From positions 1 through 51,305 of the forward strand of contig JAJZWV010000020.1 in assembly GCA_021846505.1 (NCBI GenBank): 51,305 nucleotides of DNA. Reading direction: 5' to 3'. The number at the start of each line of letters is the position of its first letter. The stretch's first letter is position 1. A program made the position numbers and the translations under genes. This document shows positions 1 to 51,305 of this stretch, in pieces. A model generated the notes under the pieces. That model had not been told where the DNA came from and made no database searches. It worked only from the letters and a program-made list of their open reading frames with translations. The stretch is from Bacillota bacterium. Lineage in GTDB: Bacteria; Bacillota; Sulfobacillia; Sulfobacillales; JAIMBI01.

Positions 1-1
1 T

Positions 2-150
2 GCGGGTCAGGTTCAGCAGGGCACCCTCTCGAAGCTGTTAGCGGCGCAGGACCTGCACCCGCATCGGGTGCAGGTTCTACCTCCAGCGGAAGGCCCCGCA
101 CTTTGATGCCAAGAGGGTGCAGGGCCTACACGTCTCCCCACAGGTGGCGC
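2..150 (+). pseudogene. IS630-type transposase relic, frameshifted, cut by the left window edge
   Basis: Reading from base 2 gives GTLSKLLAAQDLHPHRVQ. One surplus base at about 74 then shifts the frame, which continues as FYLQRKAPHFDAKRVQ and a degenerate LHVSPQV. This matches the stretch after the helix-turn-helix in many IS630-family transposases (..L..EDVKPHKVRYYLERRDPEFDAKMVEVLCVYREV..). The match stops near 140, so only a short internal piece survives and none of the DDE catalytic region is visible. The upstream part lies outside the window. The relic overlaps the 3' end of the leftward gene at 126-995, so it marks an old junction. The family assignment rests on remembered motif similarity only. 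Confidence 0.6.
51..75. repeat. Perfect inverted repeat inside the transposase relic
   Basis: Arms of 11 bases (ACCTGCACCCG and CGGGTGCAGGT) flank the loop CAT. The palindrome covers the codons for DLHPHRVQV in the relic and has no T-run, so it is not a terminator. It may be fortuitous, or it may be linked to the single-base frameshift at its right edge. Confidence 0.5.
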
Positions 151-995
151 ACCGTCATTTCCGGATGCTCGGCCGTGTGCACCGCGTCGAGCGCGGCCTG
201 CACCGCCGCCGCTGCGGGCTGGTCCTGGAGCACTTTCAGCACGTCGGCAGTCGTTCGGAGCCACTGCTGGGCCACGGGGTGCGCCCAGGGCTCGACCGTT
301 TCGGCGGCGGGCCGGGTGGCGGCGCGCGCGCGCCAGACGGCGTCAGATTCCGCCAAGGCGTCATCCTGGGCGCGCCAGTCGTCCATCGCAAAGCCGCGGT
401 CCGCATCGAGGCCGCGGCGCGGCACCGGCGCGCCGATGACGCTGGCCGGCACATCGCGGGTGCGAAGAATCGTGGCGAGCGGCAAGTGGCCATCCTTGGG
501 CCGCCAGGCTGCGAGAGCCGCGAGGTCGGCGGGGTTGTTCCACTGCACGGTGAACTCGGCCCACACATCGGGTGAAATCACGCTGTCGTCTCCGAGCACG
601 CGTTTGCGATCCTGGGTCCAGTAGCGCCGCCACTCCGCCTGCGCCGCCGCTTCCGCTTCGGCGGCTGACGGGAACGCCCGGAGTTGGATGCGGGGGTAGC
701 CGGCCCGGGCGGCCGCCCGGGGTCTCCACGTGACGCCCGTGCCCGGGACGTGGATGTACCACTCTTCGGGCCAATCGAGATGCTGGCGGTAGCGCGGATT
801 CAGCTGCGCCTGGATGAGGGGGCGGGATCGGGCGCTCCAGGGGGCCAAGCCGGCGGCCTCACCCTCCGCCACCAGGTCGCGCAGGGTCGTGCGGCGCGTT
901 GCCGCCTCAATGACGGCATCCACCGGCGCCGTCAGGGCCTGGGTCTCAGCGGACAAGCGCGGCCCGCCGCGCTCAGGAACCGTGGCCATCGCCAC
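126..995 (-). CDS. Hypothetical protein, 289 aa
   Basis: I do not recognise this protein. The start is GTG at 995, whose G is also the last base of the TAG stop of the upstream gene (sequence TAGTG on the minus strand). The two genes are therefore almost certainly translationally coupled. An internal ATG at 989 (MATVPERGG) is the alternative start. The product is soluble, rich in Ala, Trp and Arg, with no signal peptide or membrane segment. Its middle contains WPEEWYIHVPGTGVTWRP and a C-terminal helical stretch. Its 3' end overlaps the IS630 relic. It sits in a block that replaces the 5' part of lonB, which suggests arrival by rearrangement. Confidence 0.5.
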   Translation of the reverse strand: MAMATVPERGGPRLSAETQALTAPVDAVIEAATRRTTLRDLVAEGEAAGLAPWSARSRPLIQAQLNPRYRQHLDWPEEWYIHVPGTGVTWRPRAAARAGYPRIQLRAFPSAAEAEAAAQAEWRRYWTQDRKRVLGDDSVISPDVWAEFTVQWNNPADLAALAAWRPKDGHLPLATILRTRDVPASVIGAPVPRRGLDADRGFAMDDWRAQDDALAESDAVWRARAATRPAAETVEPWAHPVAQQWLRTTADVLKVLQDQPAAAAVQAALDAVHTAEHPEMTVRHLWGDV

Positions 996-1489
996 TACAC
1001 CTCCTCCACGTCAGGGCCAAAGGGCGTCTCCGCCTCATTGGCCAGCCAGTCGCCGAGGGACCACCCCGGGTCAGCGGCGCTCCAGTATGGGCCATCAACG
1101 GGTCCGGTCGCCACCAAGTGCACGCCCGCGCCGGCTGCAGCGGCCTGAGCCAGGCGCCACTGGGCCGGGGTCACCACCCACCACCGGACGCGGGGATCGG
1201 CAGCAGGCCAGGCCTCTTCCGCCGTAAGGTCTAAGGCCAGCACCGCCTGGAAGGGCGGGGGCACTTGGGGGTCGTCGTGCTGGAGCGTGGCCGGCGTGAC
1301 CACCGGGATGCGGTGGTCGTCCGGGTCGCCCAGCGGATCCCGCGCCCGCACCAACTGGGCGAGCGGGACAAAAAGAGCCCCCCGCCCCGCGTAGCGCAGG
1401 GAGGGGGCCACATGGAGCACGGCCGCGGCCTCGTCCGGCATAGCGCAGAGCCAGTCGGCGGCGAGGCCGTGGATCGGCAAGACCGTCAA
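995..1489 (-). CDS. Hypothetical protein, 164 aa
   Basis: This is an unrecognised soluble protein. The start is TTG at 1489, chosen because an excellent ribosome binding site (GGAGGTGATG on the minus strand, about 1494-1503) lies at the right distance. The sequence begins MTVLPIHGLAADWLCAMPDE and is rich in Trp and Ala, ending in an acidic tail (FGPDVEEV). Its stop overlaps the GTG start of the 289-aa gene by one base, so the pair forms a two-gene operon read leftward. A hairpin followed by TTTTC lies just upstream of its ribosome binding site. No family assignment is possible from sequence alone. Confidence 0.55.
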   Translation of the reverse strand: MTVLPIHGLAADWLCAMPDEAAAVLHVAPSLRYAGRGALFVPLAQLVRARDPLGDPDDHRIPVVTPATLQHDDPQVPPPFQAVLALDLTAEEAWPAADPRVRWWVVTPAQWRLAQAAAAGAGVHLVATGPVDGPYWSAADPGWSLGDWLANEAETPFGPDVEEV

Positions 1490-1512
1490 GGAACATCACC
1501 TCCACTAAATAG

Positions 1513-1541
1513 AAAAGGGACTCGCCATCTCAGCGAGCCCC
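1513..1541 (-). terminator. Rho-independent terminator-like hairpin, leftward
   Basis: On the minus strand GGGGCTCGC, a 7-base loop and GCGAGTCCC are followed at once by TTTTC and an AT-rich stretch. The stem has one mismatch. It ends about 10 bases before the ribosome binding site of the 164-aa gene. It could be the end of a lost leftward gene or a leader attenuator for the two-gene operon. No leader peptide or known riboswitch is visible. Confidence 0.5.
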
Positions 1542-1629
1542 CGAGCAAAAACGGCGCGGCACAACGGGTTAGCGGGCAGAAGTCGGTATATGCAGATCGC
1601 CTCATAGCGCCGATCCCCTCATTGGGAGC

Positions 1630-2874
1630 GTGCACGACCCGATTTATCAGGGGGCGGGCGCGATGGGCCTGGCCGACATTCCCCAGCCGAAGGCGGGGGC
1701 GGTCACCAAGGCGCATGGGGGCGTGCTGTTCATCGACGAAATCGGAGAGCTGCACCCCATTCAGATGAACAAGCTCCTAAAGGTGCTGGAGGACCGGAAA
1801 GTGTATTTTGAGTCGGCGTACTACAATCGGGACGACCAGAACGTGCCGGTTCATATCCAGGACATCTTTGAAAACGGGTTGCCCGCGGACTTTCGCCTGG
1901 TGGGGGCGACGACCCGGCAGCCGCACGAAATCCCGGCAGCCATCCGCTCGCGCTGTCTCGAGGTGTTTTTCCGCCCCTTGGTGTCGGACGAGGTGGCGCG
2001 CATCGCCACGGCGGCTGTGGCCAAGATGGGGGTCGCGCTGGAACCGGGAGGATTGGATGTGGTGCGGCGGTACTGCACCAACGGGCGGGAAGCGGTCAAC
2101 ATGGTCCAGATTGCGGCGGGTCTGGCGCTCACGGAGTCCCGCCCCGCCATCAGTCAGGGGGACATGGAGTGGGTGGCTACGATGGGCCAGTACAATCCGC
2201 GCATGGACCGGCGCGTTCGCCCGGACCCCCACGTGGGGCTGGTCAATGGCCTCGCCGTCTATGGGCCCAATTTGGGCGCCGTCCTGGAGGTGGAGGTGGT
2301 GGCCCAGCTGGCGGGAGACCGCCCGGGAGCCCTCACGGTCACCGGCATTGTGGACGAAGAAGAAATGGGAACGTCTGGCCGCACTGTCCGGCGCAAGTCG
2401 ATGGCCAAAAGCTCGGTGGAAAACGTGCTGACGGTCCTGGACTCGCTGACCACGCTGTCTCCTCGCGCGTACCACCTGCACGTCAACTTCCCCGGCGGGG
2501 TGCCGCTGGATGGGCCCTCGGCCGGGGTGGCCATCGCGGCCGCCGTGTATTCCGCCATCACCGGAGAGGCCGTGGCGCCGGGAATGGCCATGACCGGAGA
2601 GCTATCGATTCGCGGCGACGTCAAGCCGGTGGGCGGCATTGTGCCCAAGGTCGAAGCAGCACGGCTGGCTGGCTGCCAGCAGGTGTTCATCCCACGCGAC
2701 AACTGGCAGGATCTGTTTCGCGATCAGGCGGGCTTAGAAGTCATCCCCATCGCGACGCTGGCCGAACTGCTGGGTCACGTGCTGAGGCGCACGGTGGAGG
2801 CGGCGCCAGCCGGATCCCCGGTCGCGGCGGCGAGTGTGCTGGCCGCGAGCCCGCCAACGTCCGTGGGTGGCTAG
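1630..2874 (+). CDS. lonB: LonB-type ATP-dependent protease, 5'-truncated, probably non-functional
   Basis: The frame is intact from GTG 1630 to the stop and reads as the C-terminal 414 residues of a Bacillus-type LonB (family length about 550). It keeps Walker B (VLFIDEIGE), the sensor region (GATTRQPHEIPAAIRSRC) and the S16 protease domain. Catalytic Ser is about residue 297 (LDGPSAGV) and Lys about residue 340 (GGIVPKVEA). The N-terminal ~140 residues, including Walker A, are absent. Recognisable coding continues only a few codons upstream (ADPLIGSV at about 1606-1629), then unrelated sequence begins. No convincing ribosome binding site precedes 1630. LonB acts in the forespore in Bacillus. 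Here ATP binding should be lost, so this is a remnant or at best an isolated protease domain. It lies upstream of lonA, as in Bacillus, with two genes between. Confidence 0.8.
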   Translation: MHDPIYQGAGAMGLADIPQPKAGAVTKAHGGVLFIDEIGELHPIQMNKLLKVLEDRKVYFESAYYNRDDQNVPVHIQDIFENGLPADFRLVGATTRQPHEIPAAIRSRCLEVFFRPLVSDEVARIATAAVAKMGVALEPGGLDVVRRYCTNGREAVNMVQIAAGLALTESRPAISQGDMEWVATMGQYNPRMDRRVRPDPHVGLVNGLAVYGPNLGAVLEVEVVAQLAGDRPGALTVTGIVDEEEMGTSGRTVRRKSMAKSSVENVLTVLDSLTTLSPRAYHLHVNFPGGVPLDGPSAGVAIAAAVYSAITGEAVAPGMAMTGELSIRGDVKPVGGIVPKVEAARLAGCQQVFIPRDNWQDLFRDQAGLEVIPIATLAELLGHVLRRTVEAAPAGSPVAAASVLAASPPTSVGG

Positions 2875-2962
2875 GCCGTCCGGCCATGGCGCCCGGCGCC
2901 GCCGCGCAACCCGCACCGGCGGCATTTCGTTGTATTCTGCAGGAGAGGCCGGCGCTATCGGC

Positions 2963-2991
2963 TTGACGTGTGGCGCTGTCGGGATTAGAGT
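2963..2991 (+). promoter_or_regulatory. Sigma-A type promoter for the C39-like peptidase gene
   Basis: TTGACG (2963-2968) and TAGAGT (2986-2991) are separated by 17 bases. They lie about 45 bases upstream of the GTG start at 3037, which has its own AAAGGAGGT ribosome binding site. Confidence 0.6.
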
Positions 2992-3036
2992 GCATCGCGT
3001 CCGGGCGCCGCTCCGGGTGCCAAAGGAGGTGTCCAC

Positions 3037-3948
3037 GTGAGATCGTCGCCAGCCACTCACGACTCGCCAGCCGCCCGCTCGCGTGGATGGGCACGCGTGC
3101 TGGCGATCGGGATGGGCCTCGTCGTGGTGGGGATCGTGGGCTGGAAGTGGAATCCGCTCGGTTCGTCCAGCCCGGCCAGCAGCACCACTGCCCGCACCAC
3201 CTTGCGCCAGCGGGCGGCCCGCAAGCCAGTGGGCCACCATCACGTGGCAACCCAGCCGACCAAAAAGCCCAGCGCACCCGTGTGGACCGCGCCCGCCAGC
3301 TACGATATGAGCGTGCCAGCGCAGTCGCAGCTGCCGCAGCTGCAAAACGGCTGCGAGGTGACCAGCTTGTCCATGCTGCTGGCCGCCGTGAATCATCCCG
3401 TGAGTAAAATGACGCTGGCTGCGGAGCAGCCCACCGATCCCACGCCGGCTGTGCTGAAGCCCATCCCCGACTTCAAGGGCAACCCTATCCTGGAAGTGGT
3501 GTCGTGGGGCAATCCCAACGTAGGGTTTGTAGGCAGCGTGGAGGGCGGGTCCAAGCTGGGCTACGGCATCTACAATGGCCCGCTGGATCATTTGCTAAAT
3601 CAAATTTTGCCGAATCAGGCCGACGACATGACGGGCGACTCGTTTACCCAGATACTGGATCATGTCGCGCACGGGGTGCCGGTGGTGGCCTGGACGACCA
3701 TCAACTTTCTGCCCACCAATGACTGGGTCACCTGGCAGAGCCCCGAAGGGCCCGTGACCGCTACCCCCATGGAGCACGCGGTGCTCATTGTGGGCTACAC
3801 CCCGACCACCGTCATTGTCAACAACCCCTACACCGGGCAGGCTAACGAAGCCGTCAATCGCGCGGACTTCATTGCGGCGTGGAAGCAGCTGGGCGAGCAA
3901 GCCCTGACGGTGCATCTGCCGGCCGGCACCGCCGGCAGCGCCTCGTAG
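3037..3948 (+). CDS. C39-like (papain-fold) peptidase, membrane-anchored or secreted
   Basis: 303 aa. The GTG start at 3037 follows AAAGGAGGT (3022-3030) by six bases. The N-terminus is basic with one hydrophobic segment (about residues 21-38, VLAIGMGLVVVGIVGW), then a Ser/Thr/Ala/Lys-rich linker and a C-terminal catalytic domain. Cys about residue 106 (QNGCEVTSLSML), His about residue 247 (PMEHAVLIVGY) and the following NNPYTG form the C39_2/YvpB-type triad. The protease should face outside the cell, but its substrate is unknown. There is no ABC transporter domain, so it is not a bacteriocin-processing exporter. It lies four bases before a methyltransferase gene and between lonB and lonA, where Bacillus has no such genes. 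Confidence 0.75.
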   Translation: MRSSPATHDSPAARSRGWARVLAIGMGLVVVGIVGWKWNPLGSSSPASSTTARTTLRQRAARKPVGHHHVATQPTKKPSAPVWTAPASYDMSVPAQSQLPQLQNGCEVTSLSMLLAAVNHPVSKMTLAAEQPTDPTPAVLKPIPDFKGNPILEVVSWGNPNVGFVGSVEGGSKLGYGIYNGPLDHLLNQILPNQADDMTGDSFTQILDHVAHGVPVVAWTTINFLPTNDWVTWQSPEGPVTATPMEHAVLIVGYTPTTVIVNNPYTGQANEAVNRADFIAAWKQLGEQALTVHLPAGTAGSAS

Positions 3949-3952
3949 GCGC

Positions 3953-4834
3953 GTGGATCCCACCTGGGGCCAAGCACTGGACCAGGCGCTGGTGCGGGAG
4001 GAGGCCCGGGTGCCGGCCGGCGACCGCTGGCTGTTTTACCAGACGGCGCTGACCGGACCCGCTCGGCGCGCGTGGATGGCGGGCTGGCCGCCGCCCGCTG
4101 CGGGCGCATGGGTTGACTGGGGCACGGCTTATGGTGCGCTGGCCGTCGAAGTGGCTCACCAGTATGCCGTGCGGGTCTACGGCGTCGACTGGTCGCGCGC
4201 GCGCTTAAGCGCCGCCGCCCGCTGGGAGGGTGCCGTCCCGCATCGGGGCCAGGTTTGGTGGACCGAGGCAGATGCCCTCTCATTTAGCCCGCCCGAGCCC
4301 GTCGTGGGGATGAGTGCGCGATTTCTTCTGCAGCACCTGCCGGACCCCGCTGGTGCCTTGGCGCACTGGGCCGCCGTGCTCGAGCCGGGCGGTGTGCTGT
4401 TCGTGGAAGATGTGGACGACGGCTGGACGGTGGAGCATCCCGCACCGCCGCCGGCCTGGGCCGCAGTGGTGGAGGCGCTTAGTCGGCTTCAGCGCGATCG
4501 CGGCGGGGACCGGCAAATTGGGCGCCGGCTGCCCGAGCTGGTGACCGCCGCGGGCTTGGAGCTGGCGGACACCGCACTGGCGGTTCAAGGGGCGCGGGTA
4601 TCTTCCGAAGCTTTTCGGCTCAGTCGGCAGTTGGAAGTCCTGCGCATGGAAGGCGAGCGGGATGCGCTGCTGGCGGGAGGCTACCTGACGCGGGAGGCGT
4701 GGCAGGAAGGCGTGTCGGCCCGCGCCAGCGCGTCGGGCCCCGTGTTTATGAGCGCTGGCACGCTGCGCTTGCGCGCGGTGAAGCCGCCGGCAAGTTCGGC
4801 GCCGCCTTCTCGGCAGATTTCGCCCGTTTGCTAA
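3953..4834 (+). CDS. Class I SAM-dependent methyltransferase
   Basis: 293 aa. The GTG start is four bases after the preceding stop, so the gene is probably co-transcribed with the peptidase. No strong ribosome binding site is visible. A degenerate motif I (WVDWGTAYGALAVEVA, about residues 56-71) is followed by the acidic adenosine-binding strand end VYGVDWSRARL. Further on come FLLQHLPDPAGAL and a post-motif segment (ALEPGG-like VLEPGGVLFVEDVDDG). This layout matches Methyltransf_11/25-type enzymes. The substrate cannot be inferred. The first glycine of the usual GxGxG is replaced (D-W-G-T-A-Y-G), which is common in divergent members. Confidence 0.7.
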   Translation: MDPTWGQALDQALVREEARVPAGDRWLFYQTALTGPARRAWMAGWPPPAAGAWVDWGTAYGALAVEVAHQYAVRVYGVDWSRARLSAAARWEGAVPHRGQVWWTEADALSFSPPEPVVGMSARFLLQHLPDPAGALAHWAAVLEPGGVLFVEDVDDGWTVEHPAPPPAWAAVVEALSRLQRDRGGDRQIGRRLPELVTAAGLELADTALAVQGARVSSEAFRLSRQLEVLRMEGERDALLAGGYLTREAWQEGVSARASASGPVFMSAGTLRLRAVKPPASSAPPSRQISPVC

Positions 4835-4924
4835 CATAGGATGGGGCAACGCTATGGCGTGAAGCGAGGGCGGCCCCTCGCACGGGCGGGGACTCGGAAC
4901 AGATGGAGGAGGTGGGCGGCGCGG

Positions 4925-7240
4925 ATGGAGGAGGCCAATCTCCTGCCGGTACTGCCCATGCGGGGCGTGCTGGTGTTTCCGTACTTGGTGGTGCCGCTGG
5001 AAGTGGGCCGCCAGCGGTCGCTGGCGGCCCTGGAAGTGGCCATGCTGGGCGAGCGCAAGGTTGTGCTGGTGTCGCAGCGCAATCCCCGCGAGGACGAACC
5101 CCGCCCGGAAGGACTTTATGACTACGGCGTGATTTCCGAGGTCAAGCAGGTGCTGAAGATGCCGCACGGCACCACCAAAGTGGTGGTCGAGGGCCAAGCC
5201 CGTGCCCGGGTGTCGCGGCTGGTGTCGGAGGAAACGTATTTCGCCGGAGAGGTGGAGCCGCTGCCCGAGCCGGATCCCGCGGATCCTCGGCCTGACGACC
5301 TGGAAGCGCTCATGCATGCGGTGGCCGACTTGTTTGAGGCGTATGTGAAGAACCACAAACGGATTCCCGCCGAAGCCACGGTGTCCATCGCGGTGGACGA
5401 CCCGGGCCGCCTCGCCGACGCCATTGCCGCCACGCTGGACCTGAAGACAGCTGACAAGCAGGACGTGTTGGAAACGCTCGACCCGAAAGCGCGCCTGGAG
5501 CGCGTGCACGCCTTATTGGGCCACCAGGTAGAAATCATGGACATTGAGCGGCGCATCAACGTGCGGGTGCGGCGGCAGATGGACAAGAGCCAGCGCGAGT
5601 ACTACCTCCGGGAGCAGCTAAAGGCGATCAAGCGGGAACTTGGCGAGCAGGAGGAGGGCCGCGCCAGCGAAGCCGACGAATACCGCGCGCGCCTGGAGAC
5701 GAAGAAGCTGCCCGAGGCGGTTCGCGAGAAAGTCACCCGGGAGCTGACGCGCTTGGACCAAATGCCGCCGACGGTCGCCGAGGCGGTGGTGGTGCGCAAC
5801 TATCTGGACTGGCTGCTGGACTTGCCCTGGCTGGATCAGACCGAGGACCGCCTGGAAGTGGACGTGGCCGAAAAAATGCTGGATGAGGACCACTACGGCC
5901 TGGTGCGGGTGAAAGAGCGAATTCTCGAGTATATGGCGGTCCGGCAGCTTTCGCAGTCGATGCGCGGCCCCATTTTGTGCCTGGTGGGGCCGCCCGGCGT
6001 GGGGAAAACCTCGCTGGCGCGCTCCATCGCGCGCGCCACCAACCGCAATTTCGTGCGCGTGTCGCTAGGCGGCGTGCGCGACGAGGCAGAGGTGCGGGGC
6101 CACCGGCGCACCTACGTGGGCGCCATGCCGGGGCGCATCCTGCAGGGCATGCGCCAGGCCGGTTCCAACAACCCTGTGTTCCTGCTGGACGAAATCGACA
6201 AGATGGCGATGGACTTTCGCGGCGATCCGTCGGCGGCGCTGCTGGAAGTGCTGGATCCGGAGCAAAACCGCAACTTCTCGGATCACTATGTGGAGCTGCC
6301 GTTTGACCTGTCCTCGGTGATGTTTGTCACCACCGCCAACCTGCGCCACAACATTCCCCACCCGTTGCTGGACCGCATGGAGCTCATTCCCATCGCCGGC
6401 TACACCGAAGAGGAGAAGCTGCAGATCGGGCGCCGCCACCTGCTGCCGAAAGTGCTGCCTGAGCACGGGCTGTCCGAGCGCGACGTGGAATTCGGGCTGC
6501 CGGCCCTGCAGCAAGTGATTCGGGCCTATACGCACGAGGCGGGGGTCCGCCAGCTGGAGCGAGAGATGGGTGGGGTGCTGCGCAAGGTGGCGCGGGAGGT
6601 CGTAGCGGGAGCGGAGAAGCCCGTGCGCGTGACGCGCCGGAGCCTTCGGCGCTACTTGGGGCCACCGCGCGTCCGCCACACGGCGGCGGAGGCGGGAGAT
6701 CAGGTGGGGGTGGCCACGGGCTTGGGGGTCACGGAAGTGGGCGGCGACATCATGCCGGTGGAGGCCACGGTGATGTCGGGAAAAGGGCGACTCACCCTCA
6801 CCGGCCAGCTGGGCGAGGTGATGCAGGAGTCGGGCCAGGCGGCCTTTGCATTTATCCGGGCTCACGCAGCCACCCTGGACATTCCCGAAGACTTCGCGGA
6901 GCGGTTCGACATCCACGTGCACGTGCCGGAAGGCGCGGTGCCCAAAGATGGCCCGTCGGCGGGCGTGACCATGGCGACGGCTATGGTGTCGGCGCTGTCG
7001 GGGCGCGCGGTGAAAGCCACGGTGGCGATGACCGGGGAAATTACGCTGCGCGGCCGCGTGCTGCCGGTCGGCGGCATCAAAGAAAAGGTGCTGGCGGCCC
7101 ACCGGGCGGGGATTCGGCTGGTGGTGCTGCCGCAGGACAACACCCGGGATTTGGATGAGGTGCCCGGGGCGGTGCGGCGCGCGATGAAGGTGGTGTCGGC
7201 CGACAACTTGAGCCAAGTGCTGGAGGTGGCGCTGCTGTGA
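4925..7240 (+). CDS. lon: ATP-dependent Lon protease (LonA)
   Basis: 771 aa from ATG 4925, which has GGAGGAGGTG at 4905-4914. The frame stays open upstream to 4841, but the family begins at this point (LLPVLPMRGVLVFP). Domains in order are the N-terminal Lon substrate-binding domain, a coiled region (SQREYYLREQLKAIKRELGE), an AAA+ module with Walker A (GPPGVGKTS) and Walker B (VFLLDEIDK), and the S16 protease domain. Catalytic Ser is about residue 678 (KDGPSAGV) and Lys about residue 721 (GGIKEKV), close to Bacillus LonA. It degrades misfolded and regulatory proteins in the cytosol. The last bases (GTGA) overlap the start of ysxC, giving the conserved lon-ysxC operon. Confidence 0.97.
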   Translation: MEEANLLPVLPMRGVLVFPYLVVPLEVGRQRSLAALEVAMLGERKVVLVSQRNPREDEPRPEGLYDYGVISEVKQVLKMPHGTTKVVVEGQARARVSRLVSEETYFAGEVEPLPEPDPADPRPDDLEALMHAVADLFEAYVKNHKRIPAEATVSIAVDDPGRLADAIAATLDLKTADKQDVLETLDPKARLERVHALLGHQVEIMDIERRINVRVRRQMDKSQREYYLREQLKAIKRELGEQEEGRASEADEYRARLETKKLPEAVREKVTRELTRLDQMPPTVAEAVVVRNYLDWLLDLPWLDQTEDRLEVDVAEKMLDEDHYGLVRVKERILEYMAVRQLSQSMRGPILCLVGPPGVGKTSLARSIARATNRNFVRVSLGGVRDEAEVRGHRRTYVGAMPGRILQGMRQAGSNNPVFLLDEIDKMAMDFRGDPSAALLEVLDPEQNRNFSDHYVELPFDLSSVMFVTTANLRHNIPHPLLDRMELIPIAGYTEEEKLQIGRRHLLPKVLPEHGLSERDVEFGLPALQQVIRAYTHEAGVRQLEREMGGVLRKVAREVVAGAEKPVRVTRRSLRRYLGPPRVRHTAAEAGDQVGVATGLGVTEVGGDIMPVEATVMSGKGRLTLTGQLGEVMQESGQAAFAFIRAHAATLDIPEDFAERFDIHVHVPEGAVPKDGPSAGVTMATAMVSALSGRAVKATVAMTGEITLRGRVLPVGGIKEKVLAAHRAGIRLVVLPQDNTRDLDEVPGAVRRAMKVVSADNLSQVLEVALL

Positions 7241-7839
7241 GGGCCCCGGTGCTGGCGCACTCCGCGCTGCACCCCCGGGAATTTCCACCCGAGGGAGTCC
7301 CGGAGCTGGCCATGCTGGGCCGCTCCAACGCCGGCAAGTCCACGCTCTTAAACGCCCTGGTGGGCGCGCGGGTGGCGCACGTGTCCCAGGATCCCGGCCG
7401 CACCCGCCGCATCCACTTCTACGACATGAATCAGCGCTGGTTTCTGGTGGATTTGCCGGGGTACGGATACGCCAAAGTGCCAACCCGCGTGCGTGCGGAA
7501 TTTGGACAGGCGGTGGATCACTATCTCAGCACGCGCCAGTCGCTGGTGGGCGCGATCCTCATCCAGGACGTGCGGCGCAACTTGGAGCCGGAAGAAGAGC
7601 TGCTGCTGGGGTGGTCGCACACCCGCCACATCCCGCTGGTGGTGGTCGCCAACAAGGCGGACAAGCTCAACCAGCGGGAGCGGCTGCAGCGCCAGAAAGC
7701 TCTCGAGTCCCAGTATCGCCAGCCTGTGCACATCATCTCCGCGTACCGCGGGACCGGCTTGGAGGCGGTGCGCGGCCAGCTGGCCGAGTTGGGTGTCGAG
7801 CCGCCCGGCCAGCGCGCGCCTGCTCCTCCTCCAACCTAA
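7237..7839 (+). CDS. ysxC: Ribosome biogenesis GTPase YsxC/EngB
   Basis: 200 aa. The GTG start overlaps the lon stop in GTGA, so translation is coupled. The TrmE-Era-EngA-EngB-like GTPase motifs are present: G1 GRSNAGKST (about residue 29), a G2 threonine in PGRTRRI, G3 DLPGYGYA, G4 NKADKL and G5 near ISAYRGTG. EngB is needed for late 50S subunit assembly. The C-terminus (GQRAPAPPPT) is a short proline-rich tail. The 3' end overlaps the convergent XRE-type gene by four bases. Confidence 0.95.
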   Translation: MRAPVLAHSALHPREFPPEGVPELAMLGRSNAGKSTLLNALVGARVAHVSQDPGRTRRIHFYDMNQRWFLVDLPGYGYAKVPTRVRAEFGQAVDHYLSTRQSLVGAILIQDVRRNLEPEEELLLGWSHTRHIPLVVVANKADKLNQRERLQRQKALESQYRQPVHIISAYRGTGLEAVRGQLAELGVEPPGQRAPAPPPT

Positions 7840-8759
7840 TCCGGGTCCGCCGCCGCCAAGCGCTGCCGCAGGCGACCCAGGTGGCGCGCGGCGACGGGGG
7901 CGCCGGACAGCCGCGCCATGCGCTGGAGCACCAGCAACACCTCGCCGTACTCGGATCGGTGCTCCCGGCGCCAGGCGGCAGGCCGGACCGCGGATGCCAG
8001 GGGGCGCGCGGCGGCGCGGAGGCTGGCGTGCAAGGGCCGTCCGGCAGGCCCTTCCGCGGCGAGGCGTGCCAGGCCGTCGGCCAGGATGTCCATCCACCAC
8101 GGGGCAGAGCCTGCGTCCTGGCACAGCCGAAGCGCGGCGCCGGCTCCCCGCCGCGCCAGCGTGACGGGCACCAGCGCCGCCGCCGCCGCCGCCCGATCCG
8201 GACCGGTGGCCAGGTGGGCCAAAAGTTCCTGCCCCTCCAGGTCGACTTGGCCGAACCGGCGCCGGTCTGCATGTTGGCCCAAGCGCTCCAGGCCGATGCG
8301 CAGGTGGTAGTCCTCGTGCGGGCGCCAGCGGTAAAAGCGATAGGCCTCCGCCAGCCAGTGAGAGACCTGCACGCGCTGGGTTCGGATCGCGAGGGGAGCG
8401 CCACCCAAGAGGCGCGCCGTCAGGGCATGAAACTCGGCCGGGGCGTTGGGTTCGCGCACCGCCCACCAATGGCGGTAGCCCTCGGCGAACCATGTGGCCC
8501 CATCCGGCTGCAAAAACCGGCTTTTGTACAGCCACAAGCGGGCGCGATGCCGCGCCTGATGGCGGCTGGCCGCCAGCGACACGGTGAGGTCACGGGCGCG
8601 CAAGCGCTCGGCCAGCAGCCGGAGCAAGTCGGCTGGCGGCGTGAGCACGCCATTTTCAATCTTGCTGAGATAGGTGCGGTCGCAGATGCCATAGCACGCC
8701 TGCCCCTGCGACAACCCAACCGCCTGCCGTGCATCGCGAAGGCGCTGTCCCAGTTCCAT
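7836..8759 (-). CDS. XRE-family helix-turn-helix regulator with a large C-terminal domain
   Basis: 307 aa. Residues 5-60 form a Cro/C1-type helix-turn-helix (RDARQAVGLSQGQA, then TYLSKIENGVLTPP). The following ~240 residues are helical, rich in Arg, Ala and Trp, and may be TPR-like as in Rgg/PlcR-type regulators, although I see no clear repeat. The start is ATG 8759, preceded on the minus strand by AAGGGTGA. It is divergent from the PEP-mobile-domain gene across about 325 bases, so it may regulate that gene as well as itself. Its ligand is unknown. Confidence 0.75.
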   Translation of the reverse strand: MELGQRLRDARQAVGLSQGQACYGICDRTYLSKIENGVLTPPADLLRLLAERLRARDLTVSLAASRHQARHRARLWLYKSRFLQPDGATWFAEGYRHWWAVREPNAPAEFHALTARLLGGAPLAIRTQRVQVSHWLAEAYRFYRWRPHEDYHLRIGLERLGQHADRRRFGQVDLEGQELLAHLATGPDRAAAAAALVPVTLARRGAGAALRLCQDAGSAPWWMDILADGLARLAAEGPAGRPLHASLRAAARPLASAVRPAAWRREHRSEYGEVLLVLQRMARLSGAPVAARHLGRLRQRLAAADPD

Positions 8760-9084
8760 CCCGTCACCCTTCTTTCGTGAGCGGTGTCGCAGCGCTCTGC
8801 GCTGGCACAGGTTGGAGCCGCCGGTCCGCCTCTCAGCGACCCCGTTGGCTACTTAAACGCCAGAGCGAGATCGGGGGTTGCAGAAATATAAAAAATAGAT
8901 AAAGACCCAGCCCCTGCCCGGTGTGTGCGCTGGCCTCCCCCATTGCATCGGAAGCTTCGGTGAACTACCCTGGCATTGCGATTGGGCTCGTGGCTCTGCT
9001 TGTGCGATTCGCGACCTGGGGTTGCTTCGTGAGCTTCGTGCCGTTGGTCGTCTCTCCGGGGCTAAGCGCGCTGGGAGGTGGATG
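8760..9084. other. Divergent intergenic region between the regulator and the PEP-domain gene
   Basis: No gene is supported here. An AT-rich block at about 8878-8906 (TTGCAGAAATATAAAAAATA) stands out against the high-GC surroundings and is the likely promoter zone, but no properly spaced -35/-10 pair is clear. A small palindrome, CAGCGC-TCT-GCGCTG (8790-8804), lies 30 bases upstream of the regulator start and is a possible operator. An open frame runs rightward from 8923 in frame with the next gene, but it lacks the ribosome binding site found at 9073. Confidence 0.4.
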
Positions 9085-10641
9085 ATGAGCCAAGCACCCG
9101 GGCCTGATTCGCGGCCGCGTGGCTGGCCCAGCCCTGAAGATGCCGAGCAGGAGTGGCACTACGACCGGGATCGGCAGGCGGGGCCGGTGCCGCCGCTGTA
9201 TGCGGACACCCTCGGGCGCTGGTGGCTGGCCGCCCGCGATGCCGCTGCGGGCCCTTCAGGCCTTTCCCCGTCGCGCGGACTGCGCTTGAACGGCTACTGG
9301 TACACGACGCGTGCGCCGGCAACCGCCCCTTCGGCCGCGCCGCCGGGGGGCCTCGGCTCGCGGTGGGAAGGGGAGTGGTCCGGGGCTCTGGCCGGCTGGC
9401 TGACCCCGTGGGCGGAGTGGCCGGTCGCGGAGCGGAGTCCATCCGAACTGGCGCTCCTGCTGATAAGATCGGACGACGAGGGCCCCCGGATCCTCCGAGT
9501 GGCGGAGGACATTCGGGCGGCGGCGACGGTGGTCTGGGACACGTTTCAGCGGGACTATCGCCAGTGGCTGGGAGCCGATGTGGCCCCGACCCTCACCGTG
9601 GCCGACAAGCCGGCCAACTACGAGACCTCCCGGGCGCTGTGGCGGCTGAAGGAAAAGGTGGCGGCGGCGGGTTCCGCAGCACCTTGGCTCCGAGAGGCCA
9701 TCCTGGATGCTTCGCCCGGCAATCTCCACGACACCCGGGCCGCACACCCCGCTGGGCGTGTGTGGCTTGCCGCGTGGGACCGATTTTTGGACCACCACGG
9801 GCGGCGCTGCGACGAGGGCGGCGGACTGGGGCCCAGCTGGGTGGAGGACCCTGCCGTGCCGCTGCGCCTGCTCCAAGCTTACTTGGACGATGTGCACCGT
9901 CCGGCCAACGAGCAGTGGCGCCAGGTGCGGAACCAGCGGGATGCGCTGGCGGCGGAGGCCGCTGCGCGGGTCCCGGAATGGGCTCACTTTGGCGCGCGCC
10001 TGTCGGAAGCGCGGTGGGCGCACGAGCTTCTTTCCCACCGCACGGATGATGTGGCCCAGCAGGTGGCTTATCGGCTCCGGCGGGTGGTCGCGGCCATCGG
10101 GGACTGCCTCGTGGAGGCGGGCTGTCTGACCCGGCGCGGCGAAGTGATTTACCTCACCCGGGAGGAGTGCCTGGCAGCGCTCCACAGCCCGGCGGTACCC
10201 CTGTACCCGCTGGCGCGGCGGCGGCAGGCCGAGGTGGAGCGCCAAGCCTCGTGGCCGCCTCCACCGGTGGCGGGAGGCCGGCACCGCCCCCGCATGGAGC
10301 CCACTCACACCTCAGACACGGCCTGGCAGGGAGTGGCCGCTGCCCCAGGCCGCGTCCGGGGGCCGGTGCGGGTGGCGGCGACGCTGGGCGAAGCCGCCGC
10401 GGCCCGCCCCGGGGAAATTTTAGTGGCCCCGCTGGTAACGTCGCAGTGGGCGGCGGGGCTGCCCCTGGTTTCCGGCGTCGTGGCGGCCGGCGGCGGCCAC
10501 CTGGCATCCGCGGGCCTGACCGCGGCCGAATTTGGCTTGCCAGCCGTGACAGGGATCGCCGGGGTGACTGAAGCGCTTCACAGCGGCGAATGGATTGAAG
10601 TGGACGGAACCCGAGGCACGGTGCACCGGCTGGACGGATAG
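9085..10641 (+). CDS. Protein with a PEP-utilising-enzyme mobile domain lacking the phospho-histidine
   Basis: 518 aa from ATG 9085 (GGGAGGTG at 9073-9080; ATG 9082 is the alternative). Residues ~1-410 are helical and end in a linker typical of rifampin phosphotransferase/PEP-synthase relatives (DCLVEAGCLTRRGEVIYLTREECLAAL). Residues ~413-518 are the swivelling PEP-utilising mobile domain (GVAAAPGRVRGPVRVA, PGEILVAPLVTSQWA, then GLPAVTG, and VDGTRGTVHRLDG). Relatives carry GGxx[ST]H with a catalytic His. Here the segment reads GGHLASAGLTAAEFG, with Ser about residue 475 in the His position and Ala before it. No N-terminal ATP-grasp domain is present. Phosphotransfer by the usual route is therefore unlikely. 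The protein could be regulatory, structural or a binding protein. The neighbouring divergent XRE gene hints at regulated expression. Confidence 0.65.
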   Translation: MSQAPGPDSRPRGWPSPEDAEQEWHYDRDRQAGPVPPLYADTLGRWWLAARDAAAGPSGLSPSRGLRLNGYWYTTRAPATAPSAAPPGGLGSRWEGEWSGALAGWLTPWAEWPVAERSPSELALLLIRSDDEGPRILRVAEDIRAAATVVWDTFQRDYRQWLGADVAPTLTVADKPANYETSRALWRLKEKVAAAGSAAPWLREAILDASPGNLHDTRAAHPAGRVWLAAWDRFLDHHGRRCDEGGGLGPSWVEDPAVPLRLLQAYLDDVHRPANEQWRQVRNQRDALAAEAAARVPEWAHFGARLSEARWAHELLSHRTDDVAQQVAYRLRRVVAAIGDCLVEAGCLTRRGEVIYLTREECLAALHSPAVPLYPLARRRQAEVERQASWPPPPVAGGRHRPRMEPTHTSDTAWQGVAAAPGRVRGPVRVAATLGEAAAARPGEILVAPLVTSQWAAGLPLVSGVVAAGGGHLASAGLTAAEFGLPAVTGIAGVTEALHSGEWIEVDGTRGTVHRLDG

Positions 10642-10859
10642 CCCACCCGCACCGAAGTCGCCTGGCTGCCTATCATGCAGGGGGAAGCGGATAGGGCGCG
10701 CTCGCTGGCTGGTGTGCCAGAACCTACCGGGGCCGCCGACAGGAAGCGGGCGAGAGGCCGTCGAACACTGGCGACAGCGGATGCTTGCCGCCGCGAATTT
10801 GCCTGCCGCTGGAGATGCCGGTGCATGCGGTTCTCTGCCAAAATTGGGGGCCCAACTAG

Positions 10860-11459
10860 ATGGCGACGGAATGGACCCGGACCCAGATCGAGCCGGCGAT
10901 GAAGGACACTGTTTGGATCCGCCCCCTGTGCGCCGATGACTTGGAGCAATTGGTGGCGTGGGATGGCAACCCAGCCGTGGCCGAACTGATGGGCCAGCGC
11001 TTTGAGGGCGCCGACAGTGCGCGCGCGTGGCTGCTGGCGATGGGCCCCCGCCGCGGGCGGCTCGGCGTGGCGGTGATGGAAGGGCCCCGCCTGATGGGCG
11101 ACGTGGAGCTGGAGCACATTGTGTGGCGCACCGGTGAAGCGGAGCTGCGCATCTGCCTGGGCAATCCGGCTGAGTGGGGCCGCGGGTTGGGCACGGCGGC
11201 GATGCATCTGGTGCTGGCGTGGGCGTTTGGCCCGCTCGCACTGCGGCGGGTTTACCTCCGGGTGGCGGTGGACAACCGCCGGGCAGTGCGGCTGTACGAA
11301 AAGTGTGGGTTTGGCAAGCGTGCCAAACTACCGTCGACCGGGCGCCTCCGCCAAGCGCGTGCGGTGTGGCTGATGGAGCTCACGGCCGCGAGCTATGGGG
11401 GGGCGGCGGGGAGGCCCAGGGCGTCAGCCGCGGGCCGCGGATCCACCGTGCTTGAGTAA
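10860..11459 (+). CDS. GNAT-family N-acetyltransferase (RimJ/RimL-like)
   Basis: 199 aa from ATG 10860; ATG 10899 (MKDTVWIRPL) is an equally good family start. The acetyl-CoA fold is seen in the order VWIRPLCADDLEQLVAW, then GDVELEHI, the pyrophosphate-binding loop NPAEWGRGLGTAAM, and the terminal VDNRRAVRLYEKCGF. This pattern matches Acetyltransf_3 enzymes that acetylate ribosomal proteins, polyamines or antibiotics; the substrate is unknown. The C-terminal ~30 residues (GGAAGRPRASAAGRG) are low-complexity and overlap the convergent lipoprotein gene by 67 bases, so the true stop may be ill-conserved. The 218 bases upstream hold no supported gene. Confidence 0.75.
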   Translation: MATEWTRTQIEPAMKDTVWIRPLCADDLEQLVAWDGNPAVAELMGQRFEGADSARAWLLAMGPRRGRLGVAVMEGPRLMGDVELEHIVWRTGEAELRICLGNPAEWGRGLGTAAMHLVLAWAFGPLALRRVYLRVAVDNRRAVRLYEKCGFGKRAKLPSTGRLRQARAVWLMELTAASYGGAAGRPRASAAGRGSTVLE

Positions 11460-12295
11460 GGCGGCCACGCGGCCGGGCCCATGAGGGCGGCCGCGTGCTC
11501 GTAGATCGCGCGGGCCGGGTACGAGGTGCTGGGCCACGCTCCCAGGCCGTCCATGGCTGCAATGGCGGCGGCCAGCGCGTGCGGTGGGACGCCAGGGTAA
11601 TCCTGCCGCACCAAGTGGGCCACGGCCGCCGGAGAATGGGACACGATGTACGCCAGCGCCGCATTCAGGGCCGGCAGCAGGCGGGGCAACTCGGGGCTTT
11701 GGCCCGACAGCATCGCCTGCGGCAGTGGGCCGGTGGCCGCGCCCACATACGCGAGGACGGCGCCGCGCCCGCCCGCCGTGAGGGTCAGCGCCGGCAGCAG
11801 GGGAGCCAGCAGGTAAGGCAGCTTGCCCTCCCGGAACCAGCGCTGCGCCTCCGAGAGCGGCAGCGGGGTGATGGTGCTTCTCACGCCATGTTCCTTCAGC
11901 ACTACGGCAGCCAGCTTTAAGTCTGATGGCGCAGCATCCGCCGCGGTGAGCGGCACGCGGCCCAGGTCTCGCCACCGAAAGTTCGGGTCGGCGAGCGGGC
12001 TCACCAGCACTAAATCGGGGCGCACGAGCAGAAAGGCCGCAACGGGCGGCAACGGCTGGCTGGCCACGATGAGGGGCGCACGCCGCACCCACTCTAGCGT
12101 GAGGTTTGGATCCCTGACCCGGGCGGCGGCCACGTACAGCGGCAGCAGCGCAAGCGCGTGGGGTGTCGCCGCCACTTTCACCACCTGGCCTCGGGCGCGC
12201 GGGCGGGTGGCCCGCGGCCCGCACCCGGCCAGTGCCAGCGCCAGCGCCGCGGCGAACACCAGCCCCTGCCGCCCCCGCCATCCATCTGTCCGCAC
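11393..12295 (-). CDS. ABC-type substrate-binding lipoprotein (SsuA/ThiY-like fold)
   Basis: 300 aa from GTG 12295, chosen because GGAGG lies at 12303-12307 on the minus strand and the result is a proper lipoprotein signal. That signal is a basic N-terminus, the hydrophobic run LVFAAALALALAGC and a lipobox Cys about residue 25. The mature part begins QVVKVAATPHALALLPLYVAAA, as in NMT1/SsuA-type periplasmic-binding proteins. It contains further typical elements (DLVLVSPLADPNF, LKEHGVRSTITPLPL). It would sit on the outer face of the membrane. No permease or ATPase gene is adjacent, so its transporter is elsewhere or it serves as a sensor. The ligand is unknown. Confidence 0.7.
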   Translation of the reverse strand: MRTDGWRGRQGLVFAAALALALAGCGPRATRPRARGQVVKVAATPHALALLPLYVAAARVRDPNLTLEWVRRAPLIVASQPLPPVAAFLLVRPDLVLVSPLADPNFRWRDLGRVPLTAADAAPSDLKLAAVVLKEHGVRSTITPLPLSEAQRWFREGKLPYLLAPLLPALTLTAGGRGAVLAYVGAATGPLPQAMLSGQSPELPRLLPALNAALAYIVSHSPAAVAHLVRQDYPGVPPHALAAAIAAMDGLGAWPSTSYPARAIYEHAAALMGPAAWPPYSSTVDPRPAADALGLPAAPP

Positions 12296-12353
12296 TCGCT
12301 CGCCTCCTGCCGTCCGGCCGCGCCTAGCATGCCTTATGCGGTGGACGCGCCGG

Positions 12354-12923
12354 CTATGGCGGCTGGAACCCCGAAGTGAAGGACCTGATGCCCGTGAGCG
12401 CCTCGACCAGGCCCGACCGCCGGCTAGCTTGGCGCATGCGGCGCCTCTCGAGGCAGCGCGACCGTGGCGGCCGCGTCTTCCGGGCCAGCGCCAGCGCGGC
12501 CCAGTGGCGATAGGCAGGATTGCTGGCGTCAGAGGAGGCACCCGGTGGGCCAGCCCACAACATCGCCCGTGAGTGTGTCCAAGCGCCACCTGGCTCCGTC
12601 GGCAAACATGCCCAGAGCCGGCGGCCGGACACCGCTCGGAGGGTCAGACAGCCCGCCAGCTGGATTTCGCCTTCCTGCACGGCCTGGCGAGCGCCCAAGT
12701 TGCGCTGGCATTCGGCAGTGAGCGTGCCCAATTCAATGTCGGCCCCGCCGTGTCCCGGCGGACTTTCCAGCCGCACCGCGTCCGAGGAGAGGCCGAATCC
12801 GGCCTGCAGCCACACGGCGCGGATCGTGGTGTGGCCACCGGGCCCCGGATTGTCCCGGGCTGTGAGTGGCCAAGTCAGGGAGGGCGGAGAAGAAAGCGGC
12901 ACCCTCGGCAGCTTCGGTCATGG
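12354..12923 (-). pseudogene. Possible frameshifted hypothetical gene
   Basis: On the minus strand a start at about 12921 (MTEAAEGAAFFSALPDLATH, preceded by CTACGGAG) runs into a frame that looks non-coding after ~25 codons. A second frame, shifted relative to it, reads like real protein (GHGGADIELGTLTAECQRNL, GARQAVQEGEIQLAG) down to about 12450, with GC-rich third positions. The simplest reading is a single unrecognised gene broken by a frameshift. The alternative is that one or both frames are chance open frames in GC-rich DNA. This is the only candidate for a gene in the 790 bases between the lipoprotein gene and groES. Confidence 0.3.
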
Positions 12924-12999
12924 CGTCTCCGTAGGTGCATGCGGGTCTGGGCGGAGCCCGCGCACGGCCGCAAAATCCTGCCCGGCGGCGGCCAACGGC

Positions 13000-13028
13000 T
13001 TGGCGCCGCCGCCGGCGCTTGCTATAAT
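13000..13028 (+). promoter_or_regulatory. Sigma-A type promoter for groES
   Basis: TTGGCG (13000-13005) and a perfect TATAAT (13023-13028) are 17 bases apart, 64 bases before the groES start. No CIRCE inverted repeat (TTAGCACTC-N9-GAGTGCTAA) is seen near it. Confidence 0.7.
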
Positions 13029-13091
13029 GACCCAAGCTTTCGGACGGGCGGTCCGCAGGCAGCAGATGTATCGCGACTAGGGGGTCAGCGG

Positions 13092-13358
13092 ATGACGGTC
13101 AAGCCGTTGGGCGACCGGGTGTTGGTCAAGTTGGTGGAAGAGCACGAGCGGACTCAGGGCGGGATTTACATTCCCGACACAGCCAAGGACAAGCCGCAGA
13201 CTGGCGAAGTGATGGCAGTCGGCGAGGGCGAGAAGGTGACCGTTAAGGTTGGCGATCGGGTGATGTTTGCCAAGTTTGCGGGCACGGAAGTGAAAATCGA
13301 CAGCGTCGAGCACCTGTTGCTGCCGATGGAAGACGTGCTGGCAGTCGTCGAGGCGTAG
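13092..13358 (+). CDS. groES: Co-chaperonin GroES (Hsp10)
   Basis: 88 aa from ATG 13092 (MTVKPLGDRVLVKLVEE). The mobile loop (RTQGGIYIPDTAKDKPQTGEV) and the C-terminal strand (FAKFAGTEVKIDSVEHLLL) are conserved. The usual length is 94-97. The missing residues are in the roof region, where EGEKVTVKVGDRVMF replaces the longer GxxxxNGxxxxLxVKxGD segment. GroES caps the GroEL ring during ATP-driven folding. No groEL follows. The next gene is valS with its own leader, so GroEL must be encoded elsewhere. The open frame extends far upstream, but homology begins only here. Confidence 0.95.
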   Translation: MTVKPLGDRVLVKLVEEHERTQGGIYIPDTAKDKPQTGEVMAVGEGEKVTVKVGDRVMFAKFAGTEVKIDSVEHLLLPMEDVLAVVEA

Positions 13359-13397
13359 CGGCGAGCCCTGTGCCTCGAAGTTTGCGACAAGTATAGA

Positions 13398-13660
13398 TAG
13401 CGCTGAGGATCGGTGTGATCGGGGTGGACGCTGCCAGCGAGCCGGGGTTGGTGGGAGCCCGGCGGTGGAACCCTCGAGTGTCGGCCGGGAGGCGGGGCTG
13501 CGAGAGCGGCCGCGGGTTCGCCCGATAGCGCGAGGAGTGCCGCTCCCCCGTGGGGGCGGAACGAAGGTGGTACCGCGGGAGGCTGAGCCTTTCGTCCTTT
13601 GGGGCGAAAGGCTTTTTGCTTGCCGGGCCACGGCGAAGAGCGACGAAGAGCGAGAGGGGA
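13398..13660 (+). ncRNA. T-box leader (tRNA-sensing riboswitch) of valS
   Basis: The T-box sequence AAGGTGGTACCGCGG (13564-13578) is essentially canonical; it pairs with the acceptor end of uncharged tRNA. It is followed by a terminator hairpin that competes with the antiterminator. Upstream, the region about 13400-13550 can form the long stem I; GCCGGGGTTGGTGGGAGCCC (13441-13460) resembles its apical part. A GTC triplet at 13480-13482 (in CGAGTGTCGGCC) is a candidate valine specifier, offered with low confidence. Low charged tRNA-Val should favour read-through into valS. A -10-like TATAGA at 13392-13397 could mark the promoter, but its -35 is poor. Confidence 0.9.
13586..13617 (+). terminator. 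Intrinsic terminator of the T-box attenuator
   Basis: AGCCTTTCG (13586-13594), a 10-base loop, CGAAAGGCT (13605-13613) and a T-run form a perfect 9-bp stem. It lies 50 bases before the valS start codon, as expected for T-box control. Confidence 0.9.
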
Positions 13661-13668
13661 GGCGAGCC

Positions 13669-16329
13669 ATGGACGGGCATCTGGAGGCGCCGGCGCAGGA
13701 CCACTCGCGCTACAGCCCGGCGGCCGTGGAGCAGCGTTGGTATCGATTTTGGGAGGAGCAGGGCTTGTTCACCCCGCCAGCCGAGGCAGCTTTAGGCCAG
13801 AGGTCATTTGCCATTGTCATTCCGCCGCCCAACGTGACGGGCGTGCTGCACCTCGGCCATGCGCTGAACACCACCTGGCAGGACATTTTGGTGCGCTGGC
13901 ACCGTATGTGCGGCGATGCCACCCTGTGGCTGCCCGGGACCGATCACGCCGGCATCTCCACGCAGCAGCGAGTGGTGGACATGCTGCGGCAGCGGGGCCA
14001 GTCCAAGCAAGAGGTGGGTCGCGAGCGCTTTGTTGCCGAAGCGTGGGCCTGGCGGGACCAATACGGGGGCATTATCCTGGACCAACTGCGGCGCCTGGGT
14101 GCCTCGGTGGACTGGACGCGGCTGCGGTTCACGCTGGATGAAGGCCTCTCGGCCGCCGTGCGCACGGTGTTTGTGCGCCTATACGATGAGGGGCTGATTT
14201 ATCGGGGAGCCTACATGGTCAACCGCTGTGTCAGCTGCGCGACCGCCCTGTCGGACATCGAGGTGGAGCACGAGGACGAAGACGGATGGCTGTGGCGCAT
14301 TCGGTATCCGGCCGCCGATGGCCGTGGCGGCAGCTTGGAGATTGCCACCACTCGCCCCGAGACGCTGTTGGGCGACACGGCGCTGGCGGTGCATCCAGAG
14401 GATGCCCGCTACGCAGACTGGCGAGGGCGCCGCGTCGCAGTGCCGCTAGTGGGGCGGGCGGTGCCTATCATCGCGGATGCCTTTGTGGACCCCGCCTTTG
14501 GCACCGGGGTGGTCAAAGTGACGCCGGCGCACGACCCCAACGACTATGCGCTGGGGCAGCGGCATGACTTGCCGCGCGTGCAGGTCATCGGCGAGGATGG
14601 GCGCATGACCGCCGAGGCGGGCTCTTATGCGGGGCTCACCCGCGAGGAGGCGCGCGAGCGCGTGCTGGCAGACTTGGAGGCGGCCGGGCTCCTAGTGTCA
14701 AAGGAGCCGCTGCGCCACGCCGTTGGACACTGCGAGCGCTGCGGCACGGTGGTGGAGCCACTGATTTCCGTGCAGTGGTTCGTCTCGATGCAGGGCCAGC
14801 TGGCTCAGCCCGCTAAGGCGGCCGTCGAGACGGGAGCGGTGACCATCATCCCAGAGCGGTTTGCCAAGGTGTATCTCCATTGGCTGGACAACATTCACGA
14901 CTGGTGCATCAGCCGCCAGCTGTGGTGGGGCCACCGCATTCCCGCCTACTACTGCGACGCCTGCGGGGAGGTCACTGTCAGCGCGGACGCGCCGGCCGCG
15001 CTCACGTGCGGCCACAATCCGGAGCAGGTGCATCAAGAGGAAGACGTGTTGGACACCTGGTTTTCGTCGGCGCTGTGGCCGTTCTCGACCCTGGGCTGGC
15101 CGAACACCGAGAGCCCAGACTTCCAGCGCTTCTACCCCACCGCCGTGCTGTCCACGGGGTACGACATTCTGTTTTTCTGGGTCGTGCGGATGATGGTGCA
15201 GGGCCTGCACTTCACCGGGCAGGTGCCGTTTGACACCGTGCTGCTGCATGGGCTGGTGCGAGATGAGCAAGGCCGCAAGATGTCCAAGTCGTCGGACAAC
15301 GGCATTGATCCCCTGGACGTGGTGGAGGAATTTGGTGCCGACGCGCTGCGGCTGTCGCTGGTGTTGGGAACCGCGGTCGGGGCAGACATGCGCTTTCGCC
15401 GCGAGCGCGTGGAGGCGGCTCGCAATCTGGCCAACAAGCTGTGGAACGCCGTGCGGTTTGTGCGAGCGGCAGTGGCTGGCGAGGCACCACCTGCCGCCGG
15501 GCCGGCGCGGCCTGCCGACGAGTGGATTCTGTGGGAGCTGGATGAGGCCGTCCGCGACACCACCAGCGCTCTGGAGAGCTTCGAGTTTGGCGAAGCGGCC
15601 CGGGTCGCGACGGACTTCCTGTGGGATAAGCTGTGTGACTGGTACATCGAAGCGGTCAAGGGGCGCTTGGGCGATGACGGCGCCGATGGCGCCGCAGCGC
15701 GGTGGACCCTTTTCACCGTCATGGAATCCACGCTGCGCCTGCTGCACCCGTTTATTCCGTTTGTGACAGAGGAATTGTGGCAAAGTCTCCCCCATGCGGG
15801 CGTGAGCATCGCGGTGGCGCCCTTCCCCGAGCCGCGCGCCGACGGAGCCGCCGGGATTGCCGTGGCGGGACACCGCCTGGCCCAGTCGCTCATTCGGGCC
15901 GTGCGCAACCTGAGAGCGGAGCTGGCCCTGCCCCCGGCCAAACGCGTGAATGCCGTCGCGCTGTCCCCGGATCCGGCGGTCCTGGCAGCCTGGGAGGCCA
16001 ACCGGCCGGAGATTTTGGAGCTGGCGCGGCTCGGGGCGCTGTCCCACGCCGCGTCGGAGCGGCCGCGCCCGGCCATCGCGGCGGTGGCCGACGGCGGGAC
16101 CGCCTACCTGCCGCTGGAGGGGCTGGTGGACCTGAGGCGCGAGCGGGAGCGCTTGGACAAGGACCGTGCCGCCACGGCGGCGGAGGCGGAGAGGTTGGCG
16201 CGGCGGCTTTCCGACGCTGGCTTTCGGCAGAAGGCCCCACCAACCGTGGTGGCGGATACCGAAGCCCGCCTGAAGGCGGCTCAGGAGCGGACACAGCGGC
16301 TCGCAGAGCGTCTGGAGGAGCTGTCCTGA
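13669..16329 (+). CDS. valS: Valyl-tRNA synthetase
   Basis: 886 aa from ATG 13669, with GGGGAGG at 13656-13662. The frame is open further upstream, but that part is the T-box leader. The class I Rossmann fold shows HLGH (in PPPNVTGVLHLGHALN) and KMSKS (GRKMSKSSDN). Between them lies the CP1 editing domain with its TTRPETLLGDTA signature. The anticodon-binding helical domain and a C-terminal coiled-coil arm (DLRRERERLDKDRAATAAEA onward) complete a typical ValRS. It charges tRNA-Val and hydrolyses Thr-tRNA-Val. It is controlled by the T-box and translationally coupled to folC. Confidence 0.98.
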   Translation: MDGHLEAPAQDHSRYSPAAVEQRWYRFWEEQGLFTPPAEAALGQRSFAIVIPPPNVTGVLHLGHALNTTWQDILVRWHRMCGDATLWLPGTDHAGISTQQRVVDMLRQRGQSKQEVGRERFVAEAWAWRDQYGGIILDQLRRLGASVDWTRLRFTLDEGLSAAVRTVFVRLYDEGLIYRGAYMVNRCVSCATALSDIEVEHEDEDGWLWRIRYPAADGRGGSLEIATTRPETLLGDTALAVHPEDARYADWRGRRVAVPLVGRAVPIIADAFVDPAFGTGVVKVTPAHDPNDYALGQRHDLPRVQVIGEDGRMTAEAGSYAGLTREEARERVLADLEAAGLLVSKEPLRHAVGHCERCGTVVEPLISVQWFVSMQGQLAQPAKAAVETGAVTIIPERFAKVYLHWLDNIHDWCISRQLWWGHRIPAYYCDACGEVTVSADAPAALTCGHNPEQVHQEEDVLDTWFSSALWPFSTLGWPNTESPDFQRFYPTAVLSTGYDILFFWVVRMMVQGLHFTGQVPFDTVLLHGLVRDEQGRKMSKSSDNGIDPLDVVEEFGADALRLSLVLGTAVGADMRFRRERVEAARNLANKLWNAVRFVRAAVAGEAPPAAGPARPADEWILWELDEAVRDTTSALESFEFGEAARVATDFLWDKLCDWYIEAVKGRLGDDGADGAAARWTLFTVMESTLRLLHPFIPFVTEELWQSLPHAGVSIAVAPFPEPRADGAAGIAVAGHRLAQSLIRAVRNLRAELALPPAKRVNAVALSPDPAVLAAWEANRPEILELARLGALSHAASERPRPAIAAVADGGTAYLPLEGLVDLRRERERLDKDRAATAAEAERLARRLSDAGFRQKAPPTVVADTEARLKAAQERTQRLAERLEELS

Positions 16330-17609
16330 ACATCGAGGCACTTTCGCCCTGGTGGGTGGGCCGCACGCGATTTGGCGTCCGGCCTGGCTTGGGCCGCACC
16401 GAGCGCCTGATGGAGCACCTCGGGCACCCGGAGCGCGCAGTGCCCATCGTGCACGTGGCCGGGACCAACGGCAAAGGGTCCACGGCGGCACTGGTGGCGG
16501 CCGGCCTTCAGGCGGCAGGCTTGGCGACCGGGCTCTACACGTCGCCGGACTTGGGGGATCTGCGCGAGCGCGTCACCATCAACGGCGCTCGGCTCCCCGA
16601 GGCGGACTGGCGGCGGTGGGCGGCCCGGGTGGAGGCTGCCGGGCAAGGGGCCGAAGACCCGCCCACCCTGTTTGAGTGTCTCACGGCACTGGCGCTGCTG
16701 GCGTTCGCCGAGTGTGGAGTAGCCGTGGCCGTGGTGGAAGTGGGTCTGGGCGGGTCATTTGATGCCACCAATGTGGTGCCGGTGCCAGCGATGACCATTC
16801 TCACGCCCATTGCCCTGGACCACCAGGAGGTGCTTGGTCCTACGGTGGCGGCCGTGGCGCGGGACAAGGCCGGGGTGATTAAGCGCGGCGCCCGGGTGGT
16901 GTCCGCGGCGCAGTCGCCGCCCGCGCGCGCCGAGGTGGCCCGGCGGGCGCGCGCGGTGGCGGCCACGGTGCGGTGGCCCGGCCATCGCCTCTTGTGGAGC
17001 GACGCCTCGGGAGTGACCATCGAGGCGGGAGGGCGGGTGTGGCGCACACGCCTCCTGGGCCGCCACCAAGCCACCAACTTGGGCGTGGCGGCCGCCGCGC
17101 TCGACTGGATGGGCGTGGGCCGCGACTGGGACTGGGACCGCATCCAGCAGGGGGTGGCCGAGGCCGTGTGGCCCGCCCGGCTGGAAGTGCTGCCCGGCTG
17201 CCCACTGGTGCTGGTGGACGGAGCGCACAACCTTCATGCTGCCCATGCTCTGGCCTGCGCGCTCTGTGAGCCGCATCTCCGCCGGCCATGGCACTTGGTG
17301 TGGGGCACGCTGACCGATAAGCCATCCGCCGCCATGCTGCGCGCGGTCGTGCCCCATGTGGCGACGCTGGTCGTGACCCGGCCGGCGGGCCCCCGTGGCC
17401 AAGATCCCCAGGCGGTTGTGGGCCGCATGCGGCTCGCGGACCGCCTGGAAGCGCTGGTGGAGCCGTCGGTCCCGCGAGCGCTGGACACGGCGGCGCGCCG
17501 TGCGGGCGCCGGGGGGGCGGTGCTGGTGGCGGGCTCACTGGTGCTGGCCGGGGAAGCGCGCCAGTGGGGACGGGCCGCGGCGGGCGGCCCTTCGCCGCGG
17601 GCCGGCTGA
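16326..17609 (+). CDS. folC: Folylpolyglutamate/dihydrofolate synthase
   Basis: 427 aa. The start appears to be CTG 16326, overlapping the valS stop in CTGA, with GGAGGAG at 16314-16320 five bases upstream. No ATG, GTG or TTG fits the family N-terminus (LNIEALSPWWVGRTRFGVRPGLGR). The Mur-ligase P-loop is VAGTNGKGST (about residue 47), followed by TSPDLGDLRERVTING, the EVGLGGSFDATN motif and LVDGAHNLHAA. It adds glutamate to folates, and in many bacteria also to dihydropteroate. The C-terminal ~30 residues are Gly/Pro/Arg-rich. The valS-folC pair is conserved in Bacillus. Confidence 0.93.
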   Translation: MNIEALSPWWVGRTRFGVRPGLGRTERLMEHLGHPERAVPIVHVAGTNGKGSTAALVAAGLQAAGLATGLYTSPDLGDLRERVTINGARLPEADWRRWAARVEAAGQGAEDPPTLFECLTALALLAFAECGVAVAVVEVGLGGSFDATNVVPVPAMTILTPIALDHQEVLGPTVAAVARDKAGVIKRGARVVSAAQSPPARAEVARRARAVAATVRWPGHRLLWSDASGVTIEAGGRVWRTRLLGRHQATNLGVAAAALDWMGVGRDWDWDRIQQGVAEAVWPARLEVLPGCPLVLVDGAHNLHAAHALACALCEPHLRRPWHLVWGTLTDKPSAAMLRAVVPHVATLVVTRPAGPRGQDPQAVVGRMRLADRLEALVEPSVPRALDTAARRAGAGGAVLVAGSLVLAGEARQWGRAAAGGPSPRAG

Positions 17610-17667
17610 CGATCGGCCGCCGATCGCAAAGATCCACGGTGTGGCACTACTGGGACCGATCCGGCCG

Positions 17668-17697
17668 TTGAGTCGAAACATGGGCCGGTGTTATGCT
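17668..17697 (+). promoter_or_regulatory. Possible sigma-A promoter upstream of the DUF4321 gene
   Basis: TTGAGT (17668-17673) and TATGCT (17692-17697) are spaced by 18 bases. They lie about 70 bases before the GTG at 17767. The 157 bases between folC and that gene hold nothing else recognisable. Confidence 0.45.
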
Positions 17698-17766
17698 GTG
17701 AGGGCTGGTTGCCGCGCGGCGAGTCTGTGTCGGGGGCCGGCGGCTGGCATCGGAATGCGCTGATCC

Positions 17767-18075
17767 GTGGCAGGTGGCGGCCGCGGCTCGGCGGGTTGGG
17801 CACGAAGGGCAGGGACTCTCCTGAAATCACGACGCCGAAACGGCTGGTGGCTGTTGCTCTATGGGTTGCTGGGCGCCGTTGTGGGCGGAGTCGTCGGACG
17901 GTGGCTGGGAGCTTATTGGGCGCCCTTGGGTCAGACGTATGCCACGTTTGGCGTGGGGACTCCCTGGACTGTTAACTTGGCGGTGGTGGGATTTTCCTTG
18001 GGGGCATGGGTGCACGTCAACTTGGTGGGTCTGGTGGGCATGGTGGCCGGCGTGGCTGCGTGGGTCCGGGCCTAA
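17767..18075 (+). CDS. DUF4321-type small membrane protein
   Basis: 102 aa from GTG 17767. Homology to the family starts at about residue 22 (RRRNGWWLLLYGLLGAVVGG), so a later non-canonical start, such as CTG near 17818, is possible. Two hydrophobic segments (about residues 27-48 and 68-100, the latter ending in the NLVGLVGMVAGVAAWV region) flank YATFGVGTPWTVNLAVVGFS. Proteins of this kind are found next to maf/radC in spore formers; their function is unknown. No maf gene is present here between folC and radC. Confidence 0.65.
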   Translation: MAGGGRGSAGWARRAGTLLKSRRRNGWWLLLYGLLGAVVGGVVGRWLGAYWAPLGQTYATFGVGTPWTVNLAVVGFSLGAWVHVNLVGLVGMVAGVAAWVRA

Positions 18076-18172
18076 CCGGCGCTAAGACCTTTCTCAGTTG
18101 CGGGCCCGGGCGAACTTGGCAAGAACTCGCGGCGTTACAGTGAGGGGAGCTTTTGGCGGAAGGGACGGCGAC

Positions 18173-18850
18173 GTGGCGGTCAAGGACTGGCCCGCCCCGG
18201 AGCGGCCGCGGGAGCGCTTGGCGCATCTGGGTGCCGGTGCACTGTCGGATGGCGAGTTGCTGGCGGTGCTCCTGGGCAGTGGCACCGGCCCGAAGAACGC
18301 TGTCGAACTGGGGCGGGAGCTGGTGGCCGACGGCTGGGAGGCGCTGGCGGACCGTGGGGTGCGCGAGCTGACCACCGTCGCCGGGATGGGTCCCGCGCGG
18401 GCCGCCGTGATTGTGGCGGCACTGGAAGTGGGTCGCCGCGTGCGGCGTGCAGGCGCCCTGCGCCGAGCGATTCGATCCGGCGACGACATCGCGGACCTTG
18501 TGGGCGATGAGATGGCGCGGTTGCCGCAGGAGCAGTTTCGGGTCGTGCTGCTGAACGCGAAGCAGCAGGTGGTGGCAGTGGAAACGCCATTCGTGGGTGG
18601 GCTCGCTTCCGTGGAAGTCCACCCCCGAGAAGTGTTTCGCGCCGCCGTGCGCGTATCGGCGGCGGGGGTCATCGTGGTGCACAATCATCCGACCGGGGAT
18701 CCGAGTCCCAGCCGTGAAGATCGGCTGTTGACCAAGCGGCTGGCACAGGCCGGGGATACATTGGGGATTCCAGTGCTGGATCATGTGGTGATGGGCCACG
18801 GCCGGCACGTCAGTTTCAGGGAATTAGGGTTCCTCGGCGAACCCGGATAG
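18173..18850 (+). CDS. radC: RadC/JAMM-domain protein
   Basis: 225 aa from GTG 18173 ([16 protein letters not shown]), the family start; the frame is open from 18098. An N-terminal helix-hairpin-helix region ([19 protein letters not shown]) precedes the JAMM metalloprotease-like domain with [13 protein letters not shown] and [16 protein letters not shown], so all predicted zinc ligands are present. The historical DNA-repair role is doubtful and the true function is unknown. It lies 20 bases before mreB, the usual radC-mreB arrangement of Bacillota. Confidence 0.95.
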
Positions 18851-18870
18851 GAAAGGGGCACCCGCAACAG

Positions 18871-19902
18871 ATGCTGCGCTACTTCTACAGTGCGTTTTCG
18901 CGCGATATGGGGATTGACTTGGGGACGGCGAACACGGTGGTGTTCGTCAAAGGCAAGGGGATTATTTTGCAGGAGCCCTCGGTCGTGGCTATCGACCAGC
19001 AGACAGGGGAAATCATCGCGGTAGGCCAAGAGGCCAAGCAGATGGTGGGGCGGACCCCGGGCCACATTCGCGCGGTGCGCCCCTTGAAAGACGGGGTCAT
19101 TGCGGACTTTGACCATACGCAGGGCATGCTGAAGCACTTCATCCAGAAGGCCGTCCCGAACTTTCGGGTATTCCACCCCATGGTGGTGGTGGGCGTGCCA
19201 TCTGGCGTGACGGGTGTCGAAGAGCGCGCGGTCAAGGACGCCGCGGTGCAGGCGGGCGCGCGCGAGGCCCTGGTGGTGGAGGAGCCGATGGCCGCGGCGA
19301 TTGGAGCCGGGCTGCCGGTGGACGAGCCTACCGGCAACATGATTGTGGACATTGGCGGAGGCACCACCGAGGTGGCGGTGATTTCGCTGGACGGGATTGT
19401 CACGTCCCAGTCGATTCGGGTGGCCGGCGACGAGATGGACGAAGGGATTCAAAACCACATCAAGCGCACCTACAACATGATGATTGGGGAGCGTACTGCG
19501 GAAGAGGTCAAGATGACCATTGGCTCTGCGTATCCGCCGGACCAAGACCAGACGATGGATGTGCGCGGGCGCGACTTGGTCACGGGGCTCCCGAAGACGC
19601 TCAAGATCACGGCGTCCGAGATTCAGCGGGCGCTTTCCGACACGGTCAGCCAAATTGTTGAGGCCATCAAAGCCACGCTGGAGCGCACGCCGCCTGAACT
19701 GGCCGCCGATGTAATGGATCGCGGCATTGTCATTACCGGTGGCGGCAGTCTCCTGCGCGACTTCGACAAGCTGGTGAGCGCCGAGACGGGGATGCCGGTC
19801 CACATGGCGGAAGAGCCGCTCTTGACGGTGGTTCGCGGCACGGGCATGGTTTTGGATGACGAAAAGCACCTGGACGCACTTCGGCGCCGCAATCGCCGCT
19901 GA
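18871..19902 (+). CDS. mreB: Rod shape-determining actin MreB
   Basis: 343 aa, the normal length. The actin-fold signatures are phosphate 1 ([14 protein letters not shown]), connect 1 and phosphate 2 ([14 protein letters not shown]) and the adenosine motif ([14 protein letters not shown]). The N-terminus [12 protein letters not shown] can act as a short membrane-contacting extension. MreB filaments move along the inner membrane and guide the elongasome. It is the first gene of mreBCD, with AGGAAAGG upstream. Confidence 0.97.
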
Positions 19903-19936
19903 CCGCTTCCGGTCTGGGTCCGGAGGAGGTTGACCA

Positions 19937-20800
19937 GTGGACTTCCTATACCGGTGGCGGCGGCCGATTATCGCGGTGCTGGCGGTGATGGTGCTGGCAA
20001 CGCTGCTGTCGTACACCGCCAAGCTCCGGGGGCACGTGCTTACCCTCTCTGCGGTCGCAGGGATGGTCGCGAGCCCGATCGGCGGCACCATCGTGCAAGT
20101 GAGCGGCGGCGTGCGAGGCGATGCCCAAAGCCTCACCCAGCTGTTTCACCTGCAGCAGGAAAATCAAAAGCTCAAGTCGGAATTGACCCTGTACCACAGC
20201 TTGAAACTCCAGCTCGAGGAGGTGCAGGCCGACAATACACGGCTCCGCGGGCTGCTTTATCTAAAGAGCCAGCTGGGGTCTTGGCATCTGCTGGGCGCGT
20301 CGGTGGTGGCCCGCAATCCGAATAATTGGTTTTCCACCTTGACGATTGGCCGCGGATCTCAAAGTGGCATCAAGGTGAACATGCCGGTGATTGTGCCCCA
20401 GGGCGTGGTGGGCCGGGTGGTGTCGGTATCGCCCACCACGGCCCAGGTGCTGCTGCTGCTGGACCCGGCGAGCGGCGCCGGGGCGCTGGATGTGCGGTCG
20501 CGCTCCGCCGGTGTGGTGGTGGGCCGGGATCCCATCACCGGCACCTTGCGCTTTGAGCTGTTTGGCCATCGACCCAACGTGCTGCCGGGCGACGCGGTCG
20601 TCACCTCGGGCCTCTCGCAGTACTATCCCAAGGGACTGCTGCTGGGGCAAGTCATCCGCGTGGCTCCTTCGTCAGGAGGCCTCACGGAAACCGCCACGGT
20701 CAAGCCCGCTGTAAACTTCAACCAGCTCGAGACGGTCATGGTGGTGCTGTCGCATCCGGTTGGGGAGTCCACCCCGCCGCTGTCGGGGCTGGTGCCCTGA
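19937..20800 (+). CDS. mreC: Cell shape protein MreC
   Basis: 287 aa from GTG 19937, with GGAGG about 10 bases upstream. One N-terminal transmembrane segment (PIIAVLAVMVLATLLSYT) is followed by a coiled coil (LQQENQKLKSELTLYHSLKL) and the beta-barrel MreC domain (GASVVARNPNNWFSTLTIGRG, VPQGVVGRVVSV). It acts outside the membrane as a scaffold linking MreB and RodA/PBP2. The stop overlaps the mreD start (TGATG). Confidence 0.95.
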   Translation: MDFLYRWRRPIIAVLAVMVLATLLSYTAKLRGHVLTLSAVAGMVASPIGGTIVQVSGGVRGDAQSLTQLFHLQQENQKLKSELTLYHSLKLQLEEVQADNTRLRGLLYLKSQLGSWHLLGASVVARNPNNWFSTLTIGRGSQSGIKVNMPVIVPQGVVGRVVSVSPTTAQVLLLLDPASGAGALDVRSRSAGVVVGRDPITGTLRFELFGHRPNVLPGDAVVTSGLSQYYPKGLLLGQVIRVAPSSGGLTETATVKPAVNFNQLETVMVVLSHPVGESTPPLSGLVP

Positions 20801-21306
20801 TGTGGCAGTATCGATGGTGGGCTTGGGTGTTGCTGTTTGCTGCCGCGCTGATCATCCAGACCAGCTTTCTGCCGCTGCTGTTTCCCACCGGGTTTGTGCC
20901 CAACCTGGTGCTGGTGGTGGTGGTGGCGCTGGCATTTTTCGAAAGCCCCTCGCGCGGGGCCCTCTTGGGCGCCATTGCGGGCTTGATGACCGATATGGTG
21001 GCGGGGCGCCTCATAGGCATGAACCTCGCCATCGACGCCGCTGCGGGCTATCTGGTGGCCCGCCTGCAAAGTCAAATTGTGCGCGACGATGTGTTGGTGC
21101 CCGGGGTGGTGGGGGCTTTCGCGGCCGGGGCGGCTCGGCTGGTTGAGTGGGGGGTTCTGCGGCTGCTGGGCTTTTCCTTTGCGTTCCGGCCGTTTGTGGC
21201 GCCGCTGCCCACCGATATTTTGTTTGCCCTGTTTATGACCGGGGCGGTTATGGGGCTGGCCCGGCTGCGGCCGCGTCATGAAGTCGATGCCAGCCTCCGG
21301 TTCTGA
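20800..21306 (+). CDS. mreD: Cell shape membrane protein MreD
   Basis: 168 aa, polytopic. Five or six hydrophobic segments are visible, starting with WVLLFAAALIIQTSFLPLLF and including NLVLVVVVALAFFESPSRGALLGAIAGLMTD, a pattern typical of MreD. The ATG overlaps the mreC stop by one base. It is part of the elongasome. The C-terminus RPRHEVDASLRF is cytosolic. Confidence 0.92.
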   Translation: MWQYRWWAWVLLFAAALIIQTSFLPLLFPTGFVPNLVLVVVVALAFFESPSRGALLGAIAGLMTDMVAGRLIGMNLAIDAAAGYLVARLQSQIVRDDVLVPGVVGAFAAGAARLVEWGVLRLLGFSFAFRPFVAPLPTDILFALFMTGAVMGLARLRPRHEVDASLRF

Positions 21307-21312
21307 CCCCTC

Positions 21313-21342
21313 CTGCCATATTGTGCTGTCTGGGATTATAAT
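21313..21342 (+). promoter_or_regulatory. Possible sigma-A promoter for minCDE
   Basis: A perfect TATAAT (21337-21342) stands 18 bases after CTGCCA (21313-21318, 4 of 6 consensus bases). It lies in the 137-base gap after mreD, so the min genes may be transcribed separately from mreBCD. Confidence 0.55.
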
Positions 21343-21443
21343 GCAGAGGGAAACTTCGCCGAGCACGCCAAACAGCGGCAGGACTTGGCGCCGCAAGCCC
21401 GAATGACCCAGGTGGAAGCGGTAAAAGGGGGAGAACGGCCGGT

Positions 21444-21857
21444 ATGCCTCGGCGACGAGCGTCCACCGCGGCCGAGACCAGCATGGCGACGCCTTGGCTG
21501 GACGGGCGGGTGGACGAGCCCACCCTGCTGGTGCGGCGGCATTTGCGGTCGGGCCAGCGGGTTCATTATCAAGGCAACGTGGTGGTGCTGGGCGACGTCA
21601 ATCCCGGCGCCGAAATTGTCGCGACCGGCGACATTGTGGTGATGGGCGTGCTGCGCGGCTTGGCACATGCCGGGGCGGCGGGCGACGCGGCGCGAGTGGT
21701 GGCGGCGTTCCGGCTGGAAGCCACCCAGCTCCGCATTGCGAACCATATTGCACGAGCCCCGGAGGGAGATCGGCCGCCCCAGGTGGCGGAAGTGGCCCAA
21801 GTCCGGGAGGGCCATGTCGTGTTGGATAGTCTGACGCAGTTGTACGACGACCGCTAG
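21444..21857 (+). CDS. minC: Septum-site determining protein MinC, C-terminal domain only
   Basis: 137 aa from ATG 21444, with a GGGGGAG run about 11 bases upstream. After ~30 loosely structured residues the right-handed beta-helix MinC C-domain is complete: VRRHLRSGQRVHYQGNVVVL, then GDVNPGAEIVATGDIVVMG, LRGLAHAGAAGD, and the closing strand. The usual protein is about 220 residues with an N-terminal domain that blocks FtsZ. That domain is missing, and the 137 bases before the gene are too short to hold it in any frame. The C-domain binds MinD and dimerises, so the protein may still co-assemble with MinD. How it inhibits division here is unclear. Confidence 0.85.
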   Translation: MPRRRASTAAETSMATPWLDGRVDEPTLLVRRHLRSGQRVHYQGNVVVLGDVNPGAEIVATGDIVVMGVLRGLAHAGAAGDAARVVAAFRLEATQLRIANHIARAPEGDRPPQVAEVAQVREGHVVLDSLTQLYDDR

Positions 21858-21896
21858 GGTGCTGGACGCCCTGGCCAGGTTAGGAGAGATGCACTT

Positions 21897-22691
21897 ATGG
21901 GAGAGGCCATCGTCATCACCTCGGGGAAAGGCGGCGTGGGCAAAACCACCACCACCGCCAACTTGGGGGCGGCCCTGGCCAACATGGGCCATCGCGTGGT
22001 GCTGGTGGATGCCGACATCGGCCTGCGCAACCTGGATGTGGTGATGGGCCTGGAGAACCGGATTGTGTACGATTTGGTGGACGTGGTCGAAGGGTTTGCC
22101 AAGCTGAAGCCAGCCCTGATCAAGGACAAGCGCTTTGACAACCTGTTCCTGCTGCCAGCGGCTCAGACGCGAGACAAAAATGCCGTGTCGCCGGAGCAGA
22201 TGCGCCAGCTGGTCTCTGATCTGAAGCAGGAATTCGACTGGGTGATTATCGACTGCCCGGCCGGCATCGAGCAGGGGTTTCGCAACGCCGTGGCGGGAGC
22301 TGATCGGGCCGTGGTGGTGGCGACCCCGGAAGTATCCTCGGTGCGAGACGCGGATCGCATCGTGGGGCTCTTGGAGGCTCAGGAAGTTCCCAAGCCGCTG
22401 CTGCTGGTGAACCGCCTGCGGCCTGCGATGGTCAAAAGGGGCGAGATGATGGACATCGATGACATCATCGAGATTTTGGCCATCGAGCTATTGGGTGTGG
22501 TGCCGGAAGATGAAGGCATTGTTATGTCCAGCAACCGCGGCGAGCCGGCGGTGCTGTCGGACCGCTCGAAGGCGGGCGATGCGTACAAAAACATCGCGCG
22601 GCGGCTGGCCGGTGAGGCCGTGCCGGTGCTGGCGGTGGCGGAGGATGGATTGTTCACGCGCCTGCGCCGCTTGATGGGGTGGTCGGGATGA
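21897..22691 (+). CDS. minD: Septum-site determining ATPase MinD
   Basis: 264 aa. The deviant Walker A KGGVGKTT (about residue 11), LVDADIGLRNLDVVMGLENR and IIDCPAGIEQGF are hallmarks of MinD. The C-terminal amphipathic helix that anchors it to the membrane is intact (LFTRLRRLMGW). It recruits MinC, and MinE stimulates its ATPase. The ATG has GGAGAG upstream. The stop overlaps the minE start in ATGA. Confidence 0.97.
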   Translation: MGEAIVITSGKGGVGKTTTTANLGAALANMGHRVVLVDADIGLRNLDVVMGLENRIVYDLVDVVEGFAKLKPALIKDKRFDNLFLLPAAQTRDKNAVSPEQMRQLVSDLKQEFDWVIIDCPAGIEQGFRNAVAGADRAVVVATPEVSSVRDADRIVGLLEAQEVPKPLLLVNRLRPAMVKRGEMMDIDDIIEILAIELLGVVPEDEGIVMSSNRGEPAVLSDRSKAGDAYKNIARRLAGEAVPVLAVAEDGLFTRLRRLMGWSG

Positions 22692-22978
22692 GTCAAAAAG
22701 GCCGCGGTGGCGGCTTCCTCGACCTGATTACCCGGGTGCTGGGCCGCGACGAGGGAAGCCGCGGCACGGCCAAGGAGCGCTTGAAGCTGGTGCTTATCCA
22801 TGACCGCGCCAGCTTGTCGCCGGAACTGCTGGAGGCACTGCGCGCGGACATGATGAAGGTGATCACGGCGTACATGGACATCGACTCGGAGGGCTTCAAA
22901 GTCGAATTTGAGCGCAGCGAGGACACGGTCGCGCTGGTGGCCAACATCCCAATCGTCGCAGTCAAGCGGCACGCGTAG
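22688..22978 (+). CDS. minE: Cell division topological specificity factor MinE
   Basis: 96 aa from ATG 22688, overlapping the minD stop. The family layout is seen: an amphipathic N-terminus (GGGFLDLITRVLG), the MinD-binding helix (AKERLKLVLIHDRASLSPEL) and the dimerisation beta-sheet (VITAYMDIDSEGFKVEFE). MinE drives MinD off the membrane and sets up oscillation. Its presence shows a MinCDE rather than a MinCD/DivIVA-only system. Confidence 0.95.
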   Translation: MSQKGRGGGFLDLITRVLGRDEGSRGTAKERLKLVLIHDRASLSPELLEALRADMMKVITAYMDIDSEGFKVEFERSEDTVALVANIPIVAVKRHA

Positions 22979-23000
22979 ACCGGCCGGGTGCAGATTGGGA

Positions 23001-23026
23001 GGACCCTTAAGAACCCTTAATAACCC
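23001..23026. repeat. Short direct repeat upstream of rodA
   Basis: Two copies of a 10-base unit, GGACCCTTAA and GAACCCTTAA, and a partial third (TAACCC) occur in register. They lie just before a TATAAT (23053-23058) and about 65 bases before the rodA start. They could be a protein-binding site with one-helical-turn spacing. Confidence 0.5.
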
Positions 23027-23085
23027 ATGCCCCCCCGGCGGCGTTGTCCCGTTATAATGAATGCCGTTGTCCGGGGGGGATTTGG

Positions 23086-24294
23086 GTGAAGGCACGAGGC
23101 ATCTGGGCCCGCATGGATTTTGTGGTGCTGTTCATCGTGGCACTCCTGGCAGTGCTGTCGCTGGTGGTCCTGTTTATTGCCACCAAGCCGATTTACCCGC
23201 TGGAGCCCACCTACTACGACAAGCGGCAGGCCATTTGGATTGTGCTGGGAGTCATTTCGGTCCTGACGGTGGCCGCCATCCCCTACGAGCGCATCGCGCA
23301 GTGGTCCAAGTACATTTACTGGGGCAACATGCTGCTGCTGGTGGCCGTGCTGGTCAAAGGCCACACGACGCTGGGCGCGTCGCGCTGGATTGGCTTTGGC
23401 CACGTTCAGGTGCAGCCCTCGGAATTTGCCAAGGTGGCCATCATCATTACGCTGGCCGACCTGCTGGCCCGGCGGCCGAGCATGAAGCACATCCGGGATT
23501 GGGTGAGCCCCATCGCGCACGTGTTGCTGCCGATGGCGCTGATTATCAAGCAGCCGGACTTGGGCACGGCGCTGGTGTTTGTCGTGATTCTCCTGGGGAT
23601 GCTGTACGCGGCCGGTGCTCCCGGCCCCAAGTTGCTGCTGGTGTTCGGCGGGGGCTTCGGCGTCATGGTGCTGTGGATTTATGCCCACCTGCACTGGACC
23701 ATTGGCCATCATCCCATTCCCATCTTCATGCACGCCTATCAGCTGAATCGCCTCTTGATTTTCCTGAATCCCGGGAAAAGCCCGATGACCACCGGCTATA
23801 ATGAAATTCAGTCCCGCATCGCCGTCGGCATCGGCGGCGTATGGGGTGTCGGGGTGGCCGGCAGCCACGCCGGCCAGCTGAGCTTCTTGCCGGAAGCCCC
23901 CACCGACTTCGTGTTTGCCGTGGTGGCACAGGTACTGGGCTTTGTCGGCACGATGGGTGTGTTGCTGGTGTACTTCATCCTGCTGGCCCGGGGCTTGATG
24001 ATTGCGGCCGGAGCCAAGGACCGCCTGGGTATGCTGATTGCCGCCGGTGCCGTGTCCATGTTGGGCTTCCACGTGATTGAAAACGCGGGCATGGCCATCG
24101 GGGTCATGCCGGTGGCAGGCGTGCCCCTCCCCTTTGTCAGCTACGGCGGATCCGCGTTCATTGCCGATTCGCTGGTGGTGGGGCTGTTGATGAGCGTGTA
24201 CGCGCGCCGCGACCGGTTTATGTTTGTCGCGGAGTCGGCCAATGCCCCCGCCGCCACCCCTGCGGCCGCCCGGCGGCCCCATGGTGTGCCGTGA
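23086..24294 (+). CDS. rodA: SEDS peptidoglycan glycosyltransferase RodA
   Basis: 402 aa from GTG 23086, with a G-rich ribosome binding site directly upstream. It is polytopic with about ten membrane segments. The FtsW/RodA/SpoVE landmarks are present: SRWIGFGHVQVQPSEFAKV, KQPDLGTALVF, a large loop with EIQSRIAVGIGG, LPEAPTDFVFAVVAQ, and PVAGVPLPFVSYGGSA. RodA polymerises lipid II with a class B PBP during elongation, which fits its place after mreBCD. The C-terminal tail is Ala/Pro-rich. I call it RodA rather than FtsW/SpoVE from context. Confidence 0.93.
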   Translation: MKARGIWARMDFVVLFIVALLAVLSLVVLFIATKPIYPLEPTYYDKRQAIWIVLGVISVLTVAAIPYERIAQWSKYIYWGNMLLLVAVLVKGHTTLGASRWIGFGHVQVQPSEFAKVAIIITLADLLARRPSMKHIRDWVSPIAHVLLPMALIIKQPDLGTALVFVVILLGMLYAAGAPGPKLLLVFGGGFGVMVLWIYAHLHWTIGHHPIPIFMHAYQLNRLLIFLNPGKSPMTTGYNEIQSRIAVGIGGVWGVGVAGSHAGQLSFLPEAPTDFVFAVVAQVLGFVGTMGVLLVYFILLARGLMIAAGAKDRLGMLIAAGAVSMLGFHVIENAGMAIGVMPVAGVPLPFVSYGGSAFIADSLVVGLLMSVYARRDRFMFVAESANAPAATPAAARRPHGVP

Positions 24295-24330
24295 CCAGAA
24301 TGACTAGGCCTAAGGAACTGGGGGAGTTGT

Positions 24331-24948
24331 GTGAGCCGGTCCACGATGGGGGTCAGCCGTTTCGATTTGCATTGGTTCTCGGTGGTCAATCACTGGGCGG
24401 CCGTGTCGCCCGCGTTGGACAAAGTGGGACAGGTACTGGCGGGCGATGCCCCGGAAATTTGGGGCGTGCTGCTCCTGCTGTTTTGGTTTTGGCCGCCGCT
24501 CCGGGCCAATCGCGCGCGGCGCACGGTGGTGTATGCCGCCACTGGCGCGGTGTTGGCGCTGGCCATTAACTACCTGCTCACGCATGTGGTTCCGTATCAG
24601 CCTCGGCCATTTGTGTATCTGCCGCCGTCCCAGGTGCACCAGTTGCTGGCTCATGCGAAAGACTCCGCGTTCCCCAGCGACACGACGGCGGGCAGCTTCG
24701 GATTCGCGACCGGCTTTTTTTACGCACGGGCGCGCGATGGCTGGTGGGCGATGCTGCTGGCGGCCGTGGTGGGCGTGGCGCGAGTGTTTGTGGGCCTGCA
24801 CTGGCCCGATGACATCATCGTGGGCGCGGCGGACGGCGTCGCAGCGGGCCTGATGGTCTTGGCGCTGCGGGGCGCGCTCGAGCCGCTGGTCCAGTGGCTC
24901 TTCCGCCGGTTCCGGTTTCAGCCGGAGCGCGCCGGCCACCGCGTGTAG
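24331..24948 (+). CDS. PAP2-family membrane phosphatase (BcrC-like)
   Basis: 205 aa from GTG 24331, with GGGGGA a few bases upstream. There are several membrane segments, and the acid-phosphatase motifs are in order: YQPRPFVYLPP (motif 1 region, degenerate KxxxxxxRP), DSAFPSDTTAGSF (motif 2, PSxH-like with Asp-Thr for the usual Gly-His) and RVFVGLHWPDDIIVG (motif 3, SRxxxxxHxxxD-like). The family dephosphorylates undecaprenyl diphosphate or other lipid phosphates outside the membrane. The motif 2 His is not obvious (PSDTT). The position after rodA suits a lipid-carrier recycling role. Confidence 0.8.
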   Translation: MSRSTMGVSRFDLHWFSVVNHWAAVSPALDKVGQVLAGDAPEIWGVLLLLFWFWPPLRANRARRTVVYAATGAVLALAINYLLTHVVPYQPRPFVYLPPSQVHQLLAHAKDSAFPSDTTAGSFGFATGFFYARARDGWWAMLLAAVVGVARVFVGLHWPDDIIVGAADGVAAGLMVLALRGALEPLVQWLFRRFRFQPERAGHRV

Positions 24949-24950
24949 GC

Positions 24951-25436
24951 ATGGAGTCTTTGCTGCTGGTGGGCCCCCTGGCGGGAGGGGCGTTGGCGAC
25001 ATCGCCCGCTGGCAACGAGAGAACCAGCCGCCCCTGCGCTGGTGGGTGGCCGTGCTGCTGTCGGCGCCCGCGGCTCCCAGCGCCGAAGGGCTCTTGGCGG
25101 CGGCGGAAGCATCCGCGGCTCTGGTGGGCGGCGGCGCGGCTAGCCGACCGGGCGCTGCCTCACCGGCTGATGCACGAGTTCCCATGGCATGCGTTGGCGT
25201 GTGGCGGCTGGCGGTGCTGGGATCGCGGCGCGCGAGATCTGCTGCTCGCTTTGCGCCAGGACGGCCGCTTTCGCGCGGCCGCCGCGGTCCCGGTAATAGC
25301 CGCCGGCTGTCTCGGCCGACGCGGGGACGGGCCAATTTGCTGGCTGGAGCCAGCAGGGACCTGCCGCATCCGTGTCGAAACGGGCAAGCGCGACAAGCTG
25401 TTGGCCACCCTCATTCGGCGGGAGGGAGCGGCATGA
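24951..25436 (+). CDS. Hypothetical protein, 161 aa
   Basis: I do not recognise this protein. Its reality is supported mainly by structure: it begins two bases after the phosphatase stop and its TGA overlaps the next ATG (ATGA). The C-terminal half looks like true coding sequence (DRGARDLLLALRQDGRF to VETGKRDKLLATLIRREGAA). The stretch of about residues 25-60 is rich in Cys, Arg and Pro (PCCCRRPRLP), which in GC-rich DNA often signals the wrong frame. A pair of compensating frameshifts, or a start further in, is possible. Confidence 0.4.
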   Translation: MESLLLVGPLAGGALATSPAGNERTSRPCAGGWPCCCRRPRLPAPKGSWRRRKHPRLWWAAARLADRALPHRLMHEFPWHALACGGWRCWDRGARDLLLALRQDGRFRAAAAVPVIAAGCLGRRGDGPICWLEPAGTCRIRVETGKRDKLLATLIRREGAA

Positions 25437-25582
25437 CGTGGGTGTTTATCGCAAGTGTGCTGCTGGCGCTCAACGCCGCCTTGATGTTGGCGGTGGTGGC
25501 GATGCTGCGGCGGCTGGAGGAGCGGATGCGGCGGTGGGAGCAGAAACGGCCAGCACGGCGGCGGCAGACACCACGCGCGTGA
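25433..25582 (+). CDS. Small single-pass membrane protein, 49 aa
   Basis: The start ATG overlaps the upstream stop (ATGA) and its own stop overlaps the next GTG (GTGA), so three genes are chained. The sequence begins MTWVFIASVLLALNAALMLA, a membrane segment of about 20 residues. It is followed by a strongly basic, partly coiled tail (MLRRLEERMRRWEQKR). No family is recognised. Its small size means it would often be missed in annotation. Confidence 0.55.
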   Translation: MTWVFIASVLLALNAALMLAVVAMLRRLEERMRRWEQKRPARRRQTPRA

Positions 25583-26589
25583 GGGCGCCGTCCGTGATGG
25601 TGACAGGGGCTAATGGCTTTTTGGGCGCGCATGTGGTGCGCCGGGCCTATATGAGCGGCTATCGGGTGATGGGGGCGGTCACCACCCCTGTGGACGGCGC
25701 CGGCTATGTGCCCTGGCCGCTGAACCCCGAGAGCGGTGTGCCCGATGGCCCACCCGCGGAACTGGCGGCACTCATCATGGCGGCGGGCCCGTCCTTTGCG
25801 GAAGACATGGTCGCAGCCGGGCCGCGGCACCTGGAGGCCGTCCGGCGGATGCTGGCGTGGGCGCGCCACTGGGACGTGCACCGGGTTCTGTTTGTGAGCG
25901 CGCTGGGGGCCGACCCCGACAGTGTGTTCCCGCTGCATCAGGTGAAGGCGCAGGCGGAAGCTTTGGTGCGCCAAAGCGGGCTGGCGTGGACGATTGTGCG
26001 GCCCAGCATGATGTTTGGGAAGGAAAGTGACTTCTATCGCCGCCTCGAAGCGTGGGCGCAGCAAATCTTTGCACTGGTGCCCAAAACGCTGGGGGTGGCA
26101 CAGCCGGTGTACGTGGGGGATGTGGCGGAAGCCATCATGCGGCTGATGGTGATGCCTGGGGTGGAAGGGGCGGTCTACGATTTGCCCGGGCCACATCCAC
26201 TGGGAGTTTACGACATTGTTAAGCACGTCAACGGAGACGCCAGCGTGTGGTCGCCACGCTGGACCATTCGGGTGCCAGAAGCCTGGGGAGACTCGGGGGT
26301 CGTGCAGTGGCCGTGGACCGTGGCCGAGTGGGACTACTTCGGTGTGGAGCCGTATATTCGCGATGTGCGCTGGATGTCGGAGGATGTCGGAGCTGGGCAT
26401 TTTGCCGCGCCCGCTGTCCATGTTTTTCGGGCCGCATCCGCACCAGCTGTAGCGCGCGAGTTCAGGCAATGGCGGCCGTGGATTGGATCAGCACCCACGG
26501 CGCGGCAATATCAGGTGGGGCGTGAAACCCCGGGCTTTAGCCCTGGGGATTTGACTCGCAGTGGCCCGCGGAACCACCCGACGGGCTGA
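25579..26589 (+). CDS. NAD(P)-binding sugar-epimerase/NmrA-like protein
   Basis: 336 aa from GTG 25579, or from the ATG five codons later. The extended-SDR Rossmann motif MVTGANGFLGAHVVRRA is at the N-terminus. Further elements are HWDVHRVLFVSALGADP, QVKAQAEALVRQSGLAWTIV and RPSMMFGKESDFYRRLEAW. This is the atypical SDR layout (NDUFA9/NmrA-like) without the usual YxxxK. The substrate is unknown. The last ~25 codons (QVGRETPGFSPGDLTRSGP) run into an IS605-type hairpin and resemble the C-terminal tail often read through TnpB right ends. The native C-terminus has therefore probably been replaced. Confidence 0.75.
   Translation: MRAPSVMVTGANGFLGAHVVRRAYMSGYRVMGAVTTPVDGAGYVPWPLNPESGVPDGPPAELAALIMAAGPSFAEDMVAAGPRHLEAVRRMLAWARHWDVHRVLFVSALGADPDSVFPLHQVKAQAEALVRQSGLAWTIVRPSMMFGKESDFYRRLEAWAQQIFALVPKTLGVAQPVYVGDVAEAIMRLMVMPGVEGAVYDLPGPHPLGVYDIVKHVNGDASVWSPRWTIRVPEAWGDSGVVQWPWTVAEWDYFGVEPYIRDVRWMSEDVGAGHFAAPAVHVFRAASAPAVAREFRQWRPWIGSAPTARQYQVGRETPGFSPGDLTRSGPRNHPTG
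26528..26547 (+). mobile_element. IS200/IS605-type subterminal hairpin (first)
   Basis: CCCCGGGCT/AGCCCTGGGG form a hairpin followed by ATTTGACTC. The frame through it reads RETPGFSPGD, a phrase typical of TnpB 3' ends. It has the same orientation as the second hairpin at 28952. No tnpB body lies immediately to its left, so it is a solo end or the junction of a deletion. Confidence 0.5.
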
Positions 26590-26639
26590 ACTCCCCGCAG
26601 GGGGATAAGCCCTTGGGCCCGTGAGGGCCAACCGGTTTC

Positions 26640-26994
26640 GCCGCACCGGCAGAAGACCAAGCGGCGCCTCCACGCCCTGCATGCCCGGATGGCGGACCGC
26701 CGTCGCGGTTTTGTGCAGCGCCTCAGCACCACCGCCGCCAGCCCACACCACGCGACGGTGGCGCTGGAGGATCTGCGCATTCGCCCCATGACGGCCACGG
26801 CGACGGGCACCGGGGAGCAGCCGGGGAGCCCTGTGCGTCAGCAGGCCGCCTGAATCGCGCTATCCTAGGGAAGGCTGGAGAAGGCTGGAGAAGGCTGGAG
26901 AAGGCTGGGGGCGGTTGGCCACGCTGCTCGACAACAAGTGGGCGTGGCACGCGGCGGGCAGGTGGTGTTGGTCCCGGCCGCCTATTCCTCGCAA
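26640..26994 (+). pseudogene. tnpB: TnpB (IS605/IS1341-type) relic, left part
   Basis: The first frame reads QKTKRRLHALHARMADRRRG and FVQRLSTTAA, then VALEDLRIRPMTATATGTGE, matching the central TnpB region with the RuvC-II Glu in ALEDL. A second frame continues as GRLNRAILGKAG. A third gives RLATLLDNKWAW, and a fourth gives GGQVVLVPAAYSSQ. At least three frameshifts and the loss of the N-terminal ~200 residues make it non-functional. A fourfold 10-base repeat sits inside it. The sequence stops exactly at the left end of the inserted element at 26995 and resumes at 28731. Confidence 0.75.
26871..26910 (+). repeat. Four tandem copies of a 10-base unit
   Basis: AAGGCTGGAG is repeated three times exactly, and a fourth copy ends GGGG. 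It lies in the tnpB relic where one copy would encode the GWG of the conserved region. It probably expanded by slippage after the gene died. Confidence 0.9.
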
Positions 26995-28724
26995 CAGGTC
27001 TTCCGCACACAGAATGTGGAGGCGAGGGGAATTTCGGCGGCGCTATAGTCAGAAAACTCTCGCAAATGGATCGCGAGCCCGGTGGCGAAGTCCGCCCCCA
27101 TGAACACTCCGCTGCAAGCGGCCGCTGTGGTCGGCGCCGGCCCCATCCTCGCCGCCGTGGCGCGCCGGATCGGTCTGGTGGCCACGGTCGACCAGAGGCT
27201 CACCGGGGACGCGACCCGCTGCCGGCTCTCGCCGGGCGATCGGATCCGGGCCCTCCTCCTGAATTGGCTCACGGAGCGCGAGCCCTTGTATCAGGTGGAT
27301 GACGCCTTCCGGCTGACCGACCCCGCGCTCCTGTTGGGGGCGGGGTCCCGGGGGACGACTGGGGCGTGCGCTGGACCAGTGCGCGCAGGCGGGCTCCGCC
27401 GCGGTGTTCAGCGCAGTGGCGGCGCGGGCGTGCGTGGTCGAGGCCCGCGACCGCGGCGGCATGCATGGGGAGTCGATGGCCCGGGCGCTGTAGGGCCGGT
27501 ATCCCACGGCGGACGGGGCGACGGGGTGACACCGCGGCATGGCCATTCCAAGGACCCCCGCCCCGACGTGAAGCAGATTCTCTTCACGTGCTTCGTGAAC
27601 CGCGACGGGGGGCCCCTCCTGGGCCGCGTGGAGGACGGCAAGCGGTCCGACCAACGGCGGAACGGCGAGCCGATCGCGCACCTCGTCGCGGCGTTCAGCC
27701 CGGCGGCCTTGCCCGACCTGATCTACATCGCGGATGCGGCGCTGGTCACGGGGTCCAACCTGGACGCCTTGCATTCCGCCGGCATCACCTGGCTCTCCCG
27801 GCTGCCGGACCCCTTGGGAGTGGCCGGCGCGGCGACCTGGACCGCCCTCGGGCCCGTAGCGGCGCGTTCCCACGCCGCCACCTATTGGGCGGCCGAGCAC
27901 ACGGCCACGATCCGGGACCGGACGTACCGCCTCGTGGTTTGCCGCTCCTCCCGCCTGGACCAGCGGAAGGCGAAGGCTTTTGACCGGGAGCTGGCGCGGA
28001 TCCGCACGGCGGCGGACCGGGCGGCGGCCACCCTGGCGGACCAACTTTTCAGTGCGCGGCCGATGCCGAGGCGGCCGCGCCGGCCTTTCGGGCCACCGCG
28101 CCCCGTGGTGGCCGTGCACCCCGACCGTCGGGGCCGTCACCCGCCCCGCGCCGCCCGCCGTGGTGACCCCGTATCACGTCACCGTGGCCTGGGGCCCCCG
28201 CGACGCGATCGCCGTGCGCGCGGAACTCCAACGACGCAGCTGCTTCGTGCTCATCCCCCCCGTGCCGGTCGCGCGCGCGGACGCCGCGGCGCTGTTGCGG
28301 GAGTACAAGGGCCAAACCAGCGTGGAGCAACGCTTTCCCGTCCTGAAGGCCCCCACGTTCGTCGGCGCGATCTTCCTCAAGAAGCCCGAACGCCTTCAGG
28401 CGTTGGGGTACGTCATGCTGCTCGCGCTGTTGCTGTTCAGCGTGGTGGAGCGGCGGGGGCGGGCCCATCCGGCGCCGCGGCCCACGTCCAAGCGGGGAAA
28501 CCTGGCGCGCCCCACCGGCTACGAGATCCTGAAGCACTGTCGGGGGATCCAGGTCTTCTGGCAAGACCGCGACCATCGCGCCGGGGCCTTCCCCAGCCAC
28601 TACCGGCCGGCCCTGCGCGTCATCCTGGCGGCTCTCGACCTCCCCGCGACCATTTTTACGGCCGTGTCGGCCCGCGCCCACATGAAATTCACGCGGCCAG
28701 CCCCGTGGACGTGCGGAAGACGTG
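26995..28724 (+). mobile_element. IS1634-like insertion sequence, about 1730 bp, decayed
   Basis: The ends form 14-base terminal inverted repeats with one mismatch: CAGGTCTTCCGCAC at 26995-27008 and GTGCGGAAGACGTG at 28711-28724. They are flanked by the identical 6-base direct repeat TCGCAA (26989-26994 and 28725-28730), the expected target-site duplication. Removing the element and one repeat copy joins YSSQ to ECPQCGH in one frame, restoring a TnpB zinc-finger motif. The interior carries a frameshifted DDE transposase (see next entry). The IS1634 (IS4 superfamily) assignment comes from the N-terminal DUF4277-like region. The boundaries are read directly from sequence. Confidence 0.85.
27082..28700 (+). 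pseudogene. IS1634-family transposase, frameshifted
   Basis: The first frame gives the N-terminal DUF4277-like region (AVVGAGPILAAVARRIGLVA, RIRALLLNWLTEREPLYQVD). Near 27360 the frame shifts (LDQCAQAGSAAVFSAVAARA). It returns near 27520 as GHSKDPRPDVKQILFTCFVN and runs to about 28060. A third shift leads to LQRRSCFVLIPPVPVA, YKGQTSVEQRFPVLKAP and YVMLLALLLFSVVERR, the conserved C-terminal part. At least three frameshifts and a stop near 27490 make it inactive. It fills the element bounded by the inverted repeats. Confidence 0.8.
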
Positions 28725-28921
28725 TCGCAAGAATGTCCGCAGTGCGGACACACGGCAAAAGCGAATCGGCCGACGCGGGAGCGATGGTGCTGCGGGCATG
28801 CGGCTGCGCGCAGATGGCGGACGTGCAGGTGGCAGAGACGCTGGAGGACCGGGGGCGCCGCTCCCCGCCGGGGGCACCGGGTGGCTGCCTGTGGCGGGCT
28901 CGGGCGTTGGCCTCCCGCTGA
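28725..28921 (+). pseudogene. tnpB: TnpB relic, right part with zinc finger
   Basis: The frame from the target-site repeat reads SQECPQCGHTAKANRPTRER and WCCG, the zinc-ribbon of TnpB. A shift then leads to CGCAQMADVQVAETLEDRG, matching CGxxxxADxNAAxNI with the RuvC-III Asp. It ends at the TGA at 28919-28921, close to the right-end hairpin. Together with the left part (26640-26994) it is one gene split by the IS1634-like element. Confidence 0.75.
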
Positions 28922-28951
28922 ATCAGGAACGGCGCCAGGGCACCGAGGAAT

Positions 28952-28972
28952 CCCCCGGCGTTAGCCGTGGGG
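28952..28972 (+). mobile_element. IS200/IS605-type right-end hairpin (second)
   Basis: CCCCCGGC/GCCGTGGGG, with the loop GTTA and the preceding GAGGAAT and following AGGATGTCAA, is the classic right end of IS605/IS1341 elements. In these elements it lies at the 3' end of the omega (reRNA) transcript just after tnpB. It follows the TnpB relic as expected. Confidence 0.65.
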
Positions 28973-29145
28973 AGGATGTCAAAGCCAGTGCAAGAAGGGT
29001 GCCGGGAAGCCGAGGGGGCGTGGCGGCCAGTCTCGGGGCTATGGGGCCGCAACAATTTGGGATCCGGCTGACGGCCCAGACCACGGTCCGGGTCAAAGTC
29101 CGGGAGGGTTCTCGCAAGGAAATCGACCGCCCCGCCGCACCGGAT

Positions 29146-29660
29146 GGGCGCAGCGCGGCTTTACTCACTGGATGCTGGGCGGGGTCATGGGGCTCATCGC
29201 GCTGGTGGTGGCCATCCCGGTGGTGGTGGAGGCGCTGACGCCGGTGTTTGCTAAGTCTGCGGAGCAGTGGGTGAACCTGGGGTCCGCATCCAGCCTGAAA
29301 ACCACCTCCCGGCAGGCGGGCAGTGCCGGGGTGGGGGGGTGGTGCGCACGCCATACCGCTACATCCGGACCGATCACGGGGCCCAACTCCCGGCCGCCGA
29401 CTACGCCTACCTGCGGTACATCGGGGGAAAGTTTCAGTCTTGCATCCTGTCGCCCATGTGCACGCACCTGGGGTGTGAATCGCCAGTGCCAATGAGGTTC
29501 ACTGCCCGTGCCACGGCTGTGTGTACACCATCGACGGGTTGAACGTGTCGGGGTGGGCGCCGCTGCCGCTCGGGGTATCCCGGTGGAAGCTTGCGCGCAG
29601 CACGGTCATGCTTGAGCTGGCGTTGGCGCTTGCGCACGCGCACCGGCCCACGGGCGCGTC
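29146..29660 (+). pseudogene. Rieske 2Fe-2S protein gene (QcrA-like), frameshifted
   Basis: The first frame gives an N-terminal membrane segment (RGFTHWMLGGVMGLIALVVA then IPVVVEAL) and EQWVNLGSASSL. A shift gives VRTPYRYIRTDHGAQ and FQSCILSPMCTHLGCE, the first cluster-binding motif (CTHLGC). Another shift gives VHCPCHGCVYTIDGLNVSGW, the second motif (CPCHG). Both iron ligand pairs survive, but in different frames. The family is the Rieske subunit of menaquinol-cytochrome c reductase, outside the membrane. No cytochrome b gene is adjacent. Decay probably followed the transposon insertions immediately upstream. Confidence 0.8.
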
Positions 29661-29732
29661 CCCGCGGCCGCCCTGCCGGCGCATTGGCTGTTGGGCGCTA
29701 TTGCCTCGTGCACCTAAATTTGGTCTAGAAAG

Positions 29733-29761
29733 CCTCCGCCCTCATAGCGTGAGGGCGGAGG
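29733..29761. repeat. Perfect 12-bp inverted repeat upstream of spoIVFA
   Basis: CCTCCGCCCTCA, the loop TAGCG, and TGAGGGCGGAGG. It is preceded by TCTAGAAAG and followed by GATTGCTGTGAG, with no T-run. The form (GAAAGCCTCCGCCC...GGGCGGAGGGATT) again resembles an IS605-type right end. Alternatively it ends the Rieske transcript or sits in the spoIVFA leader, whose GTG is eight bases away. Confidence 0.55.
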
Positions 29762-29768
29762 GATTGCT

Positions 29769-30395
29769 GTGAGCCCCGTCCCAGAGAGTATGTCGCGGCG
29801 CCATCCGCGCGGGCGGCGGTGGCACGTGCAGATCGTGGTGGCGCTGGTGCTGGTGGGGGGGCTCTTGGCCATGCGCCGCGAGCTGCCGGTCTCGGCGGCA
29901 CCGGCGCGCCTCGCCGCCCGGATCGTGGACACCTGGACTTGGCCCCGACGCTCCGCGCTGGCCGCCGCCGCCCGATTCATTGGCCGGCGCAGCTGGGGCA
30001 CCCTGCTGGACGTCTGGTCTGAGCAGGTGCCGGGCGGGGCCGTGGCTCCGGTGCCCGACGGGCACGTGGCAGTGCGCTACGGCTGGCAGCCGGCTGCAGG
30101 CGGCTTTCGGTTTGAGCCGGGCGTCCGCGTGCAGGGGCCGGTGGGCGGCCCAGTGCTGGCCAGCGCGGTGGGCACGGTGGCGCGGTCGGGGCCCACGGTG
30201 TGGGTGGTGGTGTCGCCGGCCATACGCGTGGGGTATGTGGGTCTGTCGCGAGTGGCGGTGCGGGCAGGCAGCCGGGTGGCGCGGGGCGCTGTGCTGGGCC
30301 AAAGCCCTGGGGCCATCACGGTGGTGGTGTGGGAGCACGGATATCCCGTGAACCCCCAGGACACGCCATACCTAGGCGTGCCGGGGAGGCGCTGA
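29769..30395 (+). CDS. spoIVFA: SpoIVFA-like protein with LytM/M23 domain
   Basis: 208 aa from GTG 29769; ATG 29790 (MSRRHPRGRRWH) is an alternative. A basic N-terminus and one membrane segment (VQIVVALVLVGGLLAM) precede a linker. A degenerate M23 peptidase-like domain follows (GFRFEPGVRVQGPVGGPVLA, VGTVARSGPTVWVVVSP, SRVAVRAGSRVARGAVLGQS), without visible zinc ligands. SpoIVFA holds the intramembrane protease SpoIVFB inactive in the outer forespore membrane until a mother-cell signal. The assignment rests on this architecture and on the adjacent spoIVFB gene, one base away. Confidence 0.8.
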   Translation: MSPVPESMSRRHPRGRRWHVQIVVALVLVGGLLAMRRELPVSAAPARLAARIVDTWTWPRRSALAAAARFIGRRSWGTLLDVWSEQVPGGAVAPVPDGHVAVRYGWQPAAGGFRFEPGVRVQGPVGGPVLASAVGTVARSGPTVWVVVSPAIRVGYVGLSRVAVRAGSRVARGAVLGQSPGAITVVVWEHGYPVNPQDTPYLGVPGRR

Positions 30396-30396
30396 G

Positions 30397-31272
30397 GTGC
30401 CGGTCGGCCGTGTGCTCGGTGTGCCGCTGAAGGTTCATTGGAGCGTCCTCGCCCTGATGGCGGTTTACGTGCTGGCTGGCCAGGGATTCCAGATGGCGCT
30501 GGGATTTCTGGCGGTGCTGGGGCATGAGCTGGCGCACGTGGCGGCGGCCCGGGTGCTGGAACTCGAGGTGGAGGGCGTGGAGCTGCTCCCGTTCGGCGGC
30601 GTGGCGAGGCTGTCGGGCCTGGACAGCGAGGATCCGGCGCGCCAGGCGATGGTGGCCATGGCCGGGCCGCTGTCGTCACTGGTGTTGGCGGCACTGGCCG
30701 TGACCGTGCCGCAGCTGTGGCCGGTCAACCCCGTTCTGCTGGAGTTTTTCGTGTGGGTCAATGTGGGGCTGGCGCTGTTCAACCTGCTGCCTGCCGCGCC
30801 GCTGGATGGCGGCCGCCTGTGGAGGGCGCTGCGAGCCAGCCGCGTGGGCTATGCGCAGGCTCACCGCGAAGTGCGCCGTGTGGCTGAGGTGGCGGCCTGG
30901 GTTCTTTCGGGCTGGTTTTTTCTGCTGGCGGCCTTTGGTGTGTTCTGGTGGCAGGTGCTGGTGCTGGGAGGATTTTTGTGGTGGGCCGCGCGGCGGCCCG
31001 ATGGGAGGGCAGCTTGGGCCGTGCGCGATCTCGCGGTGCGGCGTGCGGCCTGGGAGCGGCAGAGTGTGTGGCTGGTGGAGGATGTGGCCGTGCGGGAGGA
31101 CGCGCCGCTCGGTGATGTGCTGTCCGCCATGCGGCCCAAGAAGCTTCACCGGGTGGCAGTGCTGACCCCTGCGCAAGACTTGCTGGGCACGGTGTGGGAG
31201 CAGGACCTGCTCGCGACCCTTAAAGCGTCGGGTCCCACCACGCCTGTGCGCCACCTCGTACGCCGGCCGTAG
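30397..31272 (+). CDS. spoIVFB: Site-2 type intramembrane metalloprotease SpoIVFB
   Basis: 291 aa from GTG 30397, with GGGGAGG about 7 bases upstream. The M50B protease motifs are intact: HELAH (LGHELAHVAAARVL, zinc His pair and Glu) and NLLPAAPLDGGR (third ligand Asp). Five or six membrane segments surround them. The C-terminal ~90 residues form a CBS-like domain (VREDAPLGDVLSAM, RVAVLTPAQDLLGTVW). In Bacillus this enzyme cleaves pro-sigma-K, and the CBS domain senses ATP. It is part of the ancestral spoIVFA-spoIVFB-rplU order, with the RNase E/G gene placed in between. Confidence 0.9.
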   Translation: MPVGRVLGVPLKVHWSVLALMAVYVLAGQGFQMALGFLAVLGHELAHVAAARVLELEVEGVELLPFGGVARLSGLDSEDPARQAMVAMAGPLSSLVLAALAVTVPQLWPVNPVLLEFFVWVNVGLALFNLLPAAPLDGGRLWRALRASRVGYAQAHREVRRVAEVAAWVLSGWFFLLAAFGVFWWQVLVLGGFLWWAARRPDGRAAWAVRDLAVRRAAWERQSVWLVEDVAVREDAPLGDVLSAMRPKKLHRVAVLTPAQDLLGTVWEQDLLATLKASGPTTPVRHLVRRP

Positions 31273-31401
31273 GCGGCCGCCGCCTCCGAGATTTTGGCGG
31301 CCGGCGCCGCCGTGGTATGGTGGCAAGTGCTGGCATCGACAGCCGTGAGGGACGGGCAAGCCGCACGGCGGGATAGCCGCCACACGGGTGGTCCGTCGCA
31401 A

Positions 31402-31430
31402 TTGACCAACTGGTGTGAAACTTTTATCAT
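31402..31430 (+). promoter_or_regulatory. Sigma-A type promoter for the RNase E/G gene
   Basis: TTGACC (31402-31407) and TATCAT (31425-31430) are separated by 17 bases, in the 264-base gap after spoIVFB and 107 bases before the start codon. Confidence 0.7.
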
Positions 31431-31536
31431 GGTCCCAGCCGCCAAGGAGCGGACGTCGGATGGGATAGAGGGGGTGAGCGACCGACAGGTGGCCGATAAC
31501 CCGTCCGCAATACACCAACGTGAGAGGAGCGTCCGC

Positions 31537-33411
31537 ATGGCGCGGCGTAGACGGCACCGGAGCCCATCTCCGGAGGATGGGCAGGCGGTCGCGGCCGAGG
31601 AGGCAGCCCCTTCCACAGTGGAGGCGCCTCGCAGCAAGAAAGACGGGCCCTCGGCCCGAGCGGCCGCGAAAGTGTTTAAGGAGCTTTTGGTCAGTTTTAG
31701 TCCCCGATTTAGTCGTTTGGCGGTCATCGAAGATGGCCAGCTGGTGGAGTTTTTCATCGACCACGAGGACGAGGAGCATGCAGCCGGCAATATTTATAAG
31801 GGGCGTGTGGAAAATGTCCTGCCGGGCATGAGAGCTGCGTTCGTCAACATTGGCTTGGAGAAGAACGCGTTTCTGTATGTCGATGATGCAGTGGTGGAGG
31901 CGCCGGACAAGGCCCACCCGCGCGCGATTCAAGATGTGCTCAAGGTCGGCCAGGACATTGTCGTCCAGGTGGTCAAAGAGCCGATCGGCACCAAAGGGGC
32001 TCGGGTCACGACGCACCTGTCGCTGCCCGGCCGGTACCTGGTCCTGACGCCGTACTCGGAGATTATTGGGATTTCGCGGCGCGTGACCGACGAGAAGGAG
32101 CGTGACCGCCTGCGGCAAATTGCCGAGAAAATACGCATTCGCGGCATGGGTGTCATTGTGCGGACGGTGGCAGAAGGGCAAACCGCCCGCACGCTGCAGC
32201 GCGACCTCTCCTATCTGCGGCGCCTCCTGATGCGGGTCACCAAGAAAGCCAAGGCGGTTAAGGGCCCCGCGCTGCTGCACCATGAGGTAAGCCTGGTGGC
32301 CCGCACGATTCGGGATCACATGGATGACTCCGTCGACCGGCTGATTATCGACGACGCCGGCGCGTTTGAGAAGGCGCGGGAAATTGCCGCCTCGCTGTCG
32401 CCGAAGCTCAAGGAGCGCATCGAGCTGTGGGCCGAGCCCACGCCGCTGCTGCGCGCGCGGGGGGTGGAAGCCGAGCTGGATCGGTCGCTGAAGCGCCGAG
32501 TGTGGCTCAAGTGCGGCGGCTACCTGGTCATGGATGAAACGGAGGCTCTCACCGTCATCGACGTCAACACCGGCAAGAACGTGGGGACGACAGACTTGGC
32601 CGATACCGTGATGGTCACCAACCGGGAGGCGGCGGTGGAAATTGCCCGCCAACTGCGGCTCCGAGACATCAGCGGCATCGTGGTGGTCGACTTCATTGAT
32701 ATGGAGACCGAGGCGGATCAGACGGAGCTGGTGCGCGTCTTTCAGCAGGCGCTGAAGGCAGACCGGACGCGGGTGGCCGTGCTGGGGCTCACGAAGCTGG
32801 GACTGATGGAGGTGACCCGCAAGAAAGTCCACGAAAGCTTGCTGTCGCAGATGACGCGGGTGTGCCCCACCTGTGAGGGCCGCGCCCGCATCCTGTCGGA
32901 AGAGGTCATTGCCGCACGGCTGCGCGAGCAGATTGCCGACCGGCTGCGCGAGTCCGCCGCCGAGGCGATTCTGGCGGAGGCGGCGCCTCAGGTGGCCGCT
33001 CACCTGATTGGGCCGGGCGGCAACAACTTGAAGGACTTGGAGCGCGCGACCGGCCGCGCGGTGTTTGTGCGGGGCGCGGCCGACTGCGGCCCCGAGGAGC
33101 TGCGCATCAAGATGCTGGGTACGCGCCACCAGGTGGAGCGGGCAGCACTGCCGGTGCGGGACGGCGAGCGGCTCAAAATCTTGGTGGAGGAGCGCCATGC
33201 CAACAATCCCAAAGATGGCATTGCCCGCATCGAAGGGTACGTGATTGACATCGAGGGGGCGGGCCACATGGTGGGCGAGCGGGTGCTGGTGGAAGTGCAG
33301 CGGCCGCTGCGGACGTTTGCCACTGCGCGGCTGGTGCCCACCGCCGCACCTGCTAAGCGCGCGCCGGAGCCAGGGCCGCCGCCGCTGGCCGAAAGTGCAT
33401 TTCGGACCTAG
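31537..33411 (+). CDS. rng: Ribonuclease E/G family endoribonuclease
   Basis: 624 aa from ATG 31537 (GAGAGGAGC upstream). The open frame begins at 31294 but homology does not. A basic Ser/Pro/Ala N-terminal extension precedes the RNase E/G core. The core has an embedded S1 domain (NIYKGRVENVLPGMRAAFVN), the 5'-sensor/RNase H region and the DNase I-like catalytic site (ALTVIDVNTGKN with Asp, then GIVVVDFIDME with Asp). The zinc-link motif is CPTCEG. A C-terminal extension contains a TRAM-like segment (GYVIDIEGAGHMVGERVLVE). It processes rRNA and decays mRNA. RNase E/G next to rplU is common in clostridia. Confidence 0.95.
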   Translation: MARRRRHRSPSPEDGQAVAAEEAAPSTVEAPRSKKDGPSARAAAKVFKELLVSFSPRFSRLAVIEDGQLVEFFIDHEDEEHAAGNIYKGRVENVLPGMRAAFVNIGLEKNAFLYVDDAVVEAPDKAHPRAIQDVLKVGQDIVVQVVKEPIGTKGARVTTHLSLPGRYLVLTPYSEIIGISRRVTDEKERDRLRQIAEKIRIRGMGVIVRTVAEGQTARTLQRDLSYLRRLLMRVTKKAKAVKGPALLHHEVSLVARTIRDHMDDSVDRLIIDDAGAFEKAREIAASLSPKLKERIELWAEPTPLLRARGVEAELDRSLKRRVWLKCGGYLVMDETEALTVIDVNTGKNVGTTDLADTVMVTNREAAVEIARQLRLRDISGIVVVDFIDMETEADQTELVRVFQQALKADRTRVAVLGLTKLGLMEVTRKKVHESLLSQMTRVCPTCEGRARILSEEVIAARLREQIADRLRESAAEAILAEAAPQVAAHLIGPGGNNLKDLERATGRAVFVRGAADCGPEELRIKMLGTRHQVERAALPVRDGERLKILVEERHANNPKDGIARIEGYVIDIEGAGHMVGERVLVEVQRPLRTFATARLVPTAAPAKRAPEPGPPPLAESAFRT

Positions 33412-33519
33412 CCGGCCGTGCGCCGACCAGACGGCCGGGAAAGCACGATCCTCATGCGGCCGGCCTGATGGCCCGCTGGGACTTGGGTGTGGGTCGTTCT
33501 GGCGCAGAGCCGGCGGCGA

Positions 33520-33548
33520 TTGACAAGCGCGCCTGTGGCGGATACCAT
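33520..33548 (+). promoter_or_regulatory. Strong sigma-A promoter for rplU
   Basis: A perfect TTGACA (33520-33525), a 17-base spacer and TACCAT (33543-33548), 46 bases before the rplU ATG. The short leader shows no clear L21-leader structure. Confidence 0.8.
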
Positions 33549-33594
33549 TAATGATGGACTTACGCGCCCGTAGCGGTGAGGAGGGCCTCTTTTC

Positions 33595-33957
33595 ATGTAT
33601 GCGGTGGTGGAGACCGGCGGCAAGCAGGTCAAAGTGGAGCCCGGTCAGACAATCGTGGTTGAGAAGCTGGCAGGCGATGCAGGCAGTGAAATTCGCTTTG
33701 CCCGTGTTCTGATGATGGTGGATGAGAGCGGCGCAGCGCAGGTCGGCCAGCCCTATCTGGCGGATGTGTCGGTTGTGGGCCACGTGGTGGCTCAGGAGCG
33801 GGGCAAGAAAATTTTGGTGTTCAAGTATAAGCCCAAGGTGAACTACCGGCGGCGGCAGGGACACCGGCAAGACTTGACTCGTGTGCAGGTAGACCGCATC
33901 GATCGGACGGGCCAACCGGCCGCCGACGCGATGGAGGCGCCGGCCGCCGAGGCTTAG
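33595..33957 (+). CDS. rplU: 50S ribosomal protein L21
   Basis: 120 aa. It starts MYAVVETGGKQVKVEPGQTI and has the L21 signature KYKPKVNYRRRQGHRQDLTRV. The C-terminus has an extra ~15-residue acidic/Ala tail (DAMEAPAAEA) beyond the usual 103-residue length. It binds 23S rRNA early in 50S assembly. It is the first gene of rplU-prp-rpmA. Confidence 0.97.
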   Translation: MYAVVETGGKQVKVEPGQTIVVEKLAGDAGSEIRFARVLMMVDESGAAQVGQPYLADVSVVGHVVAQERGKKILVFKYKPKVNYRRRQGHRQDLTRVQVDRIDRTGQPAADAMEAPAAEA

Positions 33958-33959
33958 CC

Positions 33960-34289
33960 GTGGTGCAGGTGACACTGGCGGAGCACCCGGGCCAGCTGTC
34001 TCACCTCCGGGTGGGTGGCCATGCCGATGCCGGACCTTATGGCGCAGACTTAGTGTGCGCGGCGGTGTCGGCCTTGGTGGAGACCTGGCGCCTTGGATTT
34101 GACGAGGTGGTGTGCGGCGCGGCGCGGTGCCGGGTGCAGGCGGGCGCCGCCGAATTTTGGTGGGATGCCGCCGCAGAGCCCCAGGCTGGAGCGGTGGCCG
34201 CCACCATGGTGGCGGGCCTGAGAGATTTGGCTGAGAGCCATCCGCGCTTCGTGAGGTTTGTGGAGTCCGAAGAGTCAAGGGAGGCGTAA
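33960..34289 (+). CDS. prp: Ribosomal-processing cysteine protease Prp (YsxB)
   Basis: 109 aa from GTG 33960, two bases after rplU. The catalytic His about residue 21 ([16 protein letters not shown]) and Cys about residue 33 ([10 protein letters not shown]) match the Prp pair known from Staphylococcus (H22/C34). Prp removes the N-terminal extension of L27 before it enters the ribosome. The L27 encoded next carries such an extension, so enzyme and substrate are adjacent. The gene ends in a Glu-rich tail. Confidence 0.95.
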
Positions 34290-34293
34290 GGAC

Positions 34294-34572
34294 ATGCGTC
34301 TGCAGCTGTTTGCACACAAGAAGGGGGGCGGCAGCTCCCGCAACGGGCGGGACTCCAATCCCAAGTATTTGGGGGTCAAAAGTAGCGACGGGCAGTGGGT
34401 GACGGCCGGCAGCATCATCATTCGGCAGCGCGGCACCCAGTGGCACCCGGGCCCGAACGTGGGCTTGGGGCGAGACCACACGCTGTTTGCCCTGGCCGAC
34501 GGCCACGTCAAGTTTCGCCACAGCTATGAGCGCCAGTTCGTGACCGTGGTTCCCACGACGGAAGCACCCTAA
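34294..34572 (+). CDS. rpmA: 50S ribosomal protein L27 with cleavable N-terminal extension
   Basis: 92 aa from ATG 34294, with GGGAGG near 34279. It begins [29 protein letters not shown] is the Prp recognition site, so mature L27 should start at His8. The remainder ([38 protein letters not shown]) is standard. Mature L27 reaches the peptidyl-transferase centre, and the uncut form would block it. Confidence 0.97.
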
Positions 34573-34593
34573 CTGACTGGGGGGGCTAGCGGG

Positions 34594-35181
34594 ATGCGCT
34601 CGCTCGGGGCGCTGGTGGGGTGGCTGGCGGGGGACGTGGCTTTATCTCGGCTCCCGTGGCCCTGGTGTGTTGCGTGTCTGGCGTTGTGGGCCATCTTAGG
34701 GATGGCCCTTTTGCTTTGGGCCGTGATTCGCCAGGCGGCGGCCGCGGTGCATCACCTGCGCCACCGGTGGGCCAACGAGCAGCAGCTGGCGTCCGGCTGG
34801 CTGGAGCTGGGCCGGGTGGACGAGGTGGCGCGTGTGCTGGCGGCCGCCGCGGCTGGCGTGCCGTGGGTGGCCGCCCTGCCGGGGGGGGCCAGTGTGGCGG
34901 TGTGGTGGCTGGAGGGGCGTGCTGACGCCGCCGGCGTGGAGCTGTCCTGGCCCAGTCAGCCTGCGTCTGGCCCCAGGCTGTGGCGGGCGCTGTTTCGCGT
35001 GGCGGCCGCCTTGGATGCCCTGGCGCGCGCAGGCATGGGCGGCCAGATTGCGGTGGAGGCTGGGCCGCGCGGGTTCGCGGTGCGGGTCGCGGCCGAAGGC
35101 CCGCCGGTGCGCACCGCCTGGTACTTTCGCTCGGTGCGCTTTCGGGTGGGTCAGGAGGCTCAGCGGTGGCTGTGGCAGTAG
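34594..35181 (+). CDS. spo0B: Spo0B-like phosphotransferase, membrane-anchored
   Basis: 195 aa. Residues ~5-45 hold two hydrophobic segments (LVGWLAGDVAL, CVACLALWAILGMALLLWAV). Then comes HHLRHRWANEQQLASGWLEL, which matches the Spo0B/SpoOB_a motif LRHDWxNxLQxIxGxLxLGR, with His57 as the candidate phosphorylated residue and Arg in place of Asp after it. The C-terminal half is a degenerate ATPase-like fold. In Bacillus, Spo0B passes phosphate from Spo0F to Spo0A and lies exactly here, between rpmA and obg. The assignment relies on position plus this motif. The membrane segments differ from soluble Bacillus Spo0B. Confidence 0.7.
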   Translation: MRSLGALVGWLAGDVALSRLPWPWCVACLALWAILGMALLLWAVIRQAAAAVHHLRHRWANEQQLASGWLELGRVDEVARVLAAAAAGVPWVAALPGGASVAVWWLEGRADAAGVELSWPSQPASGPRLWRALFRVAAALDALARAGMGGQIAVEAGPRGFAVRVAAEGPPVRTAWYFRSVRFRVGQEAQRWLWQ

Positions 35182-35221
35182 CGGCCGCATGCCGGCCAGC
35201 GAGGCCGGGGAGGTTAGCCGA

Positions 35222-36673
35222 GTGTTTGTAGACGAAGCGCGCGTCTATCTGGAGGCGGGCCGCGGCGGGGACGGGGCCGTGGCATTTCGCCGTGAAAAGT
35301 TTGTCCCCAAAGGTGGTCCCGCCGGCGGCGACGGCGGTCGCGGCGGCGACGTGGTTTTTGTGGTGGACTCGGGCCTCAGCACGCTGATGGACTTCCGCCA
35401 CCAGCGGCACTTTCGGGCGGAGTCCGGCCGATCCGGCGAGGGCTCCGACCGCTACGGGCGGCAGGGAGCCGACTTGGTCGTGCGGGTGCCCCCGGGCACG
35501 CGCGTGCTGGACGAAGACGGGCACCTGCTGGCGGACCTGGTGAAGCCGGAGGAGCGTCGGGTGCTGGCCCGCGGCGGCCGGGGCGGCCGGGGCAACTCGC
35601 ACTTTGCGAGCGCCAGCCACCGGGCGCCGCGCGTCGCGGAGCGGGGGGAGCCGGGGGAATCACGCTGGGTGGTGCTCGAGCTCACCCTGCTGGCCGACGT
35701 CGGCTTGCTGGGCTTTCCGAATGCGGGGAAGTCCACCCTCATTTCGCGCATGTCGGCGGCCCGCCCCAAAATCGCGGACTATCCGTTCACCACCCTCGTG
35801 CCCAACCTCGGCGTGGTGGAACGCTACGGGGACCCGTTCGTGATGGCTGACGTGCCGGGGCTTATCGAGGGGGCGGCGGACGGGGCGGGCTTGGGGCACG
35901 ATTTTCTGCGCCAGCTGTCGCGGACGCGAGTGCTGGTGCACCTCCTGGACCTGTCGCCCGATACCACTCGCGACCCGGTGGCCGACTACCACGCGATTCG
36001 GCGCGAGCTGGCCCTATACTCGGATGCCCTGTCGGACCGCCCCGAGCTGGTGGTGGCCAACAAAGTGGACCTGCCGGCGGCGCGCGCCCGGATGGCGGAC
36101 GTGGAGAACCGGCTGGGGCAGCCCGTGATTTCGCTGTCGGCGCTCACTGGCGAGGGCCTGGATGCGCTGGGCTGGCGGCTGGCGGAGCACTTGGCCACGG
36201 CGCCGCCGGCCGAAGCGCCCCCACCGCCCCCGACCGTGGCCCCGCCGGTGGCCGGCGTGACGGTGGAGCGGCTGGCCGCCGATCCGGGCGAGGTGGGACC
36301 GGCCGCCTACGCGGTCGGCGGGGACGTGCTGCCGCGCAGCGCGATGACGCGCTGGGGTAGCCTCGAGGCGGAGCAGTACTTCATGGAGTACCTGCGCCGG
36401 CGGGGCGTAGTGGACTTGCTGCGGCGGGCGGGCATTCAGGAAGGTGACCGCGTGCACGTGGGCGACGGGATCCTGGTGTGGTTTGAAGGCGGCCTGGCCC
36501 GCGAGGGGTGGCCGGAGCAGCTGGAGGAGCGAAATTTGCGAAGACGGCGGCGAAGTCAGAGGATCCAGCAGGAAAACGCCGCCGGGGAATCGAATAGGGC
36601 GGGCGAAGATGGGAAAGCAGCACAGCCTGGAAGCGAGGCGACGGGCCATCGGCCTGATGGGCGGCACGTTTAA
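35222..36673 (+). CDS. obgE: GTPase Obg/CgtA
   Basis: 483 aa from GTG 35222, with GGGGAGG nine bases upstream; ATG 35189 adds 11 residues without homology. The order is the Obg fold (VFVDEARVYLEAGRGGDG), the glycine-rich loops, and the G domain (GFPNAGKST, TTLVPNLGVV, DVPGLIEGAADGAGLG, NKVDLP). A proline-rich linker (APPPPPTVAPP) leads to the C-terminal OCT domain (YFMEYLRRRGVVDLLRRAGI then GDRVHVGDG). It acts in 50S assembly and stress signalling, and in Bacillus also in sporulation. A basic tail of ~50 residues extends beyond the OCT domain and overlaps nadD by 65 bases. Confidence 0.95.
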   Translation: MFVDEARVYLEAGRGGDGAVAFRREKFVPKGGPAGGDGGRGGDVVFVVDSGLSTLMDFRHQRHFRAESGRSGEGSDRYGRQGADLVVRVPPGTRVLDEDGHLLADLVKPEERRVLARGGRGGRGNSHFASASHRAPRVAERGEPGESRWVVLELTLLADVGLLGFPNAGKSTLISRMSAARPKIADYPFTTLVPNLGVVERYGDPFVMADVPGLIEGAADGAGLGHDFLRQLSRTRVLVHLLDLSPDTTRDPVADYHAIRRELALYSDALSDRPELVVANKVDLPAARARMADVENRLGQPVISLSALTGEGLDALGWRLAEHLATAPPAEAPPPPPTVAPPVAGVTVERLAADPGEVGPAAYAVGGDVLPRSAMTRWGSLEAEQYFMEYLRRRGVVDLLRRAGIQEGDRVHVGDGILVWFEGGLAREGWPEQLEERNLRRRRRSQRIQQENAAGESNRAGEDGKAAQPGSEATGHRPDGRHV

Positions 36674-37238
36674 TCCGATTCACTACGGGCACCTGGTCGC
36701 GGCCGAAGTGGCCCGGGATGCTTTTGAGTTGGAGCGGGTCATCTTCGTGCCGGCCGGTCAGCCGCCCCACAAGGGGGTGATCGCGGATGCACAGCACCGC
36801 TACCTGATGGCCTTCCTGGCGACCGCCGCCAATCCGTGGTTTGAATTGTCGCGGATGGAAATGGATCGGCCGGGGCCCTCTTTCACCAGCGAGACGCTAG
36901 CCCACTTTCATGCTCAGGAACCCGAGGCCCTGTGGTACTTCATTACTGGCGCGGATGCGGTGATGGACATGCCTCGGTGGCACGCGGCGGAGGATATTTT
37001 CCAGCACGCCGAAGTCATCGCGGCCAGCCGCCCCGGCTATGCGGTCCGGATCGAGCAAGTGACAGCCGCCCTGCCTGCCGCGGCGGGCAGGGTCCACCAC
37101 CTGGAGGTGCCGGCACTGGCCATTTCCTCCAGCGCCATTCGCGAGCGCCTCGCCCGGGGATGGTCGGTGCGCTATCTTCTTCCCGATGCCGTGATGCAGT
37201 ATATCCGGAAAAACCGGCTGTATGGCGCCGGCCCATAA
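36609..37238 (+). CDS. nadD: Nicotinate-nucleotide adenylyltransferase
   Basis: 209 aa from ATG 36609, with a second ATG at 36657 (MGGTFNPIHYGHL) where most relatives begin. The nucleotidyltransferase motif GGTFNPIHYGH, then PAGQPPHK, and the C-terminal ISSSAIRERLARG motif (LAISSSAIRERLARG) identify NadD. It makes deamido-NAD from NaMN and ATP. It overlaps the 3' end of obg, so the two are co-transcribed. A small palindrome GGGCGC-ATA-GCGCCC follows the stop. Confidence 0.95.
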   Translation: MGKQHSLEARRRAIGLMGGTFNPIHYGHLVAAEVARDAFELERVIFVPAGQPPHKGVIADAQHRYLMAFLATAANPWFELSRMEMDRPGPSFTSETLAHFHAQEPEALWYFITGADAVMDMPRWHAAEDIFQHAEVIAASRPGYAVRIEQVTAALPAAAGRVHHLEVPALAISSSAIRERLARGWSVRYLLPDAVMQYIRKNRLYGAGP

Positions 37239-37407
37239 GCAATGCCGGACGGGCGCATAGCGCCCTGCGCGGGGTTATAGTATACTCGTAGTCAGGAGTT
37301 TCCCAGCATCCAAGGTCCTTCGCTTCCCTACGGAATCGGCGACCGGTGCCTGGGTCCCTGGCCGGAGGCCTTGGGCATGTAACTCCCTGGGAGGTGAACG
37401 GATCTAG
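37239..37407 (+). promoter_or_regulatory. Promoter and 5' leader of the RRM protein gene
   Basis: A -10-like TATACT (37281-37286) is embedded in GGTTATAGTATACTCG but lacks a good -35. If used, it gives a leader of about 115 bases before the ribosome binding site CTGGGAGG (37387-37394). Such long leaders are common in cold-shock type RNA-binding protein genes. No known riboswitch is recognised. Confidence 0.35.
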
Positions 37408-37665
37408 ATGGCTCGGACCCTTTATGTGGGAAACCTGCCGTGGTCGACGACGGAAGACGACTTGGTACAGGCATTCTCTCAACACGCACAGGTCGTCTCG
37501 GCGCGCATCATCACTGACCGGGAAACCGGTCGGTCGCGGGGCTTTGGCTTCGTGGAGGTGGGCGACCAAGACGCGGAGCAGGCGGTCGAGGCTTTGAACG
37601 GCACGAATCTGGGCGGCCGTGACATCATTGTCAACGAAGCGCGTCCCCGTCAAAACTCGTACTAG
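37408..37665 (+). CDS. RRM-type RNA-binding protein, 85 aa
   Basis: A single RNA recognition motif fills the protein. RNP2 is TLYVGNLPW (residues 4-12) and RNP1 is RGFGFVEV (about residues 44-51), with conserved hydrophobic positions between them. The tail RPRQNSY is short, without the Gly-rich C-terminus of cyanobacterial Rbp proteins. Bacterial members bind single-stranded RNA and are often cold-induced; the target here is unknown. It forms a single-gene unit with its own leader and a strong terminator. Confidence 0.93.
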   Translation: MARTLYVGNLPWSTTEDDLVQAFSQHAQVVSARIITDRETGRSRGFGFVEVGDQDAEQAVEALNGTNLGGRDIIVNEARPRQNSY

Positions 37666-37681
37666 CCGTGCACCTTGAAAA

Positions 37682-37705
37682 GAAGCCCCACCCGGGGCTT
37701 CTTTT
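37682..37705 (+). terminator. Rho-independent terminator after the RRM gene
   Basis: GAAGCCCC, the loop ACCC, GGGGCTTC and TTTT form a perfect 8-bp GC-rich stem, 16 bases after the stop codon. Confidence 0.92.
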
Positions 37706-37779
37706 CGTGCCGGACCGGGCGCCGTTGGTGCCGGACAAGACGGATCGCAGGGCACGCTAGCGCGCGAGGGAGGAAAGCC

Positions 37780-38355
37780 ATGGACAACCCGGCCGTTCGC
37801 GTATGGGCACGGCCCAGGCTGGAGCGGCTGTCGGACCGGCGGCAGGCCCACAGTTGGGCGGTGGCCTGCTTGGCGGCCGCGTGGGCCCCGCGGTGCGGTG
37901 TCGACCCGGCGGACGCATTTGGGGCGGGACTGGTCCACGACCTGGCCCGCGAGTGGCCGGGGTCGGCCCTGGTGGCGGAGGCGGAGCGGCTCCACTGGCC
38001 GGCCGATGAGGCAGAGCGGGCGAGCCCGATCCTGTTGCACGGCCCGGTGGCGGCCGCCTGGATGGCCCGGGACCTAGTCGGGACGCCCTCCATGCAGGCG
38101 GCGGTACGCTATCATACGAGCGCCGCGCCCTCGCTCGATCCCTTGGGGCAGCTGCTGTTTGTGGCCGACGCGCTGGAGCCGGGCCGGCGGTATCCGGGCG
38201 TGGAGGCACTGCGCGCGGTGGCGGCCGCCAGCGTGGCAGGCGGATACCGGGCGGTGCTGGACGCCACTTTGCGCTACCTGGCGGCGCGCGGGCTCGAGCC
38301 GCATCCGCGCACCCAGGCCGCGTGGCGCGACGCTTGTGGAGGCGGAGACGGCTAA
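37780..38355 (+). CDS. yqeK: YqeK-type HD hydrolase (Ap4A hydrolase)
   Basis: 191 aa from ATG 37780, with GAGGGAGGAAAG upstream. The HD-domain metal ligands are present in RQAHSWAVACLAAAW, GAGLVHDLAREWPG, LLHGPVAAAWMARD and VRYHTSAAPSLDPLGQLLFV, followed by ADALEPGRRYPGVEALR. Bacterial YqeK splits diadenosine tetraphosphate symmetrically. It normally follows nadD; here the RRM gene separates them. It is 16 bases before the rsfS start. Confidence 0.9.
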   Translation: MDNPAVRVWARPRLERLSDRRQAHSWAVACLAAAWAPRCGVDPADAFGAGLVHDLAREWPGSALVAEAERLHWPADEAERASPILLHGPVAAAWMARDLVGTPSMQAAVRYHTSAAPSLDPLGQLLFVADALEPGRRYPGVEALRAVAAASVAGGYRAVLDATLRYLAARGLEPHPRTQAAWRDACGGGDG

Positions 38356-38371
38356 GGGTCCATGGAAGAGC

Positions 38372-38755
38372 ATGGAGGAGGACCAGCAAAACGTGGCAGA
38401 GGGCGACGGACAGGCTTGGGCGGCCCGCGCGGCCGCCGTGGCGGAAAGTCACAAGGCGCAGGACGTCGTGGTGTTGGACATGAGCGAGGTGACGCTGCTG
38501 GCGGACTACTTCGTCATCATGACCGGCCAAAGCGTGCGCCAGGTGGATGCGCTGGCGGACGACGTGGAAGAGGCGCTCGCCGCCGCCGGCGCTCAGCTGC
38601 GCCATCGGGAGGGGCGCAACCGCGCGCACTGGGTGCTGCTGGACTACGGCGACGTCATCGTTCACATCTTTACGCCCGACGAGCGCCGCTACTACGACCT
38701 AGAGCGGCTGTGGGGCGATGCTCGCCGGGTCGGGGCCGCGTCGGGCTCTACGTAA
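38372..38755 (+). CDS. rsfS: Ribosomal silencing factor RsfS
   Basis: 127 aa from ATG 38372. The core (AQDVVVLDMSEVTLLADYFV, IMTGQSVRQVDALADDVEEA, HWVLLDYGDVIVHIF, YYDLERLWGDA) is typical. RsfS binds L14 and blocks joining of the 30S and 50S subunits in starvation. The last eight bases overlap the end of the convergent thioredoxin-domain gene. The TAA sits inside an Ala/Ser-rich C-terminus. Confidence 0.94.
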   Translation: MEEDQQNVAEGDGQAWAARAAAVAESHKAQDVVVLDMSEVTLLADYFVIMTGQSVRQVDALADDVEEALAAAGAQLRHREGRNRAHWVLLDYGDVIVHIFTPDERRYYDLERLWGDARRVGAASGST

Positions 38756-40529
38756 CCAGCGCGGGTCCGCTCGGCGTGGGACTCAGCAGCGCCCGGAAGG
38801 CGTTGCCCACCTCAGCGGGGTCCTGGATGGGCGGGCTGCACACGGTGCCGCGGCAGAGATACAGCGCCGGGGCAATCTCTTCGTCATAGCCGGCGTCCTC
38901 GGCTTCCGGCCCCATGATGTCCACGGCCTTCATGGAGGTGTTGGCCGAGTAAAGCTGGTAAACGGCGCGGCGGTACGGCAGCGCCGCGTGCGGGTCGTCG
39001 TCCGTGACCACCACCCCCGTGAGGGCCGGCGCGGCCATGGCCGTGTACGCCCAGCCCCACGCCGCCCCAAATAGGCCAAAGCGGCTGGCCACCTCGGCAA
39101 AGGCTCCTAAGAGGCCGCGGGCACGCGCCACGAGCTCGCGGTCGTCACGCGCGGTGCCCAGGCGAAACAGAAACAGGGCCGCGTCGGCGTTGGCCTGCAG
39201 CGGCTTTTGCCGAAAGGCCAGGCGGCCGAGCGTCCCGTCCGCGGCGGGGCTGTCGAAGTACCCGGGGCGATCCCCGTCGGCCAAGTCGCGATCCATGAGC
39301 GCGCGAAGGCTCTCGGCCCGGGCCAGGTGCTCCGGGTCACCGGTCAGCAGGTGCGCGTCCAGGCAGGCCAGGCCGACGCTCACCAAATCGGCGAGCCAGT
39401 TGGCCATGGTGCGCTCGCGGTCGTCGTGCAGCAGGCCGCGATCCGGGTCGTACAGCTCGGTGAACAGCGATTCCAGCGCCGTGAGCCCCTCCGCGCGCCA
39501 CCGATCATCCAGCACCGCTGAAGCGAGCAGCAGCGCCGACACCATCAAGCCATTGGGCCCGGCGTACAGCGTGGGGTCCACGTAGGGAGCTGGCCGGCCG
39601 GCGCGGTCGGCTTGGCTCAGCCGATAGTACGCCTCATCCGCATCTTGCGAACCGCCAAAGAAGCCGGCCGGCTGCTGCAGCGTGGCGCGCGCCCAGGTCA
39701 AGGTGCGCTGAGCGATGTCCCGGTACAGCTCGTCACCCATCACCTGGTATCCGTGGAGATACAGGGTGGCCAGCCGGGCATTGTCCTCCAGCATTTTCTC
39801 GTAGTGCGGCACGGTCCACTCGCGGGTGGTGGAGTACCGGAAGAAGCCCCCGGCCGTGTCGTCCTGCAGCGCGCTGCCGGCCATGGCGTCCATGGTGCGG
39901 ACGGCCATGCCGGCGGCCCACCCTTGCCCCTCATAGACGAAGCGGGCCAGCGCCAGCTCCCACACTTCCGGTTGGGGAAACTTGGTGCCGCTGCCGACTC
40001 CGCCGTACGCTCGGTCAAATTCCTGCCGCAAAGCTTCGTCCACGGCCGCCAAAGGAGCCGGCGTGGGCTCGGAGGGGTTGGTTGCCGGCTCCACCGGCTC
40101 GACGGGCGGCGCTTGGCCCTCCAGCTCGGCCTCATGCTCGGCATAGTACGCGCGCACCTGCTCCAGCAGCGGGCGCATCTGCTCCGCCGGCACAAAGGTC
40201 GAGCCGGTGATCACCTCCCCGCCCGCTGTCAGAAACGCGGTCGAGGGCCATCCGCCCATGTTGTAGCGCAGGTTGATGTCGGGCCGGCTGTCGTTGTCCA
40301 CCCGCAGCGGTATAAAATGCTCATTGATGGCCGCGATGACAGCGGGATCCGAATACGTGGTTTCGTCCATGACGTGGCACCAGTGGCACCAGACTGCGGA
40401 CAGGGACAGCAGCAGCGGCTTTTTCTGCTGGCGAGCCGCCTCAAACGCTTCGGCTCCCCAGGGCTGCCACTGAATCTCCTCGGCGCGGTGGGGGCGGGGG
40501 GAAAACCGAAAAGGGGTGGCTCGTTCCAT
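38748..40529 (-). CDS. YyaL/DUF255 thioredoxin-domain protein
   Basis: 593 aa from ATG 40529 (AGGAAGAGA upstream on the minus strand). Residues ~1-120 form a DUF255 thioredoxin-like domain with WCHWCHVMDETTY, the CxxC of the family, and DNDSRPDINLRYNMGGWPST. The remainder is the (alpha/alpha)6 six-hairpin domain typical of N-acylglucosamine 2-epimerase relatives (GGFFRYSTTREWTVPHYEKM, LEDNARLATLY, GPNGLMVSALLLASAVL). There is no signal peptide, so it is cytosolic. The biochemical activity of this conserved family is not established. Confidence 0.9.
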   Translation of the reverse strand: MERATPFRFSPRPHRAEEIQWQPWGAEAFEAARQQKKPLLLSLSAVWCHWCHVMDETTYSDPAVIAAINEHFIPLRVDNDSRPDINLRYNMGGWPSTAFLTAGGEVITGSTFVPAEQMRPLLEQVRAYYAEHEAELEGQAPPVEPVEPATNPSEPTPAPLAAVDEALRQEFDRAYGGVGSGTKFPQPEVWELALARFVYEGQGWAAGMAVRTMDAMAGSALQDDTAGGFFRYSTTREWTVPHYEKMLEDNARLATLYLHGYQVMGDELYRDIAQRTLTWARATLQQPAGFFGGSQDADEAYYRLSQADRAGRPAPYVDPTLYAGPNGLMVSALLLASAVLDDRWRAEGLTALESLFTELYDPDRGLLHDDRERTMANWLADLVSVGLACLDAHLLTGDPEHLARAESLRALMDRDLADGDRPGYFDSPAADGTLGRLAFRQKPLQANADAALFLFRLGTARDDRELVARARGLLGAFAEVASRFGLFGAAWGWAYTAMAAPALTGVVVTDDDPHAALPYRRAVYQLYSANTSMKAVDIMGPEAEDAGYDEEIAPALYLCRGTVCSPPIQDPAEVGNAFRALLSPTPSGPALVT

Positions 40530-40636
40530 GGGTTCACTCTCTTCCTGATGAATGTGGGCCACCCGCTGCCCAGACGCGGCGGACAGGCCATTGGATTTCA
40601 GTGTCCCCATGCTAGCAGATTTGTGGGAGGTTAAAC

Positions 40637-41356
40637 GTGGTCGACCGACAACCGGAGCAGCCCGCCACACCGGCGGCGGTACCTTGGCTGGTGCTCACCG
40701 GCGCTACGTCGGGCATTGGCGCGGCGGTGGCGCGGGGCTGGCGGGAAGCCGGCGGCCAAGTTCTGGGCGTGTCGCGCCACCCGGAGGGCTCCGCCGCTGA
40801 CGCCTGGGTCCACAGTGATCTCCGCGACCCCTGGGGGGCCGCCGCCCAGGTGGCGGGCGCCGCCAGCGCGCGGCGGGTGGGGGCGTTCGTGCACGCGGCC
40901 GGCGTTGTGTATGCCGACAGCGCTCACCGCATCACCCCGGATGAGTGGAGCCAAACCGTGGCGGTGAATCTCACGGCGGCGTTTGCGCTGGCGCGGGTGC
41001 TGGCGCCGCGGCTCCAGGCTCCGCGCTCGCTGGTGCTGGTGGGCAGCATCGACGCCTGCCTGGCTCCGCGCGCCGGTCCGGATGCGGCCTACGGAGCCGC
41101 CAAAGCTGGCCTCGTCGGCCTCACGCGGCACCTGGCGGTGGAGTGGGGGCCTGAGGGCCTGTCGGTGAACGCCGTGCTGCCGGGGCCGATGGCCAGCGGC
41201 ATGGGGGTCGCGGCAGGCGGACCACCCAAGGGGGCAGCAGACGGCCAGTGGACCTTGCCCGAGGAGGTGGCGGCCGCCATTCTGTTCCTGCTGCGAGCTC
41301 GCGGCATCACCGGGCAGGCGCTCCGCGTGGACCACGGCTGGCAGCTGGGCTACTGA
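40637..41356 (+). CDS. Short-chain dehydrogenase/reductase
   Basis: 239 aa from GTG 40637, with GGGAGG upstream. The Rossmann glycine motif is LTGATSGIGAAVARG. The second site is HAAGVVYAD (NAG-like), the catalytic Ser is in VLVGSIDA, and Tyr-x-x-x-Lys is in DAAYGAAKAGLVGLT. PGPMASGM and RVDHGWQLGY at the C-terminus resemble FabG-like enzymes. The substrate is unknown. It is divergent from the YyaL-type gene with a 107-base gap and lies 85 bases before the nuclease gene. Confidence 0.85.
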   Translation: MVDRQPEQPATPAAVPWLVLTGATSGIGAAVARGWREAGGQVLGVSRHPEGSAADAWVHSDLRDPWGAAAQVAGAASARRVGAFVHAAGVVYADSAHRITPDEWSQTVAVNLTAAFALARVLAPRLQAPRSLVLVGSIDACLAPRAGPDAAYGAAKAGLVGLTRHLAVEWGPEGLSVNAVLPGPMASGMGVAAGGPPKGAADGQWTLPEEVAAAILFLLRARGITGQALRVDHGWQLGY

Positions 41357-41440
41357 AAGGCTGGCCGCTAGCCGCCGGCCCGCCCTTATCGGCGTACGAC
41401 GGCGGCGCCACGGTGCTACGAAGACGGGAGGGCATGCGAG

Positions 41441-42679
41441 ATGGAGGGCAGCGCGTTTCGGTTTGTGCACGCGGCGGACTTGCACTTGGACAGCCCCTTT
41501 CGGGGGCTGTCCCGCACCGCCCCGTGGCTCCAGCCGGTGCTGCAGCAAGCCAGCTTGGACGCCTTTGATCGGCTGGTGGACTTGGCGGTGGATGAGGCGG
41601 CCGCGTTCATGGTGTGGGCGGGTGACGTGTTTGACCACACGGCCCCGAGCCTCCGCGCTCAGCTGAAGCTCCGGGACGGCATTGCCCGGCTGGCCGCCCA
41701 CGGCATTCACGTGTTTTGGGCCCATGGCAACCACGATCCCGCCGACGCGCTGTCTCTCGACATCAGCTGGCCAGACAATCTCACCCGCTTTCCCGGCGGC
41801 CGCGTCGGGCACGTGGGGGTGCCGGACCCCCACCATCCCCATCGCCTGCTGTGCGAGGTTTACGGGGTATCGTACCCCGAAGCCAGCGTGACGGCGTCCT
41901 ACGCGGAGCAGTTCCAGCGGGCAGACGATGCCCCCTGGGCCCTGGCTGTGCTGCATGCCAATGTGGGCGGGCAGCCCGGCCACGACAACTATGCGCCCGC
42001 TCGGCTCAGCGACCTGACGGAGCGCCCGTTTGACTACTGGGCGCTGGGCCACATTCACCACCGGGCGGTGCTGTCCGAAGCGCCATGGGTGGTGTACCCC
42101 GGAAACCTGCAGGGCCGGCATCCCCGGGAAGACGGGCCTAAGGGCGCGGTGGTGGGACACGTCGATGAGTGGGGGGCGGCGCGCCTCACTTTTCACGCCC
42201 TGGCGCCCGTGCAGTGGCAGACGGTGGCGATGGACGTGACCGGCGAGGAGCATGCTGACCGGCTGGAGAGCCGGCTGGCCGAGGCGCTGTCCGCCGGCTG
42301 GCCAGGAGCGGCCGGCGCGCTGGTGCGGGTGGAGCTCGTGGGCCGCTCGGTGCTGGCGCGCCTGATGCCGGAGGACTGGCTGGCGATGGCGGAGCGCCTG
42401 TCGGACACGGAAGCCCGTCCCGGCTTCGTGTTTGTCGAATCCATTCAGCCCCGCCTCGGCCGCCCCCTGGCGCCGGACCCGTCGGACGGCCTCTTAGCGC
42501 GGGCGCTGGCGGAGGTGGACCGCCTGGAGGTGCCCCGGGAGGCACGTGAGCTGTGGCCGCGCGCCAGCGCCGGGCCGGGCACCGACCCAGAAGCCCGGGA
42601 GTTGGACGATATGGCGGCGTCCGTGCGGCAGCGCGTGAAAGATCGCCTGCGCGAGCTTTTGGGCGAGGAGCTTTCGTAG
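41441..42679 (+). CDS. yhaO: YhaO-type metallophosphoesterase/nuclease (SbcD-like)
   Basis: 412 aa. Metallophosphoesterase motifs are in order: VHAADLHLDSPFRGL (DxH), VWAGDVFDH (GDxxD), FWAHGNHDPAD (GNHD), AVLHANVG, and ALGHIHHR (GHxH). They define an Mre11/SbcD-type active site with two metal ions. The C-terminal ~150 residues match the YhaO accessory region. It starts 15 bases upstream of its partner ATPase gene. The complex is inferred to process DNA ends. Confidence 0.9.
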   Translation: MEGSAFRFVHAADLHLDSPFRGLSRTAPWLQPVLQQASLDAFDRLVDLAVDEAAAFMVWAGDVFDHTAPSLRAQLKLRDGIARLAAHGIHVFWAHGNHDPADALSLDISWPDNLTRFPGGRVGHVGVPDPHHPHRLLCEVYGVSYPEASVTASYAEQFQRADDAPWALAVLHANVGGQPGHDNYAPARLSDLTERPFDYWALGHIHHRAVLSEAPWVVYPGNLQGRHPREDGPKGAVVGHVDEWGAARLTFHALAPVQWQTVAMDVTGEEHADRLESRLAEALSAGWPGAAGALVRVELVGRSVLARLMPEDWLAMAERLSDTEARPGFVFVESIQPRLGRPLAPDPSDGLLARALAEVDRLEVPREARELWPRASAGPGTDPEARELDDMAASVRQRVKDRLRELLGEELS

Positions 42680-42694
42680 GAGGAGGATCGGAGG

Positions 42695-45364
42695 ATGTGG
42701 ATTCACCAGGTGCACATTGACCGGTTTGGCCCTCTGGAGCGGCGGACCCTCACGCTTCCGCCTGAGGGGCTGGTCGCAATCGAGGGTCCCAATGAGGCCG
42801 GCAAGTCCTCCTTGCTGGATTTTCTTCGCGTGCTGCTGTTTGGCCCGCGGGGCGAGATGCCGGCGGCCGCCAGCCCGGGCTCCTGGAGCGGCCGGGCCGA
42901 GCTTATCAGCTCGGATGGCCAAGCGGTGTGGGTGGAGCGTGCCCCCCGCACCCTTCGGCTCCGCGACAGCGGCGGCCGGGAGCTGGCCGCGGCCGACTGG
43001 GAAGGCCTGTTGGGCGGCACCACCCGCGGCCTCTTTCGCAACGTGTACGCGTTTGGGCTGACGGAGCTGCAGGAAATCGGCTCGCTCAAGGGAGATCAGG
43101 TGGGGGCCGAGCTTTTGTCCGCAGGGCTGGCCGGCGGGGTCAACCTGCAGCGGGTGCTGGGGGACCTGAAAGCCGACCGCGAGAGTGTGTACCGGCCGCG
43201 TGGCCAGAAGCAGCCCCTGAACCTGGCCCAGCGTGCCTATGCGGATGCCAGCCGCGCTGTGGCGCGGGCCGAGCAGGAAGAGGCTACCTGGCAGCGCTGG
43301 CTGCAGGACGAGCGCCGAGCCCAGCAGGAGGGCGAGCGCCTTGCACAGGAGGACGCGGCGCTCGCAGAGCGGCAGGCGCGCGTGGACCGCCTGGCGGCGC
43401 TGTGGCCGGACTGGCAGCGCTGGCAGGCGTGCGCCGACGCGGTGGCTGCCGGGGCCAAGCTGGCGGACTGGCCGGCCTCCGCCGGTCCGCGGGCGGAGGA
43501 AGCCGCCATCCGCGCCCGGGAGGCGCGCCAGGCCGCGGCCACCGCTCAGGAGCGCCTCGAGAGGCTGGAGCGGCGCCTCCCCGATGCAGCCGTGCAGGCG
43601 GCGCTGTTGGACCCGGCGTGGCATGCGCTGGTCGATGAGTGGCCGGCCATCTCCCGCCAGCGCGAGCAAGCGGCTCGGCTGGAGGGGGAGCTTTTGGACG
43701 CGCGCCGCCAGCTGCATGTGCTGGCGGCCCAGCTGGGTGTGGATCCCGCCGCCGATTGGCCGGCGCGTGCCCTGCAGCTTTCTGACGGGCTGGAGATGCT
43801 GGGGCGGGTCCTCGAGGCCACAGAGCGGGAGAGGGCGGACGCGGACCGCCGCCTGACAGAGGTTGCTGGCGAAGCCGAGAGCGCCTGGATCCAGGCGGAG
43901 CAGCGAAGGGTGAGCCGAACGCGGGAGCTGGCGGCGGTGCCCGCGCTGGCCGGGGTGTCGGCCCTGCTGGCCCTGCTGGCCGGGTTTATGCCGCCTCCCT
44001 GGGCGTGGGGGGCGGGCTTGGCGGCTGCCGCGGCGGCGGCCGTGGCCGCGTGGCGCGTGATGAGCGCGGGATCGAACCCGGGGCGCCTCTTGCCCGAGGA
44101 AGCTGCGGCCGAGCCGGCGGCGCTGGCCCGTGCCCGCGCCGAGTATGCCGCCGCCGTTCGGGCGGCCGACCGCGCGCAGCAAAATTGGGTGCGCTTTTGG
44201 CAGAATGCCGACATGCCGGCGCTTACGGTGCCAGGTGCGCGGGCGCTCATGGTGCAGGCGCCGCGCTGGAGTGAGCTTTTGGTGCGCATTCGCGAGCGGG
44301 AGCGCCAGCTGGGCGAGATCCAGGAGGCGGAGCGGCAATTTTGGACGGCCGCAGAGCCAGTGCTGGAGCGCTGGGGCCTCCTCGGGGGGCGAGAGCCAGA
44401 GCGGTGGCAAAGCTGGCGGGAGGAGCGTCCGGCGTGGGTGCGGTTGCTTCAGGCTCGCTCTGAGGAGCGGGCCGCGCAGCAGGGCGCCCAGGACCAAGCG
44501 GAGGCAGCCCAGTTGGAGTTGGAGGCGATCTGGGAAGAAGTGGGCGCGCGGTCGGAGGAGGAGTTTCAGGAGCAGCTGAAAAGCCGGGCCGCGTGGCAGA
44601 ACGCGAGGCAGGAGGCTGGGCGGCTTGAGCAGCGCCTCGGCACCGATCCGGTCGTGCAATCCTTGGATGTGGACTTCCGCACCGCCTTCGCCGCGTGGAC
44701 TGAGCTGGCCTTGGCAGAAGAGCGCCAGCGGGTGGCCCAGGCGCGTCAGGATCTTGCCCGCCAGCGGGACGCGGTCATGGGTCAGCTGGCCACCGCACGC
44801 CAGGCGCGCCAGCGGCTGGAGCAATCCGGCACGCTGGCCGACGCGCGGCTGCACCAGGAGGTGTGTCGCCAAGCGCTGGAGCGGAATGTGGCCACCTGGC
44901 TGGAGTTGCAGTGGGCTGAGACGGCGATTCAAGTAGCTCGCGACGCGCTCAGGAAGGAGCGCCAGCCCCAGGTCATGCGGGATACGTCGGCTCTGTACCG
45001 GCGGGTCACGGGCGGCCGCTATGTGAACCTGTGGGCCACTGACGATGAAAACCTGGAAGTGCAGCTGGCCGACGGAGCGGTGTACCGCGCCGAGGCACTG
45101 TCGCGCGGCGCCAAGGAGCAGCTGTACCTGGCGTTTCGGCTGGCGTGGATCGAGGAACAGTCGCGGCGCGGCCGCGAAATGCCGGTGATCTTAGACGACA
45201 TTTTGGTCAACGCCGACCCCACCCGCCAGCGGGTGATGGCAGATGTGCTGGGAGCGTTCGCCCAGCACCACCAGGTGCTGTTTCTCACCTGCCACCCTGA
45301 TCAGGCGGCGCTGCTGGCAGACGCCGGCGCCGCCCGGCGCGTCGCGCTGGCAGCTTGCTCATGA
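42695..45364 (+). CDS. yhaN: YhaN-type SMC-like ATPase (SbcC-like)
   Basis: 889 aa. The N-terminal Walker A IEGPNEAGKSSLLDFLRVLL (about residues 29-48) and the C-terminal signature (ALSRGAKEQLYLAFRLAWIE) with Walker B (MPVILDDILVNADP) form the split ABC ATPase. Between them lies a long coiled coil rich in Arg, Glu, Gln and Ala. Midway (about residues 413-460) the coil is broken by two hydrophobic stretches (VPALAGVSALLALLAGFMPP and WGAGLAAAAAAAVAAWRV) instead of a CxxC zinc hook. This suggests membrane contact. It is co-transcribed with yhaO. Confidence 0.9.
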   Translation: MWIHQVHIDRFGPLERRTLTLPPEGLVAIEGPNEAGKSSLLDFLRVLLFGPRGEMPAAASPGSWSGRAELISSDGQAVWVERAPRTLRLRDSGGRELAAADWEGLLGGTTRGLFRNVYAFGLTELQEIGSLKGDQVGAELLSAGLAGGVNLQRVLGDLKADRESVYRPRGQKQPLNLAQRAYADASRAVARAEQEEATWQRWLQDERRAQQEGERLAQEDAALAERQARVDRLAALWPDWQRWQACADAVAAGAKLADWPASAGPRAEEAAIRAREARQAAATAQERLERLERRLPDAAVQAALLDPAWHALVDEWPAISRQREQAARLEGELLDARRQLHVLAAQLGVDPAADWPARALQLSDGLEMLGRVLEATERERADADRRLTEVAGEAESAWIQAEQRRVSRTRELAAVPALAGVSALLALLAGFMPPPWAWGAGLAAAAAAAVAAWRVMSAGSNPGRLLPEEAAAEPAALARARAEYAAAVRAADRAQQNWVRFWQNADMPALTVPGARALMVQAPRWSELLVRIRERERQLGEIQEAERQFWTAAEPVLERWGLLGGREPERWQSWREERPAWVRLLQARSEERAAQQGAQDQAEAAQLELEAIWEEVGARSEEEFQEQLKSRAAWQNARQEAGRLEQRLGTDPVVQSLDVDFRTAFAAWTELALAEERQRVAQARQDLARQRDAVMGQLATARQARQRLEQSGTLADARLHQEVCRQALERNVATWLELQWAETAIQVARDALRKERQPQVMRDTSALYRRVTGGRYVNLWATDDENLEVQLADGAVYRAEALSRGAKEQLYLAFRLAWIEEQSRRGREMPVILDDILVNADPTRQRVMADVLGAFAQHHQVLFLTCHPDQAALLADAGAARRVALAACS

Positions 45365-45790
45365 GCGCCCCCGGCAAGCCGTCCAAAGTGGTGGAACCGC
45401 GGGCGCTGGCCCAAGCCGCTGGCTTTGAGCAGGTCTGAACCGAAGAGGCCGGCGCACTGCTGGCGACGCTCGCAGGCGCCGTGTGCGGAGCCCCCATCCT
45501 GGGGATTGGCACGGGCGCAGAAGGAGTCGCCGCCTGGCTGGCCACCCGGCCCAGGTGCCGGTGACTGCGGCCGAGCGCGGCCCCGCGCGGGCGAAAATGG
45601 CTCCCGCGCCGCTGCAGGTCTGCTCAGACGTCACGGCCATCACCGGGGACTGGGTGGAGGCCCTGGCCCGAGGCCCTTCAGCTTGATTTTTGCCGATGCG
45701 CAAGCGGTCAAGCGCGACGACATGGACCGGGTGGTCGGCGCCGCGGCTAGTCCTCGAGGGGGCCAAACTCACTCTCCTCCAAGTCTTCGA
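45361..45790 (+). pseudogene. Class I methyltransferase gene, decayed
   Basis: The frame from ATG 45361 (overlapping the yhaN stop) gives SKVVEPRALAQAAGF and, after an in-frame stop, EEAGALLATLAGAV and PILGIGTGAEGVAAWLATRP. A shifted frame continues as PVTAAERGPARAK and DVTAITGDWVEALARG, then another as FSLIFADAQAVKRDDMD. This matches an O-methyltransferase-like family (SKVVxxEREALALGF..ETGALLRTLAA..LELGTGTGLGTAWL..FDLIFADxxxGK). One stop and two frameshifts show it is dead. Confidence 0.7.
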
Positions 45791-45932
45791 TGACACCAGA
45801 GGCGGTCCACAGGATCGTGAGGATGCGCTGGTGGCAGGTGGGATGCCGCGCCACGCCCGGTGCAGTCCCCTCGCGCGGCGCATCGGCGGCTCGCGGGTCG
45901 CCCACCACACTGCCCATCAGCAGAGCCGCCAT
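45747..45932 (-). CDS. Small hypothetical protein, 61 aa
   Basis: The ATG at 45932 has a strong AAGGAGG five bases upstream on the minus strand, the main support. The sequence starts MAALLMGSVVGDPRAADAPR and ends RILTILWTASGVIEDLEESE plus an acidic tail. It has no recognised family or membrane segment. It lies antisense to the decayed methyltransferase end and could itself be a remnant. Confidence 0.4.
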   Translation of the reverse strand: MAALLMGSVVGDPRAADAPREGTAPGVARHPTCHQRILTILWTASGVIEDLEESEFGPLED

Positions 45933-46452
45933 CGTCGCCTCCTTCTTGTCGGGCGGACCGCACGGATCTTGAGAATCGCGCGGATCGGGAGGGACTTGGG
46001 CCGCGCCCATCGGGAAAGCTTTTTCGGCAGCGGGGCATCAAGGCGGGCCAGCACCCGCGGCGTCTGTGAGCCGCCGCCCGCGCTCACGAGGGGCACCAGC
46101 GCCGTGCCCATCCCAAACAGAATGGCCGGGACCACCCATGCCTCGCAGCTGCCGCCGGCGCTCGGATCCGAGCGCCGGCTCTTGGGCCCAACGGTCCCAT
46201 TGGCACGCGACGCCCTGCCTCCCGGAGTCTCCCACACAGCACCGCCATCATAGATTGTGGCAGTCACAGAGGGCAAGCCATAGTGGGCGGCTTGCGGCGC
46301 GCCGGCACCCGAGTTGGGCGGCTGCAGGCGGGAAGAGGTGAGCCCCCGGCGCCGGCGGAAACATTGCCAATGCGATGGGGGCCGTCCCAGCCGGTACGAT
46401 GAGAGAAGGCTCCGGCGAGGGCATAGCCATTAAACATAAAGGGGGGTGGGCC
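45933..46452. other. Decayed or non-coding stretch between pseudogenes
   Basis: No gene is firmly supported. On the minus strand an open frame at 45917-46276 contains a hydrophobic stretch (AWVVPAILFGMGTALVPLVS) and a basic tail, but lacks a good ribosome binding site. It may be the remains of a membrane protein. The last ~70 bases lead into the aldo/keto reductase relic with a GGGGGGTGGG ribosome binding site. Confidence 0.3.
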
Positions 46453-47360
46453 ATGCAGACGGCGCCGCTGGGAACCTCGGAGTTGGCGCTGCCGGTCGTG
46501 GCGGTGGGATGCATGCGGCTCCGCCAGCTGGACCTGCCAGCCGCGGAGCGGTTTGTGGGGGCTGCGCTGGAGCAGGGGGCGCGTGCGCGGACATTTCCGG
46601 GGGCGGGGCATGCGAGGAGTGGCTCGGGAGGCGGCGCGCCTGACCCCGTGCCGCCGCGACATGTCATCCTGCTGTCGCAATGCGGCATTCGGCTCGGCGC
46701 TTATGATGTTTCTCGCGAACGTGTCCTGGTGTCGGTCGAAGGCAGCTTGCGCTGCCTGGGCACGGCTCCTTGGACGTCCTGCGGCTGCACCGGCCGGATG
46801 CGCTGGTGGAGCCTGAAGCGGTGGCGGAGGCGTTTGTCCAGCGGGCCGCCCGCGGCAAAGTGCAGCCCTTTGGGGTCTCGAACCGAAAAACCCATGCAGA
46901 TGGAGCTGCTGGCCCACTATGTTCCCAGCCGCTGGGGGCCAACCAGATCCCGCTGTGCATCACCAACGCCGCGGTGATTGTCCAGGGGCTGAACGTGAAC
47001 AGGCTGAGCGCCGAGGCCGTGGACCGCGGACGGGCGAGTGCTGGACTGCTGCCGCCTGCACCGCATCGCCATCCAGCCACGGGCGCCTTTCCCATAGGGA
47101 TGCTTCAAGGGCGTGCTTCTCGGAAGCCCGAAGTGTTCCGCCTTTGAAGCGCTGGCGCGCGTGGCCGCGGACCATGGGGCCAGCCCCACCACCATCGGGG
47201 TGACGTGGCTGCTGCGGCAGCCCGCCCACATGCAGCCGGTCATCGGGACCATGAACGCGGAGCGGCTCCGGGAGTGCTGCCAGGCGGCCGATGTGGATCT
47301 GAGCCGCGAGGAGAGGTGCGCCCTCTACCGCGCGGCCGGCGGCCCGCTGCCTTGGCCGGG
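46453..47360 (+). pseudogene. Aldo/keto reductase gene, frameshifted
   Basis: It begins MQTAPLGTSELALPVVAVGC and MRLRQLDLPAAERFVGAALE, then shifts several times. Recognisable later pieces are LRLHRPDALVEPEAVAEAFV, GKVQPFGVSNRK, NAAVIVQGLNVN and TIGVTWLLRQPAHMQPVIGT, then LSREERCALYRAAGGPLP. Together these cover a YdhF-type aldo/keto reductase from end to end. At least three frameshifts destroy it. Its 3' end overlaps the end of glgB. Confidence 0.8.
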
Positions 47361-49250
47361 GCTGGCTGCCGCCGGCGCCAGCACTAAGAGCGCCAGCGGC
47401 GGAAGGGTCAGCGTCAGCCGGTGAGGCCACTCGCCCTGGGCGACCGCCTCACTGGCCGCGGCTCCCCAGTTGCCAAGCCCGCTGCCGCCATACAGGTCCG
47501 CATCGGTATTGAGCAGCTCTTCCCAGGTCCCGCCGGCGGGGACCCCCAGCTGGTAGTGGCTGCGTGGGACCGGGGTCGCATTCATCACGGCAAGCACCGG
47601 CCGGCCGCGGCTGCTGGTGCGGAGCCACGCATACACGCTGTGGGCCGCGTCGTCCGCCACCACCCAGCGAAAGCTCTCGGGCGACCGATCCGTGGTGGCC
47701 AGGCTGGGCTCGGCGCTGTAGAGGCGGTTCAAGTCCGAGACGAGCCGGGCCACCCCCTGGTGCTCCGGGCGCTCTAAAAGGTGCCAGTCGAGGCTCCGCT
47801 CGTGATTCCACTCGGTGCGCTGGCCAAATTCGCCGCCCATGAACAACAGCTTCTTGCCCGGGAGGAGCCACTGATACGCCAGCAGGAGCCGAAGCTGCGC
47901 CAGCTGCTGCCAACTGTCCCCGGGCAGCTTCTCGACGAGAGCGCGCTTGCCGTGCACCACTTCGTCGTGCGAGAGCGGCAGCACAAAGTTTTCCTGGAAT
48001 CCATACACCATCCGAAAGGTCAGCTCGCCGTGGTGGTGGCGCCGGTGCACCGGGTCGCGGGCGAAGTACTCCAGCGTGTCGTGCATCCAGCCCATGTCCC
48101 ACTTGAAGCCGAAACCCAGCCCCCCGTCGTGCACCGGGGCCGACACCCCGGGCCAGGCGGTGGACTCCTCTGCCATGGTGGCGATGCCGGGGCACTCGGC
48201 GTACACTGCGGCATTCATCTGGCGAAGCCAAGCGATGGCCTCCAAATTTTCGCGGCCGCCCTCCCGGTTCGGAATCCACTCGCCGGGTGCTCGGGAGTAG
48301 TCCCGATACAGCATGGAGGCCACGGCATCCACCCGGAGCGCATCCGCATGGTACACATCCAGCCAAAAGCGTGCGCTGGACAGCAGAAAACTTCTCACCT
48401 CATGCCGCCCGTAGTTGAAAATCAGAGTGTGCCAGTCCGGGTGGAACCCCTCGCGGGGGTCCGCGTGCTCGTAGAGCGCGGTGCCGTCAAATTGGGCCAG
48501 CCCGTGGGCATCGCCGGGAAAATGGGAGGGGACCCAGTCCAGAATGACGCCAATGCCGTCGCCGTGCAGCTCATCGATGAAGCGCATGAACTCGGTGGGC
48601 GTGCCATAGCGGGACGTGGGGGCAAAGTAGCCCGTGGTCTGATACCCCCACGACCCATAAAACGGATGCTCCATCACCGGCAGGATCTCCACGTGCGTAA
48701 AGCCATGGGCACGAACCCACCGGCTCAAGAGGGGGGCCAATTCCTCGTAGCTGAGCCACCGCCCGTCGGTCCCCCGGCGCCAAGACCCCAAGTGCACCTC
48801 ATAGATGGAGACCGGCTCGGCGTAGAGGCTTTCACTTCGCCCCGCGCGATACCGGGCATCATGCCAGTCGTAGGCCAGCGGCCAAACCTGCGACGCCGTG
48901 GCGGGCGGGCACTCCTGCCGGAAGCCCACCGGGTCCGCTTTGTCCAGCGGGGGCCCCCCATTCCGGGGCCACAGCCGATACTTGTACAGCGCCCCCGGCG
49001 GGAAGTCGGGAAACCGGCCAGCCCACACTCCGGATGAGCCCTGCGGCGCGAGCGGCGCGTCCTCAGTGCCCCAGCCGTTGGGGGCTCCCAAGACAGACAC
49101 GCGGCGGGCATTGGGCGCCCACACGGCAAAGTCAGTCGACCCGCCCGGCTCGAGGTGGGCGCCCAAAAATCGGTCGATGCGGCTGTGGCGGCCCTCATTG
49201 AACAGCCACAAATCCTCCGAAGACATTTCAATCCCCTTCGCGGTGGTCAT
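47325..49250 (-). CDS. glgB: 1,4-alpha-glucan branching enzyme GlgB
   Basis: 641 aa from ATG 49250 (GGAGGTGAG upstream on the minus strand). The frame is open further upstream, but the start overlaps the preceding gene's stop (ATGA). An N-terminal CBM48 domain (HLEPGGSTDFAVWAPNARRV) precedes the GH13 barrel: YEVHLGSWRR, the nucleophile Asp in ADALRVDAVASM, the acid Glu in TMAEESTAWPG, and LPLSHDEVVHGKR. It makes alpha-1,6 branches in glycogen-like glucan in the cytosol. It is downstream partner of the TreS-maltokinase gene, as in GlgE-pathway operons. Confidence 0.95.
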   Translation of the reverse strand: MTTAKGIEMSSEDLWLFNEGRHSRIDRFLGAHLEPGGSTDFAVWAPNARRVSVLGAPNGWGTEDAPLAPQGSSGVWAGRFPDFPPGALYKYRLWPRNGGPPLDKADPVGFRQECPPATASQVWPLAYDWHDARYRAGRSESLYAEPVSIYEVHLGSWRRGTDGRWLSYEELAPLLSRWVRAHGFTHVEILPVMEHPFYGSWGYQTTGYFAPTSRYGTPTEFMRFIDELHGDGIGVILDWVPSHFPGDAHGLAQFDGTALYEHADPREGFHPDWHTLIFNYGRHEVRSFLLSSARFWLDVYHADALRVDAVASMLYRDYSRAPGEWIPNREGGRENLEAIAWLRQMNAAVYAECPGIATMAEESTAWPGVSAPVHDGGLGFGFKWDMGWMHDTLEYFARDPVHRRHHHGELTFRMVYGFQENFVLPLSHDEVVHGKRALVEKLPGDSWQQLAQLRLLLAYQWLLPGKKLLFMGGEFGQRTEWNHERSLDWHLLERPEHQGVARLVSDLNRLYSAEPSLATTDRSPESFRWVVADDAAHSVYAWLRTSSRGRPVLAVMNATPVPRSHYQLGVPAGGTWEELLNTDADLYGGSGLGNWGAAASEAVAQGEWPHRLTLTLPPLALLVLAPAAASPGQGSGPPAAR

Positions 49251-51305
49251 CGGCTCACCTCCGGCTCCGCCACCCCCGCCAGGTCGAGGAGTGCCACCAG
49301 CGGGATCCACGCCCACGCCGGGCGGTGGCCCAGCTCGTATTGCACCTCGTACGCCGTCTTCTCCAGCAGAAACGCCGCCAGCCATGGATCCAAAGCCGCG
49401 CCCGCTGGACCGGGGCGCGACGCGGGCCAGGCCGCCCGGTAGCTTTCCAGGTAGTGGCCCGCGACCGCCCGATGCCACCGCTCTGCCGCCGCGGCACGCT
49501 CGCCTTGGCCGGCGGACTCGGGGCCGCCGACGGCCGACAGCGCAGCATAGTGCCAGGAGCGCAGCATCCCCGCCACGTCTCGTGCGGGCAAACTTTTCAG
49601 GCGGCGCTCCGACAAGCGCCGCCGCGGCTCCCCTTCAAAGTCAATCAAGACAAAGTCATCCCCTGTGAATAGGACCTGGCCCAGGTGGAAGTCACCGTGA
49701 ATCCGGCACCGGCTGACGCTCAAAGGCGCCTCCAGCACCGCCTCGGCGCGCTGGGCTAGGCGGTCGCGCGCGGCGAGCGCGCGGCGGACCAGCGAGGCGG
49801 TCCACGGATCGAAGTCTCGCGGCGCCTGGGACGCCTGGGCCAGCCGCCGCATCGTGTCGGCTAGGTCTTGGCGAATCCCCTGGTACAAGCTGCGGCGAAC
49901 AAAAGGCGTCATCGGCTCGGGCTTAAACGCCGGCTCCGCTGACGCGGACAGCAGCACCCGGTGTAAGTCGGCGGTGGCGGCGGCGAGCCGGCCCACCGCC
50001 GGCAAGAGCGCTGCCAGCACCTCGTCACGGGGGTGGCTGACATACGACTCGGCGGCCGCCGCGGCCCACTCCCAACCATCGGCCTGGTGCGGCACATAGC
50101 TCACCACCGACAGCAAGGTGGTCGGGGTGGTGACGGAGCCTCGGCCGTCTGTCAGATCCAATGTGCCCAGTGCCGTCGGTGCGTGGGTGAAGCCATGCGT
50201 GTTTAAGAACCGCGTCACTTCCCAATCGGGCTGCGGGCCGGCCTCCAGCCGCCGATACAGCTTCAAGAGAGCGGTGTTGCCCAGCCGCACCGAGGTGTTG
50301 GACTGCTCCCGAGCCAGAGGATGGGGCGTCCAGTCGCAGTCGGCATCCTTCCAGCGGCGCAGATAGGCCGGCTGCGTCGTACCCACCAGGCCGCTGGCCG
50401 ACTTGGGGGTCCGCCTCGCCAGTCGGGCGGCGGCGGCGCGGCTGAATTCGGGGTCCTGACCCGCGTCGCACACAAAGCCGCTGAGTCCCGCATCGGTATG
50501 CACTTCCAGAAGGTCGCTGCCAGTGGGGTCATCGCTCCAGCCCACGGGAACCTGGTAGCGCTCCTGGCCCCCATCTTGATACGTCACCCGGACGGCCAGC
50601 ACGCGAAAGTCCGCCAGCCGCCACTGGGACTCAAGCTGGCAGCGAGCCACATGCCGGCCTCGCCCGCCAAACCAGCGGGACTGGCGGAGGTGCCGCAGCA
50701 GCGCGGCTTCCAGAGCCAGGCGCCCAGCCCCTTCGTCCAGCAGCTCCTCCCAGCTCTGGTGCACCAGCACCGCCGGACCCGCCGAGGCCACCCCTAAGTC
50801 GGCCACCACCGGGTCCAGGCGAAAGTAGAAGAAGCCGTGCGGGCCCAGCGTGATGGGGTACCGCTCGCTGTCGACCGCGGGGAAGGGGGTCTTGCCAAAA
50901 AGCTCAACCAGGTGGGTGCCGCGGTGAGCGGACAGGTCGAGGGCAGCAAGCTGTGCAAAGCGCGACAGGTTGGCCACCACCAGAACCGACTCCGCCGCGT
51001 CGCCGTCGATGAGGCTTCGCACAAATGCCAGCACATGGGGATTGTGGGCATCTACCACAGTCAGCTCGCCCCGCCCCAAGGCGGGCGTGCTGCGGCGGAG
51101 CGCAATAAGGCGCTTCAGCCACCACCAAAGCGAGTGAGGATTGGCCCGCTGTGCCTCGGCGTTGACGGCTTCGTAGTGGTACTCCGGGTCCGTCACCACC
51201 GGCAGGACCAATTTTTGGGGATTGGCGGCGGAAAAGCCAGCGTTTTTGTCCCCGCTCCACTGGAAGGGGGTGCGCACTCCGTCGCGGTCGCCCAAATAGA
51301 TGTTA
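49247..51305 (-). CDS. treS: Trehalose synthase-maltokinase fusion, N-terminus beyond the window
   Basis: The visible 685 codons run in from the right edge (NIYLGDRDGVRTPFQWSGDK). They hold the C-terminal part of the GH13 trehalose synthase (NAEAQRANPHSLWWWLKRLI) and its beta domain, then a maltokinase domain. The maltokinase has a choline-kinase-like fold with RIHGDFHLGQVLFTGDDFVL, IDFEGEPRRRL, and a C-terminal YEVQYELGHRPAWAWIPL. TreS interconverts trehalose and maltose, and the kinase makes maltose 1-phosphate for GlgE. The stop overlaps the glgB start. The catalytic part of TreS and any glgE gene lie to the right. Confidence 0.93.
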   Translation of the reverse strand, partial: NIYLGDRDGVRTPFQWSGDKNAGFSAANPQKLVLPVVTDPEYHYEAVNAEAQRANPHSLWWWLKRLIALRRSTPALGRGELTVVDAHNPHVLAFVRSLIDGDAAESVLVVANLSRFAQLAALDLSAHRGTHLVELFGKTPFPAVDSERYPITLGPHGFFYFRLDPVVADLGVASAGPAVLVHQSWEELLDEGAGRLALEAALLRHLRQSRWFGGRGRHVARCQLESQWRLADFRVLAVRVTYQDGGQERYQVPVGWSDDPTGSDLLEVHTDAGLSGFVCDAGQDPEFSRAAAARLARRTPKSASGLVGTTQPAYLRRWKDADCDWTPHPLAREQSNTSVRLGNTALLKLYRRLEAGPQPDWEVTRFLNTHGFTHAPTALGTLDLTDGRGSVTTPTTLLSVVSYVPHQADGWEWAAAAAESYVSHPRDEVLAALLPAVGRLAAATADLHRVLLSASAEPAFKPEPMTPFVRRSLYQGIRQDLADTMRRLAQASQAPRDFDPWTASLVRRALAARDRLAQRAEAVLEAPLSVSRCRIHGDFHLGQVLFTGDDFVLIDFEGEPRRRLSERRLKSLPARDVAGMLRSWHYAALSAVGGPESAGQGERAAAAERWHRAVAGHYLESYRAAWPASRPGPAGAALDPWLAAFLLEKTAYEVQYELGHRPAWAWIPLVALLDLAGVAEPEVSR

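Follow-up and report, generated by a model that had tools for sequence, protein, structure and literature searches.

A histidine-less homologue of dikinase substrate/swivel subunits, encoded beside an XRE-type gene in one genus of Bacillota, is probably a ligand-binding or regulatory pseudoenzyme

What does a phosphotransfer protein do once its phosphorylated histidine is gone? The question is raised by an ORF in the analysed window, a contig stretch of 51,305 nucleotides from a Bacillota genome. The initial annotation described its product as a swivelling PEP-utilising mobile domain joined to a helical domain, dead in phosphotransfer, and proposed either a sensor or a new type of enzyme. The features of the locus are as follows.

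7836–8759, minus strand: XRE-type regulator of 307 amino acids (HTH at residues 2–55), genus-restricted in the genomes searched
8760–9084, no strand: common divergent intergenic region of 325 bp (238–242 bp in congeners) containing short islands of conservation
9085–10641, plus strand: His-less homologue of the substrate-binding and swivel subunit of two-component small-molecule dikinases, 518 amino acids, assigned on profile and orthologue evidence
9154–10284, plus strand: N-terminal helical domain of substrate-binding type (approximately residues 24–400), homologous to the rifampin-binding domain of rifampin phosphotransferase (RPH)
10033–10050, plus strand: SHRTDD, residues 317–322, in place of the E-D-H-N/H-F motif found in His-bearing homologues, with S317 at the position of RPH Glu667
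10408–10617, plus strand: PEP-utilizers mobile (swivel) domain, Pfam envelope at residues 442–511
10507–10509, plus strand: codon TCC of Ser475, the phospho-histidine position (S/P/P/S across four species)
10525–10527, plus strand: codon of Ala481, where His-bearing homologues have the invariant Arg that follows the His (Ala throughout the four species)

PEP-utilizers was the sole Pfam domain of the 518-residue protein, covering profile positions 3–72 of 72 with a score of 52.1 bits (cut-off, 23.1 bits). The loop of its active site reads AAGGGHLASAGLTAAEF; the motif extends from V466 to A481-E482-F and includes S475. Alignments with 14 His-bearing homologues placed S475 in the His column and A481, six residues further on, in the Arg column. 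A profile-profile alignment of the four-member orthologous clade with 13 His-bearing homologues (504 columns, probability 100%, E = 3e-59) likewise put the histidine opposite S475. The loss of both residues, first noticed in the sequence alone, is thereby borne out by alignment, and all of the approximately 40 other homologues inspected in a motif table keep the histidine. The swivel domain had been called otherwise complete, which holds for its nearly full Pfam profile and fails at the positions of T467, T451, and S420, all of which are changed.

The helical part of the protein is not a new domain. A profile of the window clade and three paralogues from the same genome matched residues 458–867 of the Listeria enzyme RPH-Lm (5FBS, E = 1e-53; 5HV1 was also matched), and the window protein alone matched residues 499–867 (E = 9e-14). 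RPH-Lm (PMC4844700) shares this homologous part, but it is a single chain with an ATP-grasp domain and keeps His825, Arg666, and Glu667, while the window protein is without ATP-grasp and has S475, L316, and S317 at these positions. The best partial NCBIfam matches, of up to 88 bits, were to PRK08296 ('hypothetical protein') and PRK06241 ('phosphoenolpyruvate synthase'), whose curated cut-offs lie far above these scores (at least 578 bits for those matched best). PEP synthase and PPDK combine PEP/pyruvate-binding and ATP-grasp domains in one chain, and Pfam found only PEP-utilizers here; annotation by this domain can mislead, as relatives bear names such as PEP synthase. The layout instead matches HpeH of the HpeHI system, CreH, and PpsA (PMC12167813), in which a helical substrate-binding domain is followed by a C-terminal swivel domain and the ATP-grasp domain resides on another protein; these subunits, compared here by published description rather than by alignment, have their homologous counterpart in the rifampin-binding and swivel domains of RPH. 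Phenolic compounds are the substrates of two-component dikinases, and rifampin is that of the related RPH. The window protein differs from HpeH in having neither the phospho-His (HpeH His581) of the T/S-x-x-G-G-x-x-x-H motif, nor the preceding T/S, nor an equivalent of Glu667, nor an adjoining ATP-grasp gene.

An ATP-grasp partner domain had been reported as absent, and no ATP-grasp gene was found within the window (contig C77); the three PPDK_N-containing ORFs of the genome are on contigs C7, C26, and C88. The combination of helical and swivel domains without ATP-grasp, regarded initially as an unusual arrangement, turned out to be the normal subunit form of two-component small-molecule dikinases. 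Absence of the ATP-grasp domain from the chain is expected, because this subunit type carries none and the same genome has two such pairs, on C26 and C88, where an ATP-grasp ORF directly precedes a helical-swivel ORF. What is unexpected for this subunit type is the missing ATP-grasp neighbour gene and the missing histidine. Three paralogues of helical-swivel form in the window genome bear the histidine. The third of them (C60, 5088–6749, plus strand) keeps GGALAH and lies upstream of genes for an ABC transporter ATPase and a LiaF-like protein. None of the ORFs scanned around it is an ATP-grasp gene, and this paralogue may rely on the corresponding subunit encoded on C26 or C88.

Orthologues of the window protein with 61–62% identity were found in three congeneric MAGs, all separate assemblies. 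Their sites read GGEPYAP, GGGPYAP, and GGDRHAS, with P, P, and S at the His position. Since three orthologues from separate MAGs also lack the histidine, its loss is not a sequencing error, which had been named initially as a way in which the reading could fail. Searches outside the genus, in 154 genomes of the class and, at E <= 1e-40, in 398 phylum-sampled genomes, did not recover the His-less protein; all genomes are drafts, and a gene missing from an intact syntenic block is more surely absent than one missing at a distant site.

The alterations extend well beyond the histidine. Fifty aligned positions were identical in at least 13 of the 14 His-bearing homologues, and 24 of these are kept in the window clade: 20 of 35 non-polar positions and only 4 of 15 polar ones. 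The 11 altered polar positions comprise 475 (phospho-His), 481 (Arg), 467 (the Thr ahead of the glycines), T451, S420, and H140; E317, D318, H319, and D324 of the helical domain; and D353, where the change is only from D to E and is confined to the window protein. Within the clade the replacements S317, H318, R319, A481, A420, V451, S453, A140, and E141 are uniform, and D321 and D322 are also fixed, so that SHR.DD is invariant in the four orthologues. S317 occupies, in all four, a position held by Glu in 14 of 14 His-bearing homologues, and nearly all split-type homologues in the motif table retain an EDHNF-like motif. In RPH, Glu667 hydrogen-bonds the phospho-His, and E667A abolishes rifampin inactivation (PMC4844700). 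Both chemical centres of the subunit are therefore altered, since the phospho-His site and the Glu667 equivalent have both changed, and the claim of completeness fails in the helical domain too.

Another phospho-carrier could in principle have taken over, and the window protein offers Ser475 itself and His472 of GGGHL, three residues ahead of the site, which had been suggested initially as a possible replacement. Across the four species, however, the H472 position reads H/P/P/R and that of S475 reads S/P/P/S. H472 cannot be a common substitute because of this variation, and no alternative histidine is conserved within the loop. The Glu667 equivalent, the Thr of the site, and the Arg are gone as well, and in HpeH the H581Q exchange left no detectable activity (PMC12167813). 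A phosphotransferase with a different carrier is thus largely refuted by the orthologues and is very improbable. With the loss present in all four congeners and reaching a second active site in the helical domain, the description as phosphotransfer-dead holds: the window protein is very probably incapable of His-based phosphotransfer, and its status as a pseudoenzyme is strongly supported.

Could the gene simply be decaying, or the motif be an artefact of assembly? The degenerate motif and the origin of three orthologues from MAG assemblies would be compatible with this, but the frames are open and full-length in four separate assemblies at approximately 61% identity or more, the neighbouring genes are conserved, and dN/dS values are in the range of 0.09–0.30. 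For the whole gene they were 0.23–0.30 by NG86 (orthologue pairs) and 0.09 and 0.15 by YN00 (two pairs), and for the swivel domain 0.15–0.23 and 0.07–0.14, respectively; synonymous distances near saturation for the window pairs make all these values rough. Together, the orthologues and the pattern of substitutions refute decay or artefact, to which we give next to no weight; the His-less protein is kept intact by purifying selection. In the tree the window clade was fully supported (100/100) and had a stem of 1.39 changes per column, and the other clades of the genus have shorter stems (0.48–0.75). A single episode of change that preceded the split of the four species, with constraint afterwards, is in line with this. 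The forks of the tree backbone are weak, and the parent paralogue is not settled by the tree.

Constraint is unevenly distributed: 71 of 95 positions in residues 176–270 are invariant among the four orthologues, against 4 of 13 in the catalytic loop. Two alternatives were considered. The first is a new enzyme, in which the recast helical pocket (SHR.DD) catalyses a reaction without phospho-histidine. S317, H318, R319, D321, and D322 do not vary among the four species, as one would expect of new catalytic residues, but no cofactor motif was found, the loop has no conserved nucleophile, Pfam recognizes only the swivel domain, and the cassette contains no pathway genes. We consider such an enzyme improbable; the lack of a conserved nucleophile at the loop favours a sensor or regulator over the new enzyme type proposed at the outset. 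The second alternative is that the dead subunit acts as a dominant-negative or regulatory partner that tunes the activity of the cell's own ATP-grasp subunits or active helical-swivel paralogues. With genes for two ATP-grasp subunits and three His-bearing paralogues, the genome supplies possible targets, and HpeH is a mixture of monomers and dimers whose pairing with HpeI was inferred to be transient (PMC12167813). Against this, conservation within the swivel domain is lowest in the loop that contacts ATP-grasp in family members, unlike what would be expected of a docking decoy, and a paralogue of the C26 type was not found in the G004 assembly, which may be incomplete, so the C26 pair may not be obligate. 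A partner role is somewhat less implausible than a new enzyme and still unlikely.

The reading as a ligand-binding or regulatory pseudoenzyme draws further on the neighbouring gene. The divergent XRE gene noted initially was confirmed at 7836–8759 on the minus strand, and the two genes are back to back in all four congeneric species. Of the two features to be sought in homologues, the serine and the XRE neighbour, only the neighbour proved constant. On those contigs of the genus that extend far enough, the two-gene cassette is flanked by ysxC and a GNAT gene. Two sister-genus genomes (G001 and G006) keep the order lon, ysxC, GNAT, a conserved minus-strand gene, and valS without the pair, and in G001 approximately 80 bp separate the ysxC and GNAT frames. 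The XRE gene and the His-less gene are thus present or absent together at this locus, which upholds the proposed link between them. Their joint presence and absence, the divergent orientation, and the short conserved islands between them suggest that they form a functional pair. Control of the His-less gene by the XRE protein would be a case of guilt by association: no operator common to the four intergenic regions was found, palindromes differ between species, and a promoter/terminator scan of the divergent region returned none.

The XRE proteins of the congeners are 67–69% identical overall, and the 250 C-terminal residues (60–307) are well conserved, yet past the HTH neither Pfam nor NCBIfam gave a match. 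Searches for this protein gave one weak match to the HTH region in 101 class genomes and none at E <= 1e-12 in 299 phylum-sampled genomes. PADLOC linked the His-less protein to no defence system and gave the XRE protein nothing beyond weak HTH-type matches. The GNAT gene (10860) was considered as a further member of the cassette and rejected, because sister genera keep it beside ysxC without the pair; the conserved gene at 11393 was rejected because sister genera have it there without the pair. The latter (11393–12589, minus strand) is a conserved neighbour of the GNAT gene both in the window genus and in two genomes from sister genera, and has no Pfam match.

The explanation we prefer, with a probability of about 55%, is a genus-specific pseudoenzyme derived from the substrate/swivel subunit of a dikinase, probably ligand-binding or regulatory and linked to the XRE protein. 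In its ancestor, the helical domain would have served as the binding site for a small molecule, and a phospho-histidine that a separate ATP-grasp subunit had charged would have supplied the phosphate. By the time the four sampled species split, the phospho-His, the positioning Glu, and most other invariant polar residues of the active site had been lost, while purifying selection continued to maintain the fold and different residues became fixed in the helical domain. As to the identity of the ligand and the role and regulation of the protein, we infer the following. The helical domain would have kept the ability to bind a small ligand, over which the swivel domain would act as a non-catalytic lid. 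The protein would report or buffer this ligand, and the divergent XRE protein would control the His-less gene or act with its product. That the two constitute a new ligand-sensing pair, with a dikinase subunit stripped of its chemistry as the small-molecule receptor, is a tentative extension of this model. The high conservation of part of the helical domain could also reflect a protein interface instead of a ligand pocket. An AlphaFold model from the alignment of the window protein and its three orthologues had a mean pLDDT of 36.7 and was set aside. Scans of viral contigs for further homologues gave one match each.

The locus illustrates that this fold can persist without its chemistry, in a selected clade lacking both His and Glu, and it offers a testable case in which the scaffold of an antibiotic or phenol kinase may have been turned into a receptor or regulator with a co-occurring XRE gene. 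No described His-less RPH-like or XRE-linked case was found in the open-access literature, a search scope outside which most subscription journals fall. The nearest parallels are partial. VadK (Rv1127c) of Mycobacterium tuberculosis (PMC13400623) is likewise a dikinase relative minus one domain, proposed to be a metabolic regulator instead of performing the ancestral catalysis, but it keeps the ATP-grasp domain and the catalytic His422, autophosphorylates, and has lost the substrate domain instead. In Bacillus subtilis, the PEPut domain of PykA, also a swivel domain, is reported to regulate its host enzyme and replication (PMC9009071); it differs in being fused to pyruvate kinase, having no helical substrate domain, and keeping the TSH motif. 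The pyruvate kinase of the window genome (contig C57) and those of its congeners also carry a C-terminal PEPut domain. The histidine is missing from it in all four species (GFTSS, GLTTA, GLTSA, and GLTSP), and three sister-genus pyruvate kinases keep GGLTSH or GGLTCH. This is a second loss of the histidine in the same genus.
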